Assembly (NCBI GenBank): GCA_025360605.1 | Contig: JANYBV010000022.1 | Span: forward strand, 62,001 to 126,000 | Direction: 5' to 3' | DNA length: 64,000 bases | Source of the DNA: Alphaproteobacteria bacterium | Lineage (GTDB): Bacteria > Pseudomonadota > Alphaproteobacteria > Rickettsiales > SXRF01 | Part shown: in pieces, positions 1 through 64,000 of the stretch | How the letters are laid out: every line of letters begins with the position of its first letter | Numbering within the stretch: position 1 is the stretch's first letter | The notes under the pieces: generated by a model | The model's database searches: none | The model's input: the letters and a program-made list of their open reading frames with translations, nothing else | What the model was told of the DNA's origin: nothing | Translations under genes and position numbers: made by a program

Positions 1-23
1 CATGAATCCCTTATGAACTTCGC

Positions 24-1070
24 ATGAGCGATTCAAGTTTTCTTTACAATCTCTGGTATGTTGCTGCTGCGGGCACGCAGGTGGAGCGTGGTAAAACGCT
101 GGCCAAGACCATTCTCGGGCAGGACGTATTGCTGGGGCGTGACAAAAACGGGATGGTATTTGCACTGCGCGATTTTTGCCCGCACCGTGGTATTCCGCTT
201 CGCTATGGCAAGTTTGACGGCGAGAACGTTGAGTGTTGCTATCATGGCTGGTGTTTTAACACCGCCGGTCAATGCACTAAAATTCCCAGCCTGCTGCCCG
301 ATGACACGACCGATATTTCACGAATTAAAACCCCATCGTATCCTTGCCATGAGGTGGACGGGAACATCTGGGTGTTCATTCCCCCGCCCAAAACCAAACC
401 TCCCGAGCAGTTACCGGATGTGCCATCGGCTCCCGTGGCCATGCGTGCAGGGTATTTTCATGTTGATTCGGTAGTTTTCCCTTGTGCGCTCGACCACGCG
501 GTGATTGGTTTGATGGATCCATCGCACGGGCCGTTTGTCCATGCCTCATGGTGGTGGCGTTCCCGCCGCTCTATGCATGTGAAGCAGAAGCAATTCGCCC
601 CGTACGGGTTAGGGTTTCAAATGGTGCGCCACGCGCCTTCGTCCAATTCGCGGGCCTATAAAATTTTGGGCGGCCAGCGTTCCACGGAAATCACCTTCCA
701 GCTTCCGGGTTTGCGCACCGAACATATTATGATTGGGGATCGTCATGTGGTGCTTTTGACGGCACTTACCCCCATAGATGAGCAACGTACCGAATTACAT
801 CAATTTATGTATACTGATATCGGTTTTATCAACGCATTGCGGCCACTTCTCACTAGATTCGGAAAAGCATTTATCCGTCAGGATCTTGATATCGTTATCA
901 AGCAGCAGGAAGGCCTTAAGGGCGGCAACCCCACCCTGATGCTGCTGGGGGATAGCGACGCGCAGGCGCTATGGTATTATAAATTAAAGAAAGATTATCT
1001 TGAATCGCAAGCTAACGGCGTGCCTTTTGTCAACCGTATCCCTGAAAAGCTCCTGCGCTGGCAGAGTTAG
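24..1070 (+). CDS. Rieske [2Fe-2S] aromatic ring-hydroxylating oxygenase-like protein
   Basis: This is a 348-residue Rieske non-heme iron oxygenase subunit of the vanillate demethylase / pheophorbide oxygenase type, which uses electrons from a separate reductase to activate O2. The N-terminal Rieske domain shows both ligand pairs: C52-P-H54 (in FCPHRGIPL) and C71-x2-H74 (in CCYHGWCF). The C-terminal catalytic domain has a D-H...D-x-x-H...H pattern around residues 155-172 (LDHAVIGLMDPSHGPFVH), fitting a mononuclear iron site. The length is normal for single-component VanA-like enzymes. No reductase or ferredoxin partner is adjacent, and the next gene is an unrelated small ORF. The substrate cannot be told from sequence. 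The upstream region is cut by the window start, so the promoter is not visible. Confidence 0.85.
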   Translation: MSDSSFLYNLWYVAAAGTQVERGKTLAKTILGQDVLLGRDKNGMVFALRDFCPHRGIPLRYGKFDGENVECCYHGWCFNTAGQCTKIPSLLPDDTTDISRIKTPSYPCHEVDGNIWVFIPPPKTKPPEQLPDVPSAPVAMRAGYFHVDSVVFPCALDHAVIGLMDPSHGPFVHASWWWRSRRSMHVKQKQFAPYGLGFQMVRHAPSSNSRAYKILGGQRSTEITFQLPGLRTEHIMIGDRHVVLLTALTPIDEQRTELHQFMYTDIGFINALRPLLTRFGKAFIRQDLDIVIKQQEGLKGGNPTLMLLGDSDAQALWYYKLKKDYLESQANGVPFVNRIPEKLLRWQS

Positions 1071-1150
1071 TTAAAAAATTAATACTCTTTCAATGCTATT
1101 TGTGCTATAAGGATGGGGTGTTTTGTAATCACAAATGAGGGAGTTAGGTT

Positions 1151-1489
1151 ATGGCATCACGTCACGAAGTTCTGTCTGCCCGTAAAAGATTGTCCAGTGT
1201 GCTGGGGGTGAATAACGACCAGATCACCATCTCCCCTAACGACCGCACCGGTGGTGCATCATTTGCTATAGAAAATGGTGGGGCGGGGATCGACCCGAGC
1301 CACACAGGCAGGTTAAAAGAAGCCCTTGAAAAGGAAACGGGTGCCAGCGTTGCTGTTCACGAGGAAGGTGGCAGAGTCAAATCCATCGACGTATTCGGCG
1401 GCATTGACATGGACGGCGCGATTGAGCGCATGGCAAAAATCAATACCGATGATGTATCCAAACAGGCGTTCCCAAGCCGTCGTCGTTAG
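1151..1489 (+). CDS. Small hypothetical protein (112 aa)
   Basis: This is a short acidic/basic soluble protein that I do not recognise. There is no signal peptide or membrane segment. The middle is glycine-rich (around [15 protein letters not shown]) and is followed by alternating charged segments that could form a small alpha/beta fold. A good ribosome-binding site (gaggga) lies about 8 bases before the ATG. The last codons, rich in Arg and Ser, lie inside a hairpin followed by a T-run that looks like the gene's own terminator. The gene converges on leuB and overlaps its stop region by 4 bases. Start and terminator both support a real, independently transcribed gene. Confidence 0.65.
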
Positions 1490-1499
1490 ACGGCTTTTT
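1476..1499 (+). terminator. Rho-independent terminator at the stop codon of the 112-aa ORF
   Basis: GCCGTC (1476-1481) and GACGGC (1489-1494) form a 6-bp GC-rich stem with a 7-nt loop, followed at once by five T residues on the + strand. The stem includes the last codons and the stop codon of the upstream gene. The reverse strand has no T-run after the stem, so it would not serve leuB. Confidence 0.6.
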
Positions 1500-2598
1500 G
1501 TAGCGCGGTTTTTTGCAGCTCACTGACGATGGCATCACCCATTTCGGTGGTCGATACTTTCTTCATGCCATCTTGCATGATGTCGCCTGTACGCAGGCCT
1601 TTTTCAAGTACCTTGCGTACCGTTGCTTCCAGTAAATCTGCTTCATTTTTTAGATTAAATGAATAACGCAACATCATGGCAAACGACAATATTGTTGCGA
1701 TTGGATTGGCAAGATTTTTCCCTGCGATATCTGGCGCAGAACCATGCACAGGTTCGTAGACCCCCGGAGTTCCGGAAACACCTAATGAGGCGGATGGCAG
1801 CATGCCAAGGGAGCCAGTGAGCATGGAAGCGATGTCGGATAAAATGTCCCCGAACATGTTGGTGGTGACCAGCACATCGAACTGGCGTGGGTTGCGCACC
1901 AGCTGCATGGCGGCGTTATCGACATACATGTGCGACAACTCTATCTTGCCATAGCTGGCCTTGTGGACTTTAATGACTTCCTCGCGCCACATCTCGGTGC
2001 ATTCCAGTACATTGGCTTTGTCCACCGAGCAAACCCTTCCGCCGCGTTTGGCCGCCAGATCAAAGGCGACGCGGGCAATGCGTTCCACTTCGGGGCTGGT
2101 GTAGACTTCGGTGTTTATCCCGCGGCGGGTGCCGTCGGGCAGGGTTTCAACGCCGCGCGGCTGGCCGAAATAGATGCCGCCGGTCAGTTCGCGCACGATC
2201 ATGATGTCCAACCCAGCGACGATATCACGTTTCAATGAAGAGGCATCCGCCAGCGCATCAAAACAAATAGCAGGGCGCAAATTAGCAAATAATCCCAATT
2301 CCTTACGGATACCCAGCAGGCCTTTTTCAGGGCGCGAGGCAATCGGCAGGCTTTCCCATTTCGGGCCGCCTACGGCTCCGAGCAATACCGCGTCGGATTT
2401 TTTAGCTGCTTCAAGGGTTTCATCAGGAAAGGGGGTTCCTTTTGCATCATAGGCCGCGCCGCCGATCAGGGCGGTGCTGGCGGTAAATTGTGTGGCCGTA
2501 TTCTGGCTGAACCAATTGATAACCTTGACGGTTTCGCCGACCACTTCAGGGCCGATGCCGTCGCCAGCGAGAAGGAGGATGTGTTTTGTGGTTGCCAT
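1486..2598 (-). CDS. leuB: 3-isopropylmalate dehydrogenase LeuB
   Basis: LeuB performs the NAD-dependent oxidative decarboxylation of 3-isopropylmalate to 2-oxoisocaproate, the third step of leucine synthesis, in the cytoplasm. The 370-residue length is standard. Family hallmarks are the N-terminal [13 protein letters not shown], the substrate-binding [12 protein letters not shown], the metal/NAD region [14 protein letters not shown], and [13 protein letters not shown] near the C-terminus. The gene is on the same strand as leuC and leuD (3.7-6.0 kb) but is separated from leuD by an oppositely oriented unknown gene, so it probably has its own promoter. It converges with the 112-aa ORF with a 4-base overlap. 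Confidence 0.97.
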
Positions 2599-2773
2599 AG
2601 TATGCCTCGTTTATGTCATTGGATTGGAAGCAGAAGACATACTAAGTGGATATATAACTTGCAACAGGTTCTTACAGGAAAGCTAATGGTAAGGTAGAAA
2701 GGCTGCAATATTTAAATTTGATTAACCTATTGTCTGCTATGATAACGCATGGAAAACCGACTTGGAGGCATGT

Positions 2774-3706
2774 ATGAGCGTCGATGAGAACTCGGGCAGA
2801 AAACTTCCCAAAATGCTTGGCCGTGAACGTGATGACAATGATTCACGACTGAATGCATTCAAGCAAGTACGTCTGGGAAATCGGGATATACAAGAAGAGA
2901 TAAGCTGGGTTCTGTTCGATAAGAACGACCCACACCACAGCACGATTCCCAGTGAAATTTACAGTGAACGTGAATTACCGCATGGTGCGCTGGTTGTCAG
3001 CGTTGACCTGACTCCGTTGTCGCAGGCTGAAATAGAAGAGTGGCGTAAACAGGATGAAACACATGGTGAGAAGACCAAACTTCCACTCCAGAGTCACGCC
3101 GTTTATATTACGGGACGTGAGGGCCAGTTAAAAGCATTAAAGTCTGCACTCACACGCACTGTCGACAAGCGCACCCATGGAGATGAGTATAACACTCCCC
3201 AAAATACCAACTACGGCGTTCCGGTGACCTTTGACAGGCCCGACCCTGAGCATGATTGCACCAATTATCACATGTTGATTAGCGGAAACAACCATCCTGA
3301 ATCTCCGGTGGAAGGGTTGAGGCGCATCACCACCGGCGGATCTTTATTCCGGATGATCGAAAGGATGTCGGTGGAAGGGCCTTCTTCTGCTTCTGGCTAT
3401 ATTAATATGCCGCTGATGGCTAACAAGTATGGTCTTATGTCACCGCACCTTGCCAAAGAGTTTTTCCTAGAGGTGTCCGAACAAGTACGCAGGCGCACTT
3501 CAAATGCTGAAGAGGGACTTTTTCAAAGATTGCAATGGCCCGAAGGTGAAGCTAATTCGATTCAGTCCAAGCTCGAAAATTTAGCCAAAATGGATGATGT
3601 CATGATTAAAAAAGGCGAGGATAACCGCCGTAGATTTGGTGGCGGTGCCAGCCGTCTGGTCAATGATACCCCACCAAGTATGGGCGGCCCGTCCGCACGG
3701 ACGTAA
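2774..3706 (+). CDS. Hypothetical protein (310 aa) inserted between leuB and leuD
   Basis: I do not recognise this family. The protein is hydrophilic and predicted cytosolic, with no signal peptide or membrane helix. It is rich in charged residues and ends in a disordered Gly/Pro/Ser-rich tail. A central segment (NYHMLISGNNHPE) faintly resembles the phosphorylation-loop region of the two receiver-like proteins in this window but lacks their aspartate. The ATG at 2774 is preferred over the TTG at 2762 because a strong GGAGG (2764-2768) sits five bases before it. A TATGAT hexamer at 2738-2743 could be the -10 element. The gene runs opposite to the leu genes on both sides, so it splits the leuCD and leuB genes. 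Confidence 0.7.
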   Translation: MSVDENSGRKLPKMLGRERDDNDSRLNAFKQVRLGNRDIQEEISWVLFDKNDPHHSTIPSEIYSERELPHGALVVSVDLTPLSQAEIEEWRKQDETHGEKTKLPLQSHAVYITGREGQLKALKSALTRTVDKRTHGDEYNTPQNTNYGVPVTFDRPDPEHDCTNYHMLISGNNHPESPVEGLRRITTGGSLFRMIERMSVEGPSSASGYINMPLMANKYGLMSPHLAKEFFLEVSEQVRRRTSNAEEGLFQRLQWPEGEANSIQSKLENLAKMDDVMIKKGEDNRRRFGGGASRLVNDTPPSMGGPSART

Positions 3707-3739
3707 CGAGTCTATTTCTTTGGAAAAAAGTTTAATTAG

Positions 3740-4351
3740 TTAAGCTGCTAACCAAGGGGTCAGCTGCTTCTGTTTTCCTTCGTAAACGGAAATCTCGTTT
3801 AGTTTTTCCAGCGTCAATCCAATGTCATCCAGCCCATTCATCAGGCAATGCTTGCGGAAAGGTTCAGTGGTGAACGAATAGGCAGGGGTATTTTGTCCCT
3901 CGGCCACCACCGTTTGTTTTTCCAGATCGACGGTGATCTTTTTTCCGCCTTTGGCCGCCGATGTTAATTCGCCGATGCTTTCTTTAGGAAGAACAATGGG
4001 AAGAATTCCATTCTTAAAGCAATTGTTGAAAAAAATATCAGCAAAGGATTCAGCGATGACACAGCGGATTCCAAAATCCAGCAGTGCCCACGGTGCATGT
4101 TCGCGACTCGACCCGCAACCGAAGTTGCTGCCCGAGAGCAAAATTTCAGCATGGTCAAAAGGTGCGTTGTGAAGAATAAAATTATTAATTTTAGCACCCT
4201 CCACGGTGTAGCGCATTTCGTAGAACAACCCGTCCTTTAAACCGGTGCGTTTAATGGTGGTCAGGAACTGCTTGGGGATGATCATGTCGGTGTCGACATT
4301 ATCAATCGGCAGCGGCGCGGCAATAGCGGTGATGGCGTTAAAAGATAACAT
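3740..4351 (-). CDS. leuD: 3-isopropylmalate dehydratase small subunit LeuD
   Basis: LeuD is the small, swivelling subunit of isopropylmalate isomerase. With LeuC it converts 2-isopropylmalate to 3-isopropylmalate through a [4Fe-4S]-bound intermediate. The N-terminal segment [20 protein letters not shown] and the [18 protein letters not shown] loop are diagnostic. I set the start at the ATG at 4351, giving 203 aa, because family members begin about a dozen residues before the NVDTD motif. An upstream in-frame ATG at 4387 would overlap the small ORF before it. The gene order is leuC, small ORF, leuD with overlaps or a 9-base gap, so the three genes should be co-transcribed. Confidence 0.95.
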
Positions 4352-4359
4352 TATCAATC

Positions 4360-4572
4360 TCAGAATTGTTTCATCTTGGCGCTGCAACCGGATTCGGTAT
4401 CTTTGCCGGATGAGGTAGCGCAGAGCGATACGTCGCCATTCATGCGGTCAAGCTTCCACACGGCCGGATTGGTTGAGCTGGGTACGGTAAGGATTTCATA
4501 GCGGGGGGTAGAGCAATAAATGCCCGCAGCAATTAAAAATCCACTGATAACAATGGCGATAGGTTGGTTCAT
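4360..4572 (-). CDS. Small membrane-anchored protein between leuC and leuD (70 aa)
   Basis: This 70-residue protein has an N-terminal hydrophobic helix (residues about 4-20, ending in a Cys) and a short polar C-terminal part with the segment [15 protein letters not shown]. That looks like an anchored periplasmic mini-domain. Its ATG overlaps the leuC stop in an ATGA arrangement, and its stop lies 9 bases before the leuD start, so translation is probably coupled to both. I do not recognise a named family. The Trp-Lys-Leu-Asp-Arg pattern and Cys51/Cys63 could form a small disulfide-bonded fold, but that is inference. Small proteins of this kind at this spot are easily missed in annotation. Confidence 0.7.
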
Positions 4573-5987
4573 GACATTTTCCTTATATCGGTTAATTTTC
4601 CTGTGATAGCAGCGGCCACGGCCATGGCGGGGCTGAGCAGGTGCGTCCTGCCACCGCGTCCCTGACGGCCTTCAAAATTACGGTTGGAGGTGGACGCGCA
4701 GCGTTCCCCCGGAGCCAGCTTGTCGGCGTTCATGGCAAGGCACATGGAGCAGCCTGGTTCGCGCCATTCAAATCCCGCCTCAATGAAAATTTTATCGAGC
4801 CCTTCTTTTTCAGCCTGTTCTTTCACAAGCCCTGAACCCGGTACCACCATGGCTAGTTTAATGCTGCCGGATACTTTACGTCCTTTTGCCATAGCGGCGG
4901 CTTCGCGCAGGTCTTCAATACGGCCATTGGTGCAGGAACCGATGAACACTTTATCCACGGGAATGTCGCTGAGCGATGTGCCTGCAACCAGCCCCATATA
5001 TTCGAGGGCGCGTTCAATGGCTTTCTTTTTGGATTCATCGGCCTCGGAAGCAGGATTAGGGACGGTGGCCGTAATTGGCAGTACTTGTTCAGGACTGGTA
5101 CCCCACGTGACTTGCGGCGCGATGTCGGCAGCGTTCAGGATGATTTCGCGGTCGTAGGTTGCACCTGTATCGCTTGGCAGGCTTTTCCAGTAAGCTATCG
5201 CTTTATCCCAGTCCGCTCCTTGGGGAGCCTGCGGGCGGCCTTTGAGGTACGCAAAAGTTATTTCGTCAGGGGCTATGAGGCCAGCGCGCGCACCGGCCTC
5301 AATCGACATATTGCACACGGTCATGCGGCCTTCCATCGAAAGGCTTTTAATCGCGTCACCGGCATATTCGATGACGTAGCCGGTGCCGCCGGCGGTGCCG
5401 ATTTTACCGATGATGGCAAGCACGATGTCTTTAGCGGTGACACCGGCGGATAATGTTCCGTTCACGCGGATCAGCATATTTTTCGCATGGCGCTGGATGA
5501 GCGTTTGGGTGGCCAGCACATGTTCCACTTCGCTGGTGCCGATGCCGAACGCCAGCGCACCGAACGCGCCGTGGGTGGAAGTGTGGCTGTCGCCGCAGAC
5601 AATGGTCATGCCAGGCTGGGTGAATCCCTGCTCGGGGCCAACGATATGGACGATACCCTGACGTTTATCATCCATGGCATAATAGGTGATATCGAATTCC
5701 TTGCAGTTATCGGCCAGTGTCTGCACCTGAACACGCGCGGTTTCGTCCTTGATGATGCCCTGCTTGCGTTCGGGGGTGGTGGGCACGTTGTGGTCGGGTA
5801 CGGCCAGTGTGGCATCGGGGCGGCGCACCTTGCGTCCGGCAACGCGGAGTCCTTCAAACGCCTGCGGACTGGTGACTTCATGCACCAGATGGCGGTCCAC
5901 ATACATCAGGCAGGTGCCGTCCGATTGTGCGTGGACGAGATGGCTTTCCCAGATTTTATCGTAGAGTGTTTTAGCTTTATCAGTCAT
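4569..5987 (-). CDS. leuC: 3-isopropylmalate dehydratase large subunit LeuC
   Basis: LeuC is the large, [4Fe-4S]-carrying subunit of isopropylmalate isomerase (aconitase superfamily). The 472-aa length is typical. The three cluster-binding cysteines are visible: C352 in [13 protein letters not shown], and C413 and C416 in [11 protein letters not shown]-terminal landmarks are [19 protein letters not shown] and [20 protein letters not shown]. It is followed by the small ORF (4-base overlap) and leuD. A 109-base gap separates it from rplS upstream, so it either reads on from the ribosomal operon or has its own promoter there. Confidence 0.97.
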
Positions 5988-6020
5988 GGAATGTCACTTC
6001 ACTGTATTGATACGACACCA

Positions 6021-6050
6021 TACGGCGAATCCTGTAAACAGGCTGCCGTA
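6021..6050. repeat. Inverted repeat between rplS and leuC
   Basis: TACGGC (6021-6026) pairs with GCCGTA (6045-6050), and inside it CCTG pairs with CAGG around a TAAA loop, making a two-tier hairpin. No T-run follows on either strand. It is therefore better described as a structured element or processing site between the ribosomal genes and leuC than as a terminator. Confidence 0.4.
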
Positions 6051-6096
6051 CGTTTGGAGATTGACGCTACGTGGATTTTTCTGCCGGAGATCTTGG

Positions 6097-6495
6097 TTAC
6101 GAAGCGGAAGCAGCTTTGCTTACTTCGTCTTTCACAACGTCTTTTTTCTCTACGATACGCGCCGCTTTGCCGGTGAGGCCACGGAGGTAATAGAGTTTAG
6201 CGCGGCGGACAGTACCCTTGCGAACCAGTTCGATGCTTTCAACGCGTGGAGAATACAGCGGAAATACGCGTTCAACGCCTTCGCCGTGGCTGATTTTACG
6301 AACGGTAAAAGCCGAGCGCTGGCCAGCGTTTTTAATAGCGATGACTACGCCTTCAAACGCCTGAACGCGTTCGCTATCGCCTTCGATGATGCGCACATTA
6401 ACGCGGATGGTGTCACCCTGAGAAAAGCTGTCGAGGCGCTTGCCTTCTGCCAGTTTCTTCATGTTTTCATGTTCGATCTTCTGAAGCGTATTCAT
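6097..6495 (-). CDS. rplS: 50S ribosomal protein L19
   Basis: L19 sits at the interface of the 30S and 50S subunits. The 132-residue sequence carries the family pattern: the [12 protein letters not shown] strand, [16 protein letters not shown], the basic segment [18 protein letters not shown], and [19 protein letters not shown]. The short Ala/Ser-rich C-terminal tail is common in alphaproteobacteria. It is the last gene of the rpsP-rimM-trmD-rplS operon, four bases after trmD. Confidence 0.97.
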
Positions 6496-6499
6496 CGTA

Positions 6500-7213
6500 T
6501 TATTCCTTTTTGTCTCTTATTAATTCAGGCCTTCGAGCCGCAGTTGTTGACTTTGACTGCTCAAGGCGCCACGTTTTTATCTGTTCATGGTTTCCAGAAA
6601 GTAGGGTATCAGGCACCTGCCTGCCCATCCAAACAGGCGGCCTAGTATAATGAGGATATTCTAGCAGTCCAGCATATTCTGACGTAATAGTGAAACTTTC
6701 CTGCACGGTAGCGTCTGCCTTGCCGATAACCCCCGGAAGCAGGCGTACACACGCATCCAGAAGCGCCAGAGCCGGAATTTCCCCGCCTGAAAGCACATAA
6801 TCACCGAGGCTTATTTCCAGCATGTCGTGATGCTCGATCACCCGCTGGTCGATACCCTCAAACCGCCCGCAAACAATTATTAAATCAATGTTTTTTAATT
6901 TTTCTACCAGTGGCTGGGTTAATGGAACACCTCGCGGGGTCATGTAGACCACCCTGCCTTGGGGGAGGATTTTTTTAGCGCCTTCGATGGCGGCATCGAT
7001 AATATCGGGCTTCATTACCATGCCGGTGCCGCCGCCGTAAGGGCTGTCGTCGACGGTTGCGTGTTTATCGGTTGAAAAATCACGAATATTTAAAGTTTTT
7101 AATGACCAAATCCCTTTTTCCAGTGCTTTACCGGCAAGCGACAGGCCAAGTGGCCCCGGAAACATGTCGGGAAACAGGGTCAGTGCTACGGCGGAAAAAA
7201 GCGGCTGTGTCAT
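6500..7213 (-). CDS. trmD: tRNA (guanine-N1)-methyltransferase TrmD
   Basis: TrmD methylates G37 of tRNAs that read CNN codons, preventing +1 frameshifts. The SAM-binding trefoil-knot region is intact: [16 protein letters not shown], then [14 protein letters not shown], then [14 protein letters not shown]. The 237-aa length is standard. The start overlaps the rimM stop by four bases (ATGA), as expected for the coupled rimM-trmD pair. L19 follows four bases later. Confidence 0.97.
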
Positions 7214-7731
7214 GGTTGTTCATCGCTTTCAATATAATCGGGCGGAATCACCGTTAAGTAGCCTTTATCGAGATCCACCGTTCCGACGAATTCGTCTTTA
7301 AACGGCAGCATTTCGGTTTTTCCGTCCGCCAATTCCAGTTCGACGATATCACCGGCACCAAAATTATAGACACCGATCACCTTGCCGTAGGTTTTGCCAT
7401 TATCTAAACGTGCCGTAAGGCCGGTAAGATCGCTGTATGTCCATTGGCCGGACGAGGTGTTTTTTCGCATCGGGGCAGGGGCATAAAGCTCCGTACCTTT
7501 GAGGGTTTCAGAGACATTACGGTCATCAACGCCTTCGATGCTAACGATCAGCAGGTCTTTGCTTATGCCATGTTTTTTAAGCTTAAACGAGCGCGTGCCG
7601 CTGGCGTTGGTGAGTTGCGGATAGGTTAAAATAGTATCGGGGGATTCAGTGAAGCATTTCACTTTCACCTGCCCCTTAACACCGTGGGCCGATGCGATAA
7701 CCGCCACGCGAATGAGATTCGGTTGGGTCAC
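7210..7731 (-). CDS. rimM: 16S rRNA processing protein RimM
   Basis: RimM helps 30S head maturation and binds S19. The N-terminal RimM barrel is recognisable by [19 protein letters not shown], and the C-terminal PRC-barrel by [17 protein letters not shown] and [20 protein letters not shown]. The 173-aa length is typical. Its start overlaps the stop of the upstream receiver protein by 4 bases and its end overlaps trmD by 4 bases, so translation is likely coupled through the operon. Confidence 0.95.
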
Positions 7732-8162
7732 GGTTCTAATTGGCTGGAGCCGATGGCAGCAGCTTTCTGGATCATTTCATCCAGCTTTATTCCGATGAGG
7801 TTGCGCTCGCCCTTGGGGCGGCTTCCGTCATAAATTTTTTCTTTTTTCATAAAGGAAATATCAAGCGGTACGGTAATTTCTGCACCGACATTGATGCTTG
7901 AAACCAGCAAAAAGGGAATTGATGGGTCTAACACCCTGATTTCTTTTGCTAACTGTGTTCCGGAAATGGAATTACGGATATTATTGTCAGATACAATGGC
8001 AACAGGCTTGTTGTGCTGCTGCGAGAGTTCTTTAAAGCGCGCCAAAAGTGCATTGGCCGTTTCGAATGTCTCTACTTCAAAACCATGTCTTTCAAGGATT
8101 TCAGCATGAGTACTCCTTGGCCCTTCATCATCATCAGCCAAAAGAACAAGACCCTTAGACAT
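7728..8162 (-). CDS. Stand-alone response-regulator receiver protein inside the rpsP-rimM operon
   Basis: This 144-residue protein is a single receiver-like domain without an output domain. The acidic pocket is D10-D11-D12 in LLADDDEGP. The likely phosphoacceptor is D59 in AIVSDNNIRNSISG, the switch Ser lies in FLLVSS, and a Lys in FMKKE matches the conserved lysine. The segment SDNNI...SISG..L is close to SDENT...SLSG..L in the 345-aa protein at 10.9 kb. The gene sits between rpsP (17-base gap) and rimM (4-base overlap), which are usually adjacent. It should therefore be made together with ribosomal and tRNA-modification proteins. The cognate kinase is unknown. Confidence 0.8.
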   Translation of the reverse strand: MSKGLVLLADDDEGPRSTHAEILERHGFEVETFETANALLARFKELSQQHNKPVAIVSDNNIRNSISGTQLAKEIRVLDPSIPFLLVSSINVGAEITVPLDISFMKKEKIYDGSRPKGERNLIGIKLDEMIQKAAAIGSSQLEP

Positions 8163-8179
8163 AGCGCCCTACAGGAGGT

Positions 8180-8500
8180 TTAAGCGGCGGCTTTCTCGCC
8201 ACCTTTGTCTTTTTTGGAACCGCGAACCGGCTTGAAAGCGGGCTTGGTCTGTACCAGACCGGCTTTATTGAAGAACAGGTGAACGCGGTCGGACATCTGG
8301 GCACCGACGGAGAGCCAGTAGTTGGCGCGTTCGCTGTCGATGGTGACGCGTTTAGCATCATCGCTAGCGAGCAATGGATTGTAAGTGCCTATTTTTTCAA
8401 TGAATTTGCTATCGCGCGGGCTGCGTGAGTTGGTCACGACAATACGGTAGTAAGGGCGTTTTTTGGTTCCGGCACGGGACATTCTGATCGTTGTTGGCAT
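8180..8500 (-). CDS. rpsP: 30S ribosomal protein S16
   Basis: S16 is an assembly protein of the 30S body. The sequence starts with the family pattern IRMSRAGTKKRPYYRIVV and continues with SPRDSKFIEKIGTYNPL and YWLSVGAQMSDRV. The 106 residues include a basic Lys/Ala tail typical of alphaproteobacteria. It is the first gene of the operon, with about 180 bases of non-coding sequence before it that must carry the promoter. Confidence 0.97.
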   Translation of the reverse strand: MPTTIRMSRAGTKKRPYYRIVVTNSRSPRDSKFIEKIGTYNPLLASDDAKRVTIDSERANYWLSVGAQMSDRVHLFFNKAGLVQTKPAFKPVRGSKKDKGGEKAAA

Positions 8501-8653
8501 ATAATCCTATCTATAGTTTGGCTTTTGGCCTAACTGAATTTAATTTTTGTTTAAGGCGGAGGTTTATACCAGCAAGAAATAGGCAGGTAAAGCGGAAATT
8601 ACACTAATCTGTGTCATATTTTAGAAAAATGTCCCATTTCTCTGGAAAAATGC

Positions 8654-8673
8654 TATACTTAAGTCAAAGGAGA
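8654..8673 (+). promoter_or_regulatory. Extended -10 element and ribosome-binding site of plsC
   Basis: TGCTATACT (8651-8659) is an extended -10 element, TG-N-TATACT. AAAGGAGA (8666-8673) is a near-perfect Shine-Dalgarno site 8 bases before the ATG at 8682. If the -10 element is real the 5' leader is short. No good -35 hexamer is present, as expected for extended -10 promoters. Confidence 0.5.
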
Positions 8674-8681
8674 TAGATTTT

Positions 8682-9383
8682 ATGCGGGCTTTTACGCTTG
8701 CGGACATACCTAAAATAGAGTTTCCGAAGGATAAAATTTCCTTTGAACCCGCGCCTGTCATCCGCTCAGTTATCCATTTTCTTACCCGAATATTTTATAA
8801 ACCTACCTATGTAGGTTTCGAGAACATCCCTGCCACCGGCCCCGCTATCATTATTTCCAACCATGTTTCCTATGTGGATGGCCCTATTATTGATGCGGGC
8901 TGCAAACGGCCGATTCGTTATCTCATCGATCAGGACATCTATAATCTGCCCGCCGTGAATTACGTGATGTCGCTGGGGCGTGCCATTCCTATTACTTATA
9001 ACCGCAAGAGCGTGGAAGCCGCGTTCGATGAAATTTCTGCGGGGCTGAAAGCAGGCGACCTGATCTGCATTTTCCCTGAAGGATACCTGACATTCACCGG
9101 CAGTCTTGGCCGCTTTAAACCCGGCATTGAGGCCATTTGCCGCCGTGATCCTGATGTGCCCGTTATTCCCATCGCAATTTCGGGATTGTGGGGCAGCATG
9201 CTGAGCCGCAAATACCTGAGGTCTCGCTTCCGCTGGTGGCCACGCAAGTGGGGTCGCAGGGCAACGCTTGTGTGTGGGCCTGCTATTCCCAGTGATAAGG
9301 TAAACGTCAATCACCTGCAAGAGGTGGTGCTGAAGCTTAAATATTCGATCACCAGCAATCCCGACGAATCGTCGAAGGTCTAG
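8682..9383 (+). CDS. plsC: 1-acyl-sn-glycerol-3-phosphate acyltransferase (PlsC family)
   Basis: Enzymes of this family transfer an acyl group to lysophosphatidic acid at the inner membrane. The catalytic HX4D motif is H61-V-S-Y-V-D66, and the second substrate motif is FPEGYLTFTG (around residues 127-136). Residues VPVIPIAISG form the later conserved block. At 233 aa it is of ordinary length, with one possible membrane-associating hydrophobic stretch near residues 28-40. It converges on ffh with a 4-base overlap of the stop codons. The acyl specificity cannot be told from sequence, and a lyso-ornithine-lipid role is possible. Confidence 0.88.
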   Translation: MRAFTLADIPKIEFPKDKISFEPAPVIRSVIHFLTRIFYKPTYVGFENIPATGPAIIISNHVSYVDGPIIDAGCKRPIRYLIDQDIYNLPAVNYVMSLGRAIPITYNRKSVEAAFDEISAGLKAGDLICIFPEGYLTFTGSLGRFKPGIEAICRRDPDVPVIPIAISGLWGSMLSRKYLRSRFRWWPRKWGRRATLVCGPAIPSDKVNVNHLQEVVLKLKYSITSNPDESSKV

Positions 9384-10735
9384 CCCATACCCTTCATAAA
9401 ATTCTGCAAGCCACCGCGCATCATGCCTTTCTGGCCGAGCTTCTTCAGCTTTTTCACCATATCCTGCATTTGCAAGTGCTGTTTGATGATGCGGTTGACA
9501 TCCTGAACGGTAACACCTGCACCGCTGGCAATGCGGGCGCGGCGCGAGCCATTCAGCAGTTTGGGGAATTCGCGTTCTTTTTTGGTCATCGACAAGATGA
9601 TGGCTTCCTGTTTGGCGAGCGCATCTTCATCCACTTTCGCGTTTCCCAGCTTTTCACGCATGGCCCCCATACCCGGAAGCATCTTCATGAGGCTGCTCAC
9701 GCCGCCCATTTTTTTCATTTTACGCAACTGGTCGAGCATGTCGTTAAAATCGAAATGGCCTTCCATCATTTTGGCGGCCATGGCTTCGGCTTCGGCCTGC
9801 GACACGTTTTCAGCGGCTTTTTCTACCAGCGAAACGATATCACCCATGTCGAGGATGCGTGATGCAATACGCGTGGGATGGAATTCCTCAAATTCGTCGA
9901 TCTTTTCGCCAACGCCCATGAATTTAATTGGCTGGCCCGTGACCGCGCGCATGGACAATGCTGCACCGCCGCGTCCGTCGCCGTCGATACGTGTGAGGAT
10001 GATACCGGACACGCCGATCTGTTCATGGAAATTCTTGGCGATGGTGACGGCATCTTGACCCGTTAGCGAATCGGCCACGAGCAGTGTTTCCAGCGGACTC
10101 GCAAGTTGCTTGACTGCTTTCAATTCGTTCATCAGCTCTTCGTCGATATGCAAACGCCCTGCAGTGTCGAGCAACAGCACATCATAACCTTCAAGGCGCG
10201 CCATTTTCAGCGCACGCTCGGTGATTTGCAGTGGTTTTTCCCCTTCTACGATAGGCAGTGAGGTGACTTCCGCGCGTTTGGCTACCTGTTCCAACTGCAT
10301 TTGCGCCGCAGGGCGATATACGTCGAGCGATGCCACCAGCACCTTCTTGGCATGCTTGGTGCGCAGGCGTAAAGCCAGTTTACCGGTGGAGGTGGTTTTA
10401 CCTGAGCCTTGCAGCCCCACCATCATGATAACGACGGGCGGTGTCGCCGCGAGGTTAATGGCCGTATTTTCGCTGCCGAGCAATTCCGCGATATGGTCGT
10501 TGACCAGTTTTACCACCATCTGGGCAGGGGAAACACTCTGGATGACTTCGTTTCCGACTGCTTTTGCTTTCAGCGAGGTGATGAAATCCTTGACCACTGG
10601 CAGGGCAACATCGGCCTCCAACAAGGCAATCCGAACCTCGCGCATGACAGCGTCGATATCGGCTTCCGTTAATACGCCGCGCTTGCGCAACCGTGAAAAA
10701 ATGTCGCCGAATTTATTGGAAAGAGAATTAAACAT
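9380..10735 (-). CDS. ffh: Signal recognition particle protein Ffh
   Basis: Ffh is the GTPase and signal-sequence-binding protein of the bacterial SRP, which directs membrane proteins to FtsY and SecYEG. The order is N-domain helices (LRKRGVLTEADIDAVMREVR), then the G-domain P-loop GLQGSGKTTSTGKLA, DTAGRLHIDEELM, and TRIDGDGRGGAALS. The methionine-rich M-domain ends with the MMRGGLQNFMKGMG tail. The 451-aa length is typical. It is divergent from the 345-aa gene and is not next to rpsP, as it is in some genomes, because plsC lies between them. Confidence 0.97.
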   Translation of the reverse strand: MFNSLSNKFGDIFSRLRKRGVLTEADIDAVMREVRIALLEADVALPVVKDFITSLKAKAVGNEVIQSVSPAQMVVKLVNDHIAELLGSENTAINLAATPPVVIMMVGLQGSGKTTSTGKLALRLRTKHAKKVLVASLDVYRPAAQMQLEQVAKRAEVTSLPIVEGEKPLQITERALKMARLEGYDVLLLDTAGRLHIDEELMNELKAVKQLASPLETLLVADSLTGQDAVTIAKNFHEQIGVSGIILTRIDGDGRGGAALSMRAVTGQPIKFMGVGEKIDEFEEFHPTRIASRILDMGDIVSLVEKAAENVSQAEAEAMAAKMMEGHFDFNDMLDQLRKMKKMGGVSSLMKMLPGMGAMREKLGNAKVDEDALAKQEAIILSMTKKEREFPKLLNGSRRARIASGAGVTVQDVNRIIKQHLQMQDMVKKLKKLGQKGMMRGGLQNFMKGMG

Positions 10736-10865
10736 AATAAATACAATATATTAAAAAATTACAACATTGGAGGATTCACATTTGTTTAACACAAATTTTA
10801 GATGGGCATAGTATAATTTTCAAGAATCTCAAACGCATAAAACTAAAAATATTGGGTAACGCGCC

Positions 10866-11903
10866 ATGGATAAACAGACCAAGAGGAAACCTATCGTGAT
10901 TCTTGCGCTGGACGAGCCGCTGGCTCAGGACGTGGCCGCTGCGCTTCCGGAAGGTAAATATGATGTGCGTTTCGCACAATCCAGCAGTCGTGGAAATTTT
11001 ATAAGTGGCAAAGTTACGCGCAAGGAAGCTGATGCGTATGAAGCACAGCAAATGGTTGAAGCCAACGACACACACCCTGGGTTTCTTATTTCAGACGAAA
11101 ATACCACATCTTCCCTCAGTGGTGCGTCACTCACGGCCGGAGCGGGCCGTAAAGGCTGGCATACGGTACTTCGAAGCGGCTCGAATAAATCCAACCTTGC
11201 CATCATGGCGGATTATTATCTGGCAGGTGAATTTACGGGTGAACGAAACGTTGAGCAGATTGTCAAATTTATTGAAAGCCGCGTTGATGAACAAGGGCAG
11301 ATTATCCCCAAAAGTAAACTTCCACAGGTCTTGCGCTGGGAGATGGAGCTGGACGAAAGACAGAATAAAGAAGAAGCCAGAAAAGTGGAAGATAAACCTG
11401 ACCGTAAGGTACGTAGTGAGAAAATTAAATCGATGACGCTGAAGCTGGTAGATGAAATTCTCAAAGGAGAGTATCCTGAATTTCAAACCAAGCTTAACGA
11501 TTCAAGACTAGGGCGCGCATTCATTACACGGGCGATTGATGACATTGCGATGTATATCGATAATAACGATTCAACCCCTGTGATACTGACCACTGAAATC
11601 CTTGCAAGCCTTAATCAGTCTACCCGTAAATTGTCGGACAGCGAGAAGCTGCAAAAACAATTTAAAGACGATCCGCAGGCGTTTCATGAACGTGCAATTG
11701 ATGATGTGAGGCGGCGCGAGGAACGTGGGGACGAACCCTCAGGAGCCGCGGATGAATTCATTGCGCATGTGAAAAGGGAGTTTCCAGGGTTTAAGCTTCC
11801 GCATGAACAGGAAGATCAGGCCATCTGGCAAAAACGCGAGGAATTACGACGGGAAGAAAAAAGGGCGCGCAAAGGATCGGGTGGCAGGGGCGAAGAAGAC
11901 TAG
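10866..11903 (+). CDS. Hypothetical protein with receiver-like N-terminal domain (345 aa)
   Basis: The N-terminal ~130 residues look like a degenerate receiver fold: IVILALDEPLAQDVAAAL at the start, then GFLISDENTTSSLSGASL around D77. The pattern S-D-x-N-x3-S-x-S-G-x2-L is shared with the receiver protein at 7.7-8.2 kb. The conserved lysine position is not obvious. Residues 160-345 are charged and probably helical, with long Lys/Glu/Arg runs suggesting coiled coil, and end in a basic Gly-rich tail. There is no DNA-binding motif or kinase domain that I recognise. A TATAAT hexamer at 10812-10817 could be the -10 element. It converges on the ferredoxin-like gene with a 4-base overlap. Confidence 0.65.
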   Translation: MDKQTKRKPIVILALDEPLAQDVAAALPEGKYDVRFAQSSSRGNFISGKVTRKEADAYEAQQMVEANDTHPGFLISDENTTSSLSGASLTAGAGRKGWHTVLRSGSNKSNLAIMADYYLAGEFTGERNVEQIVKFIESRVDEQGQIIPKSKLPQVLRWEMELDERQNKEEARKVEDKPDRKVRSEKIKSMTLKLVDEILKGEYPEFQTKLNDSRLGRAFITRAIDDIAMYIDNNDSTPVILTTEILASLNQSTRKLSDSEKLQKQFKDDPQAFHERAIDDVRRREERGDEPSGAADEFIAHVKREFPGFKLPHEQEDQAIWQKREELRREEKRARKGSGGRGEED

Positions 11904-12214
11904 CTATCTTTCAGCCTGAGCCTTTCCACCACACGTCCGTTTTGCAAATGCTCGTGGATTACTTCGTCAACATCCTCTTTGGTTTTACACGCATACCACA
12001 CACCCTCAGGGTAAATCACCATACACGGGCCAAGTTCGCAGCGGTCAAGGCAACCGGCCATGTTGACGCGCGCGTTTGGAACCTTGGCTTCCTTGACTTT
12101 CAACTTCATGTAATCGCGCAAGCCTTCCGCGCCTTTTTCGGCGCAGCAACCCCGTGTGTGCCCTGCTTCACGTTTATTAGTGCAGCAAAAAATGTGATGC
12201 TCAAAGAAGGACAT
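11900..12214 (-). CDS. (2Fe-2S) ferredoxin-like thioredoxin-fold protein
   Basis: This 104-residue protein resembles the thioredoxin-like [2Fe-2S] ferredoxins related to the NuoE C-terminal domain. Cysteines lie at 10, 11, 23, 24, 55, 59 and 64, the last three in MAGCLDRCELGPCMVIYPEG, which is the usual cluster-binding segment. The ATG at 12214 is chosen because the protein then begins with SFFEHHIFCC as relatives do. The upstream ATG at 12253 would overlap the yggT end. It follows yggT by 8 bases and is probably co-transcribed with it. The partner enzyme is unknown. Confidence 0.8.
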   Translation of the reverse strand: MSFFEHHIFCCTNKREAGHTRGCCAEKGAEGLRDYMKLKVKEAKVPNARVNMAGCLDRCELGPCMVIYPEGVWYACKTKEDVDEVIHEHLQNGRVVERLRLKDS

Positions 12215-12222
12215 GCGTGCTG

Positions 12223-12510
12223 CTACAGATTGTACAGATAGTGGTACAGGCACTGGCGGATAAAGCCCAACAGTATTATGAGGATAACGGGAGCAATATC
12301 AAAAGACCCTAAATCAGGAAGCAATTTGCGAATACGCCACAAAGCAGGGCTGCACATGCGGTTGAGTGAATACATTAAACGCATAACAAAGATTTGTTGA
12401 CGATTGACGATTTTGAATGAAATCAGTGTGGAAAGAATGATCCAAGCAATGACAGCATAAGTGTACAGCTGGATGAGGGTGGCTATCAGGTCGATAAACG
12501 GATTAAGCAT
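12223..12510 (-). CDS. yggT: YggT family integral membrane protein
   Basis: This 95-residue protein has two hydrophobic helices (residues about 5-27 and 67-92) separated by a loop with SLNRMCSPALWRIRKLLPDLGSFDIAP. It matches the YggT family, which is linked to osmotic shock tolerance and to cell-division or membrane-integrity phenotypes in some bacteria. It is followed closely by the ferredoxin-like gene. The exact function is not established. Confidence 0.88.
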   Translation of the reverse strand: MLNPFIDLIATLIQLYTYAVIAWIILSTLISFKIVNRQQIFVMRLMYSLNRMCSPALWRIRKLLPDLGSFDIAPVILIILLGFIRQCLYHYLYNL

Positions 12511-12542
12511 GGCACAGCCTTATTGGGAATAATTGTGCGGTA

Positions 12543-13532
12543 TTATACAGCAACCTGACTCCGTTGATAGTCATAAAATTTGCTGAGTGCTTTTCTCAGT
12601 GGCTGCTTTCTCAAATTGACATTAATTTCCAGCTCGCTCTTGGATACGTCACCTACCGATGGGTCAATCTCCGCCATGATCTCATGGGCCTTTCTGAGCT
12701 TCGTCCAATGCACAGCCGGATAGAGGTGATGGGCGATGTGATAGTTGAAATTCAGGTTGAGCCATGGGCCAAAGGGCGCTTGCATGGGGGCGCAGGAACG
12801 TGAATAGTACGATTGCTCATGGTAAGGAACATTGCCTTTGCGATCTTCAAATGGCGATGACAGGTGATGGGGAAGGTTGAAAAACTCCACCAGCATCATA
12901 TAGGCGTAAAAAGCAGGAAAAAAGCTGGCAATGACTGCGAGCGGGTTGTGCGATGGGATAATGAATGTGCATATCACCAGTAACAGTCCATATGTGCCCA
13001 GAGCGATGCGTGCCCTTTTGGTAATTTTGGGAGAGGTGCCTTCTTTAAACGGAAGCCCCCAAAGCATCACCTGTTCGTTGAAAGAAAAAATAGGAACCCA
13101 GAGTTTCCAGCAAATGGAGATAAAAAATTCTGCCTTTGGATTGATAAACTGGAATCTTTTGACCGCGCGGTTGGTTGATGGTTCGTCAAACGTGCCCGCC
13201 ATGCGGTGATGTGTCAGGTGTTCAAGGCGGCGCGAGTAAAAAGGCAGCAAGGCAAAAAAGGCAAAGATATTGCCGAGTATTTCATTGGTTCTGGCCTTTT
13301 TAAAAAAACTGCCGTGGCAGCACTCGTGCACAATCAGGTACGAGTGATTCATTTGCAATGCCCACAATAAGATGCCGGCAATATGTGATGCTGTATTGGC
13401 TGAAAGGAATAGGCGAATAGCGACAAACAGCATGAGTATATTCAGGGCAACGACAAAGTAGCTCTTGGCGTAACTGTCGACTTTAAGCGCCCTGATGCTG
13501 GTTTTAGATGTTTTATATTGCTCCAGATTCAT
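12543..13532 (-). CDS. Membrane fatty acid desaturase
   Basis: This is an integral-membrane di-iron desaturase/hydroxylase. All three histidine boxes are present: H69-ECC-H73, EHLTHH around residues 104-109, and the C-terminal HIAHH. Hydrophobic pairs of helices flank them. I use the ATG at 13532, giving 329 aa. The longer version begins at a TTG (13556) with no better ribosome-binding site. The position of the double bond and the carrier (lipid or acyl-CoA) cannot be predicted. It is divergent from the TonB-receptor gene with about 280 bases between them. Confidence 0.87.
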   Translation of the reverse strand: MNLEQYKTSKTSIRALKVDSYAKSYFVVALNILMLFVAIRLFLSANTASHIAGILLWALQMNHSYLIVHECCHGSFFKKARTNEILGNIFAFFALLPFYSRRLEHLTHHRMAGTFDEPSTNRAVKRFQFINPKAEFFISICWKLWVPIFSFNEQVMLWGLPFKEGTSPKITKRARIALGTYGLLLVICTFIIPSHNPLAVIASFFPAFYAYMMLVEFFNLPHHLSSPFEDRKGNVPYHEQSYYSRSCAPMQAPFGPWLNLNFNYHIAHHLYPAVHWTKLRKAHEIMAEIDPSVGDVSKSELEINVNLRKQPLRKALSKFYDYQRSQVAV

Positions 13533-13609
13533 AATTGCCTGCCCATAACCGCGCAATAAACGGTTACCATATAGTAAAAAACGGCTCTTTAGTCAATATT
13601 TTATCTTCA

Positions 13610-13642
13610 TTGACAGAGTGTGTACAAAATTGAAATTAATAT
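13610..13642 (+). promoter_or_regulatory. Candidate promoter upstream of the TonB-receptor gene
   Basis: A perfect TTGACA lies at 13610-13615 in the A/T-rich intergenic region. The best -10 candidates downstream (TTAATA or TAATAT near 13636-13642) give a spacer of 20-21 bases, longer than ideal. It is reported as weak evidence for the start of the receptor-YfiR-kinase transcript. The rest of the 281-base gap holds no recognisable gene. Confidence 0.3.
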
Positions 13643-13813
13643 TTTAAAACATTTGGTTGGGCGTTTTTTTGCTGCACTGCACGGGCGCTATTATTGCAAC
13701 ACTTGTGGTCTATATTCTTCAAATGGAACAGATTATGTGCGTTGCCCCAGTCCTGTAATTATTTTTTTAACATTAACCTGTTAGACCTGTAAAAAAAATG
13801 GGGGAATAATACA

Positions 13814-15817
13814 ATGTTTGACACTAAAAACTTTTTAAGGGGGACGAGCCTTAGTACGCTCGCATTACTTTTAACGGTTTCGCTGGCGCATGCTAACGAA
13901 GACATAAATCCGAATGAGCTGATTAATCTCTCTTTGGAACAGCTGAGTAATATTGAAGTTACCTCTGTATCCAAAAAATCGGAAAAAGCCAGCGAGGCAG
14001 CGGCTGATATTTATGTTATCTCTCAGGATGATATAAGGCGTTCAGGTCTCGCTACCATCCCTGAATTGCTCAGAATGGTTCCGGGGGTGAACGTTGCCCA
14101 ATCAGGAGCGCATGACTGGGCTGTGAGTATTCGTGGTTTTAATGACCAGTTTGCCAATAAACTTTTAGTGCTTATCGATGGCAGAACGGTTTACACGCCA
14201 TTATTTTCGGGTGTGTTCTGGGACTTGCAGGATACTCCGCTTGAAGACATTGAGCGCATTGAAGTGATCCGCGGTCCGGGTGCAACGCTGTGGGGTGCGA
14301 ACGCGGTCAACGGTGTAATTAACATCATCACTAAAAATGCCAAGGATACGCAAGGCGGATTCGCTTCGCAAACAGTGGGTAGCCAGCTTAATTCCGAAAC
14401 GACCGTTCGCTACGGTGTTAAGGCGGATGATGGCGCTTACGTCCGTGCTTATGCAAAATATGATGATTCGGATTCCTACCAGAAACTCTCCGGTAGCGAT
14501 GCGAATGATCCATGGAAAAAAGAACAAAGTGGCTTCCGTGCCGACTGGAAGCAGGGAGAAAACCAGACATTTACACTTCAGGGCGATGCTTACAGGGCTA
14601 GGGAAGACACCGTCTATAAGCTGCCGCAGCCTAACACAACCCTGCTTACTGTTCTTGATCATGAAAAAGATCACGGAGCGAACGTATTGGGACGCTGGAA
14701 TGATAAAATTTCAAAAGATTCCGACCTGACCGTGCAGATGTATTACGATTCTGCTGCGCGTGATCTTCTGCCGTACTATGCAAATATCCAGACATTCGAC
14801 GTAGACGTGCAGCACGTATGGACGGCATTGCATGGACATGAAATTATCTGGGGCGCTGGCTACCGCATGGTGGACACCAGAGAAACCTCAACGCCTTATA
14901 TCACCTTTGCTCGCACGCATCGTGACGACAGCTTATACAGCTCGTTCCTTCAGGATAAAATCACTCTGAATCCAAACGACCTGTTCCTCACATTGGGTAC
15001 CAAACTGGAACATAATGCCTTTACCGGAATGGAATTGGAACCAAGTGCGCGACTGACGTGGCTTGTCGATAGTTCCCAAACTCTATGGGGTGCGGTTTCG
15101 CATTCGGTGAGAACCCCTAGCGTCACACTTGCAGATATTCAGTTTGTTTCCAGTTCGCTGGCGAACAATCTGTTTGCGGCACGCGTAGGATCGCACACCA
15201 CGCAATCGGAAGAACTGGATGCTTATGAAGTAGGATATCGCGTTCAACCGTTGAAAAACGTGTCGGTGGATGTGTCGACGTTTTACAACGATTACAGCCG
15301 ACTTATTCTGGGTGTTCAGGGCAATGTTTATGGTGTGACCACCTCGCTCGGGACCTATAATATCGCACCTGTGTTGCCTATCAATTCCGGCACCGCAAGT
15401 TCCTACGGTTTTGAAACCTCTGTGAAGTGGAATCCTAAAAGCTATCTGGAATTGTCAGCTAATTACAGCCTGACAGAATTGAAGTTCGATCAGCCGGATC
15501 CCTATGGTTTCACCTTTGCAAACAAATCTCCTAAACAACAGTTCAATTTAAGTTCTGCGTTGCAGTTGCCTTATGATGTGGAATTTGATAACTCCCTGTA
15601 CAGCGTCGGGGCGATTGCACCGGCTGGTGTTGCTGCTATTGCATCCTACGTTCGTCTTGATTCAAGACTTTCATGGAAGCCGCTGGACAGGCTTGAATTG
15701 TCGCTTGTCGGGCAGAATCTGCTTCAGAGCCAGCATCGTGAATTTAGTAATTTCCTTTACCAGAATCAGGTGGAAGTTCCGCGCACTGTCTACGGCAATA
15801 TCAGTTGGAAGTTTTAA
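13814..15817 (+). CDS. TonB-dependent outer-membrane receptor
   Basis: This is a 667-residue outer-membrane beta-barrel with a plug, driven by TonB-ExbBD. A signal peptide (residues 1-27, ending SLAHA) precedes an extension with LINLSLEQLSNIEVTSVSKK, typical of the receptor subfamily that travels with YfiR-like proteins and histidine kinases. The plug follows (IPELLRMVPGVNVAQSG, VSIRGFNDQFANKLLVLIDG, IERIEVIRGPGATLWGANAV). The barrel ends in an aromatic strand, NISWKF. The ligand is not evident. Three bases separate it from the yfiR-like gene, so the two are likely one transcript with the kinase. Confidence 0.93.
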   Translation: MFDTKNFLRGTSLSTLALLLTVSLAHANEDINPNELINLSLEQLSNIEVTSVSKKSEKASEAAADIYVISQDDIRRSGLATIPELLRMVPGVNVAQSGAHDWAVSIRGFNDQFANKLLVLIDGRTVYTPLFSGVFWDLQDTPLEDIERIEVIRGPGATLWGANAVNGVINIITKNAKDTQGGFASQTVGSQLNSETTVRYGVKADDGAYVRAYAKYDDSDSYQKLSGSDANDPWKKEQSGFRADWKQGENQTFTLQGDAYRAREDTVYKLPQPNTTLLTVLDHEKDHGANVLGRWNDKISKDSDLTVQMYYDSAARDLLPYYANIQTFDVDVQHVWTALHGHEIIWGAGYRMVDTRETSTPYITFARTHRDDSLYSSFLQDKITLNPNDLFLTLGTKLEHNAFTGMELEPSARLTWLVDSSQTLWGAVSHSVRTPSVTLADIQFVSSSLANNLFAARVGSHTTQSEELDAYEVGYRVQPLKNVSVDVSTFYNDYSRLILGVQGNVYGVTTSLGTYNIAPVLPINSGTASSYGFETSVKWNPKSYLELSANYSLTELKFDQPDPYGFTFANKSPKQQFNLSSALQLPYDVEFDNSLYSVGAIAPAGVAAIASYVRLDSRLSWKPLDRLELSLVGQNLLQSQHREFSNFLYQNQVEVPRTVYGNISWKF

Positions 15818-15820
15818 TTT

Positions 15821-16372
15821 GTGATCAGAAAGTTTTTCTATAAATTCGTTGCTGTAGGTATTGCAGTCAGCACCATTGCTGCACCGCAACTACTGTTGGC
15901 CGATGGAAACAAAGAACCGCTTATTAAGGCGGCATTTATCTACAATTTCGTCAAGTTTGTCGAATGGCCAGCACCGAAAGCCATTAGTCAACAAGCCAGC
16001 ATTGATATATGTGTGCTTGGGGAAAATGCCATAGCTTCCGCTTCCGAAGTTTTCAAGGCGGCCTCCACCTCGAAACTGAAATTGTCGCTAGTTCAGGAGT
16101 CCAGCGCTAAGAAAGCAGCCTCACATTGTCATATCGTTTTTATCAGCCAATCGGAAATGGGGCGTTTCACTGAAATAATGGGGGCGCTCAAAGGCCAGCC
16201 GGTGCTTACGGTGAGTGATATTGATAATTTTGCCGACTCCGGTGGCATGATAGGCTTTGTCACCAACGATAATAAAATTAAGGTTGAGGTCAATACCAAG
16301 GCGGTGACTTCGGCAGGACTCAGGGTTGATGCCCAGCTGCTGGAAATTGCCGTAAAGGTGATAGACAAATAA
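15821..16372 (+). CDS. YfiR family (DUF4154) periplasmic protein
   Basis: This is a 183-residue secreted protein, with a GTG start at 15821, a basic N-terminus and a hydrophobic signal segment ending near LLLADG. The diagnostic segment KAAFIYNFVKFVEWPA is present. Further on are ICVLGENAI, HIVFIS, and the C-terminal GMIGFVTNDNKIKVEVN and AGLRVDAQLLEIAVKV blocks. In Pseudomonas YfiR represses the diguanylate cyclase YfiN from the periplasm. Here the next gene is a histidine kinase, so it may instead control that sensor. It lies 3 bases after the receptor and 18 before the kinase. Confidence 0.9.
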   Translation: MIRKFFYKFVAVGIAVSTIAAPQLLLADGNKEPLIKAAFIYNFVKFVEWPAPKAISQQASIDICVLGENAIASASEVFKAASTSKLKLSLVQESSAKKAASHCHIVFISQSEMGRFTEIMGALKGQPVLTVSDIDNFADSGGMIGFVTNDNKIKVEVNTKAVTSAGLRVDAQLLEIAVKVIDK

Positions 16373-16390
16373 TGGAACGCAGGCACACAT

Positions 16391-17902
16391 ATGCTTAGAA
16401 ATTCTTCCATTAAACTGCGCCTTACGCTGATCATTATGTCGATCAGCTTTGTGTCCGTCATGCTGACGACACTCGCTATTTCTATTATCGGTGTCTATTC
16501 CCTGAGCAACAACCTGATTCAGGAACTGGATGTAACAGCTTCCATCGTTGGTGATCGTAATACGGCAGCGTTGTTATTTAATGATGATAAGCAGGCGCAA
16601 AACAACCTGAATGTGTTCAGCGTGAATCACACCATTGTCCAAGCCTGTTTATATAACCAGACCGGTGCGCTTTTTGCCCGTTATGTAAATAGCAAATATG
16701 AGGTGGATTCTAAATGTCCGACGGAAATGTTTGAGCATATCACCGTCAGTCAGAGTCGGATCGAATTGATGAAGCCTATCGTGAAGATGCACGATAAGAT
16801 CGGTTTTATTTACGTGGAGTCCACACAGGAACAAATCGGCGTTTACATTAACAACCAGATCATGATTGCATGTTCTGTTAGCTTTGCTGCGCTTCTTGTA
16901 TCGTACTTGCTGGCGATCAGCCTTCAAAAAATGATATCGACACCTATCTTAAGTCTCGCTGAAACCGCACGTCAGATTTCCATCCGGAAAGATTTTTCAA
17001 TCCGCGCGAAGCCGGTAGGCGATCAGGAAAAAGAATTTAATAACGAACTTGTCATCCTTACCAATTCGTTCAATAGCATGTTGACAGAAATTGGCGCACG
17101 CGATCAGCAATTGAAGCAAAAAAATACCGAACTTGAAAAAGCCAAGGACGTTGCCGAAGGTGCCAACCGCGCCAAGTCACAGTTCCTTGCTAATATCAGT
17201 CATGAATTACGCACGCCACTGAACGCCATCATAGGGTTTTCATCCATTCTGATGAACCAGCTGTTCGGGGCGCTTGGTGATCAGAAATATCTGGAATATT
17301 CAAAAGACATCAACGAATCGGGCACGCATCTCCTCGATATTATTAATGACATCCTCGATCTTTCCAAAGCCGAAGCGGGCAAACTATCGCTGAATTACGA
17401 AGAGGTGCATGTCGTTAAGGCTATCAACAAATGTATCACGATCATTTCTGAGCGCGCGGAAAAAGGCAAAGTCGCCATCACCACCAACATTCCCAAAATG
17501 CTGCCTATGCTGGTGGCGGATCGTCTGCGTTTTATACAAATTATGCTCAATATTATTTCAAATGCCGTCAAGTTCACGGAAGAAAACGGCAAGGTCAATA
17601 TTAGTGCTTATACACGCTCTATCGGTGACGACGTTTCGCAGTTTATGGTCACTATTGAGGACACCGGTATCGGTATGGCCAAAGAAGATATCGATAAGGC
17701 GTTCCAGAGCTTTGGCCAGATTGACAGCGGCCTGAACCGTAAATATGAGGGCACAGGTCTTGGTCTGCCATTGACCAAAAAGCTTATGGAGCTTCATTAC
17801 GGCGAGATTCTGATTGAAAGTGAAGTGGGCAAGGGGACGACTGTAACCCTTGTATTCCCTGCCATGCCGCCTGCAGGCGCGGACTACCAGCCTAACGACT
17901 AA
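16391..17902 (+). CDS. Membrane sensor histidine kinase
   Basis: This is a 503-residue hybrid-less histidine kinase. Order: transmembrane helix ~15-37, periplasmic sensor ~38-155, transmembrane helix ~156-178, HAMP linker and coiled coil to ~250, HisKA with H271 in [13 protein letters not shown], then HATPase_c with an N-box ([16 protein letters not shown]), G1 ([10 protein letters not shown]) and G2 ([15 protein letters not shown]). The sensor part resembles the short CHASE8-like domains of kinases that follow YfiR and a TonB receptor. No response regulator is adjacent, and the next gene is a MarR-type regulator. A hairpin overlaps its stop codon. Confidence 0.93.
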
Positions 17903-17909
17903 GGCTGGT
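17886..17909 (+). terminator. Hairpin at the end of the kinase gene
   Basis: ACCAGCC (17886-17892) pairs with GGCTGGT (17903-17909) across a 10-nt loop that includes the kinase stop codon. Only a weak A/T stretch (TAAAT) follows, so it may be a poor intrinsic terminator or an mRNA-stabilising 3' structure. Confidence 0.4.
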
Positions 17910-18012
17910 TAAATAGAGCTTAAAGCATAAAATATCATTGAATTTAAATAGAATATTAACTTTTCGCGCCTAGAGTTAGTGTTGAAGTAAAATAACCGCA
18001 AGAGGCATTGTC

Positions 18013-18471
18013 TTGAAACAAATTTACACAGATTCCATTTTGTTGATTGAACGTCTGCACAGGCGCTTTCTTGATGTTATCAAGACCGAGCTTGACCGTC
18101 TTAAGATTGATGATGTGAACAACATCCAGACCTTGATCCTTTATAATATCAGTGCCGAGCAGCTGACTATCGGCGAGTTGACGAACCGTGGTTACTATCT
18201 TGGCTCCAACGTTTCCTACAATGTGAAAAAGCTGGTTGAGAACGCCTACCTCGTTCAGGAACGCGCACCGCATGACAAGCGTTCAACACGCATTAAGCTG
18301 TCTGATAAGGGGCTTGATCTGTGTAAGAAGATTGACGAGCTTTATCAGCGTAACGTGGATTCTATTTCCAAGGAACTCGACACCGAAGCGTTCAGCCATC
18401 TGAATAAAACGCTGACGATGCTTGAGCATTTCTGGACGGATTACATCAACAATATCTATAAAGTGAAATAA
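18013..18471 (+). CDS. MarR-family transcriptional regulator (LdtR-like)
   Basis: This is a 152-residue winged-helix protein of the MarR superfamily. The recognition region LTIGELTNRGYYLGSNVSYNVKKLVE and the wing VQERAPHDKRSTRIKLSDKG are clear, flanked by dimerisation helices. The sequence is close in pattern to alphaproteobacterial LdtR, which controls an L,D-transpeptidase and stress genes. The reading frame starts at TTG 18013, with AAGAGGC upstream as ribosome-binding site. It is transcribed towards recG with 5 bases between the stops, and an inverted repeat covers both ends. Confidence 0.85.
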   Translation: MKQIYTDSILLIERLHRRFLDVIKTELDRLKIDDVNNIQTLILYNISAEQLTIGELTNRGYYLGSNVSYNVKKLVENAYLVQERAPHDKRSTRIKLSDKGLDLCKKIDELYQRNVDSISKELDTEAFSHLNKTLTMLEHFWTDYINNIYKVK

Positions 18472-18480
18472 CCACTTTAT
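18458..18480. terminator. Inverted repeat between the convergent marR-like and recG genes
   Basis: ATAAAGTG (18458-18465) and CACTTTAT (18473-18480) form a perfect 8-bp stem around a 7-nt loop that spans the marR-like stop codon and reaches the recG stop. It is symmetrical and A/T-rich without a long T-run, so it could act weakly in both directions. Confidence 0.35.
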
Positions 18481-20642
18481 CCAAATAGCTGCATCAAAGT
18501 GCTTAGCGCCTTGCCGCGTGCGGAGTGCAGTTCGGGATCTTTTTTCAGGAATTCAGTTGCATCCTGTCTTGCTTGTTCAAGCAACTGGCGGTGTTCGATC
18601 AGGTGCGTAAAGATAAACCGTGGCAATCCGCTCTGGCGGCTGCCCAATAAATCACCCCCTCCGCGTATTTGCAGATCGGCTTCGGCTATCATGAACCCGT
18701 CATCACTGTCACGCAATGTCGCCAGACGGCTGCGCGATACCTCGCTGGCGCGGTCGCTGTAGAGTAATACACACGAAGAGGGCTTACTGCCACGCCCCAC
18801 ACGCCCGCGCAGCTGATGCAGCTGTGAAAGCCCGAAACGCTCTGCCTTTTCGATGATGATGATGGTGGCATCGCGCACATCCACGCCCACTTCTACCACC
18901 GTAGTTGCCACCAGCAATCGCGTTTCACCGCTGGCGAAGCGTTTCATCTCGCCGTCGCGCTGGTCGTTTTTCATCCGGCCATGCACCAGTCCCACGATGC
19001 CACCAAAGCGTGTCTTGAATTCGGTAAAGCGCGTTTCGGCGGCAGCAATATCATTGTCAGGGGTGAGTTCCAGCTCGCCTTCGGTTTCCTTTTCTTCAAT
19101 CAGCGGGCATATCCAGTATATCTTTTCTCCCTTACCCAACACTTCCTTCATGCGGTCCATCATGTCCTCATAGCGCGACAGGGGAATCACACGGGTGGTG
19201 ATCTTCAGGCGCTCTGCCGGTTTTTCTTTCAGCAGCGAACAATCCATATCGCCGTACATGGTCATGGTGAGCGAACGGGGGATGGGGGTGGCGGTCATAT
19301 GCAGCAGGTGAGGGGTGTTACCCTTCGCGGTTAACGCCATGCGCTGCGCCACGCCGAAGCGGTGTTGTTCGTCGATGACGACGAGTGCCAGCTGGCTGAA
19401 AATAACATGCTCCTGAAACAGGGCGTGTGTGCCAACCACAATCGTTATGGTGCCATTGGCGATTTCTTCCAGCACGGCTTGGCGTGCTTTTCCTTTGACG
19501 CTTCCCGTCAACAGCCCCACTTTGATACCAAGCCCTGCGGTGAGCTTGGTGAGGGTTTCATAATGTTGCTGTGCAATAATTTCGGTAGGAACCATCAGCG
19601 CGGATTGCAGCGACTGTTCAGCCGCGCGCAGCATGGCGAATAATGCCACAATGGTTTTGCCACTTCCGACATCACCTTGCAGCAATCGCCCCATGCGTCT
19701 GCCGGATTCCATATCGGCGTAAATTTCTTTCAACACATCGAGCTGGCCTTGCGTGAGTGTAAACGGAAGGCTGGCCGACAATTTGCCGCTGAGTGTACCG
19801 TTGCCTTTGATAACAACGCTGGCCTGCCGCTGCATATTGCGCCGCAATATCGCAAGGTATAGCTGGTTGGCGAGCATTTCATCGTAGGCAAGCCGCTTGC
19901 GCGCCGCGCTTACGGGCATCAGGTCTTCGGCGGTTTCGGGGTGGTGGGCTTTTCGTAACGCCGATTTCCAGTCAGGAAAATCAGGAAAGGGCGGAAAGGA
20001 AGCGTCAATCCATTCCGGAAAATCGGGTAATTTTTCTAGTGCTGTGGCGACATATTTACCGATTCTCTTGGAGGTGAGGCCGATGGTTAGCGGGTATACC
20101 GGTTCTTGTGTCTGCACATTCTGTATTTTGTCCACCGTGGTGATGATATCGGGGTGGGACATTTGCAGGCGGTGGTCAAAATGCTCGGTCCGGCCGCTGA
20201 TGACGCGCGTGCTGCCCAGCGGGAGGGATTGTTTGATGTAATCCGTATGTGCGTGGTAGAAAATTAAGGTAATCGTGCCGCTGTCGTTGGAGCATTCGAC
20301 CTTATAGGGGCGCTTGCCGCCACGGTAACCCGCAGAAGGCGGGTGATGGGAATCAACCTCAACAATAAACGTGGCGATCACCCCGTCCGGCGCTTCGCTG
20401 AGCGGGCAGGTGAAGCGGCGGTCAATCAGGTTTACCGGTAAATGAAATAGTAAATCCCGAACAATGGGTACGTTGCTTCCCGATGCTGAAGTGCCAGCGG
20501 GCAGTAGCCGTGCCAAAGCCTGCCCTGTGGCGGCACCCAATCCCTTGATTCTTGTGACGGAAGAAAACAAGAAAAATAAGGATTCATCACGCATTTCTGC
20601 GACGGGTGAAGTTTCTTCAGGGCGGCAATCGATGTTGACCAT
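18477..20642 (-). CDS. recG: ATP-dependent DNA helicase RecG
   Basis: RecG is a superfamily-2 branch-migration helicase that remodels stalled forks and R-loops. The N-terminal wedge/OB part begins around RIKGLGAATGQALARLLP. The motor shows Walker A GDVGSGKT, the DEQH box in LVVIDEQHRFGVAQR, motif III MTATPIPRSL, and motif VI QLRGRVGRGSKPS. The C-terminal TRG motif region is DLQIRGGGDLLGSRQSG. At 721 aa the annotated start is a little long. The ATG at 20594 (MRDESLFFLF) would give 705 aa and fits relatives better, but neither start has a clear ribosome-binding site. It is divergent from trpG. Confidence 0.96.
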   Translation of the reverse strand: MVNIDCRPEETSPVAEMRDESLFFLFSSVTRIKGLGAATGQALARLLPAGTSASGSNVPIVRDLLFHLPVNLIDRRFTCPLSEAPDGVIATFIVEVDSHHPPSAGYRGGKRPYKVECSNDSGTITLIFYHAHTDYIKQSLPLGSTRVISGRTEHFDHRLQMSHPDIITTVDKIQNVQTQEPVYPLTIGLTSKRIGKYVATALEKLPDFPEWIDASFPPFPDFPDWKSALRKAHHPETAEDLMPVSAARKRLAYDEMLANQLYLAILRRNMQRQASVVIKGNGTLSGKLSASLPFTLTQGQLDVLKEIYADMESGRRMGRLLQGDVGSGKTIVALFAMLRAAEQSLQSALMVPTEIIAQQHYETLTKLTAGLGIKVGLLTGSVKGKARQAVLEEIANGTITIVVGTHALFQEHVIFSQLALVVIDEQHRFGVAQRMALTAKGNTPHLLHMTATPIPRSLTMTMYGDMDCSLLKEKPAERLKITTRVIPLSRYEDMMDRMKEVLGKGEKIYWICPLIEEKETEGELELTPDNDIAAAETRFTEFKTRFGGIVGLVHGRMKNDQRDGEMKRFASGETRLLVATTVVEVGVDVRDATIIIIEKAERFGLSQLHQLRGRVGRGSKPSSCVLLYSDRASEVSRSRLATLRDSDDGFMIAEADLQIRGGGDLLGSRQSGLPRFIFTHLIEHRQLLEQARQDATEFLKKDPELHSARGKALSTLMQLFG

Positions 20643-20691
20643 CGGGCTTATTCACTATAGTTTTCCAGATAAATACACATAACAGCTTATA

Positions 20692-21270
20692 ATGATTATG
20701 AAAATAATACTCTTAGATAATTATGACAGCTTCACCTATAACCTTTTGCATTATATAGGTGAACTTGGTGCCGAAGTGGCCACCTTCCGTAATGACAAGG
20801 TGACGGTGGACGAGATTGCCGCCATGAAACCGGACGGTATTGTCATTTCGCCCGGCCCCGGAACACCGCAGCAATCCGGCATCTGCCTTGAGCTGATTAA
20901 AACACTGTCCGGAAAAATACCGATTTTTGGCGTGTGCTTAGGAATGCAGGCAATGGGGGAAGCCTTTGGTGGAAAAGTGGTGCGCGCACCGACACCGATG
21001 CACGGTAAAGTCAGCGGCATTTACCACGAGGGGCGCACCGTTTTTAAAGGGTTGCCTATTCCTTTTAAAGCCACCCGCTATCATTCGCTGGTGGTTGAAC
21101 GCAGCAGCCTGCCGGATTGTCTTGAAATCACGGCTATTACCGCCGATGACGGGTTGATTATGGGGCTGTCGCACAAGCAACACATAACGCACGGCGTGCA
21201 GTTCCACCCTGAAAGTATTGCTTCGGAACATGGCCACGATATCATTAAAAACTTTCTCGATATGCTATAG
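20692..21270 (+). CDS. trpG: Anthranilate / aminodeoxychorismate synthase glutamine amidotransferase
   Basis: This is a class I glutamine amidotransferase that supplies ammonia to TrpE (anthranilate) or PabB. The oxyanion loop SPGPGTP, nucleophile C82 in FGVCLGMQ, and the H172/E174 pair in QFHPES are intact. The 192-aa length is normal. The start may be this ATG or the one two codons later. trpD begins 11 bases downstream and trpC follows, so it most likely serves tryptophan synthesis. TrpE is not in the window, and PabA dual use is possible. Confidence 0.94.
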   Translation: MIMKIILLDNYDSFTYNLLHYIGELGAEVATFRNDKVTVDEIAAMKPDGIVISPGPGTPQQSGICLELIKTLSGKIPIFGVCLGMQAMGEAFGGKVVRAPTPMHGKVSGIYHEGRTVFKGLPIPFKATRYHSLVVERSSLPDCLEITAITADDGLIMGLSHKQHITHGVQFHPESIASEHGHDIIKNFLDML

Positions 21271-21281
21271 CAGACCAGACT

Positions 21282-22307
21282 ATGTCCGATCACGTTATGC
21301 ACCAAGTCCTTGCCCTGTTAGCCGATGGTAAAAACCTGCCACATGATACGGCGGTGCGGGCGTTTCAGGTTATTATGAACGGTGGCGCTACGCCTGCGCA
21401 AATGGGCGCGTTCCTTATGGCGCTGCGGCTTAAGGGCGAAACGGTGGAAGAAATAAGCGCGGGCGCACTTGCCATGCGCGTGAAGGCGCAAAAAATCAAA
21501 GCTCCCGAAGGAGCTATCGACACCTGCGGCACGGGCGGGGATTCCAAAGGGACCTTCAATATTTCTACAGCGGTGGCGTTTGTGCTGGCGGCCTGTGATG
21601 TTCCTGTGGCCAAGCACGGCAATCGCTCCGTGTCCTCGTTATCTGGCTCGGCGGATGTGCTTACGGCGCTGGGTGTGAAAGTGGATGCGGAACCGGTAGT
21701 GGTCGAGCGCTGTTTAGCGCAATGCGGCATTTGTTTTATTATGGCCCCTAAATTCCACCCTGCCATGCGCCATGTAGCACCTGTGCGTCAGGAGCTGGGG
21801 CTAAGGACTATTTTCAATCTGCTTGGGCCACTCTCCAATCCTGCTGCACCGAGCTATCAGTTGCTCGGAGTGTATGCTGAAAAATGGCTGGAGCCAATGG
21901 CTCGTGTGTTAAAAGAATTGGGAACTAAAGCGGCGTGGGTGGTGCATGGCCATGGCGGGCTCGATGAGCTATCGCTATCCGGCCCCTCATCTGTCGCGCA
22001 ATTAAAGGATGGTGTCATCAGTTCGTTTAGCGTGTCACCGGAAGATGCCGGTTTGCCGCAATCCTCTATCGAAGACATCAAGGGGAATGACTCCTATTAC
22101 AATGCTAAAAAGATGGTTGAGGCATTATCCGGCGCTGAAAGTGCCTATCGCAATGCGATTGTCTATAACGCTGCGGCGGGATTAGTGATTGCTGGAAAGG
22201 CGGCCAGCCTGAAAGAAGGTGTCGCTATGGCGCAGCAAGCGATCGATTCCGGTGTGGCGCACAACAAGCTCAAAAAATTGATTGAAATAAGCCACGAAAA
22301 ACCATGA
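21282..22307 (+). CDS. trpD: Anthranilate phosphoribosyltransferase
   Basis: TrpD transfers phosphoribose from PRPP to anthranilate. Conserved blocks are TCGTGGDSKGTFNIST (PRPP diphosphate loop), VAKHGNRSVSSLSGSADVL, MAPKFHPAMRHVAPVRQELG, and RTIFNLLGPLSNPA. The 341-aa length is typical. It is 11 bases after trpG, and its stop overlaps the start of a degraded glycosyltransferase ORF by 4 bases (ATGA). The real next gene, trpC, starts about 300 bases later. Confidence 0.96.
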   Translation: MSDHVMHQVLALLADGKNLPHDTAVRAFQVIMNGGATPAQMGAFLMALRLKGETVEEISAGALAMRVKAQKIKAPEGAIDTCGTGGDSKGTFNISTAVAFVLAACDVPVAKHGNRSVSSLSGSADVLTALGVKVDAEPVVVERCLAQCGICFIMAPKFHPAMRHVAPVRQELGLRTIFNLLGPLSNPAAPSYQLLGVYAEKWLEPMARVLKELGTKAAWVVHGHGGLDELSLSGPSSVAQLKDGVISSFSVSPEDAGLPQSSIEDIKGNDSYYNAKKMVEALSGAESAYRNAIVYNAAAGLVIAGKAASLKEGVAMAQQAIDSGVAHNKLKKLIEISHEKP

Positions 22308-22525
22308 AAAACTTTCTGGCGGACATTCCTGACAGTAAACGCATCACCCTAGCGGTAAGTGCTGTGTTGATGCTTGTTGTGATTTGTCTGCAGGTTCACA
22401 TGATCTGCACGCACGTATTTTGGCGTGACGAGCTGCAATCCCACCTCATAGCGGCGGATTCAAAAAGCCTCGGGGATCTGGTTCATAACACCCGTTATGA
22501 GGGGCATCCTGTTTTAATGGGATGA
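22304..22525 (+). pseudogene. 5' remnant of a polytopic glycosyltransferase between trpD and trpC
   Basis: The ORF encodes 73 residues: a short cytosolic start, one membrane helix (about 15-38), then FWRDELQSHLIAADSKSLGD and RYEGHPV. That is the start of multi-spanning glycosyl/mannosyltransferases, in which a Trp-Arg-Asp-Glu motif follows the first helix and Glu-Gly-His-Pro precedes a Trp. Here the frame stops right after EGHPVL. Removing one A near 22519 would restore EGHPVLW, but the following codons are unrelated. The gene therefore seems frameshifted and then deleted, leaving only the stub. Its ATG overlaps the trpD stop, so the stub may still be translated. Confidence 0.6.
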
Positions 22526-22611
22526 TGGAAGGAGTGCGTGTGTACAAAATTACTGCGGCTTCGACGGAGCATAAAAGAGCGCCGATGTGCCAATAATTTT
22601 TCGAGAAATAT

Positions 22612-23412
22612 ATGTCTGATGTGCTTGCGGAAATTTGTGCTTTAAAGCGTGACCATGTATTGAAATGCAAGGCGGCGATGTCCGAGCGTTTTTTGATGCA
22701 GATCATTCAGCATGGTGACCAGCCACGCGGATTTCATGATGCCCTGAAGGCCAAGGCTTCAGCACATCGGTTTGGGTTGATCGCGGAAATCAAAAAGGGT
22801 TCACCGAGCAAAGGAACTATCAGGCCGGATTTCGATCCGGTGGTGCTGGCGAAGGCCTATCAGGAGGGCGGAGCAGCGTGCCTTTCCGTGCTAACGGATG
22901 TTCCTTATTTTCAGGGGAATGACCAGTATCTGATGATGGCGCGCGAGTCGGTTCGTTTACCGGTGTTGCGCAAGGATTTTATGCTGGATCCGTACCAAAT
23001 TTTGGAATCACGGGCTTTGGGGGCGGATTGCATTTTGTTAATTATGGCTGCACTTGAGGTGTCCCAAGCCGTGGAGCTGGAGGCGGCAGCGTTTGAGTTG
23101 GGCATGGATGTGTTGGTTGAAGTGCATGATGAAGGCGAGATGGAGCAGGCGCTTTCCAACCTGAAATCAACACTTATTGGTATAAATAACCGAAACTTAA
23201 AGACTCTGGTGGTGAATCTTGAGACAACAGAGATTTTAGTGAAAATGGTTCCATCCTCTATGACGTGCGTGTGTGAAAGTGGCATTGTCACGCATGAAGA
23301 CGTGTTGAGGATCGAAGAATGCGGTGTTTCAAGCTTTTTGGTTGGAGAATCCTTGATGCGCCAGCAGGATGTAACATCTGCGACCCGAAAGCTGCTTGGG
23401 ATTGAAAAATAA
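22612..23412 (+). CDS. trpC: Indole-3-glycerol phosphate synthase
   Basis: TrpC closes the indole ring from CdRP in a TIM barrel. Conserved elements are LIAEIKKGSPSKG (catalytic Lys and substrate loop), VLTDVPYFQG, LRKDFMLDPYQILESRALGADCILLI, GINNRNLKTL, and ESGIVTHEDV. The 266-aa length is typical. It follows the glycosyltransferase stub by 86 bases and ends at a probable intrinsic terminator, then tRNA-Arg. Confidence 0.96.
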   Translation: MSDVLAEICALKRDHVLKCKAAMSERFLMQIIQHGDQPRGFHDALKAKASAHRFGLIAEIKKGSPSKGTIRPDFDPVVLAKAYQEGGAACLSVLTDVPYFQGNDQYLMMARESVRLPVLRKDFMLDPYQILESRALGADCILLIMAALEVSQAVELEAAAFELGMDVLVEVHDEGEMEQALSNLKSTLIGINNRNLKTLVVNLETTEILVKMVPSSMTCVCESGIVTHEDVLRIEECGVSSFLVGESLMRQQDVTSATRKLLGIEK

Positions 23413-23451
23413 GCTAATTGTGCCAATCGGATAGTATAATTAGCATTTTTT
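23413..23451 (+). terminator. Terminator after trpC
   Basis: GCTAATT (23413-23419), directly after the trpC stop, pairs with AATTAGC (23438-23444) across an 18-nt loop and is followed by ATTTTTT. The stem is A/T-rich, so strength is uncertain. Its position between trpC and the tRNA gene fits the end of the trp transcript. Confidence 0.5.
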
Positions 23452-23509
23452 ACATTTTGCCCTTGTTTTTTGTGTGTTTTTTGTTACGTTGCGCCTCCGT
23501 TTCGTATGT

Positions 23510-23586
23510 GCACCCGTAGCTCAGCTGGATAGAGCATCTGACTACGAATCAGAAGGCCGGGCGTTCGAATCGCTCCGGGTGCGCCA
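23510..23586 (+). tRNA. tRNA-Arg (anticodon ACG)
   Basis: A full cloverleaf is readable: acceptor GCACCCG pairs with CGGGTGC, the D-arm is in GCTCAGCTGGATAGAGC, the anticodon stem TCTGA/TCAGA carries loop CTACGAA (anticodon ACG, read as inosine-CG), the T-loop is TTCGAAT, and CCA is encoded after discriminator G. It reads CGU-type arginine codons. A phage-like gene cassette begins 149 bases downstream, as is common for integration next to tRNA genes. Confidence 0.97.
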
Positions 23587-23735
23587 TTCTCCCCTCATAT
23601 CGTTATACGCTAGAACCCCCCACTCGTATTTTGTCATTTTTAGGCCCTTCCCGAGCATTAACCCTGCTTATAGTTTGGTAGTTAAGAGGCGTATTGCCAC
23701 AACACCCATCACTTAGGCCATTGAAAGGGATTCTC

Positions 23736-24098
23736 ATGCCATCATCACAACAATTCCAGCCCATCGACAGTTACGATCTGGTGGCGCTCATCGGGAACGG
23801 AACCGCCACCAGCCAGCAGATTGATCTGGCGGGGAATACGCTCTGCGGGCTGTTTATTCCAGCCGCTTTTACCGGAACCACGCTTAAAATTTTGGCGGCT
23901 TCCACCAGCGGCGGGAGCAATGCTGTAGTGCAAAAAGACGAGGTGGGTGGCGGTGATTATGCCATCACGGTCACCGTAGGCAAATATGTACCAATCACCA
24001 ATCTTGGTATTCTGGCAGGCGCACGTTTTATCACGCTTTCGAGCTCATCGAATGAAGCGGCTGACCGCTTAATCACGTTGGCGGTGAGGCCGGTATGA
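23736..24098 (+). CDS. Phage-like structural protein (120 aa)
   Basis: This is a small beta-rich protein with Ala/Gly/Thr-rich composition and no signal peptide. The segment DLAGNTLCGLFIPAAFTGTTLKILAAST resembles small virion-associated proteins coded just before tail fibre genes, but I cannot name a family. The ATG at 23736 is chosen because AAGGGA lies 6 bases before it. The TTG start further upstream has none. Its stop overlaps the ATG of the next 37-aa ORF (ATGA). It is the first of four tightly packed genes. Confidence 0.6.
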   Translation: MPSSQQFQPIDSYDLVALIGNGTATSQQIDLAGNTLCGLFIPAAFTGTTLKILAASTSGGSNAVVQKDEVGGGDYAITVTVGKYVPITNLGILAGARFITLSSSSNEAADRLITLAVRPV

Positions 24099-24208
24099 GC
24101 AATTTATTCACATTTTTTGTAAAGCCTAAAGCCGCCAGCACCACCACATCGGGCGGGCTTAATTTTTCAATCGCCGGTAATTCCGGATTAGCTGCAGGAG
24201 TATTCTAA
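24095..24208 (+). CDS. 37-aa micro-protein in the phage-like cassette
   Basis: This short frame (starts MSNLFTFFVKPK, ends GNSGLAAGVF) begins in an ATGA overlap with the previous gene and ends in a TAATG overlap with the next one. That is the spacing seen through the whole cassette. The N-terminus is aromatic and basic; the rest is Ser/Thr/Gly-rich. It is too short for a domain call. Its tight coupling suggests that it is translated and not a gap. Confidence 0.5.
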   Translation: MSNLFTFFVKPKAASTTTSGGLNFSIAGNSGLAAGVF

Positions 24209-25056
24209 TGGTTTGGACAGCAACAACACTCAATCTCAAAGATGCGGCAGGCGCAACACAGCCGGTGATCGCCTATACGGATGGTACTAATTTTTCGTTC
24301 GCCCATCCGATTTTGGATAACACAGGTGCGGTCATCGCACCGGCGACACAAGGCACGCTCGCTTCGGTGCTGAGTGCCCTTCAGACCGCTATACCAGCGG
24401 GTGCGAACATCATCGGTAAACTCACCACCGACCAAACCACGCACGGCACCACCGACCTTGTGGCGGCGGATATCACCAAGGTGGGCGGCTCGGCCACTTC
24501 CTTGGGGCAGAAAGTCATGGCGTCATCATTTCCGGTGGCCTTTGCCAGTGACCAGTCTGCCATTCCGGCTCCTATACCCGCTGTTATTACCGGCACTGCC
24601 ATCACGCGCCCTGCCGACACGCTGGTGTATGCCGTAGGCGACTTGCTAGCCAGCAGCACCACGGCGGCAACGGTCAATGCCGCACCCACCACGGCAGCTG
24701 TGGCGAAAGCCAACGATCAGGCATTTACTGTTCTTAAATGCCGTCTCAAAAAATCCGGCACCAGCACTACCAATGCGATTTTCCGTGTGCATTGCTATAA
24801 AAACGCACCCACGGTGACCAATGGTGATAACGGTGTGTGGCTATCCACAGAATCGGGTTATCTCGGAGCGTTTGATATCACTATCGACCGTGCCTTTTCC
24901 GATGCTTCCGAAGGCGTTGGTATTCCTGATAAAGGCTCGACCATCAGCGGAACGCCCGCAACGGGCACGCAAACAATCTATTTCCTGATTGAGGTGCGGG
25001 CAGCGTACACGCCATCTTCCGCTGAAGTGTTCACCCCTTATTTCGAGATACAATAA
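24208..25056 (+). CDS. Phage-like virion protein (282 aa)
   Basis: This is a soluble protein of low complexity rich in Ala, Thr and Gly, typical of phage tail or head-decoration proteins. The N-terminal part ends near ADITKVGGSATSLGQKVMASSFPVAFASDQS, and that pattern is common in virion proteins coded beside tail fibres. The C-terminal part (AFTVLKCRLKKSGTS onward) looks like a compact beta-sandwich ending in FTPYFEIQ. The start is in a TAATG overlap with the micro-ORF, and the stop overlaps the next ATG by one base. A function in receptor binding or structure is inferred from context only. Confidence 0.6.
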   Translation: MVWTATTLNLKDAAGATQPVIAYTDGTNFSFAHPILDNTGAVIAPATQGTLASVLSALQTAIPAGANIIGKLTTDQTTHGTTDLVAADITKVGGSATSLGQKVMASSFPVAFASDQSAIPAPIPAVITGTAITRPADTLVYAVGDLLASSTTAATVNAAPTTAAVAKANDQAFTVLKCRLKKSGTSTTNAIFRVHCYKNAPTVTNGDNGVWLSTESGYLGAFDITIDRAFSDASEGVGIPDKGSTISGTPATGTQTIYFLIEVRAAYTPSSAEVFTPYFEIQ

Positions 25057-26267
25057 TGTTGCCATTACGCTGCGTTCAGGCTCCCCACTGGGTATTATCC
25101 GGTGCAAAATATGATCTGGATTTTGTCAACAACCGCTATTGGGGCGGTGCAGTGGTGTATGGGGCATGTACCACATCGTATGGGCGCATCCAGTCGCTTG
25201 TCAGTGGGCCGCAAAATAGTGTTTCGGCTGCCTATGCTCCGGACAGTAACGGTTTGCTGGTTCCAACTGCTGTGTTTGTGCCGCGTATCACCAAGGGATG
25301 TGGGCTATGGGCCAACAGGGCGTCCACCAACTCGGCGTTGTGGTGCCGCGACATGACCAACGTGGTATGGACGAAAACCAGCGTCACCGCCACCAAAAAC
25401 CAGACAGGTGCGGATGGTGTTGCCAATGCTGCGACCTCATTGACCGCCACCGCTGCCAACGGGACATGCCTGCAATCGATCACGCTGGCATCTGCCGCAT
25501 CGGTAACTTCGGCGTATGTCAAACGCCTGACGGGCAGCGGGGTGATCAACATGACGCAGGATAACGGAACGACATGGACGGCGATTACGTCCTCCATCAA
25601 TTCCGGCGGTTATACGCAGGTGAAAGTGCCGAGCGCTACGGTGTTGAATCCTACGGTTGGATTCCAGATCGTGACGTCCGGTGATGCGATTGCCGTGGAT
25701 TTTGTGCAGCAGGAAGGAGGCGTGTTACCTACGACTCCGTTGCTGACCACCAGTGCTGCGGTGGTGCGGTCGAACGAAGAACCATCGTTCAACGATCCGT
25801 CCGGTTCTTTTACCAGCGATGGCCTGCGCCTTATCAAAGAAGTGTTCGTCAATGGTTCGCCGTGGGCAGTGTGTGCGTCGTATTCCGGTTCTCCTGTAAG
25901 TAGTGGATTTCTGATTGCCAGCGACGGGCCACCCAGTATCGGTGGCGGTTGCGATGGCGGGGTGTTTAAGTTTCAGGGGGCTTCGACTGTCAATACAGGT
26001 GTCAGTGGCCTCGGTAATATCAACAAGGTCTGCGGGCGCGTGAACGGGCAGGGGGCAATCGCCGTTATCAATGGCGGCGCACTGAGTTCCTATGCCACGG
26101 GCGGCACGAATGTTCCGCAAGCGTTAGGCACTGCTATTACCCATTGCGGGTTGGGTAATAATGGTGCCGGAACTTCTTATGGCCCGTTGGACGGGTACAT
26201 ATCGCGGTTGACGTTATGGTCCAACAATGTGCCGTCGGATGGCCAGATGATTGACTTTACACGATAA
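25056..26267 (+). CDS. Phage tail-fibre-like protein with LamG-type C-terminal domain (403 aa)
   Basis: The protein starts with a short segment containing YDLDFVNNRYWGGAVVYG, then a carbohydrate-binding-like beta domain (about 90-215; Thr/Ala/Ser-rich, with TKTSVTATKNQTGADG and VKRLTGSG). A concanavalin/LamG-like domain follows (about 225-403) and ends in DGYISRLTLWSNNVPSDGQM, a motif seen at the end of such domains in phage tail or adsorption proteins. There is no signal peptide. It is the last gene of the cassette and is followed by the cob region after 66 bases. A role in binding to a surface glycan is likely if the cassette is from a phage. Confidence 0.65.
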   Translation: MLPLRCVQAPHWVLSGAKYDLDFVNNRYWGGAVVYGACTTSYGRIQSLVSGPQNSVSAAYAPDSNGLLVPTAVFVPRITKGCGLWANRASTNSALWCRDMTNVVWTKTSVTATKNQTGADGVANAATSLTATAANGTCLQSITLASAASVTSAYVKRLTGSGVINMTQDNGTTWTAITSSINSGGYTQVKVPSATVLNPTVGFQIVTSGDAIAVDFVQQEGGVLPTTPLLTTSAAVVRSNEEPSFNDPSGSFTSDGLRLIKEVFVNGSPWAVCASYSGSPVSSGFLIASDGPPSIGGGCDGGVFKFQGASTVNTGVSGLGNINKVCGRVNGQGAIAVINGGALSSYATGGTNVPQALGTAITHCGLGNNGAGTSYGPLDGYISRLTLWSNNVPSDGQMIDFTR

Positions 26268-26333
26268 AATAATGCTGTGAGGCGCTAAGAATCATTGTTA
26301 TACAGGAAGTCTCTAAATTACAGGAATGACTTC

Positions 26334-26855
26334 ATGTCTAAGGTAACGCTGGTTCTTGGCGGCGCGCGCTCCGGTAAAAGCAGCCATGCAGAAATGCTGG
26401 CGGCGAAAACAGGCAGGCCGAAACTCTATCTCGCAACGGCGGAAGCTTTTGATGACGAAATGCGCGAGCGTATTGCGTTGCACCAGAAACGCCGTGGTGA
26501 TGACTGGAATGCGGTTGAAGTACCAGTCAATATCGAGCAAACGCTTCTCTCTCCGCAACATAGTAATGCGGTGATACTGGTGGATTGCCTGACGCTGTGG
26601 CTTTCCAACCTTTTATGCCTTGAGCGTGATGTGGAATCACATACCCAACAGTTGCTGGAGAGTATTGCACACACCAAAGCGCAGGTTATTCTGGTGTCTA
26701 ATGAGGTCGGGCAGGGAATTGTCCCCGACAACGCGCTCGCCCGCAGCTTCCGCGATCATGCCGGAATGTTGCACCAAAAAGTTGCTGCAGTTTGCGATAC
26801 GGTGGTATGGATGGTAGCAGGTATTCCCACCATCATTAAAGGTTCCCATGACTGA
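26334..26855 (+). CDS. cobU: Adenosylcobinamide kinase / adenosylcobinamide-phosphate guanylyltransferase
   Basis: CobU (CobP in Pseudomonas naming) phosphorylates adenosylcobinamide and then attaches GMP to give AdoCbi-GDP. The P-loop is LVLGGARSGKSSHAE, and the guanylylation histidine region is ALHQKRRGDDWNAVEVP. VDCLTLWLSNLL and VSNEVGQGIVPDNALAR are further family blocks. The ATG at 26334 is chosen for its AGGA ribosome-binding site, giving 173 aa. It is the first gene of the cob cluster and overlaps cobO by 8 bases. Confidence 0.95.
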   Translation: MSKVTLVLGGARSGKSSHAEMLAAKTGRPKLYLATAEAFDDEMRERIALHQKRRGDDWNAVEVPVNIEQTLLSPQHSNAVILVDCLTLWLSNLLCLERDVESHTQQLLESIAHTKAQVILVSNEVGQGIVPDNALARSFRDHAGMLHQKVAAVCDTVVWMVAGIPTIIKGSHD

Positions 26856-27459
26856 TAGCGAAGAAGATATCAACCGCCGCCACAAAGAAAAAGCCGAAAA
26901 GCGCAAAGCGTTTCAGGACAAACTCGTCAGTCAGGCCGATAAGAAAAAACACCTGCTGATGGTGTATACCGGCACGGGAAAAGGCAAATCCACTGCCGCC
27001 TTTGGTACGATGCTGCGCGCATTGGGCCATGGCCACAAGGTGGGGGTGGTGCAGTTCATTAAGGGGGCATGGTCGACCGGTGAACAAAAAGCACTGGCTA
27101 CGTTTGATAATCTGGTCACCTACGAGGTGGCGGGTGAAGGCTTTACTTGGGATACGCAGGACCGCGCGCGCGATATCGCCAAAGCGCGTGAGGCGTGGGT
27201 ACTGGCGCTGGCCATGATACGTGACACGTCCTACCATCTGGTAGTTCTGGATGAGCTGAATATCGTGCTGCGTTATGATTACCTTCCGGTGGAAGAAGTG
27301 GTTGCTGCTCTTGCCGGACGCGCCAACCATGTGATCGTCACCGGACGTAATGCCCCGCAGCCGCTCATTGACAGTGCCGATCTGGTGACGGAAATGAAAC
27401 TCGTCAAGCATCCGTTCCGCGAGCAGGGAGTGATGGCGCAGGAAGGCATCGAGTTTTAG
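26848..27459 (+). CDS. cobO: Cob(I)yrinic acid a,c-diamide adenosyltransferase (CobO/BtuR type)
   Basis: This enzyme adds the 5'-deoxyadenosyl ligand to the corrin cobalt. The P-loop MVYTGTGKGKSTAAFGTMLRALGHG, FIKGAWSTGE, the LVVLDELNIVLRYDYL block and the C-terminal HPFREQGVMAQEGIEF are typical of the BtuR/CobO/CobP family. The first 30 residues are charged and helical. At 203 aa it has the usual length. It sits between cobU (8-base overlap) and cobQ (3-base gap). Confidence 0.96.
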   Translation: MTDSEEDINRRHKEKAEKRKAFQDKLVSQADKKKHLLMVYTGTGKGKSTAAFGTMLRALGHGHKVGVVQFIKGAWSTGEQKALATFDNLVTYEVAGEGFTWDTQDRARDIAKAREAWVLALAMIRDTSYHLVVLDELNIVLRYDYLPVEEVVAALAGRANHVIVTGRNAPQPLIDSADLVTEMKLVKHPFREQGVMAQEGIEF

Positions 27460-27462
27460 CGC

Positions 27463-28926
27463 ATGGCTGCCGCATCCATCATGTTTCAGGGCACAGGTTC
27501 GGATGTTGGCAAATCGCTGGTGGTGGCGGGTTTATGCCGCTTGTTGCACCGCAAAGGATTACGTGTATCACCTTTTAAAGCGCAGAACATGTCGAACAAT
27601 GCCGCAGTTACGCCGGATGGCGGTGAGATTGGCCGCGCACAATGGTTGCAGGCGCTGGCGGCGGGAATCACGCCTTCGGTTGATATGAATCCGATATTGT
27701 TGAAACCGCAATCCGACCGCACGAGTCAGGTGATTGTGCATGGGAAGGTGCATGCCACCATGGGGGCAGTGGAGTATCAGGCAACGCGGCTACAATATCT
27801 GCCGAAAGTGCTGGAGAGTTACCACGCACTGACGGCACAATCCGACATTGTGTTAGTGGAAGGAGCGGGCAGCCCCGCCGAAATCAACCTGCGTGAAAAC
27901 GATATTGCCAACATGGGGTTTGCGCGCGCGGCGAATTGCCCCGTTATCATGATCGGGGATATTGAACGCGGTGGCGTTATTGCCAGTATCGTTGGCACGC
28001 ATACCGTGTTAGCGGATGAAGACAAGGCGATGATTCGCGGATTTTTTATCAATAAATTCCGTGGTGACCCGCGACTATTCTATAATGGCGCAAAGGCCAT
28101 CGAATCCTTTACGCAATGGCCGTATCTGGGTTTGGTGCCGTATCATCCCGAGCTGTCAAAGCTGCCGCAGGAAGATTCCATGGCGCTGGCGAAAATCAAA
28201 AACAGCACACAGTCCGGCATTCATATCGTGGTGCTGGTGTGTCCGCATATCGCCAATTACGACGACATTGACCCGCTGGCGAATGAAGCGAATGTAAAAT
28301 TGACATGGTGCAGGGCGGGCGATGTTATTCCGGCGGATGCCGACCTCGTGATTCTGGCGGGGAGCAAATCCACCATTGCCGATCTGGCGTTTATACGTGA
28401 GCAGGGCTGGGATATCGACCTCATGGCGCATTACCGCCGTGGTGGGCGCGTTCTCGGAATATGCGGCGGGTACCAGATGCTGGGTAAAATAGTCTCTGAC
28501 CCATACGGCGTTGAAGGGCCTGCGCAGGAGGTGCGAGGGCTTGGGTTGTTGAATATTGCTACGGTTTTTACCAAAGAAAAAACCGTCACACCGTGGCAGG
28601 GTACGGTTGGCGGCAACACCATCAACGGGTATGAAATTCACATGGGAATGAGCGTGGGTGAGGATTGCAAACGCCCCATGCTTTCAGGCACGAAAGGCAA
28701 CGAAGGGGCGATTTCGCCTGATGGGCTGGTGTGCGGTAGTTATGTCCACGGCTTGTTTGCCAACGATGGTTTCCGCCACCAGTTTTTATCGGTGTGGGGA
28801 CAGTCCGCGTCTTCGTATGCGTATAACGCACACATGCAGCATGTGCTGGATGGCTGGGCGGATGTGCTGGAAAATGCCCTCGCGGTGGACCAGCTTATAG
28901 CAATTGCAAAGCCAGTAGCGCCATAA
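27463..28926 (+). CDS. cobQ: Cobyric acid synthase
   Basis: CobQ amidates adenosylcobyrinate a,c-diamide at four side chains, using glutamine. The N-terminal ATPase part has MFQGTGSDVGKSLVVAGLCR and KAQNMSNNA. The C-terminal class I-like amidotransferase has the nucleophile Cys in VLGICGGYQMLG and the His in GSYVHGLF. The 487-aa length is typical. Its end overlaps the convergent cobD gene by 32 bases. Confidence 0.96.
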   Translation: MAAASIMFQGTGSDVGKSLVVAGLCRLLHRKGLRVSPFKAQNMSNNAAVTPDGGEIGRAQWLQALAAGITPSVDMNPILLKPQSDRTSQVIVHGKVHATMGAVEYQATRLQYLPKVLESYHALTAQSDIVLVEGAGSPAEINLRENDIANMGFARAANCPVIMIGDIERGGVIASIVGTHTVLADEDKAMIRGFFINKFRGDPRLFYNGAKAIESFTQWPYLGLVPYHPELSKLPQEDSMALAKIKNSTQSGIHIVVLVCPHIANYDDIDPLANEANVKLTWCRAGDVIPADADLVILAGSKSTIADLAFIREQGWDIDLMAHYRRGGRVLGICGGYQMLGKIVSDPYGVEGPAQEVRGLGLLNIATVFTKEKTVTPWQGTVGGNTINGYEIHMGMSVGEDCKRPMLSGTKGNEGAISPDGLVCGSYVHGLFANDGFRHQFLSVWGQSASSYAYNAHMQHVLDGWADVLENALAVDQLIAIAKPVAP

Positions 28927-29821
28927 ACCAGAGTATGGTGTTAGCACCGACGTAAATGTCTAACGCTTTTTCCAGATGTGCGATGCTTATGGCATCGGTG
29001 CCGTCGCCGATGGTGGCGGAGGTGTGCGTAACACCATCATAGGTATTGGTGCCGCCCAGCGTCACGTTTAACGCGCCTGCCATGGCGGCTTCCGGCCAGC
29101 CGGCATTCGGGGAAGCGTGGTTAGAGGCATAGCAAAACATACAGCGCAGCGCATCCAGCGAACCGGCGGCGAGGGCAATCAGCATTCCGCTGATGCGTGC
29201 GGGAATCAAATTGGCGATGTCGTCGATGCGCGCTGCTGCCCAACCGAAGGCGCGGTAGCGTTCGTCTTTATGCCCGATCATGCTGTCGGCGGTGTTGATG
29301 GCTTTATAACAGGCAATGCCAGGTAAACCGAAACACACTGCCCAGAAGATCGGGGCGACTACGCCGTCGCTGAAACTTTCCGACAGGCTTTCTATCGCGG
29401 CACGCGATACACCCGATGCATCGAGGTTATGTACGTCCCGCCCGACGATGCGGCTTACTTTCTCACGCGCTGTTTCAATGTTTTTATGTGTGAGCGCATC
29501 ATATACCTCATACACATGGTCATATAAGCTGCGTGTGGCGAGCAGGGAGGAAAAACAGATCACCCGTACGACATCGCCAAACTGCCTGAGTGCCAGCGAA
29601 GCGCCAATGGTTAGTGCCAGCAGGATAACCATCGTCAATATGCCAAATAAATATTGTAAATAGAGTGGCTTGTTATGGTGATTGAAGTTTTGTTCCAAAA
29701 ACGATATGCATGCACCTATCCATACGACCGGATGACGGATGCGCTGAAACAGCCCTTTAGGATAGCCAAAGGCTATTTCTATAAGGAACGAGCATAGCAA
29801 AATAATCAGACGATGTGCCAT
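28895..29821 (-). CDS. cobD: Adenosylcobinamide-phosphate synthase (CbiB/CobD type)
   Basis: CbiB/CobD is an inner-membrane enzyme that couples aminopropanol phosphate to adenosylcobyric acid. The 308-residue protein has several hydrophobic helices and the family segments FGYPKGLFQRIRHPVVWIG, SRIVGRDVHNLD, ESLSESFSDGVVAPIFW and ASNHASPNAGWPEAAMAGAL. It lies on the opposite strand from its neighbours, overlaps cobQ by 32 bases at the 3' end, and its start codon is two bases from the start of cobC. Its promoter must therefore lie inside cobC, or the gene depends on antisense-side transcription. Confidence 0.95.
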   Translation of the reverse strand: MAHRLIILLCSFLIEIAFGYPKGLFQRIRHPVVWIGACISFLEQNFNHHNKPLYLQYLFGILTMVILLALTIGASLALRQFGDVVRVICFSSLLATRSLYDHVYEVYDALTHKNIETAREKVSRIVGRDVHNLDASGVSRAAIESLSESFSDGVVAPIFWAVCFGLPGIACYKAINTADSMIGHKDERYRAFGWAAARIDDIANLIPARISGMLIALAAGSLDALRCMFCYASNHASPNAGWPEAAMAGALNVTLGGTNTYDGVTHTSATIGDGTDAISIAHLEKALDIYVGANTILWFMALLALQLL

Positions 29822-29823
29822 AG

Positions 29824-30852
29824 ATGCGGAAAACTAGTACAGAACTCACACAATATCAACATGGCGGCAATCTTTCGTGGGTCAGGGAGCATTATCCCTA
29901 CGCGCCCACCCCGCTGATGGATCTTTCGACGTGCATCAACCCTTACGGGTATCCGTTGCCAGCTCCCGAAAGCCACTGGAATTATGAATTGCCGGATGTA
30001 ACCTATATGGCAAACGCACATGAGGCGGTGGCGCAGTTTCTGGGTTTGAGGGATGAGGTTAATGTTGCACTCGGTTCCGGCATGCAGCCGCTGATGGTTA
30101 TGCTGGCGAGCTTGCGGCTTTCGTATCATGGCAAAGCGCGTGTGGCGTTGTTGTCGCCCACCTATGTCGAACATGAGCGCGTGTGGGGGCAATTAGGTCA
30201 TGAGTGTTTTGTATGTGATGAGTTGAACGCTATCAAAGCCGATGTGTTGATCGTCTGTAACCCGAATAATCCCGACGCACGCCGCTATACGGCAGTGGAG
30301 CTGAAGCAGTTAGCCGACACGTTGGCGCGGCAAGATGGTTGGCTGATTGTCGATGAATCGTTTGGCGATCTGGAACCGCAGGCAAGTATGGTCAGGGAGG
30401 TTCACTATCATAATAACCTCATTGTCATGCGCTCGTTCGGCAAGTTTTTTGGTGTAGCGGGACTCCGTGTCAGCGCGGCGGTTGCGGATGGAAAACTTAT
30501 AGAGGCGCTGCGAACGCTTAGCGGCCCATGGCCCATTTCCACCACGGCGTGTCACCAATTGCCGCGTATGCTGAAAGATACGGCGTGGGTGAAGGATATG
30601 CGCGAGCGCTTGCACACAGAGGCCGAGCAGTGGCACGGGGTGTTGAAAAACAATTTTGCTATCGTGGGGCATACGCCGTTATTCACTTTGGTAGACATGC
30701 CGGATGCGAAAACGTGTTTCGAGCGGCTGGCCGCGCAGGGAATTTTAGTACGGAAGTTTGAGTGTAACCCGCGCTGGCTGCGTTTGGGGCTTCCTGATGA
30801 GGCGCACGTGTCGCGGCTGGTAAATGCATTCGAAGAGTGCTTCGTGTCATGA
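29824..30852 (+). CDS. cobC: Threonine-phosphate decarboxylase / CobC-type aminotransferase fold protein
   Basis: This PLP enzyme (CobC in Pseudomonas, CobD in Salmonella) makes (R)-1-amino-2-propanol phosphate for the nucleotide-loop linker. Aminotransferase class I features are LSTCINPYGYP near the N-terminus, the CNPNNPDARR loop, and the PLP lysine in MRSFGKFFGVAGLRV. The C-terminus ends around RWLRLGLPDEAHVSRL. At 342 aa the length is typical. Its ATG is separated by 2 bases from the divergent cobD start, and it overlaps the following phosphatase gene by 4 bases. Confidence 0.93.
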   Translation: MRKTSTELTQYQHGGNLSWVREHYPYAPTPLMDLSTCINPYGYPLPAPESHWNYELPDVTYMANAHEAVAQFLGLRDEVNVALGSGMQPLMVMLASLRLSYHGKARVALLSPTYVEHERVWGQLGHECFVCDELNAIKADVLIVCNPNNPDARRYTAVELKQLADTLARQDGWLIVDESFGDLEPQASMVREVHYHNNLIVMRSFGKFFGVAGLRVSAAVADGKLIEALRTLSGPWPISTTACHQLPRMLKDTAWVKDMRERLHTEAEQWHGVLKNNFAIVGHTPLFTLVDMPDAKTCFERLAAQGILVRKFECNPRWLRLGLPDEAHVSRLVNAFEECFVS

Positions 30853-31427
30853 CACAGCTTTGGTGGGTCCGGCACTTGCCGGTCAGTGTAACGGGGTGTT
30901 ACATTGGGCAGAGTGATGTGGAGGCGGTGATTCCGTCACACACGTCCGGTCTTACCAAATTACTTCCCGTAAACGATGCAGTCTGGTTTGCCAGCCCGCT
31001 GAAACGTGCCGTGGCCACCGCGCAGTGGCTCAATCCTTTGGCGTATGTACAAACGGTTCCGGAATTAAAAGAACAGAATTTTGGCACGTGGGAAGGCAAA
31101 AGTTACGATCAGGTCTGGCGTGAGCATGAGCATCATCACGACTGGTCGCAGCCGGAACATTTGCAGCCACCTGAAGGCGAAAGCTTTACACGCGTGTGCG
31201 AGCGCGTGGACGGCTGGCTGAATGCCATGCTTGAGTCACTGGCAGGACGTTCCATCGTCATTGTGGCGCATGCGGGGGTCATTCGTGCCGGATTACGCCA
31301 TGCGGTCGGCCTTTCCCATGCGCAGGCATTAAAGATGCATATCGATTATACCAGCATCACGCATGTTAGCTATTATGCCGCCGAGGCTGGCAATGCCCGC
31401 GTGGAGTACGTCAACCGCCTAGGTTAA
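30849..31427 (+). CDS. Alpha-ribazole phosphatase-like histidine phosphatase
   Basis: This is a branch-1 histidine phosphatase, likely removing the 5'-phosphate from alpha-ribazole phosphate or adenosylcobalamin phosphate (the CobC step of Salmonella). The catalytic RH is in WWVRHLPVS, followed by FASPLKRAVATAQWL, LKEQNFGTWEGKSYDQV, and the second His in VIVAHAGVIRAGL. The ATG at 30849 overlaps the preceding stop by 4 bases, giving 192 aa. It converges on cobS with a 9-base overlap. Confidence 0.85.
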   Translation: MTQLWWVRHLPVSVTGCYIGQSDVEAVIPSHTSGLTKLLPVNDAVWFASPLKRAVATAQWLNPLAYVQTVPELKEQNFGTWEGKSYDQVWREHEHHHDWSQPEHLQPPEGESFTRVCERVDGWLNAMLESLAGRSIVIVAHAGVIRAGLRHAVGLSHAQALKMHIDYTSITHVSYYAAEAGNARVEYVNRLG

Positions 31428-32177
31428 TAAGCTGCTACCCAAGATCACCAGTAGAACCGTTTCGGTGATTTGCTGCGTGGCTCCCAGCACATCACCGGTG
31501 ATGCCGCCAAAATGTTTCACCGCCACGCGCCCGACGAGCAGGGTGGATAATGCTGCAATGCAAAAACAGAGGATGGTGTATTGTGGCTGGAGCAAAATTG
31601 CCAAAGGCATACTCCCGATAGCAACTGCCAGTAGCATGTGATTGCGTGTTGGTTTTCCGGCATGAGCAGCCAAGCCTTCTGTGCGGGCAGAGGGGAAATG
31701 ATACAGCGAAAACACCATACCAGCGCGGCTGAGTGAGGCAGCTCCGGCAATCACCAGCAGGGTTTCATAACTGGCGGAAAAAATGGCGAGTGCATTGGCG
31801 CGAAGGCACAGGATGATAATCAGTGCAATGACCCCGTAGCTGCCGATGCGGCTGTCTTTCATGATGGCGAGTTTTTCATCTTGGGTGCGGCCATGGGCGA
31901 GGCCGTCGGCCATGTCGGCCAACCCATCCTCATGCAACCCGCCCGTCAGTAGCAGATAAAAACTGACGGCTGCCCAGCTGGCAATGGTAGAAGAAATGCC
32001 CAGAGTGATGGCAAGAATGTATACGCCTGCGGCTAATGCCCCCAGAATGATGCCAACGACAGGAAAAGCCCATGCGGCCTGTGCTAATGGATTTTCCCAA
32101 TTTTGACGATCGGCCAAACGCTTAGGCAGCGGTATACGCGACAAAAAACTTAGAGCTAGCCAGAATCCACTTATCAT
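31419..32177 (-). CDS. cobS: Adenosylcobinamide-GDP ribazoletransferase (CobS/CobV)
   Basis: This inner-membrane enzyme joins AdoCbi-GDP with alpha-ribazole (phosphate). The 252-residue polytopic protein has the diagnostic LTGGLHEDGLADMADGLAHG and SFLSRIPLPKRL near the N-terminus, SRIGSYG (around SRIGSYGVIAL) and GGITGDVLGATQQITE near the C-terminus. It is inverted relative to its neighbours and overlaps the phosphatase gene by 9 bases. A 49-base gap to divergent cobT could carry a promoter. Confidence 0.95.
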   Translation of the reverse strand: MISGFWLALSFLSRIPLPKRLADRQNWENPLAQAAWAFPVVGIILGALAAGVYILAITLGISSTIASWAAVSFYLLLTGGLHEDGLADMADGLAHGRTQDEKLAIMKDSRIGSYGVIALIIILCLRANALAIFSASYETLLVIAGAASLSRAGMVFSLYHFPSARTEGLAAHAGKPTRNHMLLAVAIGSMPLAILLQPQYTILCFCIAALSTLLVGRVAVKHFGGITGDVLGATQQITETVLLVILGSSLLT

Positions 32178-32226
32178 AGTTAATTAGTTTAGTGATTCAT
32201 CCCGCATTGTAAAATGGTAAATACAC

Positions 32227-33264
32227 ATGACCAAACGCACCGACCAAGACCTGAAAATCGCTTATGCTAGCCTTTCGGCGTTCGATAAAAAATTCGAACT
32301 TCAGGCACTCCAGCACTCCGACCAGCTCACCAAGCCGCAAGGCTCGCTTGGCAGGCTGGAAGATATTGCGGTGTGGATGTGTGGCTGGCAGCGCACCCTG
32401 ACACCGCGTGACGGTAAAGCCTATACGCTGATTTTCGCGGGCAACCACGGCGTGACAAAGCAAGGTGTTTCTGCCTTTCCGGCGGAAGTGACGGTGCAGA
32501 TGGTGGCCAATTTTGCGAATGGCGGCGCGGCGATCAACCAGTTATGCAAGGCGATTCCCTCAACGCTGCGGGTGATTCCCCTGAGCTTGGATAAACCAAC
32601 GCAGGATTTTACCGTCGCTCCCGCCATGACCGCCGAGGAGTGCGCGGAAGCCTTCGATATTGGCGCGCAGAGCGTGCCGGATGATGCTGACATCGTTATT
32701 TTAGGAGAAATGGGTATCGGTAATACCACAGCGGCGGCGGCCGTTGCCTGCGCGGTTGCGGGTGGCGCGGCGCATGATTGGGTGGGCAGCGGAACAGGTA
32801 TTGATACCGATACACTCATTCGCAAAAGGCAGGTAGTGGATAAAGCTATTGCATTACACCGTGGAAAATTAACCGGCGCACTTGCTATTTTACAGCATGT
32901 GGGCGGCCGTGAACTGGCTGCGATTGCCGGAGCGGTGTGGAGAGCGCGTGAGCTGGGCATTCCGGTGATTCTGGATGGGTATGTGGTGAGTGCTGCTGCG
33001 GCAGCGCTGACGCAGGTTCATCCTGACATGTTGGCACACTGTCTGGCGGGGCATAAATCTGTCGAAATCGGGCATCAGCGTTTGCTGGATGCGCTGAAAA
33101 TGAAACCGTTGCTCGATCTCAACATGAGATTAGGGGAAGGCAGTGGTGCCCAGCTTGCATTGGCTGTGGTCAGGGCGGCGGTGGCGGCCTTCACCCAGAT
33201 GGCAACCTTTGCTTCGGCACAGGTGGCGGGCAAAGACACTGCGGTTGCGGATAAAGTAGCCTGA
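32227..33264 (+). CDS. cobT: Nicotinate-nucleotide--dimethylbenzimidazole phosphoribosyltransferase
   Basis: CobT (CobU in Pseudomonas naming) makes alpha-ribazole 5'-phosphate from NaMN and 5,6-dimethylbenzimidazole. Conserved parts are TKPQGSLGRLEDIA, FAGNHGVTKQGVSAFP, LGEMGIGNTTAAAAV, GHKSVEIGHQRLLD and the catalytic glutamate in RLGEGSGAQLAL. The 345-aa length is typical. bluB, which makes the lower-ligand base, starts two bases after its stop, so base synthesis and activation are coupled. Confidence 0.96.
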   Translation: MTKRTDQDLKIAYASLSAFDKKFELQALQHSDQLTKPQGSLGRLEDIAVWMCGWQRTLTPRDGKAYTLIFAGNHGVTKQGVSAFPAEVTVQMVANFANGGAAINQLCKAIPSTLRVIPLSLDKPTQDFTVAPAMTAEECAEAFDIGAQSVPDDADIVILGEMGIGNTTAAAAVACAVAGGAAHDWVGSGTGIDTDTLIRKRQVVDKAIALHRGKLTGALAILQHVGGRELAAIAGAVWRARELGIPVILDGYVVSAAAAALTQVHPDMLAHCLAGHKSVEIGHQRLLDALKMKPLLDLNMRLGEGSGAQLALAVVRAAVAAFTQMATFASAQVAGKDTAVADKVA

Positions 33265-33265
33265 G

Positions 33266-33937
33266 ATGGAATTGCCGCACGCATTTAGCAAAGAAGAACG
33301 CGAAGCCGTCTATCGTGCGATAAGCCAGCGCCGTGATATACGGCGTTTCCGCTCTGACCCGATAGCTCCGGAAGTGATAAACAATATTTTGCGGGCAGGA
33401 GCCTGTGCGCCTTCGGTTGGCTATATGCAGCCGACCAATTTTATCCTGATTCAAAATGGCGATACGCGCCGCGCCATCCATCAGGAATTTGTAAAAGCTA
33501 ATGATGCGGCGGTGGGCATGTTTCCGCCGGAGCGTCAGGACAGCTATGCCAAGCTGAAGCTGGAAGGGATTTTAGACTCCTACCTTAATATTTGCGTGAC
33601 GTGTGACCGCAGCCGTTTTGGGCCGGTGGTGTTGGGGCGCACCGCCCAGCCGGATATGGATATTTACAGCACCGTATGCGCCGTTCAGAACCTCTGGCTG
33701 GCCGCGCGTGCCGAGGGGGTGGGAATGGGCTGGGTCAGCATCATCACGATCGAGGCACTGCAACGCATCCTGAAATTGCCGGAACATGTGCTGCCGGTGG
33801 CGTATTTATGTGTCGGGCATACGGATGCATTCGCCCCTGTTCCGGAGCTGAAAACCCTAGGCTGGCTGCCGGAAATCCCGCCTGACGAGCTAGTGTTTTA
33901 CGACCACTGGGGGAACATGGCTCCTGAAAAAGCCTAA
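33266..33937 (+). CDS. bluB: 5,6-dimethylbenzimidazole synthase BluB
   Basis: BluB is a flavin-destroying nitroreductase-like enzyme that cuts FMNH2 with O2 to yield dimethylbenzimidazole. Family features are AISQRRDIRRFRSDPI at the FMN phosphate site, ACAPSVGYMQPTNFI, RTAQPDMDIYSTVCAVQNLW, and AEGVGMGWVSII. The 223-aa length fits. Its presence means the organism can make its own B12 lower ligand aerobically. It is directly after cobT. Confidence 0.93.
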   Translation: MELPHAFSKEEREAVYRAISQRRDIRRFRSDPIAPEVINNILRAGACAPSVGYMQPTNFILIQNGDTRRAIHQEFVKANDAAVGMFPPERQDSYAKLKLEGILDSYLNICVTCDRSRFGPVVLGRTAQPDMDIYSTVCAVQNLWLAARAEGVGMGWVSIITIEALQRILKLPEHVLPVAYLCVGHTDAFAPVPELKTLGWLPEIPPDELVFYDHWGNMAPEKA

Positions 33938-33941
33938 ATCA

Positions 33942-33971
33942 TTGACAGATCAATAATAGTCCCACTATAAC
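33942..33971 (+). promoter_or_regulatory. Sigma70-like promoter before the cobalamin riboswitch
   Basis: A perfect TTGACA (33942-33947) and TATAAC (33966-33971; 5 of 6 match) are separated by 18 bases. The expected start site would be just inside the riboswitch region. It lies right after the bluB stop and would drive the DUF1636-cobW-cobN transcript independently of the upstream cob genes. Confidence 0.65.
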
Positions 33972-34126
33972 AGGGTATTAACGGTTAAGGGAATGCAGTG
34001 AGAAGGACTCCTTCAATGCTGCGGCTGCCCTCGCAACTGTAAGCGGTAAACGAGTGCCATGATGCCACTGACATAGGTTGGGAAGGCGGCACGAAATGAA
34101 GACCCGTGAGCCAGGAGACCTGCCGT
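33972..34126 (+). ncRNA. Cobalamin (AdoCbl) riboswitch
   Basis: The B12 box AGCCAGGAGACCTGCC lies at 34109-34124. Upstream are the other conserved aptamer parts: AAGGGAATGCAGTGA (near 33987-34001) and TGCCCTCGCAACTGTAAGCGG (the core with CAACTGTAA, near 34026-34046). The order and spacing agree with the cobalamin riboswitch class on the + strand. It precedes a DUF1636 gene, cobW and cobN, and should reduce their expression when cobalamin is plentiful. The exact 5' limit is approximate. Confidence 0.93.
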
Positions 34127-34170
34127 TTTGACTATTTGCTATGTGGACGGGGTGCTCCACGGTTAGCGGT

Positions 34171-34198
34171 TGAACGGCTTTTTTGCCAGCCGTGTTCA
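34171..34198 (+). promoter_or_regulatory. Candidate expression-platform hairpin of the riboswitch
   Basis: TGAACGGCT (34171-34179) can pair with AGCCGTGTTCA (34188-34198, two-base bulge) around a T-rich loop, ending two bases before an ATG at 34201. No T-run follows the stem, so control by blocking translation start is more likely than termination. A second small stem, GTGGA/TCCAC, lies at about 34143-34160. Confidence 0.4.
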
Positions 34199-34239
34199 GC
34201 ATGTATGCACCCCTGAAATTGAGAACGACATTGAAATCC

Positions 34240-34602
34240 ATGCCAAACAGCGTTGATGTGTTTGTCTGCGTGACGTGCAAAGACGTACAAGAACCCGTAG
34301 GCCGGTTATTTTTTGAGCAGCTCCAGCAGGCGGTCACTGAACGCGACCATGAATCACGGCCAAAGCTGCATCCGGTGGAATGCATGGCGGTGTGCAAACG
34401 CCCGTGTACGGTGGCGGTGTCGGCGGCGGATAAGTGGACGTATGTTATTGGTGACCTTGCCTCCCTTTCCGATGCTAAAGAATTGCTGGCTTATGTTGAT
34501 TCCTATGCCGCCTCCGAGGCAGGCACGCCATCGCTGAAAGAACGCCCGCCCGCGATACGCAAAGGTACTGTCGCACGAATTCCTGCTAACCCTAAGAGTT
34601 GA
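34240..34602 (+). CDS. DUF1636 metal-binding / ferredoxin-like protein, riboswitch-controlled
   Basis: This small cysteine-rich protein matches the DUF1636 family, often coded next to cob genes. Counted from the ATG at 34240, the cysteines are C10 and C13 (in VFVCVTCKD) and C48, C52, C56 (in VECMAVCKRPC). The pattern resembles thioredoxin-fold [2Fe-2S] ferredoxins. I prefer 34240 (120 aa) because relatives start just before the first Cys pair. In-frame starts at 34201 (ATG) and 34183 (TTG) are possible, and neither has a clear ribosome-binding site. It lies 8 bases before cobW, suggesting a shared role in cobalt or redox handling. Confidence 0.8.
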   Translation: MPNSVDVFVCVTCKDVQEPVGRLFFEQLQQAVTERDHESRPKLHPVECMAVCKRPCTVAVSAADKWTYVIGDLASLSDAKELLAYVDSYAASEAGTPSLKERPPAIRKGTVARIPANPKS

Positions 34603-34610
34603 GAACCGCC

Positions 34611-35657
34611 ATGAAAGATACCAGCAAAATACCAACGACCATTATCACCGGCTTCCTTGGGGCAGGTAAAACCTCCTTGATACGTTATGTCATGGAAAAT
34701 TCCGGAGGCAGGCGTATCGCACTGCTCATCAATGAATTTGGCGATGTCGGGGTCGACGGCGATATCCTCAAAAGTTGCAGCAACGAAGGATGTCCTGAAA
34801 ATGCTATCATCGAGCTGCCGAATGGTTGCATCTGCTGCACCGTGGCGGATGATTTCGTACCGGCGATGGAACAGTTACTCGCCCTGCCTGGAACGTTTGA
34901 CCATATCGTGATCGAAACGTCCGGCCTTGCGCTGCCGAAGCCGTTGGTGAAAGCGTTTGACTGGCCCGCCATCCGCTCGCGCCTGACGGTGGACGGGGTG
35001 ATTGCGGTGGTGGACGGGCCAGCGGTGGCGACGGGTGATTTTGCCGATGATCTGGATGCGATTGCCAAGCAGAAAGAAGATATCGGATTGCTCGACCATG
35101 ATAATCCGCTGGCGGAGGTCTATGAAGACCAGCTACTGTGCGCTGACCTGATTATCCTGAATAAAATCGACCAGATGAATGCGCCCACCCGTGCGAAAGT
35201 GAAAGACGACATCGCCGCCATCGTCGCTCCGGCGGTTGGGATTATTGAAGCGGCATTCGGGAAGGTGGATGCCAATATTCTGCTCGGCCTGAAAGCCGCA
35301 GCGGAGAACGATGTTGAAAACCGCATCTCGCACCACGACACCGAAGAAGAACACGACCATGAGGATTTCGAAAGCTTCGTGGTGGAGCTTCCCCCTGTGT
35401 CCGATGTGATGCAGCTGCATGAGCAGATTATGGCCTGCGTGTCGGAATACGGTATTTTGCGCGTGAAGGGATTTGTGCGGATTGACAACAAACCAATGCG
35501 CTATCTGGTGCAGGCGGTAGGCAAGCGTATCTCCGGCCACTTTGACGGCGCGTACAAAGGTAATGAAGGTAAGGTTGTGGTGATTGGCCGCAAAGGGCTG
35601 AACAAAGAAGGCATAGTATCGCTGTTACTGGAGAGCCGACTTGCATCTGTCGCTTAA
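34611..35657 (+). CDS. cobW: CobW-family G3E GTPase metallochaperone
   Basis: CobW is a GTP-dependent metal chaperone thought to deliver Co(II) to the CobNST chelatase. The N-terminal G domain has Walker A TGFLGAGKT, LINEFGDVGVDGD, the metal-binding C73-I-C75-C76 motif, and IETSGLALPKPL. The linker holds a short His/Glu-rich stretch (SHHDTEEEHDHED, around residues 245-258) that may bind metal. The C-terminal CobW domain follows. The ATG at 34611 gives 348 aa. cobN begins inside its last codons (17-base overlap), fitting the chaperone-client idea. Confidence 0.95.
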   Translation: MKDTSKIPTTIITGFLGAGKTSLIRYVMENSGGRRIALLINEFGDVGVDGDILKSCSNEGCPENAIIELPNGCICCTVADDFVPAMEQLLALPGTFDHIVIETSGLALPKPLVKAFDWPAIRSRLTVDGVIAVVDGPAVATGDFADDLDAIAKQKEDIGLLDHDNPLAEVYEDQLLCADLIILNKIDQMNAPTRAKVKDDIAAIVAPAVGIIEAAFGKVDANILLGLKAAAENDVENRISHHDTEEEHDHEDFESFVVELPPVSDVMQLHEQIMACVSEYGILRVKGFVRIDNKPMRYLVQAVGKRISGHFDGAYKGNEGKVVVIGRKGLNKEGIVSLLLESRLASVA

Positions 35658-38600
35658 GACATCCGCATCCATTGACGAAGGTGACGCTCCGGTTAATCCA
35701 GACCAGTTACCGGCAGATATCGTTGTCATGTCGTTTACCGACTCCGACCTTGCGTCGGTGGCGCAGGCATACCGCAATACAGTTAGTGGTGTTCCTTCGC
35801 TCTGCCTGACGAATATGGGGCCATTGAAACACCCGCTTTCCGTTGATTTATATCTGGAGCAGGTGGCCGCGCATGCCAAGGTGATTCTGGTGCGGCTTTT
35901 GGGCGGGCAGGAATGGTGGCCGTATGGCTGCGAAGAATTAGGCCGCCTTGCGCGTGAAAAAAACATCGCGCTGATTATGGTTCCCGGGTGCGGGCATCCC
36001 GATGAACGCTTGGGCGGCCTGTCCACGGTTTCAAAGGAATTAGTGGCCGCTATTGACGGATGCCTCTCCAACGGCGGCATCGAAAACACCCAAGCCGTTT
36101 TGCAGACATTGATGGATTTAGCGTGCGGAAAATCTGCTTCTGTCCCAGTGGCAGCAAGCGTTGCCAACGGGGCTTTGTACAAGGAGACCAAGCCGTTGAG
36201 CGCAGCAAACGGAACGGCGACTATTATTTTTTACCGCGCCCATTATCTCGCATCGGACGTGGAACCTGTCGACGCACTCATGCAGGCGCTGGTGGATGAA
36301 GGGATTGCCGTTCGTGCCTTCATGGTCAAAAGCCTGAAAGATGCCGAAGCGCTACACTTACTGAAAGCCGATGTGAGCCGTCACAAGCCCGATATACTCA
36401 TCGATTTTACCGCTTTTTCTGCAGGCGAGAAGGCGCATCCACTCTCGGAAGCGGGCGTTCCTATTTTGCAATGCGCCCTTGCGAATGCCAGTGCAGAAGC
36501 ATGGGAGAATTCTGTGCGTGGCTTAAGCACCACCGATCTTGCCATGCATGTGGTGCTGCCCGAGGCGGACGGACGTATATTTACCCGCGCTATTTCGTTT
36601 AAACATGAAACCGGTGATGACAAAGGCATGCAGTTTAAGCATGTTGTGCATCAATCACAACCCGACCGCGTGGCGCATGTGGCGAAGCTGGCGGCAAATT
36701 GGGTCAGGATAGCGAAAAAACAAAAATCCGAACGCAAAGTGACATTGATGGTGTCGAACTATCCGGATCGGGCAGGGCGTAACGCCTATGCGGTGGGGCT
36801 GGATGGCCCCGCCAGCGTCATCAATATCCTGCGGCTGCTTGAAGCGGACGGTTATGCCACCCACACGTTAGACCATCTGGATTTCAGCACTTTTCCGCAC
36901 AGCACCTATAGCCTTGAAGCGTACACGTGCAGGTTCAACGCATTGCCAATAGAAAATCAGCAGGCATTGATTGAGGCGTGGGGAATGCCACAACAAGATC
37001 CTGCGTTTCACAATGGTGCGTTTAACATACCATGCCTTTGTATCGGGAAGGTGACGGTAGCGTTGCAGCCTGACCGTGGTTCGGCAACGGATAAAAAATC
37101 CGGCTACCATGATGCCAAAATACCGCCGCGCCACGGGTATCTGGCCTTTTACTGGTGGTTGCAGGATGTGGCCACTATCGATGTGCTTATCCATATCGGC
37201 ACACATGGTAATCTTGAATGGCTTCCGGGGAAGTCGGTGGCGTTATCGTCGCGCTGCTGGCCGGAAATCGCGCTCGGTGCCACGCCTGTTATCTATCCGT
37301 ATATTGTCTCCGATCCGGGGGAGGCGGCGCAGGCAAAACGCCGGATTTCCGCTGTTATGCTAAGCCACCTTACACCTCCGTTAATGCCGGTTTCGCTTAG
37401 CGATGAACTTGCCGAACTGGAAACACTGGTGGATGAATTTTCTGCCGCTGATGGTCTGGATGCACGGCGCATGACATTACTGCGTACCGAAATACTTCAC
37501 CGCGCCCGCCGCACCGGACTTGCCGGAGAGGATGACAATGATTTAATGACAGCGCTGGAATCGCATCTTTGCGATATTAAAGAACAGCGCGTGGGGGATG
37601 GGTTGCATGTGTTTGCGCAGGCGGCTCAGGCGCAATCCATGAAAACCATGGCGGCAGCACTCCATGAAGTGAGCAACGGCGAGTACGATAAACCTGCGAT
37701 TACCCAGCTATTAAATCAATCCGTTGCCAATGAGGCGCAAGGCCTGCTGGATGCGCTGGATGGCAAGTTCATCATGGCGGGGGCGGGCGGTTCGCCGGTG
37801 CGTGGGCGTTTCGATATTATGCCTACAGGGCGAAATCTGATTTCCATTGACCCACGCATGATTCCCACACCCACGGCAGCGCTGATTGGCAGGCGTGCGG
37901 CGGAGGAATTTGTCCGCCGTTACAGCCAAGATCATGGGGACTGGCCTAAATCCGTGATGATGGATGTGTGGGGCGCATCGACACTACGCAATGGTGGTGA
38001 TGAAATCGCGCAGGCTTTATGGCTGATGGGTGTGAATCCGTTGTGGGACAAAGCGTCTGGCCGCGTGAATGGGTTTGAGGTGTTAGCGGATACGGATATG
38101 CCATGGCCGCGCATTGACGTGACGCTGCGGGTATCCGGTTTATTCCGTGATATGTTTGCCAATATCATTACACTTTTTGATGATGCCGTGCAGAAAGTGC
38201 ATCACGGCAACGGGCGCACGATGCGCGTGTTCAGCAATGCTGAGGGCGTGTATGGCTCGGGGGTGAATGATGTGCTGGCGACGGGGCAATGGAAAGACCG
38301 CGGGGAATTAGGAAAAGCCTATATGGAGGCCTCGCATTTTGCTTATGGTCGGGATATGGAGGGCGTTGCCAGCCCAGAGTTATTCAAAGAACGGGTTGAA
38401 TCGGCGGATGCGTTACTCCATGTGCAGGATACGCGGGAGATGGATGTATTAAATGGTGCAGATTTTGTGGATGTAGAAGGCGGGTTTGCCGCTGCCGCGC
38501 AACAGCTCGGAAACGATGCCGCCCTCTATCATGTCGACACCTCAAGGCCGGACAACATCAAGGCACGCACGCTGGCGGAAGAAATTTCCCTTACCCTGCA

Positions 38601-38934
38601 TTCACGGGCATTAAACGCGAAATGGATTGAAGGGCAGATGCGCCATGGCTATGCCGGTGCGGGAGCGTTTGCCGACGTTGCCGATCAGCTCTTCTTCTTT
38701 GCTGCAACGACGGAGTGCGTTCCTTCGGCGCAGTTTGATCAGGTGTTTGATGCGTATCTGCATGATGACCATGTTCGGAATTTTATTGAAAAAGAAAACC
38801 CCGAAGCATTGCAGGCGATTAAAGACCGTCTTGCGGAAGCGTTGAGGCGCGGGTTCTGGAATCCACTGCGTAATTCGGTGTGGCCTATGCTGGGGCTTGA
38901 TGAAGCTAATACCATAAAAGGGCAGGCGGCATGA
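35641..38934 (+). CDS. cobN: Aerobic cobaltochelatase subunit CobN
   Basis: CobN is the large, tetrapyrrole-binding subunit of the ATP-dependent cobaltochelatase that inserts cobalt into hydrogenobyrinate a,c-diamide. The TTG start at 35641 is supported by the N-terminus (HLSLKTSASIDEGDAP...PADIV), which matches family members. The chelatase signature HIGTHGNLEWLPGKSVALS and the blocks PRHGYLAFYWWLQD, VWGASTLRNGGDEIAQALWL and YGSGVNDVLATGQW are present. At 1097 aa it is shorter than the roughly 1250-aa classical CobN. The CobS and CobT chelatase subunits are not in this window. It overlaps cobG by 4 bases. Confidence 0.96.
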   Translation: MHLSLKTSASIDEGDAPVNPDQLPADIVVMSFTDSDLASVAQAYRNTVSGVPSLCLTNMGPLKHPLSVDLYLEQVAAHAKVILVRLLGGQEWWPYGCEELGRLAREKNIALIMVPGCGHPDERLGGLSTVSKELVAAIDGCLSNGGIENTQAVLQTLMDLACGKSASVPVAASVANGALYKETKPLSAANGTATIIFYRAHYLASDVEPVDALMQALVDEGIAVRAFMVKSLKDAEALHLLKADVSRHKPDILIDFTAFSAGEKAHPLSEAGVPILQCALANASAEAWENSVRGLSTTDLAMHVVLPEADGRIFTRAISFKHETGDDKGMQFKHVVHQSQPDRVAHVAKLAANWVRIAKKQKSERKVTLMVSNYPDRAGRNAYAVGLDGPASVINILRLLEADGYATHTLDHLDFSTFPHSTYSLEAYTCRFNALPIENQQALIEAWGMPQQDPAFHNGAFNIPCLCIGKVTVALQPDRGSATDKKSGYHDAKIPPRHGYLAFYWWLQDVATIDVLIHIGTHGNLEWLPGKSVALSSRCWPEIALGATPVIYPYIVSDPGEAAQAKRRISAVMLSHLTPPLMPVSLSDELAELETLVDEFSAADGLDARRMTLLRTEILHRARRTGLAGEDDNDLMTALESHLCDIKEQRVGDGLHVFAQAAQAQSMKTMAAALHEVSNGEYDKPAITQLLNQSVANEAQGLLDALDGKFIMAGAGGSPVRGRFDIMPTGRNLISIDPRMIPTPTAALIGRRAAEEFVRRYSQDHGDWPKSVMMDVWGASTLRNGGDEIAQALWLMGVNPLWDKASGRVNGFEVLADTDMPWPRIDVTLRVSGLFRDMFANIITLFDDAVQKVHHGNGRTMRVFSNAEGVYGSGVNDVLATGQWKDRGELGKAYMEASHFAYGRDMEGVASPELFKERVESADALLHVQDTREMDVLNGADFVDVEGGFAAAAQQLGNDAALYHVDTSRPDNIKARTLAEEISLTLHSRALNAKWIEGQMRHGYAGAGAFADVADQLFFFAATTECVPSAQFDQVFDAYLHDDHVRNFIEKENPEALQAIKDRLAEALRRGFWNPLRNSVWPMLGLDEANTIKGQAA

Positions 38935-39764
38935 ACCAGATTCTACGCAAAGGTTGGTGCCCGACACTGGAACGCCCAATGGAAACCGGCGACGGCCTGC
39001 TGGTGAGGCTGCATATACGTTATGGCATTGTTAGTGCTGCAAACGCACTCGTCATTGCCGATTGTTCCACGCGCTACGGTAATGGGCTGATAGACCTTAC
39101 CTCGCGCGGCAATCTGCAATTCAGGGGTGTTAAACACAAAGAATACGAGGCGTTATTTACCGAACTGACGCAGCACGGTTTTACGCAGGAACCAAGGCCG
39201 GAGCGTTCATTGTATCCTGACTATCTGCCATCTCTGGGGTATTTACCCGTGGATGTGGATAGGGGCACGATTGGTTTGGGACTGGCCTTTGGCAGGCTGG
39301 ACGCAGCCATGCTGAAATGGCTTGCGGAAGTGGCTCAACATTATGGGACGGGAGCATTATGCTTAAGCCCGTGGCGTGCGGTGTATATCACTCAGGTGAA
39401 AAAAGCCGAGGCATTGCGGGTAATAGAGACAGCGAAAGACAAGGGGTTTATCACAGACAGCCACGACTCCCTGCGAATGATCCAAACCTGCTCGGGCGCA
39501 CCTGCATGTTCGTCGGCATTGGGGCCAACGCGGGAGCTTGCCTTTGCGCTTGCCAGAACATTGCCTGATTTGCTGGATGCCAAGCATACCATCCATGTTT
39601 CTGGCTGCGCCAAAGGATGTGCGTGCCCGCAGAAAAGTTCTGCTGTTATTGTCGCCCAACCGGAGGGTTATGATATCGCATGGAATGAAACTGCCAGTGC
39701 GTCGCCAGACCACATCGCGCTTTCTGCCGAAAATATTCTTAACACCGTTAGGAGCGCATTGTGA
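38931..39764 (+). CDS. cobG: Precorrin-3B synthase CobG, short form
   Basis: CobG is a siroheme/[4Fe-4S]-type monooxygenase that converts precorrin-3A to precorrin-3B using O2. Here it has only 277 residues against about 450 in the classical enzyme. The N-terminal ferredoxin-like half (GDGLLVRLHIRYG...LTSRGNLQFRGV) is followed directly by the second half (GLGLAFGRLDAAML...GALCLSPWRAVYI). The cluster cysteines C187, C193, C226 and C230 (CSGAPAC, GCAKGC) are intact. The middle nitrite/sulfite-reductase-like domain seems to be missing. It overlaps cobN and cobH by 4 bases each. Confidence 0.85.
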   Translation: MNQILRKGWCPTLERPMETGDGLLVRLHIRYGIVSAANALVIADCSTRYGNGLIDLTSRGNLQFRGVKHKEYEALFTELTQHGFTQEPRPERSLYPDYLPSLGYLPVDVDRGTIGLGLAFGRLDAAMLKWLAEVAQHYGTGALCLSPWRAVYITQVKKAEALRVIETAKDKGFITDSHDSLRMIQTCSGAPACSSALGPTRELAFALARTLPDLLDAKHTIHVSGCAKGCACPQKSSAVIVAQPEGYDIAWNETASASPDHIALSAENILNTVRSAL

Positions 39765-40396
39765 AACCCGACCTCAGCTATATCCATGACGGAAACGCCA
39801 TTTACGAAAAATCGTTCGCCATTATCCGCGCCGAAGCCGATCTTGCACGTTTTGACAGCGAAGAGGAAAAAGTTGCGGTGCGTATTATCCATGCCTGCGG
39901 GATGGTGGAACTGGCAAAGGATATCGAATTTTCCAAAGAGGTCGTTACCAAAGCTCGTAGTGCGTTGCAAAACGGCGCACCTATATTGTGCGATGCGAAT
40001 ATGGTTGCCAGCGGCATCACCAAAAAACGCCTCCCTAAAAACAACGAGATTGTCTGCACGCTGAGTGACCCGCGTGTTGCCGTCATGGCAAAGGCAATGG
40101 GCAACACCCGCTCGGCGGCGGCTATGGAATTGTGGCGTGATAAACTGGCAGGTTCGGTAGTGGTGATTGGCAACGCGCCTACGTCTTTATTCCATTTGCT
40201 GGAAATGCTGGATGATGGGGCGGACATGCCTGCCGCTGTTATCGGTGTTCCGGTGGGGTTTGTCGGTGCGGCGGAATCAAAAGAAGCATTGATGCTGGAT
40301 GGGCGCGTGCCTTATGTGGTGGTGCGCGGACGCAAGGGTGGTAGCGCGATGGCCGTGGCGGCGGTTAATGCGATAGCTACCGAGGTGGAAATATGA
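39761..40396 (+). CDS. cobH: Precorrin-8X methylmutase
   Basis: CobH moves the C11 methyl group to C12, giving hydrogenobyrinate. The catalytic histidine is H44 in VRIIHACGMVELAKDIEFS. AMGNTRSAAAMEL and VIGVPVGFVGAAESKEAL are further markers. The 211-aa length is typical. The start is a GTG in a 4-base overlap with cobG, and the stop overlaps cobI by 4 bases, so the run cobN-cobG-cobH-cobI-cobJ is fully coupled. Confidence 0.95.
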   Translation: MKPDLSYIHDGNAIYEKSFAIIRAEADLARFDSEEEKVAVRIIHACGMVELAKDIEFSKEVVTKARSALQNGAPILCDANMVASGITKKRLPKNNEIVCTLSDPRVAVMAKAMGNTRSAAAMELWRDKLAGSVVVIGNAPTSLFHLLEMLDDGADMPAAVIGVPVGFVGAAESKEALMLDGRVPYVVVRGRKGGSAMAVAAVNAIATEVEI

Positions 40397-41127
40397 AACC
40401 TGCGGCTGGTATTTTATACGGCGTTGGCCTTGGCCCCGGTGACCCCGAGCTGATGACGCTGAAAGCGGCAAGGCTTTTGTCGCAGGCGGATGTGGTCAGT
40501 TATTTTTGTAAAGCCCCGCAAAAAGGCCATGCGTACACGATTGTGTCCACCATCATCCGCGACGACCACAAGCAACTGCCGCTGGTGTATCCTGTCACCA
40601 CGCAGTATCCGGTGGATGACCCGCGCTATGAAACGCAGCTGCACGATTTCTATGAAGAAGCCGCGCAAGCCATTGCCCAATACCTGAAAAAGGGTGAGAA
40701 TGTGGCCCTTGTCGCGGTGGGCGACCCGTTTTTCTACGGCTCCTTCATGCATATGTACCACCGCCTTTCCGGAAAGTTTACATGTGAGGTAATCCCCGGA
40801 ATTACGTCCATGTCGGGTTGCTGGACGAATGCGCGCACGCCGATCACATGGGGCGACGATGTGCTGACCGTGTTGCCTGGCACGATGGATAAACAACAAC
40901 TCACAAAACGCCTTAAAAACACGGATGCCGCCGTGATTATGAAGCTTGGTTCCAATTTTCCGGCGGTGCGTGAGGCACTAATGGTGGCTGGATTGCATGA
41001 TAGGGCGATATACATTGAATATGGCACGATGGCGAATGAACGCATCCTGCCTTTATCGCAAAAAACCGATGATGAAGCTCCGTATTTTTCCCTCATTATC
41101 GTGGCAGGGCAAGGCAGGCGTTTATGA
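40393..41127 (+). CDS. cobI: Precorrin-2 C20-methyltransferase
   Basis: CobI is a SAM-dependent tetrapyrrole methylase that forms precorrin-3A from precorrin-2. The N-terminal GVGLGPGDPELMTLKAARLL, the VALVAVGDPFFYGSFMHMY block and VIPGITSMSGCW are characteristic. The 244-aa length fits. It supplies the substrate for CobG, whose gene lies two positions upstream. It overlaps cobH and cobJ by 4 bases each. Confidence 0.95.
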   Translation: MKPAAGILYGVGLGPGDPELMTLKAARLLSQADVVSYFCKAPQKGHAYTIVSTIIRDDHKQLPLVYPVTTQYPVDDPRYETQLHDFYEEAAQAIAQYLKKGENVALVAVGDPFFYGSFMHMYHRLSGKFTCEVIPGITSMSGCWTNARTPITWGDDVLTVLPGTMDKQQLTKRLKNTDAAVIMKLGSNFPAVREALMVAGLHDRAIYIEYGTMANERILPLSQKTDDEAPYFSLIIVAGQGRRL

Positions 41128-41885
41128 CAGGCTGGGTGCGCGTGGTTGGGTTGGGTGCAGGGAAGGACGAATGGCTGACGCCGGAAGCGCACCGCGTACT
41201 GCACGATGCTACCGACATTATCGGTTATTTTCCGTATGTGAATGCAGTGGCGGCAACCGCAACCGCAACACGCCATGCCAGTGATAACGGCGTGGAGGTA
41301 GACCGCGCCGCGCAGGCATTGCATATGGCGGCGGAGGGTAGCCGTGTGGCGGTGGTGTCGGGAGGGGATGCAGGAGTGTTCGGCATGGCATCGGCCCTGT
41401 TTGAAGCGGTGGAAAACGGCGAACCCGCATGGCGTGAGCTGGATATCGGGGTGATCGCCGGAGTATCGGCGATGCTGGCTGCTGCTGCCCGCATAGGCGC
41501 GCCGCTGGGGCATGATTTTTGTGTGATGTCGCTATCGGATTATTTAAAGCCGTGGCCGGTGATTGAAACCCGTCTGCGCAAAGCCAGCGAAGGGGATTTC
41601 GTTCTCGCTATTTATAACCCTGCGTCCAAAACCCGCACAGAGCAACTGCAATCAGCACTTGAGCTTTTAAGGAACATGCGCGGGAAAGACACGATCGTGA
41701 TGCTGGCTCACTCGATCGGGCGGGCGGAAGAGCGGGTGGTGATTACGACTCTGGGTGAATGCAACCCCGCCGATGTCACCATGAAAACCCTGTTGATTAT
41801 CGGCTCCTCCATGACGCGGCGTATTGAGCGCGCAGGAAAAGATGCCTTCGTCTACACGCCCCGCTACTACAAAGAGGCTTTATGA
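41124..41885 (+). CDS. cobJ: Precorrin-3B C17-methyltransferase
   Basis: CobJ methylates C17 and contracts the ring to precorrin-4. Markers are VVGLGAGKDEWLTPEA at the start, IGYFPYVNAV, VSGGDAGVFGMASALFEAV, and FVLAIYNPASKTRTEQL. The 253-aa length is usual for the single-domain enzyme. Its 3' end overlaps the convergent cobK gene by 19 bases. Confidence 0.95.
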   Translation: MTGWVRVVGLGAGKDEWLTPEAHRVLHDATDIIGYFPYVNAVAATATATRHASDNGVEVDRAAQALHMAAEGSRVAVVSGGDAGVFGMASALFEAVENGEPAWRELDIGVIAGVSAMLAAAARIGAPLGHDFCVMSLSDYLKPWPVIETRLRKASEGDFVLAIYNPASKTRTEQLQSALELLRNMRGKDTIVMLAHSIGRAEERVVITTLGECNPADVTMKTLLIIGSSMTRRIERAGKDAFVYTPRYYKEAL

Positions 41886-42613
41886 GTTCTGGCAATCCAC
41901 TCCATAGCCTGCGCGGCGGAATGCGTGGTTTTCACATCGGGTTTGGGAGGCCTTGCCACCATGATGACGGGAAGGCCCAACTCACGCGCGGCAATCAATT
42001 TAGCCTTAGTAGCCTTTCCGCCGGAGTTTTTCGTAACCACCACCGTAGCGTTGTGGTTTTTAAGCAATTCGCGCTCGCCCTCCACTGTAAATGGGCCGCG
42101 CCCCGTCAACCAGACGGCGTTAGGCAAAGGTTGCGGTGCAACGGGATCGATGGTGCGGGCGATGTAAAAATGCTGCGGCGCAGCAGCGTAGCGGTCGATT
42201 TCCAGCCGTCCCACGGTGAGGAAAATGCGTTGCGGCGGCTGGCCCAATGTGTTGAGAACCTCATGGTGGTTTTGCACCTGCTGCCAGTTATCGCCCTGCT
42301 CGGGTTTCCATTCAGGGCGCGTGAGCGCAAGCAGGGGAATACCCGTTTGCTGGCAGGCACTGGCCGCATTAAAAGGCATGATGCTGGCAAAAGGATGGGT
42401 GGCGTCAATGACCGCGCTGACGGAATGTTCGCGTATCCACGCCGCCAGTCCTGCTACTCCGCCAAACCCGCCGATACGGCAGGGGATTGTGGGCAGGGTC
42501 GGGTTCTGCGTCCGTCCGGCATAGGACAACGTTGCTTTAATGTGTGGATGCTGGGCCAGCAGGGCGGAAAGCTCGTTGGCTTCAGTGGTGCCACCTAGGA
42601 TGAGTATGTGCAT
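41867..42613 (-). CDS. cobK: Precorrin-6A reductase CobK
   Basis: CobK reduces precorrin-6A to precorrin-6B with NADPH. The N-terminal nucleotide-binding MHILILGGTTEANELSALL, VIDATHPFASIMPFNA, and the C-terminal TKNSGGKATKAKLIAARELG and PVIMVARPP blocks are diagnostic. The 248-aa length fits. The gene is inverted inside the cob run: its start codon directly abuts the cobL ATG (CATATG at 42611-42616), and its end overlaps cobJ. There is no intergenic space for a separate promoter. Confidence 0.94.
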   Translation of the reverse strand: MHILILGGTTEANELSALLAQHPHIKATLSYAGRTQNPTLPTIPCRIGGFGGVAGLAAWIREHSVSAVIDATHPFASIMPFNAASACQQTGIPLLALTRPEWKPEQGDNWQQVQNHHEVLNTLGQPPQRIFLTVGRLEIDRYAAAPQHFYIARTIDPVAPQPLPNAVWLTGRGPFTVEGERELLKNHNATVVVTKNSGGKATKAKLIAARELGLPVIMVARPPKPDVKTTHSAAQAMEWIARTHKASL

Positions 42614-43825
42614 ATGAGCGTATTACCATGGCTTTCACTGGTTGGCATTAACGAAAATGGTGTGGACGGCCTTTCGGCGCAAGCGCGACAGCGGATATCG
42701 GAAGCCGCGCTGGTGGTGGGAGGCAAGCGTCACCTTGCCCTCGCGCGGTCCCTTATCCGCTCTGAAACACTGGACTGGCCGTCGCCTCCACATGCCGCCA
42801 TCGCAGCCATCAAGGCACGAAGCCCCGCAAAAGTCTGTGTGTTATGTACGGGTGATCCGTTCCATTACGGCATGGGCGCGGTGCTGGCGCGGCATATTCC
42901 TATTGAGGAAATGGAAACATTTTCCGCCCCTTCTGTTTTTTCATTGGTGGCGGCAAGGCTGGGATGGGCATTGCAGAATACCGTGATTGTCGGGGTGAAT
43001 GGCCGTCCTGTCGAACGCCTTATCCCGCATCTCCAGCCCAACGCCAATATCATTGCCCTTTGTGCCGATGAAACCACGCCAGACATTGTGGCAGGCTTAT
43101 TGAAACGCCACGGGTTCGGGATGTGCCAGATGATAGTGATGGAAAATCTGGGCGGGCCGAATGAGCGCATCCGCCGCACCACGGCAGGGGAATTTGCCTT
43201 CGATGATATCTCGCGCCTGAACTGCATTGCGATTCAGGTGCCTGATGAGGCCAAATTACACAGCACTCCCGTCACCTCTGGCCTTGCCGATAGCTGGTTT
43301 GACCATGACGGGCAAATGACCAAACGCGAGGTGCGTGCGGTGACGCTGTCGGCACTCGCCATGCACCGTGGGGAATTATTGTGGGACATCGGCCTTGGTT
43401 CCGGCTCGGTGGCGATTGAATGGTTGCTGCGCGACCCATCCAACCGCGCCATTGGTTTTGAAAAACATCCTGAACGGGCTGCGCGGGCAGCCGCCAACGC
43501 GAAAAAGCTCGGCGTGCCGCAGCTGGTGGTGATGGAAGGGGAAGCACCTTCCGTGTTGGAAGGACTGGACGCACCGGATGCGGTGTTTATCGGTGGCGGG
43601 GCAACCCATCCCGATATGCTGGAAGCGGTGTGGCAGGTGTTGAAACCACAGGGACGTCTGGTGATTAATGCGGTGACGCTGGAAACGGAAAGCGTGTTGA
43701 TGGCGGCGTATAAAAAATATGGCGGTGTAATGACGCGCATTGCTATTGAACGCGCCGATCCGGTGGGCACGATGACGGGCTGGCGGCCTGCTATGACGGT
43801 AACGCAGTGGAGTGTAACGAAATGA
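42614..43825 (+). CDS. cobL: Precorrin-6Y C5,15-methyltransferase (decarboxylating) CobL
   Basis: CobL methylates C5 and C15 and removes the C12 acetate carboxyl. The N-terminal CbiE-like methylase covers about residues 1-200 ([34 protein letters not shown]). The C-terminal CbiT-like part has the SAM motif [19 protein letters not shown] and [18 protein letters not shown]. The ATG at 42614 gives 403 aa, the length of a full CbiE-CbiT fusion. It is face to face with the cobK start codon and overlaps cobM by 4 bases. Confidence 0.95.
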
Positions 43826-44574
43826 CCATTCATTTTATCGGGGCAGGCCCAGGGGCGGCGGATTTAATTACGCTGAGGGGCAAAGAGCTGATTGCCAGCA
43901 GCCCTGTGTGTTTATACGCCGGTTCACTGGTGCCGGACACCATGCTGGCGTGGTGTCCCCACAACGCCCGTATCGTCAATACGGCCCCGCTGGATTTAAA
44001 CCAGATTGAAGCGGAGTTCATTGCTGCGCATGAACGTGGCGAGGACGTGGCGCGCCTGCATTCCGGTGACGTGTCGGTCTGGTCGGCAATGGGCGAACAG
44101 TTGCGCCGCCTGCAAGGCTTGGGTATTCCTTATACCATCACCCCAGGGGTGCCGTCATTTGCCGCCGCCGCCGCTACCCTTGGGCAAGAGCTGACCTTGC
44201 CGGAAGTGGCGCAGTCACTGGTGTTAACACGTACCAGCGGCAGGGCATCGGCCATGCCGGAAGGCGAATCGCTGCTGGCGTTTGCCAAAACAGGTTCGAC
44301 CCTTGCCATCCATCTTTCCATCCACGCGCTCGACAAGGTGGTGGCTGAGCTGATGCCGCAGATGGGAGCGGATTGCCCTGTGGCAATCGTCTACCGCGCC
44401 AGCTGGCCTGATGAGCGTATTATCCGCGCAACGCTTGGGACTATTGAAGCGCGACTGAAAGATTCCCCTATGGAGCGCACCGCCCTGATTTTTGTCGGGC
44501 GGGTGCTGGAAGATCAGGATTTCAGGGAAAGTGCCCTTTATGATCCTGAATATAAGCGGCGTTACCGCAGTTAG
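43822..44574 (+). CDS. cobM: Precorrin-4 C11-methyltransferase
   Basis: CobM is a SAM-dependent methylase making precorrin-5. Markers are [18 protein letters not shown] at the N-terminus, [38 protein letters not shown], and [17 protein letters not shown]. The ATG at 43822 overlaps the cobL stop by 4 bases and gives 250 aa. It converges on cbiD with a 4-base overlap. Confidence 0.95.
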
Positions 44575-45674
44575 CCCACATTGGTTACAGGCGTGGCGGC
44601 AAGCAACCTGCCTTCGCGGTCAAAGACGATGACATCGAGTACGATGCCGCTGCCTTTGATTGGTTTTGCTGCCGTCTCCCACGCCAGTCCGGCGATGCGT
44701 GCCGCGAGGGCAGGGGCGTAGCTTTCGGCAATTTCCAGCGCATGTTTGGCGGTGTTGGCGGTTTTTACCTGATCAATAATGCTGTGAGGCGCATCAATAT
44801 CCGCTAATAACTTCGCCATAAATTCAAGGTCAACCGAACCTGCGCGTGAATGTAAATCGAGCAGGCCTTGCGCCAGTTTGGTCATTTTGGCGAATCCTCC
44901 GGCGATAGTGACGCGGCTGACCGGATGGTTGCGGATATATTTCATCATGCCGCCGACAAAATCGCCCATATCGATCAGCGCGGATTCGTGCAGGTTGTAA
45001 TATCCTTTCACCGCCGCTTCCGAGGTGGATCCGGTGGCCCCTGCAATATGCGTCAGGCCTTCCGCACGGGCAACGTCAATACCGCGGTAAATCGAGTGTA
45101 TCCACGCCGAGCAGGAAAAAGGAATGACGATGCCCGTGGTGCCGAGGATGGAAATGCCTCCCAGTATGCCAAGGCGGGGGTTGAGGGTTTTTAAGGCGAG
45201 TTTTTCGCCGTCAGGAACCGAGATTTCAATTTCTACGTCCGGATTTGCATTGTGCGCTGCGGCGATTTCGGTGATCGCGGTGTACATCATCTGGCGTGGT
45301 ATGGGATTGATGGCAGGCTCGCCCACACCAAGTGCAAGTCCGGCTTTGGTGATGGTTCCCACCCCTGAACCTGCCTTGAACACAATGCCGGATCCTGCGG
45401 GAAGCAGGCGCAGTGTGGCGCATATCAACGCACCGTGCGTTACGTCCGGATCATCTCCTGCATCCTTAATAACTACGGCAAAGGCGGCATCCCCGCGACG
45501 TTCGTGTTTTGCCAATGAGAATGCAGGGCGTTGTCCTGCGGGCAACAGCACTTCCACTGGATCGGGGAAGTCACCCGTAATTAATGCCGTAAATGCAGCC
45601 TTGGCGGCGGCTGTTGCACACGCGCCCGTCGTCCATCCCTTACGCAGGGCAATAGTGGGAATGTCATCACTCAT
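44571..45674 (-). CDS. cbiD: Cobalt-precorrin-5B (C1)-methyltransferase CbiD
   Basis: CbiD methylates C1 in the anaerobic route. The N-terminal [22 protein letters not shown] is the family signature, followed by [40 protein letters not shown] and [14 protein letters not shown]. The 367-aa length is typical. In a cluster that has CobG and CobN (aerobic markers) it takes the place of CobF, as also known in Pseudomonas aeruginosa. No CbiG/CobE-like gene is found here. It is inverted, with 52 bases before the divergent cobB. Confidence 0.95.
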
Positions 45675-45726
45675 GGCATTATTACTATAGTAAAATTCAT
45701 TAAATTCATATTAAATCACAGGCCTT

Positions 45727-47037
45727 ATGACCAAAGGATTAATGATAGCGGCACCGCGCTCCGGCTCGGGAAAAACCACGGTGACTCTCGGTTTACTGCG
45801 TGCATTAACCCGCAGAAATCATGTTGTTTCATCGTTTAAATGTGGCCCTGATTATATTGATCCGGCCTTTCACCGCGTGGCAACCGGCCAGCAAAGTTAT
45901 AACCTCGACAGCTGGACGATGCCTGAAGCGGTGCTGGATAACAACTTTGCCCTCGGCGCGGAAGGGGCTGATATCGTGGTGGCGGAAGCATCGATGGGGC
46001 TTTTTGACGGGGTGGCTACCAAAGGGGCATCGGGCGACGGGGCATCGGCGGATATTGCCGCACGGTTTGGGTTGCCTGTCATTTTAGTAATGGATGTGAG
46101 CGGGCAATCCCAGTCGGCGGGGGCTATCGCCATGGGCTTTCGTGATTTCCGCAAGGATATAACCATCGCGGGGGTGATTTTGGGTAATGTCGCCAGCGAG
46201 CGCCACCACATGCTGGCGCAGCGCGGCGTGGAGAGTGTGGGCATGCGGGTGTTCGGGGCATTGCCGCGTGGCGGCGTGCCTACCATTCCCGAGCGTCATC
46301 TGGGGCTGGTGCAGGCCAATGAAATTCCGAATGTGTTGAAAATGGTGGATGATCTGGCCGATGCGATGGAAAAACATCTGGATGTGGAGGCGATGATTCT
46401 GGCGGCGGGTGAAGTGTGGATGCCCAAACATGTTAGTGGCAGCGCTATCAGGCCACCCGCCAAGAAAATCGCTCTGGCATCGGATGTGGCATTCTCGTTC
46501 ATCTATCCGCATATCCTCGATGCGTGGAAAGCATACGGTTGCCAGATTTCCTTGTTTTCGCCGCTGGCAGATGAAGCGCCCGATCCGGCAGCGGATATGT
46601 GCTGGTTGTCAGGAGGCTACCCAGAACTTTATGCCGAATTGTTGTCAGGAAACCGGAATTTTATCGAAGGCCTGCGTGCTTTTGCGCAGCATAAACCGGT
46701 GCATGGGGAATGCGGCGGTTACATGGTGTTGGGGGAGTCGCTGGTGTGCGCCGATGGTAAAAGCTGGCCAATGGCGGGACTATTACCGCTGAATACCTCA
46801 TTCGCCCAGCGCAAGTTGCATCTGGGCTACCGCGCGGTGGAATTGCTGGCCGATTCCCCCATCGGGAAAAAAGGTGAACTGGTGCGCGGCCACGAATTCC
46901 ATTATTCCCATATTACCGAATTGGGTGCTTCACAGCCGCTCGGCAACGCAACCGATGCGAATGGAAAATCATTAGGCAATGTCGGGCAAAAGGTAGGCAA
47001 TGTGACGGGCAGTTTTTTCCACGCCGTGGCTGCTTAG
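45727..47037 (+). CDS. cobB: Hydrogenobyrinic (cobyrinic) acid a,c-diamide synthase
   Basis: CobB amidates the a and c side chains with glutamine and ATP. The N-terminal P-loop region is IAAPRSGSGKTTVTLGLLRAL, followed by FKCGPDYIDPAFH and GLFDG. The C-terminal amidotransferase has the nucleophile Cys in VHGECGGYMVLGESL and the His in RGHEFHYS. The 436-aa length fits. It makes the substrate of the CobN chelatase. It overlaps cbtA (opposite strand) by 4 bases. Confidence 0.95.
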   Translation: MTKGLMIAAPRSGSGKTTVTLGLLRALTRRNHVVSSFKCGPDYIDPAFHRVATGQQSYNLDSWTMPEAVLDNNFALGAEGADIVVAEASMGLFDGVATKGASGDGASADIAARFGLPVILVMDVSGQSQSAGAIAMGFRDFRKDITIAGVILGNVASERHHMLAQRGVESVGMRVFGALPRGGVPTIPERHLGLVQANEIPNVLKMVDDLADAMEKHLDVEAMILAAGEVWMPKHVSGSAIRPPAKKIALASDVAFSFIYPHILDAWKAYGCQISLFSPLADEAPDPAADMCWLSGGYPELYAELLSGNRNFIEGLRAFAQHKPVHGECGGYMVLGESLVCADGKSWPMAGLLPLNTSFAQRKLHLGYRAVELLADSPIGKKGELVRGHEFHYSHITELGASQPLGNATDANGKSLGNVGQKVGNVTGSFFHAVAA

Positions 47038-47738
47038 GCAGGTATTTTAGCCGCTTGTTGTCTATTATAAAACCAGCCGCTGGCAGCACCCAGAACCACC
47101 CAGAACAGCGCCATAGTAGCAAGCGATGCTGCGGCAAATTCGGCGTTCAGTTCCGGAGGCACTACGCCACCCACAGGGGATTTTGGCGCTCCCAAAATAT
47201 GCGGTGCCGTCATCAGTGCAACACCACAACACTTTGCAATATTTGAGTGTTTGAATACGATCAGGTACAGAGCGCCTGCGGTTGCAACTACTGCCGACAA
47301 CCACCAGAGCTGGCGCTCGGCCAGATCGGCTACCATGGTAGCAGGTAATTCCGGCGCAAGGCCAAATCCCGGAGCCAGTGAAAACACCCCAAATCCGGCT
47401 AATCCCCAGAGGATGCCGCGCTGTGTATCCATCTGTCCACCCTGAAGGGTAAAAGCACCGACCAGAATCAGCGCGTAACCAACACCCACGCCAAGGTCGG
47501 CAAGCAAGCGGTAGGCATTGCGTTCGAATCCGTTGGCGGGTTCCCACGCTTCTTCCTCATGTTCATGTTGGTGGGAGGCGGCCATAGTCGCTTCAGCGGC
47601 TTCTTTTCTTTGTGCTTCGGCATTTTCATAGATCTCTGCCTGAAGAATTAGAGGAGTCAGCTTTACGCTCTGAACGCCAAATACAAAAACGCCTGAAAGA
47701 AGGCCAGCAATTAAAGCGGTGAGGAGGATTTTATACAT
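47034..47738 (-). CDS. cbtA: Cobalt transporter subunit CbtA
   Basis: CbtA is a predicted polytopic cobalt transport protein, usually paired with CbtB and placed under B12 control. The 234-residue sequence has about five hydrophobic helices. The first is near the N-terminus; a His/Glu-rich loop (ASHQHEHEEEAW, residues about 53-64) follows, which may bind metal. Conserved pieces are NAYRLLADLGVGVGYALI, GLAGFGVFSLAPGFGLAPELP and HILGAPKSPVGGVVPPELNAEFA. It follows cbtB with a 5-base gap and converges on cobB. Confidence 0.92.
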   Translation of the reverse strand: MYKILLTALIAGLLSGVFVFGVQSVKLTPLILQAEIYENAEAQRKEAAEATMAASHQHEHEEEAWEPANGFERNAYRLLADLGVGVGYALILVGAFTLQGGQMDTQRGILWGLAGFGVFSLAPGFGLAPELPATMVADLAERQLWWLSAVVATAGALYLIVFKHSNIAKCCGVALMTAPHILGAPKSPVGGVVPPELNAEFAAASLATMALFWVVLGAASGWFYNRQQAAKIPA

Positions 47739-47743
47739 AAAAC

Positions 47744-47926
47744 TTAGTGGCAGGGAAATGCCGAGGAGTGGCGAGTATCGTGCGCCGCGTTGTGGACTAC
47801 GTCGATATGGGAAAAACCGATGAGAAAAATACAGGCAGACCCCAGCAAAATTGCAACAAGTGATGCTGCCTTGCTTTCTGTGGCACTTTTAGCTGAACTG
47901 CCAGCGATGGTGGTGACTGTGGCCAT
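47744..47926 (-). CDS. cbtB: Cobalt transporter subunit CbtB
   Basis: This 60-residue protein has one membrane helix (about residues 24-42) and the family C-terminus HNAAHDTRHSSAFPCH, with a cluster of His and a final Cys-His that is thought to bind Co. It is the first gene of the cbtB-cbtA pair. I see no riboswitch in the 76 bases before it, so control may differ from that of the cobW transcript. Confidence 0.9.
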   Translation of the reverse strand: MATVTTIAGSSAKSATESKAASLVAILLGSACIFLIGFSHIDVVHNAAHDTRHSSAFPCH

Positions 47927-48002
47927 ACGTTAGTCCTTACAAAATAGTAATGGTAAGAAACTACGCAGGATGGCGGTTCTAGTCAATATGAATTCGGCTG
48001 GT

Positions 48003-49136
48003 TTACGAGTTGGCGAGGTCTTTGGCAATCTGTTCGGATTTTTTAAGTGCGCCGCCGATGGCCTGATGCATGTCGTAATAGAGATATTCTGCCAGCCTTC
48101 CGCCAAAATAATAATCTTTGTAGGCATCCGTACTTAAATGCCCCTGATATTGGGTGAGCTTGGCTAGATTGTCAGTATCACGCACAGGGTACATGGGTTC
48201 GGAGCTTGCGCTGTGGGCTTCCGGATATTCTTCGCTTATCCATGTGACGGGCTGGGTGCCGAGTTCAAAATGCTTGTGTTCAATGATGCGGGTGAAGGGC
48301 ACTGCTGCCGATGTGTAATTAATGACCGCCAGTCCCTGAAAATCTTCGATTTCATGGCAGTAGTGTTTGAAGTGCATGCTGCGATACAGCAATTTTCCAA
48401 ATTGGTAATCGCAAAAGGCATCAATGGCTCCGGTAAACAGCACTTTTTTGGCCATGGAATTGAAATGCTCGCGATTGGACAAATAATCCACGCCCATCCG
48501 CACTTCGCTGCCCTTGAGTAGTTTTTCAATAATCGGTGTATAGCCGCCGATGGGGATGCCCTGATGAATATCGCTGAAATAGCTGTCGTTATAATTCAGG
48601 CGGACAGGAATGCGTTTTAAGATGGAAGAAGGCAGCGTTTTGGGTGCTTGCCCCCATTGTTTCTCGGTGTAGCCCTTGATGAAAATATTGTAGATTTCCT
48701 CACCTACATTTGACAGTGCGTAGTCTTCGAGTGAGTCGTCGATAGCACCTTTGAAACGCACTTCTTCCAGTTTTTTCTTTGCGTCCTCGGGCGTTTTAAC
48801 ACCCCAGAGCTGGTTGAATGTTTCGAGGTTGGGGGGGAAGGAAAATCGCTTGCCTTCAAAGTCGACTTTAACGGTGTGGTGGTAGTGATTGAATTTTGCA
48901 AACTGTGTGATCCAGTCCCAGATGCGCTGGTTGGAGGTGTGGAAAATATGCGCCCCGAAAAGATGCAGATTGATGCCATCCCTGTTTTCAGTGTAGCAAT
49001 TGCCGCCAATATTCATGCGCTTTTCCAGCACAAGACAGCGATATCCTTTTTGGGTGAGCTCATGAGCGCAGGTGGCGCCATAGAGTCCTGAACCCACAAT
49101 CAATATATCCCAGTCTTTATTCGTCTTCATACTCAT
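48003..49136 (-). CDS. glf: UDP-galactopyranose mutase
   Basis: Glf is an FAD enzyme that converts UDP-galactopyranose to UDP-galactofuranose for surface polysaccharide. The FAD-binding ILIVGSGLYGATCAHEL, the MNIGGNCYTE segment, HLFGAHIFHTSNQRIWDWI, and the C-terminal YPVRDTDNLAKLTQYQG and FGGRLAEYLYYDMHQAIGGA are typical. The 377-aa length fits; an ATG two codons in is an alternative start. No other galactofuranose gene is beside it. Confidence 0.95.
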   Translation of the reverse strand: MSMKTNKDWDILIVGSGLYGATCAHELTQKGYRCLVLEKRMNIGGNCYTENRDGINLHLFGAHIFHTSNQRIWDWITQFAKFNHYHHTVKVDFEGKRFSFPPNLETFNQLWGVKTPEDAKKKLEEVRFKGAIDDSLEDYALSNVGEEIYNIFIKGYTEKQWGQAPKTLPSSILKRIPVRLNYNDSYFSDIHQGIPIGGYTPIIEKLLKGSEVRMGVDYLSNREHFNSMAKKVLFTGAIDAFCDYQFGKLLYRSMHFKHYCHEIEDFQGLAVINYTSAAVPFTRIIEHKHFELGTQPVTWISEEYPEAHSASSEPMYPVRDTDNLAKLTQYQGHLSTDAYKDYYFGGRLAEYLYYDMHQAIGGALKKSEQIAKDLANS

Positions 49137-49219
49137 GCAGTGGCTAAATTATTCTTAATCAAGTTACATCTGATGGACTCTGTTTAATCAATCTAAAATA
49201 ATATATTTCTCTGCTTTGT

Positions 49220-49250
49220 AAAAAAACAACCTAACCCGAAGGTTAGGTTG
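49220..49250 (-). terminator. Strong UUCG-loop terminator after the flp gene
   Basis: CAACCTAACC (49227-49236) and GGTTAGGTTG (49241-49250) form a perfect 10-bp stem. On the minus strand the loop is TTCG, the very stable tetraloop, and seven T residues follow (49226-49220). It lies about 30 bases after the flp stop and separates flp from glf. Confidence 0.88.
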
Positions 49251-49279
49251 CAAGCTTCACATGGTTTATTCTGTAATTA

Positions 49280-49444
49280 TTAGCGTGCCAGACTTGTAGC
49301 GACGGTGGTGTAAAGAGTATTTAACTGGCTCCCCACAACAGTGATAGCAGCGATAGCCGCAACAGAAATTAACGCGGCAATAAGGCCGTATTCAATGGCG
49401 GTTGCGCCTTCTTCATTTTTTAAAAAACGTTTCAGCATGTTCAT
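49280..49444 (-). CDS. flp: Flp/Fap-type pilin subunit
   Basis: This 54-residue prepilin (starts MNMLKRFLKNEEG) has the Flp processing site after the Gly, then ATAIEYGLIAALISVAAIAA, with the Glu at +5 relative to cleavage and the hydrophobic helix typical of type IVb (tad) pilins. An AAGGG ribosome-binding site is about 8 bases upstream. Two stop codons in a row follow. No tad assembly genes are next to it, so it is either an orphan pilin gene or uses a tad locus elsewhere. The strong terminator after it is consistent with high, single-gene expression. Confidence 0.9.
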   Translation of the reverse strand: MNMLKRFLKNEEGATAIEYGLIAALISVAAIAAITVVGSQLNTLYTTVATSLAR

Positions 49445-49786
49445 ATGGCTACCCTTATGTATGTATCTACCGCTGATCTCATCAGCTTTATAAATTCTAA
49501 CAAATACAGAATATCACGGCAATATAAAAAATTATAAAAAACAATGGATTAATTAAGTATTGATAAGTATTTTTAGCCAAATTGCATCTAATGCGGAACG
49601 TAAAAATTTATCATCTCAGAAAAGTTCAATATATTCGATGTTGGTAAGTAATTTTTAATAACAAAAATTAGTGTTTTTGTCATAAATAGCGGCAAAATAA
49701 ATGTAAAATCACGGGGTTTCATTAATGAAAAACTAGGGTATATTCGCTCCAGAACAGTTCCTTTAGCGGCTAGTCAGGTAGGCTTA
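49445..49786. other. A/T-rich intergenic region between flp and the Sel1-repeat gene
   Basis: This 342-base gap separates two divergent genes. It is clearly more A/T-rich than the genes around it and contains several TATATT/TAAAAT-like hexamers, but no promoter with good spacing that I can defend. AGGTAGG before the ATG at 49787 is the ribosome-binding site of the Sel1 protein. No ORF with a start site or RNA structure stands out. Confidence 0.6.
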
Positions 49787-51178
49787 ATGATAAAGTTCAG
49801 AGAATTTCAGTGTGTGGCGGGTGCCCTTTTGTTGACTTTGGGCGTGTATTATAGCGCTTATGCCACACCAGAAACAGCTTCATCTCCAGCAACAGCTATC
49901 GAAGCCACGTCTGCTACAGTAGCCATGCCACCAGTAATAGAAGCAGCGACTGCGCCAGCGATGGTAAGCGAAGCAGCTACGTCAACAGCCCCAGAAACAG
50001 CCACGTCACCGGCATCAGCAATTGAAGCCGCGACTGCAACAGATGATGTTGCCGTGTGCGCACCGGGAAGTATTGCGGATGCCAACGCACAGTATGCGGC
50101 TGGATGGCGTTTTTACAACGGCAAGGATGTTGCCAAAGATTATCAGTATGCCGCCCAGTGCTGGATTAGCGCAGCAGAGCAGGGATTACCAGTGGCTCAA
50201 TACGTCGCTGGCATTGCTTATGATACACCTATTGGCGTCCCCAAAGATCGATTTCAGACGGTGAAATGGTGGACGCTTGCGGCCAAGCAGGGACATCCCG
50301 AGGCGCAATATAATCTCGGCGTTGTTTACAGTACAGGTATAGGTGTTGATAAGAATGATACCGAGGCATTCAATTGGTATCAGAAAGCCGCTCAGCAGAA
50401 TGTACTCAAGGCTGAATATAATCTGGCGACCGCTTACCATAACGGCACCGGTACCGAAAAAAATGATGAAGAAGCCGTGAAATGGTGGAGAAAAGCGGCT
50501 GATGAAGGAAGTTCCGAATCTCAATATCAGTTGGGTGCAGCCTACGATAATGGTACAGGGATTGAGAAAGATCCGGCGATGGCTGTAACGTGGTATCGCA
50601 AGGCAGCAGAACAGGCCAATGCCGACGCGCAGTATAGTTTGGCAGTGTCATTGCATCTTGGTTCCGGTGTTGAAAAAAACGATCAGGAAGCCTTCGAATG
50701 GTTTATGAAATCGGCAAAGCAAGGGAATGCCAAGGCGCAGTATAATGTTGCCGTGTCCTACGCGGAAGGGCTAGGTACCGACAAAGATAGCGAAAAAGCG
50801 ACTAAATGGTACATGAGATCGGCAGTGCATGGATTTGCCAGAGCGCAATACTATCTAGCATCGGCTTATAAAAATGGCACCGGCGTGAAAGCCAGTGATA
50901 AAAAAGCAGCGATTTGGTTTCGCAAGGCCGCAGAGCAGGGGGATGCTGATGCGAGGTATGAGCTAGGGTTATGTTACTATCGCGGTTTCGGAATCCGTAA
51001 GGATATGGTGCTTGCCTATGCATGGTTTAATTTAGCAGTGGCAAAGGGACATAAGGAAGCCCTTGAGATGCGGGATAAGGTTGAAAAAACTCTGAGTCCG
51101 GATGAAATTCTGGAGGGCCAGAACATGTCAAGAGATGGAAAAAACCCTAAAAGTAGTTTTTGGAAAACGCTGTTCTAA
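49787..51178 (+). CDS. Secreted Sel1-repeat (SLR) protein
   Basis: A signal peptide (about residues 1-26, ending in YSAYA) is followed by a low-complexity Ala/Thr/Glu/Ser linker (about 27-85), which carries related units such as ETASSPATAIEA and ETATSPASAIEA. Then come eight or nine Sel1 repeats of about 36 residues, recognised by A-x2-W/Y-x3-AA-x-QG-x2-x-AQY-x-LG and Y-x2-G-x-G-V/I-x-KD. The C-terminal repeat ends with AYAWFNLAVAKGHKEA. Sel1 proteins act as adaptors in the periplasm or in signalling. The partner here is not known. Confidence 0.88.
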   Translation: MIKFREFQCVAGALLLTLGVYYSAYATPETASSPATAIEATSATVAMPPVIEAATAPAMVSEAATSTAPETATSPASAIEAATATDDVAVCAPGSIADANAQYAAGWRFYNGKDVAKDYQYAAQCWISAAEQGLPVAQYVAGIAYDTPIGVPKDRFQTVKWWTLAAKQGHPEAQYNLGVVYSTGIGVDKNDTEAFNWYQKAAQQNVLKAEYNLATAYHNGTGTEKNDEEAVKWWRKAADEGSSESQYQLGAAYDNGTGIEKDPAMAVTWYRKAAEQANADAQYSLAVSLHLGSGVEKNDQEAFEWFMKSAKQGNAKAQYNVAVSYAEGLGTDKDSEKATKWYMRSAVHGFARAQYYLASAYKNGTGVKASDKKAAIWFRKAAEQGDADARYELGLCYYRGFGIRKDMVLAYAWFNLAVAKGHKEALEMRDKVEKTLSPDEILEGQNMSRDGKNPKSSFWKTLF

Positions 51179-51262
51179 GTTAGAATAGTTTTTACTATTT
51201 TCTGTAATTATCATCGCATAACCAGAATTTGAAAGTATCAGTGATGATGCCATTGCGGCTTT

Positions 51263-52009
51263 ATGTCTAACCAAATGGCGGTAGTCCAAAGGTTCTTTGT
51301 TTTGTATGGGCTGCTTATTGCTTTAACCGTATTTCAGGTGGCATTTTGGGATAGCACCAACGAAATCATCCCTGATATGGAAATTGTGCCTGATCTTCCC
51401 AGCGAAACAGAAGCAAAAATTTTAGCACTGGGAGACGATCATTTTTTTTTCCGCTGGCAAGCCTTTAATTTGCAAAATGCCGGATGGACCTATGGCCGCA
51501 ATACGCCGCTAGATCAATTCGACTACCGGAAGCTCTATTTCTGGTTCAAGATGATGGATACCTATGACGATGAATCCAACTTTATCCCCACACTGGCGAG
51601 CTACTATTACAGCCGTACCACCCGCGTAGATGATCTTAAATTTCTCGTGCATTACCTGTACGAATATTCAAGGTACAGACTGGAACAGAAATGGTTCTGG
51701 CAAGTAGAAGCCGTTCACATTGCTGACCATAAAATGAATGACAGGGATCTGGCTTTACAGATGGCACTGCCATTGCTGCAATTACACAATGTTCCCATCA
51801 TTATCAGGGAATTGCCTGCTTTTATCTATGAGCGCAGGGGGGAAATGGACAAGGCTAGGGAAATTATTGAAGAAATTAAAGGGGATACCGTTCTTCCTAA
51901 GGGAGAGCTGAATTTTATGACCTATTTTCTGGAAGACCGCCTGAAAAAGCATAACGCCAAGACACTCTACTTCAACGAGAGGACGTCTTCTTCTGGTAAA
52001 ACAAAATAA
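51263..52009 (+). CDS. Membrane-anchored helical protein, unknown function (248 aa)
   Basis: I do not recognise a named family. One N-terminal membrane helix (about residues 9-29) is followed by a conserved-looking aromatic-rich region (FFFRWQAFNLQNAGW, LYFWFKMMDTYDDESNFIP, LASYYYSRT) and helix pairs. Those pairs and the end (RELPAFIYERRGEMDKAREIIEE) resemble tetratricopeptide packing. It is likely an inner-membrane-anchored protein facing the periplasm. It lies 84 bases after the Sel1 gene and is the first of three co-directional unknown genes. Confidence 0.7.
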   Translation: MSNQMAVVQRFFVLYGLLIALTVFQVAFWDSTNEIIPDMEIVPDLPSETEAKILALGDDHFFFRWQAFNLQNAGWTYGRNTPLDQFDYRKLYFWFKMMDTYDDESNFIPTLASYYYSRTTRVDDLKFLVHYLYEYSRYRLEQKWFWQVEAVHIADHKMNDRDLALQMALPLLQLHNVPIIIRELPAFIYERRGEMDKAREIIEEIKGDTVLPKGELNFMTYFLEDRLKKHNAKTLYFNERTSSSGKTK

Positions 52010-52153
52010 TATTGATGTTTTTCAGTATATTGTTTTTTTAGCGCTATGGAGGGCTGTCGTTTATGTAACAAATGTTTCATATCATGTGATTGGTGCTAAC
52101 AGGCGTAGTTTTGTAGAATATAAGGATATTATACTCATTTATAAGAAACTATT

Positions 52154-53431
52154 ATGGCCGACATAATTACATACAATGACGAACCGCCGCGTCCTGCAGC
52201 CGTAAGCCTGTCCGAAGCAGGCGTAAGACTGTCCGAAACAAAAGATGCCGAATCGTTACCGACCACACAGAACGAAGCCAACATGCTGGCTGGTTTTCAG
52301 GCGGACAAAGACGCCATGGACAGGTTATCTAAAAAAATAAAAGGTTCGTTTAATGCCGACGATGTCGATAGGATGTTTAAATCACTGGCATCAACAGAAA
52401 AAAAATCTCCCCAAGATATCGAGCGTGACAAAGAAACGCTCAAAAACCTGAAAAAACTGTATGAGAATGCTTTTGATAATGAAGGCAATCCCAAGTCTGG
52501 CAAGGAACAGGAAGCGAAAGATTTTAATGTCGCCGTTCAGGCGCAGATGCTGGCATCGCAGTTAACCGCCGTTGAGGGTGATCCTGCCAAAATCAAAGTG
52601 ATTATGGATCAGTTGAATTCGCTTTCAGCAGGGAATAATGCCGCTGCCCAGCAAGTTATTGCCGCTGCTGTAGGGCAGGCAAGCAGCATGTTTATGGCGG
52701 CGCAAAGCGCGATAGAAACGGTGGCGGCCATTGCGAGTGGAGCTATGTCTTTGATTACTGGTGCCGCCAGTGCTGTGGGTAGATTCTTGAATGGCGATGA
52801 AGTCGCTAAAAATGCCGAGAAATTCTTCAAGTCCATCAACGAAGCGCAATTGCAGAATTTTGGTGTTGGAAATGATAACGCAGCAAAAGCCGATATGCTC
52901 CGCAGGGACTTTAATCAGCTTCAGCTGTTGAACCCAAATGGTTCGGATTCAAAACTGCAATTCTTTAACACCGATGTAAATAATCCAATTTCAGAAATTG
53001 ACCGACTGAAGGCCTTCCGCGCGGAAAGACCTGCGATCGAGAGTTCACTCACCAACCTTGTTGCGTTTAAGAATCACATGATTGAGTTTGAGTTGAAAGG
53101 TGATGCTTCCAAAAAACCAATCGACATAAATGCGCTGCTGCCTAAAGTGCGCTCCAAGATGGACGAGATTGAATTGATACAAATGCAGATTGTTAAAGCG
53201 ATCGAAGATAAGCAACTGGTGTCTGAAGAGCAGCTTAAAGAAGCACGGAAACCTTTGATCAAAGCGCAAGCCGACCTCAAAGCGATCATTCAGGCTAATC
53301 TGGTGATGGCTCCTGTAAGCATGCAATCGACGAGTGTGACGGCTGCGCTGCCTACGTCCGGTTTGTCATATTCTACGGAAACCACGACACCAACTGACCC
53401 AAGCAAAACATCCGGTGCCTATTTATCCTAG
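52154..53431 (+). CDS. Hypothetical helical protein with central hydrophobic hairpin (425 aa)
   Basis: No family is recognised. Residues 1-150 are charged and helical, residues about 165-215 form an Ala/Gly/Ser-rich hydrophobic stretch (MFMAAQSAIETVAAIASGAM, LITGAASAVGRFL), and residues 220-400 are again charged and coiled-coil-like. The tail (about 385-425) is Ser/Thr-rich and disordered. A hydrophobic helical hairpin flanked by soluble coils is the layout of membrane-inserting secreted effectors or translocators, but also of other proteins. There is no signal peptide. A clear terminator follows. Confidence 0.65.
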   Translation: MADIITYNDEPPRPAAVSLSEAGVRLSETKDAESLPTTQNEANMLAGFQADKDAMDRLSKKIKGSFNADDVDRMFKSLASTEKKSPQDIERDKETLKNLKKLYENAFDNEGNPKSGKEQEAKDFNVAVQAQMLASQLTAVEGDPAKIKVIMDQLNSLSAGNNAAAQQVIAAAVGQASSMFMAAQSAIETVAAIASGAMSLITGAASAVGRFLNGDEVAKNAEKFFKSINEAQLQNFGVGNDNAAKADMLRRDFNQLQLLNPNGSDSKLQFFNTDVNNPISEIDRLKAFRAERPAIESSLTNLVAFKNHMIEFELKGDASKKPIDINALLPKVRSKMDEIELIQMQIVKAIEDKQLVSEEQLKEARKPLIKAQADLKAIIQANLVMAPVSMQSTSVTAALPTSGLSYSTETTTPTDPSKTSGAYLS

Positions 53432-53462
53432 AACCGTTTTTTTTGTTGATTGAATGAGCTGT

Positions 53463-53487
53463 GACCAGTTTTTAACTGGTCTTTTTT
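53463..53487 (+). terminator. Rho-independent terminator after the 425-aa gene
   Basis: GACCAGTT (53463-53470) and AACTGGTC (53474-53481) form a perfect 8-bp stem with a TTT loop, followed by six T residues. It separates this gene from the 428-aa gene. Confidence 0.85.
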
Positions 53488-53537
53488 ATTGGAATATTCT
53501 TTAACCACTGCACATAGGCGATCACTAAAGTTTAATC

Positions 53538-54824
53538 ATGAGTATATATAAATTCCCCTCACAATCTCCGGTTCAGGAGGTGCTTTTCCATCATGCGAAT
53601 GATCGCCCACCCATTGCACTTTTAACGGCGGCGGAAGGTGCGACGGCAGACCAGCTTTCGGTGATTCGCAGGGCGATGGGTTCGGGGGGCTGGAATTGCG
53701 TGCCCGTCACAGTGGGCGGCAAAGACCAGTTGCAGGTGAGTGGTTTTCAAAAAGAACAACAGCTTCTTAGCTTCATGCGGAATTATCATTTCTGTGAAGG
53801 CGAACCGGAATTCGTAGCCGAGGCGGGCGATCACGCCAAGCGCAGTGTCAGTGAATGGTTGCAGGACAAAAGTCTTGAGCTGTCGGGGTGGAGCTACATT
53901 GTTGGCGACGTGTCGTTACTGGCGTCAGGCATCATGAGCGGCAGGAGCAAGGAGATTGCCTCCGGTTTGTTTTATACGGCAGGCGGAGCCATCTTAGCCC
54001 GCTATGGCAACGTAAAGACAGAGCATCACCTTAAAGAGGTGGCGGAAATTACGGGTGAATATCTTCAAAAACAGGCGATGGAATTGCCGGAAGATTGCGG
54101 CCTGTTCTCCATTATGAAAGAAAAAAAAGATGGGGTTTTGCCGACGATAGACCGGTTTCTAACGCGCTACCCGTCACAGGCGACGATCGGCATTTATTCG
54201 CTCGGTTCCATATCCATGTTGCAGTCCGGCCTGAAGCACGGAAAGTTTCTGGATGTGGGCTATGGCGGGGTGGCGACAGCGGCGAATGCTGCAGCTATTT
54301 TGCTGCCTGAAAAATGCAAGCGTGACCAGCACGAAGTACCGGCATCCGGCAGCCCCGTCAATCAATGGTGGAACTGGATGCAGGAAAAACCGCTGCGAAT
54401 GGTGGGGGCTGCTTACATGGTGGGGGCGGGGTTGCTCGGTATGAGTGCGTACCGCGAGTATAAGGACAATCCCAAACAAAGAAGTTATATTTTTAAATTC
54501 GTGACTGCCGCAAGTTACCTGATCGGTGACGCATTGATTGCAATTTCCAGCAAAGAGCATACAAATGCAGACGGTACATTTGATAAAGATGAGCAACGGC
54601 GCATTGAAGCACTGGTAGCGGAAGCGATTTCTCGTCAGCCTAAGGAATTGCAGATGCCGCTTTTGCATAATGTTGCGGGATTTCTTGCTGACCAGAAGGA
54701 AATGAGCGGTACATCGATGAGCATTGCTAAATCATTGGAAGAACAGCTCATGCGTATGAGCAATAATCCTTGGGCGATGAGGGCGGATTCAGGCTCAGGG
54801 GCAGCGGCCTTTTTGAACCGGTGA
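53538..54824 (+). CDS. Hypothetical membrane protein (428 aa)
   Basis: I do not recognise a family. Two regions with paired hydrophobic segments are visible: about residues 115-155 (WSYIVGDVSLLASGIMSG, SGLFYTAGGAILARYG) and about 215-255 with 290-345 (IGIYSLGSISMLQSG, VATAANAAAILLP, MVGAAYMVGAGLLGMSA, ASYLIGDALIAISS). Recurring phrases of the form YxVGDxxL and YLIGDALI suggest an internal duplication of a membrane module. The ends are soluble. The next gene, a CopC-like protein, starts 5 bases after the stop, so the two are likely co-transcribed. Confidence 0.7.
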   Translation: MSIYKFPSQSPVQEVLFHHANDRPPIALLTAAEGATADQLSVIRRAMGSGGWNCVPVTVGGKDQLQVSGFQKEQQLLSFMRNYHFCEGEPEFVAEAGDHAKRSVSEWLQDKSLELSGWSYIVGDVSLLASGIMSGRSKEIASGLFYTAGGAILARYGNVKTEHHLKEVAEITGEYLQKQAMELPEDCGLFSIMKEKKDGVLPTIDRFLTRYPSQATIGIYSLGSISMLQSGLKHGKFLDVGYGGVATAANAAAILLPEKCKRDQHEVPASGSPVNQWWNWMQEKPLRMVGAAYMVGAGLLGMSAYREYKDNPKQRSYIFKFVTAASYLIGDALIAISSKEHTNADGTFDKDEQRRIEALVAEAISRQPKELQMPLLHNVAGFLADQKEMSGTSMSIAKSLEEQLMRMSNNPWAMRADSGSGAAAFLNR

Positions 54825-54829
54825 CCGTA

Positions 54830-55246
54830 ATGCGCACAAGAACGCTCCTATTCTTAGCTTTTTGTTGTGTATTGCCGTGTGCGTCCGCACATGCGCTCAA
54901 AACCATGATTATATTGGATGAAAGCAATAATAGGAATAATACTAACGTAAACGGGCCGTTGCAGCTTGTTTCGTCCAATCCGTATGACCGCCAGATCCTC
55001 GATGTGGCGCCGACCAAGATCACCTTTACTTTTAGCCAGCCGATAAAACCCGATAAAAGCTCATTAAAATTGTACAATGCTACCGGCAGTGAAATTGACG
55101 TGGGCAATCTTGAGTCTCAGGGCTTGAATATGTCGGTATCTGTTGCCGATCTAACCTATGGTAGGTACACCATAAAATGGCGTGCGCGGTGTCTGTGTGA
55201 CGACGATACCCAGCTCAGTGACAGCTTCCATTTCACGATAAAATAA
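54830..55246 (+). CDS. CopC-domain-like periplasmic protein with altered metal site
   Basis: This 138-residue secreted protein has a signal peptide ending CASA, after which the mature chain would begin with His, as in CopC copper-binding proteins. The domain pattern P-x-D-x3-L-x2-A-P-x2-I-x-F-x-F (SNPYDRQILDVAPTKITFTF) and YGRYTIKWRAR match the CopC beta-barrel. The canonical DGH metal triad near the end is replaced by C-L-C-D-D-D-T, so a copper(II) site of the usual type is not intact. The ATG at 54830 is five bases after the preceding stop. Function as a copper chaperone is doubtful. Confidence 0.7.
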   Translation: MRTRTLLFLAFCCVLPCASAHALKTMIILDESNNRNNTNVNGPLQLVSSNPYDRQILDVAPTKITFTFSQPIKPDKSSLKLYNATGSEIDVGNLESQGLNMSVSVADLTYGRYTIKWRARCLCDDDTQLSDSFHFTIK

Positions 55247-55336
55247 TTCCGCTGCCGATTCTTATATTTTGTACTGGTTTTTTTGCCGGTGGCGTACTAT
55301 TTTTAGCATCCATTGCATATAAGTTAAAAAATAATA

Positions 55337-55352
55337 ATGTTTTTAAAAACAT
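55337..55352. repeat. Perfect palindrome before the SPOR gene
   Basis: The 16-base sequence ATGTTTTTAAAAACAT is a perfect palindrome 23 bases before the GTG start of the SPOR protein. It could be a regulator binding site. In A/T-rich sequence such palindromes also occur by chance. Confidence 0.3.
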
Positions 55353-55375
55353 ACTTGCTGCGGGTGAGGGCTTAG

Positions 55376-56650
55376 GTGAAAAATACAACGGTAAAACTCC
55401 TTGGGGTTGGATTATTCTGCATGGCTGTGCAGGTTGCTCCTTGTTACGCAGATGCCGATTTTTACGTGGAATTAGGCAAGGACACGACCAAAGAGGAAGC
55501 TATATCCGAATGGAAGTCGCTGGTTTCAAAGCATAAATCGCTCTTAAGCAAATTACAGTATTATCCTAAGTCCGTGATGCAGGGAGGGGTGGCGGTCAGC
55601 ACCCGAATTCAGGCGGGCCCGATTAATAACAAGGCCAAAGCCCAGAAAATCTGCTCCAAACTATTTACCGATAATATTCCGTGCTTCGTGATTGAAGGCA
55701 TCGATAATGCTCCGCCGACGCAGGTAATGAATCTTTCTGATCATCCGGATAAACCGGCAGGCCTCCCGTGGCTGACCGCATCATCAGACGACATCCAGCC
55801 GCCAACGCCGGTAAAAGAAGCATCTGCTTTGCCGTGGCTGAACCAAACGCCGCCTGCTAACAGGCAGGGACAGGTTCAGGTGGCGGAAGCTATCCGCGTG
55901 CCGCTGACCGATAATTTTAATCCCGAGGGCAATGGCAAGGTGACCGTTAAGGCGTTGCCGGATATTAAACCGACATTTCGTAAACAGCTTTCCGAGGAAA
56001 AACCTGCTGCAGGCGCTGCCAGCGGTGCAGGGTGGCTGACGGTGGACACGTTTCCTAATGAAGACGTAGCCACCTCGTTCTGGGAAGAAGTGCATTCCTC
56101 TCTGCCCAAAAAGACCAGCAGTCTGCATGTGAGAGTATTGAAGCCGCTGATGGTGGAAAAACAGGCGAAAGCCTCGCTCAGCATCGGGCCATTTGCCAGC
56201 AACAACGAGGCGCTGGCGTTTTGTGACACGATTCAGGCCAAGGACAGAGGGCTGAACTGTAGTTATCAGGGCAATGCCGGAGATACGCAACTGGCGCAGC
56301 TGGTCGGTTCTTCCGGTAATCGCCGCTCCGGTGAAGTACGCAAACAATTTGCCCAGAATGCATTCTCAAATATTGCTCCTGCTGCAGGGCCAAGCAAGCA
56401 ATATTGGGTTCAGGTGCTTTCGGCTTCTAACCAGATGGATGCGCTGCACCAGTGGGACTCCATGAAGACCAGCAATGCCGACCTGCTCAAGGGAATGCGC
56501 AGCAGCGTGTCACCTTCTGCCACCGATAAAAACGAGTTTGTCGTGCGTGTTGGCCCGATCGTGAATAACGATGATGCCGTCAAGTTCTGTACCAAGCTGC
56601 AAGGCAGAGGAATTGCTTGCAGGGTGCTGCTCTATTCCATCGGGTCGTAA
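55376..56650 (+). CDS. Secreted protein with three SPOR-like domains (424 aa)
   Basis: A signal peptide (about residues 1-25, ending PCYADA) is followed by three SPOR-like units: about 28-108 (FYVELGKDTTKEEAISEW...IQAGPINNKAKAQKICSKL), about 222-303 (WLTVDTFPNEDVATSFWEEV...LSIGPFASNNEALAFCDTI) and about 340-424 (YWVQVLSASNQMDALHQWDS...VRVGPIVNNDDAVKFCTKL). Each ends in the GP-x4-x2-A...C pattern. SPOR domains bind denuded glycan strands of septal peptidoglycan. Long Pro/Ala linkers separate the units. The start is GTG. It is followed by 165 bases and then tRNA-Asn. This looks like a cell-wall or division factor, by inference from the domain. Confidence 0.8.
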   Translation: MKNTTVKLLGVGLFCMAVQVAPCYADADFYVELGKDTTKEEAISEWKSLVSKHKSLLSKLQYYPKSVMQGGVAVSTRIQAGPINNKAKAQKICSKLFTDNIPCFVIEGIDNAPPTQVMNLSDHPDKPAGLPWLTASSDDIQPPTPVKEASALPWLNQTPPANRQGQVQVAEAIRVPLTDNFNPEGNGKVTVKALPDIKPTFRKQLSEEKPAAGAASGAGWLTVDTFPNEDVATSFWEEVHSSLPKKTSSLHVRVLKPLMVEKQAKASLSIGPFASNNEALAFCDTIQAKDRGLNCSYQGNAGDTQLAQLVGSSGNRRSGEVRKQFAQNAFSNIAPAAGPSKQYWVQVLSASNQMDALHQWDSMKTSNADLLKGMRSSVSPSATDKNEFVVRVGPIVNNDDAVKFCTKLQGRGIACRVLLYSIGS

Positions 56651-56815
56651 TCGCCTTATCTAGCTGTTTTAATTGATAAATATCTGCTATTGGCTATTCT
56701 GTGGCGCAGGTGGTGCGGATATTTCAGGCAAATGTTGAAAAATAATAAATTATCCTCTGGAATTCAAAAAGCGAGTTTGCTATAGCTTTCGCCTCTTAGT
56801 GCGTTTTGTGGATAT

Positions 56816-56890
56816 TCCTCGATAGCTCAGCGGTAGAGCATTCGACTGTTAATCGAATGGTCGCTGGTTCGAATCCAGCTCGGGGAGCCA
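56816..56890 (+). tRNA. tRNA-Asn (anticodon GTT)
   Basis: Acceptor TCCTCGA pairs with TCGGGGA (one T-G pair), the D-arm is GCTCAGCGGTAGAGC, the anticodon stem TTCGA/TCGAA holds the loop CTGTTAA (anticodon GTT), the T-loop is TTCGAAT, and CCA is encoded. It is the 5' boundary of a small A/T-rich island, and its 3' end is repeated about 1.7 kb downstream. Confidence 0.97.
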
Positions 56891-56892
56891 AC
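56879..56892 (+). repeat. Left copy of the att-like repeat (3' end of tRNA-Asn)
   Basis: CTCGGGGAGCCAAC, the last bases of tRNA-Asn plus two, recurs with one mismatch at 58621-58634 as CTTGGGGAGCCAAC. A direct repeat of a tRNA 3' end is the usual footprint of integration by a tyrosine recombinase. Fourteen bases with one change is short, so chance is not excluded. Confidence 0.5.
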
Positions 56893-57151
56893 GCTTGATC
56901 CGTTAGTGTCATCACGGTCCGCAAAATCAAGTCTCGGAGCCGCTGAGGACGCAAATTGCGTCCAAGCAGCCTCTATACTTCGTTGACATCCGGGGTATTT
57001 TAGGGGTACAAACCGAGCAAATGCACCCCAGCTAATATTTCTTGTATCTCATGTCCAAGTCTCTGTCGGACGCAGCAGTTCGGAATGCAAAGCGACACTC
57101 ATTCACCTAAATGACTCTCTAATTTCAGAGCCTTTCGCATGCGGCGGAAGA
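56891..57151. other. Non-coding stretch after tRNA-Asn with an inverted repeat
   Basis: About 260 bases without a defensible gene. It contains the palindrome GGACGCAAATTGCGTCC (56947-56963), which extends with GCTG/CAGC flanks to a larger hairpin. A recombination-site accessory repeat is one possible reading. The place where an integrase gene would be expected, next to the tRNA, is empty here. Confidence 0.45.
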
Positions 57152-58201
57152 TTAGACACATGGTTTGCGGACACTATTAGAAGCAGATTCCGTTGCACTT
57201 TTCCTCACCTGGCTACGAAGCTTGTCTATTGGATGCTCAATGAATCGCCATAATAAATATGCAACCAGATAAATTAGCGGCAAGCAAACCACGAAAAACA
57301 GATTTGATTAAGGACGAAGAGTTGGAAAGACGGTGACCACGACTAGACCAACCCAATAATGGCAGAGAAATACGGGGTAGCTCAGTCTGCCACACATTTT
57401 ATCGATGTTACCAACTTTCGCGCTAGATGGGGTGAAGGCAGACAGCAATATCAAAAGCAAAGCGTTTGCCACAATCGCCACATATAGACCTGCCATCATT
57501 GGGTCATTGTATACGTGCCGCCTTGTAGAGTGAAAGATTAAAAGAGCGGCCACTCCTAGAATCACCTTCCAAGATACCCGTGGAAAATTGATCCTTGCAA
57601 AATGATAAATTAACGAGCCAATGCTAAATGGTAAGGATGCGGCAAGAGGAGAGTTGTACCGCATTTCGTAGGGATAATCTTGGGTGATAGCCAAAATGGT
57701 ATACCCGACACTTATTGCCAACCAGATAACTACAGATGTTTTGTTTCTAACAAGAAATGGCATCAGAAGATAGAATATCCACTCCACGGAAATTGACCAC
57801 GCGACTGGTATAACCTGCATATTAAATACGTGAGTGTTCAAATTTCCATTTAAACCAATATAATCAATGAGCGTTAATGAAATAACAAATCCGGTCGTTG
57901 TGCTTGGTAAATGCATTACATTAAATACTGGATGCCTCACATCTGATAACATTAACAAGGTGACGATGGATACCAACGTAATGAACAAAAAAGGCGGGAA
58001 AATTCGCAGCACCCTGTTGAAATAGAATATTAAGATGCCACCTTGGCGCTTCAGATAAACTTCATTCAACACGAGTGTCATCAAATAACCACTGAGCAAG
58101 TAAAACCCAAACACCGCGTATCCTCCAGCGGCAGCAGGTAATTTCCCCATATGCGTAGCGGATACAAATGTTGCAAGTATAAGACGATAGATTCCAAACA
58201 T
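57152..58201 (-). pseudogene. Acyltransferase-3 (OafA/YrhL-type) gene with in-frame stop near the 3' end
   Basis: The first 297 residues (down to 57308) form a polytopic acyltransferase-3 protein: RLILATFVSATHMG with the catalytic-type His, FYLLSGYLMT, NRVLRIFPPF, VAWSISVEWIFYLLMP, and FLCHYWVGLVV. A TAA at 57308-57310 stops the frame, but the same frame stays open for 51 more codons to a TAA at 57152-57154. That part encodes a further membrane helix ending in LLWRFIEHPIDKLRSQ, the conserved last segment of the family. The gene is therefore whole except for one nonsense codon. Such enzymes O-acetylate surface sugars. It is more A/T-rich than its neighbours and lies in the tRNA-Asn island. Confidence 0.8.
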
Positions 58202-58464
58202 TATTTATACTTTCCGTTCAGTAATTGTCATAACACACCTCGTTCGGTTATGGCGTCAATGCGCTATGCGCATCGAATACCATATCTACGGCTTGACTTA
58301 CAATGCTAGTTCTTTCAACAAGCAGTTCACGCTTTTTTGAAGGCAGATGGTGAGATGATTGGACCCAATAGGTCCGCAGGCACTCATTCATTACTCAGCA
58401 AAAACCACTCTCAGAGCTAGTTTGGTAGATAATTAAGTTAAAATGTTTCAATGTGTTAATAAAT

Positions 58465-58548
<84 letters not shown>

Positions 58549-58620
58549 TTGAGTCGCTATATGTACGATATTCCAGAAACTGGATTTTTGAGACTGCCAC
58601 AAGTGCTAAGTGTAATTCCC

Positions 58621-58634
58621 CTTGGGGAGCCAAC
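58621..58634 (+). repeat. Right copy of the att-like repeat
   Basis: CTTGGGGAGCCAAC matches the 3' end of tRNA-Asn (56879-56892) in 13 of 14 bases, same orientation. Together the two enclose about 1.74 kb holding the broken acyltransferase and the microsatellite. It lies 10 bases beyond the 3' end of the 462-aa gene. Confidence 0.5.
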
Positions 58635-58643
58635 TAGCTAAGG

Positions 58644-60032
58644 CTAAAAGACTGAACGGGAATTATACTTCCCGTTTCTTTCGTGCTTGGGTTGCACTAG
58701 TTTTTCATGAGCATTACTCAGCAATTGCTCGATTTTCGTTTCAGTGTATTTTTCCATCGCTTCATTATCCCCTAGCAGCGCAGGTTTAATATGATGGTTG
58801 GGATCGGAGTAATTATAGTACTCAAATGCACCCCATAGTTTGTGTTTTTCTGAATTGGGCATTTGATCATCCAGCCTTAAGAATAGATGCCCGAGCGTCT
58901 GGGTGTAGATAGCTTTTTTATCAGCATGCTCTTTAGGGCTGCTTCCTTCACCCAATTCATGTTCCGGAACGTGGTATTCGCCGTATTTTTTTTCCAGATC
59001 GTTCCATGGCGAGCGCATATCACCGATGAAAGGAAATTGATCTACAATTTTCAGCGCATCGGCCAGTCGTGCTTTTTCTCTGTTGATACTAATCCGAGAA
59101 AGATGTGCCAGATCTGTAGTCGTTATTTTTTTATGTACTTCTTCTAATCGTTCGAGTTCTCGAACTGAAAATTGTATTTCACCAAGAAGACGGATTTCAG
59201 CATCAATTAAAGAATATTCTGATGGTTCTTTGCTCACATTGGTGTTTGGATCTACAGAGAGAATGTCACGCTTGCCCTTGAGCATGTCCATCAAATGTCG
59301 TCTTGATGTTTGGTACCATTGTGCTTTCTGCGATTCTGCCCATTGCATCTTCGGCATTTCAGATGGCGGTATGAGCGGAAGAATATGCATAGGAAGCCTG
59401 ATATTTTTCTTTTCTTTCGGATCACTTTCCCACTCTTTGGTATCTACAAGCTTAACCGTGCCCATGGCCGATCGTGGCATAACCGCATGATAACCATGCG
59501 GTATAATTTCACTACAAAGAACAGATACATGGGTAATATCCTTATTCTGCATAAAGAGCGGATATTCAAATAACCGAAGATTGGTATCGGGCGGGCTGGA
59601 ATCACATGCCATAGTGATCGTTCCTCTCGCATTGTCAGCAAATTCTTCAGAAATAGTGCGCCAAAATTGATTCCGTTGTGTTTGTGTGCAAGCCCAAGGT
59701 TGCGAAGGTAAAATAATATCTACGTTATGCTTGTCGATCAGTGAATTGATTAGATGATAATTACGTTGATCTTCATAGGTGGTAAGGCCATCGGTTTTTC
59801 GCATGACTAGCCGATATGCTTTGGCCAATTCTTTATTCTGAGACGTCGGTGGCGCACCTCGCTCTACTTCCATCGGACGGCCGCGTGACCAGAAAATCTG
59901 TCGTTCGGGGTTGGCAACCTTAAGGTGCTCACGATATTCATCAAGCAGATCCTTTATATAGCCGTGCCGGATCTCGCTCGCACGGATCTGCGCATCGTCC
60001 TGCCTATGAGGTTGATTAACATTGAATGCCAT
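58644..60032 (-). CDS. Hypothetical protein (462 aa)
   Basis: I do not recognise this protein. It is hydrophilic, with no signal peptide or membrane helix, and is rich in charged residues with two helical regions (about residues 15-45 and 270-330) that may form coiled coils. A mid-protein segment (ARGTITMACDSSPPDTNLRLFEYPLF and SEIIPHGYHAVMP) looks like a mixed alpha/beta core, possibly an enzyme. The last codons lie in an inverted repeat, AACGGGAA/TTCCCGTT, followed on the minus strand by a T-rich stretch that may terminate transcription. It has its own upstream A/T-rich gap of about 140 bases. Confidence 0.65.
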   Translation of the reverse strand: MAFNVNQPHRQDDAQIRASEIRHGYIKDLLDEYREHLKVANPERQIFWSRGRPMEVERGAPPTSQNKELAKAYRLVMRKTDGLTTYEDQRNYHLINSLIDKHNVDIILPSQPWACTQTQRNQFWRTISEEFADNARGTITMACDSSPPDTNLRLFEYPLFMQNKDITHVSVLCSEIIPHGYHAVMPRSAMGTVKLVDTKEWESDPKEKKNIRLPMHILPLIPPSEMPKMQWAESQKAQWYQTSRRHLMDMLKGKRDILSVDPNTNVSKEPSEYSLIDAEIRLLGEIQFSVRELERLEEVHKKITTTDLAHLSRISINREKARLADALKIVDQFPFIGDMRSPWNDLEKKYGEYHVPEHELGEGSSPKEHADKKAIYTQTLGHLFLRLDDQMPNSEKHKLWGAFEYYNYSDPNHHIKPALLGDNEAMEKYTETKIEQLLSNAHEKLVQPKHERNGKYNSRSVF

Positions 60033-60176
60033 ACCTTAAAGTATAGACGTAAGACATTAATAAATTATTGTTAATAAATACGCTTTAAAATAATAATAAT
60101 ATCAACAAAATCAGCGTGTTAATGTATTTTTATTAGTACCCAGTATACGGAGCCATCCTTTCAAGTAGCTTATCTT

Positions 60177-63008
60177 TTAATGCTTAATCACCATATCGAC
60201 GACGTGGCCTGATTCTTCCGAGTTCTTAATTTCAATCGTTCTGTCCGGCCCTGTGGTGAAGCCCAGACGCTTGGCCTGCTCGGGCGACACGCGGACGGTG
60301 TAATGGCCCGCCGGAATGCCATTGAGTAAATAATAGCCGTCAAAGCTGGTGCGGGTATCTTTGATGATTTTGCTGTCAGCGCCTACGAGTTCGATCTGAA
60401 CATTGGTGGCGGGTTTACCTGTGCCTGACGGGTCTTCAATCGTCACGGTGCCATCAATATCGCCGCTGCTGCTGATAGGGAAATCAATGAATGTCGGCAC
60501 GCCCGGACGCGTGACCACATCCACACCGCCCGTCATGCTCATTAGGTATGGATTTTCGAGGCTTTTGCCATCCAGCACAATGCTGCTGCGGCTGTCTGGC
60601 GTAATGTTGCGCAGCAATATATTCCCGTCTTTATCGGTGGGGGCATTGGTGCTGCCACGGTTGACGAAGAACTTCGCATTTTCAACCGGCGTATCCCCTT
60701 CGTTAAATACCCCGTCGCCGTTACGGTCCTGAAAGGCGCGAGCCGCGATAATGCCGCTGCTGGCCGTTGCATCAGGGAAGAGCTTAAATTGGCCGCTACG
60801 CGGGTCTTGCCCGAAGCTCAGCGAAACGGTGAAACCAATGGCGTTGGTGCCGTTATCGGCGTGGCTGGCGTTTGCACCCAGTAAGAATTTTTTAAATTTC
60901 CTGTTCACGCCCACGGTGTAGGTGGTGAGCCGCTGGTTGATAAGCTGGCGGTCGACTTCCAGAATACTGTTTGTTTCGGGCGTAAAATTATACTGCCCCG
61001 ACATTAACAGCGTCTGGATATCCTTTTTCGGCGTTACCCCGTAAATCACATCGCCGCGCATGATGAGCTGCTGTATCGGAAAGCTCATAATAAAGTCGCC
61101 GGTGGTTTGCTTGTTGAGCGGGGTGGAGGTGATGGGCTGGCCGATGATGGCGGACAGCGAGTTATTGGTTGGGGTGGTGTCGGTGATGTAAATGAGATTG
61201 TTGGACAGCGCCAGACGCTGAATGGCGGTTGCCACGCGGTAGCCCACTGTGTCCACCTTGCGGCCAGAGTCATAAACGATGTGGGAGGCGGTGACACCGT
61301 TATTCAGGCTCGGGATATAGGGCAGTTTGATTTGCGTGTCGGCGCGTGCGGTGGTGCGGCTTTTGACGGGGTCGGTGATGCTTTCCGTGTAATCGCTGAT
61401 GAATCTGTTCATGAATTGCTGGTGGCTCGCCGACAGGCTGATATCGTAGATATTATCCTGCAATGATACCTGTAACGCGTTGCCGTTGCTTTTCGTATCA
61501 TGGGCAAAATCCGTGCGCCCGTATATGCCTGCGATGGTGGTTGCCAGCCCGCTGGAAATGTAATTGCGGGCGACATCGTCAGGGGTGGTGAAGGACGCTG
61601 CATTCGCAAACAGCGAGAGATTATTGAATATACCGTATTCATATTCCAGCAAGGTGCGTGGCGTTCCCTTTACGACCGCGCTTTGCAGCGGAGTGACGCC
61701 CGACAGCGTGGCGACGTTCTGGTTTTGCGTCAGGATGTCGAAGCTGCTGGTATTCTGCTGGCTCACCGACGCGCGGAAATATGATTTACCCTGCGGTGTC
61801 AGGTCATCTGATACATAGAATTTTTTGATTTCCTCGCGGGTTTGCCCGAAGGGGCCATAAAACACGAGGCGTACGACGTTCAGTCCCGATAGCAACGGCA
61901 CATCGACAAATTCGTAACGGCCATTACCCGATGCGCGCTGGAACGACAACAGCTGGTCGTTGCGGTATAGCTCAACATCCCAGCTGGGCGGCAAATCGCC
62001 TTGCAGGGTTGTACGATCGAAACTGGTGGCGCGGTCATACGGGATATTCGAGATGAGAACGCCGCGCCCTTGCTGCCCCAATGCGGTCAGCGGCATTTGC
62101 TGCGTATTGATATCGCCTAATTCCACATCCCTGATTTCATTCGCAGTAATGATATCGCCAAGCGTTGTTTTCTTCAGCCATTCATTGTCCTGCAATATCT
62201 TACCATCCGGATCGCGGCGGCTGAGCGTCCAGCGCAACTGGCTGAGTTTTTGTGTCTCGTCGGCGGTGGCGTAGATGCTACTGTGCATGTACAGCAGGTC
62301 GCTGTTGACCAGCGCGGTGACATCGTTGTGTAAACCGGTGTGGGTCTGCTGGTCATAACCTGACGTGTAGGTAACATCGCTAAACGGAACAGTATAGAGT
62401 TTGTAGGGTGTTTCCATTCGGGGAAATGGCCCCTCCGGTGCGCCTTGGGTATTTTGTCCCAGCTGGGTACGCTGCTTATCGCGCTCGGCAGCTTCCTGTG
62501 CGGCAAGCTTTATACCTTCATGCGGAATAACCGTCAGCGATTGCGATGCGAACGTAAATTTGAAATCAAGCGGGAACCACTGGCTGAGCAACTGTGCGTC
62601 CACATAGATTTCATCGGCGTGGATTTCCACCTGATTGGCGGCAAAATGCTGGCGCTGTCCGGCGATGATGACTTCGTTGCGGGCGACATCGAGGCTGAAT
62701 GTATTTTCAACGCCAAGAAACCAGCCTTCGGCTTGTCCTTCGCGTGGCATTACCTTGATGGCAAATTGCAATGCGTTGGAAAGCTGCCCGAGTGGCAGCA
62801 TGAGATTATTTTTGTTCGCGTAACCCGGAATGGAATCGGAAAGAACGGTTTTTCCTGCGCGTAATTCGATCAAAACCAGATCGTCGTCGGAACGCTCAAT
62901 GAATTTGACCGGCGTGTTATCGGTGGCAAGTGCGTAATGCGGCGATGCAATGCCTGCTAATGCCAGCACACAAAAACCGTATATAGATGCATTTGCTCGC
63001 ACTGACAT
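60177..63008 (-). CDS. Chaperone-usher-type outer-membrane usher with C-terminal adhesin-like domains
   Basis: This 943-residue protein has a signal peptide (about 1-29, ending YALA) and an N-terminal domain with LIELRAGKTVLSDSIPGYAN. A long beta-barrel middle follows (VELYRNDQLLSFQRASGNGRYEFVDVPL, GPFGQTREEIKKFYVSDDLTPQGKSYFR), as in usher-like proteins. After residue about 740 come AARAFQDRNGDGVFNEGDTPVENA, a SdrD/CNA-B-like domain with a calcium-type loop, and a second such domain (TSFDGYYLLNGIPAGHYTVRVSP). It lies downstream of a chaperone and a DUF4402 pilin, so a non-classical chaperone-usher fimbria is the best reading. Confidence 0.8.
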   Translation of the reverse strand: MSVRANASIYGFCVLALAGIASPHYALATDNTPVKFIERSDDDLVLIELRAGKTVLSDSIPGYANKNNLMLPLGQLSNALQFAIKVMPREGQAEGWFLGVENTFSLDVARNEVIIAGQRQHFAANQVEIHADEIYVDAQLLSQWFPLDFKFTFASQSLTVIPHEGIKLAAQEAAERDKQRTQLGQNTQGAPEGPFPRMETPYKLYTVPFSDVTYTSGYDQQTHTGLHNDVTALVNSDLLYMHSSIYATADETQKLSQLRWTLSRRDPDGKILQDNEWLKKTTLGDIITANEIRDVELGDINTQQMPLTALGQQGRGVLISNIPYDRATSFDRTTLQGDLPPSWDVELYRNDQLLSFQRASGNGRYEFVDVPLLSGLNVVRLVFYGPFGQTREEIKKFYVSDDLTPQGKSYFRASVSQQNTSSFDILTQNQNVATLSGVTPLQSAVVKGTPRTLLEYEYGIFNNLSLFANAASFTTPDDVARNYISSGLATTIAGIYGRTDFAHDTKSNGNALQVSLQDNIYDISLSASHQQFMNRFISDYTESITDPVKSRTTARADTQIKLPYIPSLNNGVTASHIVYDSGRKVDTVGYRVATAIQRLALSNNLIYITDTTPTNNSLSAIIGQPITSTPLNKQTTGDFIMSFPIQQLIMRGDVIYGVTPKKDIQTLLMSGQYNFTPETNSILEVDRQLINQRLTTYTVGVNRKFKKFLLGANASHADNGTNAIGFTVSLSFGQDPRSGQFKLFPDATASSGIIAARAFQDRNGDGVFNEGDTPVENAKFFVNRGSTNAPTDKDGNILLRNITPDSRSSIVLDGKSLENPYLMSMTGGVDVVTRPGVPTFIDFPISSSGDIDGTVTIEDPSGTGKPATNVQIELVGADSKIIKDTRTSFDGYYLLNGIPAGHYTVRVSPEQAKRLGFTTGPDRTIEIKNSEESGHVVDMVIKH

Positions 63009-63040
63009 AGGAATAGATAGTCGTCAAACCCCTGTTAAAA

Positions 63041-63071
63041 GCCAAAAGGGGCGGCTCATCGCCACCCCTTT
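63041..63071 (-). terminator. Attenuating hairpin between the pilin and usher genes
   Basis: AAAGGGG-C-GGC (63045-63055) pairs with GCC-A-CCCCTTT (63061-63071), one mismatch, loop TCATC. On the minus strand it is followed by TGGCTTTTAAC. It sits in the 93-base gap between the DUF4402 pilin and the usher and could lower usher expression relative to the pilin, as in many pilus operons. Confidence 0.6.
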
Positions 63072-63101
63072 CGGACTTTAAGAATTGATGTTTAGTTATG
63101 C

Positions 63102-63578
63102 TTAGTAGTGAACGCTCACGTTGTAGGTACCAGCATAGCTGCCTGCTGCCTGATTAGCGGCAACAGAAAGAAGACCGGTGATGTTGAATGCTTTATTGCC
63201 TGCGCCATCGGTAACCAGCGTAATGCTTGGAGCCGTTAAAGCAGCAGTCATGTGTTGTGAACCACTGCTCAGGATTACCGAGCTGTCGCTGACAACGGTG
63301 AAGTTGGTGGTTGGGGTGCCGTTAGCAGTGAATACGGCTGGCGATGCGCCGCCGAACCACAATGCTCCGCCGGTGGTGTTACCGTAGCTGTCCACCGTGC
63401 TTGCGGTGGTGCTTGGTGCGAAGGTACCAAAACTCATTGGTGTGGTCTGTACCAGAGAAAGGGGGGTGATGACGGTGGCTGTAACGGTGCCTACGGTGCT
63501 GTTGCCTGCAAACGCAGTAGCAGCGGTGAGGCTTGTGAATACAGCAGCGGCAGCAGCGAGTTTTAGTACATTTTTCAT
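63102..63578 (-). CDS. DUF4402 pilin-like secreted protein
   Basis: This 158-residue protein has a clear signal peptide (1-24, ending TAFA) and the DUF4402 pattern: VTATVITPLSLVQTTPMSFGTF near the N-terminus and AGSYAGTYNVSVHY at the C-terminus. DUF4402 proteins are fimbrial-type subunits that polymerise by donor strands. Here the chaperone lies upstream and the usher downstream, which supports a role as the main shaft subunit. The low-complexity Ser/Thr/Ala composition is expected for an exposed pilin. Confidence 0.85.
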   Translation of the reverse strand: MKNVLKLAAAAAVFTSLTAATAFAGNSTVGTVTATVITPLSLVQTTPMSFGTFAPSTTASTVDSYGNTTGGALWFGGASPAVFTANGTPTTNFTVVSDSSVILSSGSQHMTAALTAPSITLVTDGAGNKAFNITGLLSVAANQAAGSYAGTYNVSVHY

Positions 63579-63613
63579 TTTAACATCCTTCTGTTTAGTA
63601 AGTTAATTGTAAT

Positions 63614-64000
63614 TCAAGGTTTAAAAGTAAGTTTATCGAGTGTTTTTCCACCGTCTTCTTCGCGTTCACGATATTCAACCGTAAGCGCATTCTGCGGTGT
63701 GTGGGTGAGTGGAATGGTCACATGTCGCTTGGCATTAGGCAGGAGTACTGCCACGCCGCGAATCTGGCCTAACACATTATCGGTATTGCCCTCGGTAATA
63801 ATGACATCGCCATATACGGACTTGGTGCCTGTCCTGTTGATGGTCACTACGAGGGATTTGTCGGTCACTTTAATGCCGTTTAATTTAACCTGAGCGTCCA
63901 GAGCGCCCTTGCGCACGATGACCGGAATCGAAACACCGTATACAGGTATTAAGCGCACCGAGATCTGGTTGTTGGCGACGGCTTTCTTTGCTTCCACATC
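63614..64000 (-). CDS. Fimbrial periplasmic chaperone, partial (C-terminal part)
   Basis: The frame is open to the window edge, so only about the last 128 residues are seen. They contain IRLIPVYGVSIPVIVRKG-like and VKLNGIKVTDKSLVVTINRTGTKSVYGD segments, fitting the second immunoglobulin-like domain of PapD-type pilus chaperones. The protein would cap and deliver the DUF4402 subunit, coded 35 bases further on. The start lies outside the window. Confidence 0.75.
   Translation of the reverse strand, partial: DVEAKKAVANNQISVRLIPVYGVSIPVIVRKGALDAQVKLNGIKVTDKSLVVTINRTGTKSVYGDVIITEGNTDNVLGQIRGVAVLLPNAKRHVTIPLTHTPQNALTVEYREREEDGGKTLDKLTFKP

Follow-up and report, generated by a model that had tools for sequence, protein, structure and literature searches.

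A putative single-domain receiver gene between rpsP and rimM of an alphaproteobacterium, probably a recent gain in one species

Why should a signalling gene lie between the genes for a ribosomal protein and a ribosome maturation factor? The window, i.e., the whole stretch of 64,000 nucleotides analyzed here, carries the genes rpsP, rimM, trmD and rplS on its minus strand, with one additional gene directly after rpsP. An earlier note, made from the sequence alone, had described this gene as a stand-alone receiver that might regulate growth or translation in its lineage. Here we ask whether the gene is real, whether its product is a receiver, how long it has been at this position and whether it has a special connection with the ribosomal genes around it. 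The features concerned are the following.

8180..8500, minus strand: rpsP, ribosomal protein bS16 (Pfam PF00886, E 2.6e-28)
8163..8179, minus strand: gap of 17 bases separating the receiver start from the rpsP stop
7728..8162, minus strand: receiver gene (CheY-like, single-domain), 144 aa, ATG start (ORF list and Pfam Response_reg)
D10, D11, D59, S88, K107 of the 144-aa receiver: pocket residues (from alignments; S88 and K107 by eye)
7728..7731, minus strand: overlap of the receiver TGA stop and the rimM GTG start, GTGA, 4 bases (from the sequence)
7210..7731, minus strand: rimM, ribosome maturation factor (Pfam PF01782, E 8.7e-20)
6500..7213, minus strand: trmD, tRNA m1G methyltransferase (Pfam PF01746, E 8.8e-53)
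6097..6495, minus strand: rplS, ribosomal protein bL19 (Pfam PF01245, E 3.8e-45)

The layout described in the earlier note, with its spacing on both sides of the 144-aa frame, was confirmed from the sequence. The four flanking genes are genuine, all of them scoring above the Pfam cut-offs, and the start of rimM aligns with MTRPNLI... of the RimM of a family relative (G012). Codon usage, for which 35 long ORFs of the window served as the reference, supports 7728..8162 as a real coding gene: of the six frames, only the annotated one has a positive log-score, although in CAI (0.687) it barely exceeds one of the antisense frames (0.679). Compared with same-length fragments of these ORFs, the gene has a low third-position GC (0.43, 4th percentile), and its remaining composition measures are unremarkable (14th to 23rd percentile). 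Borders of a mobile element were not found at 7600-8300, where there is no inverted repeat and one 11-base direct repeat in two copies (91%).

A simple scan of the minus strand from rpsP to rimM yielded neither terminator-like nor promoter-like matches, and we therefore infer that the receiver gene is likely co-transcribed with its neighbors; by eye, no strong Shine-Dalgarno sequence was seen in the 17-base gap. The gene would thus be read as part of the ribosomal operon, translation of rimM would restart at the GTGA overlap, and the position would give the receiver a steady, growth-linked expression. The earlier claim that the gene is coupled to the operon accordingly stands as far as being built in and probably co-expressed is concerned, whereas no link to ribosome function was found.

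Regarding the product, the receiver profile PF00072 matched with 36.8 bits against a cut-off of 30.2 (E 4.9e-9; 36.6 bits in the receiver scan of the whole genome), which places the protein among receivers, and since this is the sole Pfam match above cut-off in the 144 aa, it classifies as single-domain. The match covers residues 6-89 only (profile positions 1-78 of 111). In alignments, the acidic pair D10/D11 and the phospho-acceptor D59 stand in register with those of other receivers, which bears out the earlier description of a stand-alone receiver with D59 and an acidic pair. S88 and K107 were placed with the CheY pocket pattern and fit its Thr/Ser and Lys positions by eye; K107 is invariant among the three stand-alone receivers aligned, and the automatic profile alignment leaves it out of register. 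The best sequence match with a solved structure is the response regulator 1yio (E 5e-4), and the top matches are mostly receivers (StyR, DctD, Spo0F, NtrC). Matches to NCBIfam response-regulator models are far under their cut-offs, e.g., 19 bits against 180 for the Brucella CpdR model. No Met-Pro follows D59, and the loop is one residue longer, as in some other receivers. The C-terminal third departs from the usual pattern: after K107 comes E rather than P, and relative to two other receivers there is an insertion of nine residues after the lysine.

A single-sequence model of the protein has a mean pLDDT of 54.8 (low confidence), with values below 50 at residues 83-108 and 120-144. Foldseek returned 11 matches at E <= 0.001 from this low-confidence model, each of them either described as a response-regulator receiver or containing one. 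The best VIA-align Z was 10.1, on a scale where values near 8 often occur for models that lack clear kin, and the rows listed include a human Rossmann protein whose name does not mark it as a receiver. With both programs the matches cover mostly the first ~90 residues of the model, so that the predicted structure supports a receiver over the first two thirds of the protein only. The gene could be a decaying or pseudo-receiver, which has kept part of the fold and lost signalling. Such a history would fit the early end of the profile match, the exchange and insertion after K107, the two segments of low model confidence and a long branch in the tree (see below). It sits poorly with a frame that stays open for 144 codons and scores positively in codon usage and with a pocket of which every residue can be placed, and we consider it unlikely.

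The age of the arrangement was read from the rpsP-rimM junctions of relatives. The family includes 15 other genomes, and the junction was read in ten of them (G001, G002, G006, G007, G008, G010, G011, G012, G013 and G015); in an eleventh, G005, rpsP and rimM are 198 bases apart by their domain coordinates. G003, with the two genes on separate contigs, and G004, G009 and G014, in which no RimM match was found, were excluded. None of the 11 family relatives that could be tested, the two congeners among them, has the receiver at the junction; in the two congeners, the distance from the rpsP stop to the matched part of rimM is at most 57 bp (G001) and 23 bp (G002). In the latter congener, an opposite-strand gene of the TMEM43 family (L078:1472-2875) separates rimM and trmD. 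Of a wider set of 29 relatives' loci, the 22 that contained rpsP, nine of them family members and 13 from other families, were read, and 7 did not contain it; the addition of seven relatives (G010 and six others) and then of 14 class genomes brought the total to 43 junctions, none of them with a receiver. One relative (G039) has 3.9 kb between rpsP and rimM with several genes inside, none of them a receiver.

When the receiver profile was run over six frames of 59 loci (some genomes twice), the window's own gene was the sole match at the junction. Away from the junction and still close to the operon, the same run found receivers in G015, which was represented by two loci, and in G029. Both lie outside rpsP-rimM and were rejected as junction counterparts, the first being divergent from rpsP and the second lying upstream of rimM and of a gene that we take to be nusB-like. 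The receiver protein of G029 (L021) has 267 aa and is encoded directly upstream of these two genes on the same strand.

Being absent from all testable relatives, the receiver is not a conserved component of the trmD operon. This weighs against the regulatory reading, namely a dedicated ribosome-maturation regulator switched by phosphorylation, made in a fixed ratio with S16 and RimM and binding either of them or a 30S precursor. The location inside the operon, the GTGA overlap and the placeable pocket residues would suit such a role, which, if true, would make ribosome assembly a direct target of two-component signalling. It is at odds with the absence from the family relatives and with the unrelated genes that take the same place in some other genomes, and in the titles and abstract openings of the papers listed in literature searches, no receiver is described in the rpsP-rimM-trmD-rplS operon or linked with rpsP and rimM. 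We regard it as very improbable. A version confined to the species, in which the receiver was recruited as a phosphorylation-controlled brake or chaperone of 30S maturation in a fixed ratio with S16 and RimM, would amount to direct two-component control of ribosome assembly and appears to us extremely improbable.

The junction itself was surveyed in 142 class genomes, in which 111 rpsP/rimM pairs lie on one contig. In 97 of the 111 the gap between the two domains is below 500 bases, which leaves no room for the receiver. The other 14 pairs include those of the window's genome and of G006; the remaining 12 were examined, together with three just under 500 bases, and the junction of L142 (G324), in which tblastn did not recognize rimM, was left out. 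In most cases the wide gaps that were read are long S16 tails or sequence without a clear gene. Some hold genes: a tRNA_bind (tRNA-binding domain) gene in G393, an NnrU gene in G336, and in G283 a frame of 223 residues, a putative nitroreductase. Among genomes of the order, G112 has a Gly_transporter gene at this junction. The 124-aa ORF at this place in G006 (L075:1828-2202) was considered as a degenerate receiver and rejected, as it has no Pfam match at E <= 1 and its score with the profile of the tandem receivers described below is not significant. In one family of the order, three genomes, G146 (L070), G060 (L073) and G081 (L079), have ORFs of ~20-25 aa between rpsP and rimM, which start with MGI or MEI and by eye are apparently membrane-spanning (MEIAIAVVGVVLGVIG-like). 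In B. subtilis, too, the KH-domain gene ylqC is, as we assume, located between rpsP and rimM. An excerpt of a published account places ffh, ylxM and ylqC of that species in one large operon with rpsP, rimM, trmD and rplS (PMC10100781). In the window, ffh adjoins a 345-aa ORF (10866-11903) for which Pfam gave no match at E <= 0.001.

The earlier statement that rpsP and rimM are normally adjacent thus holds for most of the junctions read and not for all. Because unrelated single genes occupy the place between rpsP and rimM in different lineages, the junction looks like a permissive insertion site, and a compact junction of this kind calls for caution when function is deduced from operon position in one genome. 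Absence in the testable relatives and unrelated junction genes elsewhere together argue for a recent insertion in one species rather than a conserved regulator of translation. Lineage specificity, as proposed in the earlier note, fits, though with a single sampled species as the lineage. Its suggestion of a role in growth or translation was not supported by the comparison, and apart from the position of the gene no observation speaks for it: the note had itself set beforehand absence from relatives at this position as refuting, and absence is what all testable relatives showed.

Absence could also result from loss. The gene would then be ancestral to the family and lost from all other sampled relatives, for which eight identical bases (GAACCGTG) at the rimM start of G001 and of the window might speak. 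In G001 the region is syntenic, as the orthologue of a nearby histidine kinase and rpsP lie ~11 kb apart on one contig. The identity could mean that the last codons of the receiver lie in an old, shared rimM leader; it could also be the end of a lost receiver copy in G001, which is less likely. An ancestral gene would have to have been lost separately by each of the two congeners and by all the other readable genera of the family, against one gain, and a single gain is therefore preferred as the simpler history; we rate ancestry with repeated loss as very improbable. Some observations tell against an insertion as well: the 4-base overlap and the operon orientation are tidy for a random event, the composition is ordinary apart from third-position GC, and one genome per species was searched.

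No orthologue of the receiver was found by protein search in the other 15 family genomes, where two weak receiver matches had ~30% identity, nor in the 384 other class genomes. At E <= 1e-5, 11 of these 384 gave a match, mostly receivers within larger frames, including the best one (31 bits). Among 55 relatives, the own genome included, a protein search returned only four weak matches besides the protein itself. A genome collection yielded one partial match (48 residues, in an Omnitrophota genome) and viral contigs none, in scans whose seeds were short peptide patterns of one protein, matched exactly, so that they reached close relatives only. Plasmids gave 85 records, with 31.5% identity over 99% of the query at the top-ranked place, and phages one weak record (28.9% identity over 60%).

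The own genome holds 43 receiver matches, including the 144-aa protein. An origin by duplication within this genome was rejected: over the 30 loci compared, the best BLAST match had E 0.006 and 29% identity, and phmmer found none. These loci represent 30 of the 42 other receiver matches, some of the other 12 lying inside them, and a protein search of the whole genome found no second match at E <= 0.001.

Tandem arrays of stand-alone receiver-like genes occur in two genomes of the family, five genes in G006 (L126:1377-3404) and three in G010 (L003:53-1160). The arrays are flanked by genes that we take to be malic-enzyme-like and malate-synthase-like; several members have an unusual ITDxDTxS Asp loop, and one member of each array has no Pfam receiver match. 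Membership of the window protein in this group was rejected, as the group's profile gives it 32 bits and many ordinary receivers 34-52. In a first tree, it was paired with another long branch. After removal of two long-branch rows and of the second domain of one such protein (by a name filter; 89 of 92 rows kept), the rebuilt tree grouped it with the tandem receivers, with a support of no more than 51, and placing it with DWNME-type receivers instead was likewise not rejected (p-AU 0.475).

Phosphate donors for the receiver exist, as 23 of the 24 HisKA matches in the genome are over the cut-off, and one of these histidine kinases probably phosphorylates it. The nearest is an orphan at 16391-17902 of the window, ~8 kb from the receiver, with CHASE8, HisKA and HATPase domains; the next other receiver match on the contig is ~49 kb further. 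This kinase stands in a row (13814-17902) with a TonB-plug receptor and a YfiR/HmsC-like protein. Of the 15 other family genomes, 13 have it at full length (61-78% identity); it is partial in G012 (60%) and represented in G006 by a paralogue-level match only (50%, C-terminal half). Conserved in relatives without the receiver, it must be far older than the latter and was rejected as a partner gained together with it. It may still phosphorylate the receiver, for which the kinase itself provides no specific evidence.

Taken together, we consider it probable that the gene is a single-domain receiver recently gained by one species, co-expressed by virtue of its position, phosphorylated by a kinase and without a special tie to S16, RimM or TrmD; such a connection is probably absent. 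A response regulator without an output domain would have been inserted between rpsP and rimM in their orientation, a histidine kinase would phosphorylate it at D59, and the phosphorylated protein would act through protein contact or phosphate transfer, like other single-domain receivers.

Among known systems, the trmD operon, as given in an excerpt of its description, has the same gene order rpsP-rimM-trmD-rplS, to which the window adds one gene between rpsP and rimM (PMC10931766). The tandem receivers of G006 and G010, from the same family, share with the window protein the stand-alone form and a similar Asp loop (ITDNDTRSAMTG against VSDNNIRNSISG), and several of them likewise have no K-P. 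The receivers of FixJ, StyR and DctD (5xso, 1yio, 1qkk) rank among the best matches in sequence and fold, most of which span about residues 3-93. They are fused to output domains, whereas the window protein has none and its C-terminal third matches poorly. CpdR and DivK are single-domain response regulators of Alphaproteobacteria. A further one, MrrA of Caulobacter, is documented as a single-domain receiver hub in an excerpt of its source (PMC5964349). The window gene differs from MrrA, CpdR and DivK in its place within a ribosomal operon and in having neither Met-Pro after the Asp nor K-P; with all three it shares a receiver that stands alone, an acidic pair and phospho-acceptor Asp, and no output domain. 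The 144-aa protein thus appears to resemble MrrA, CpdR and DivK in type, a likeness that carries no claim of orthology.
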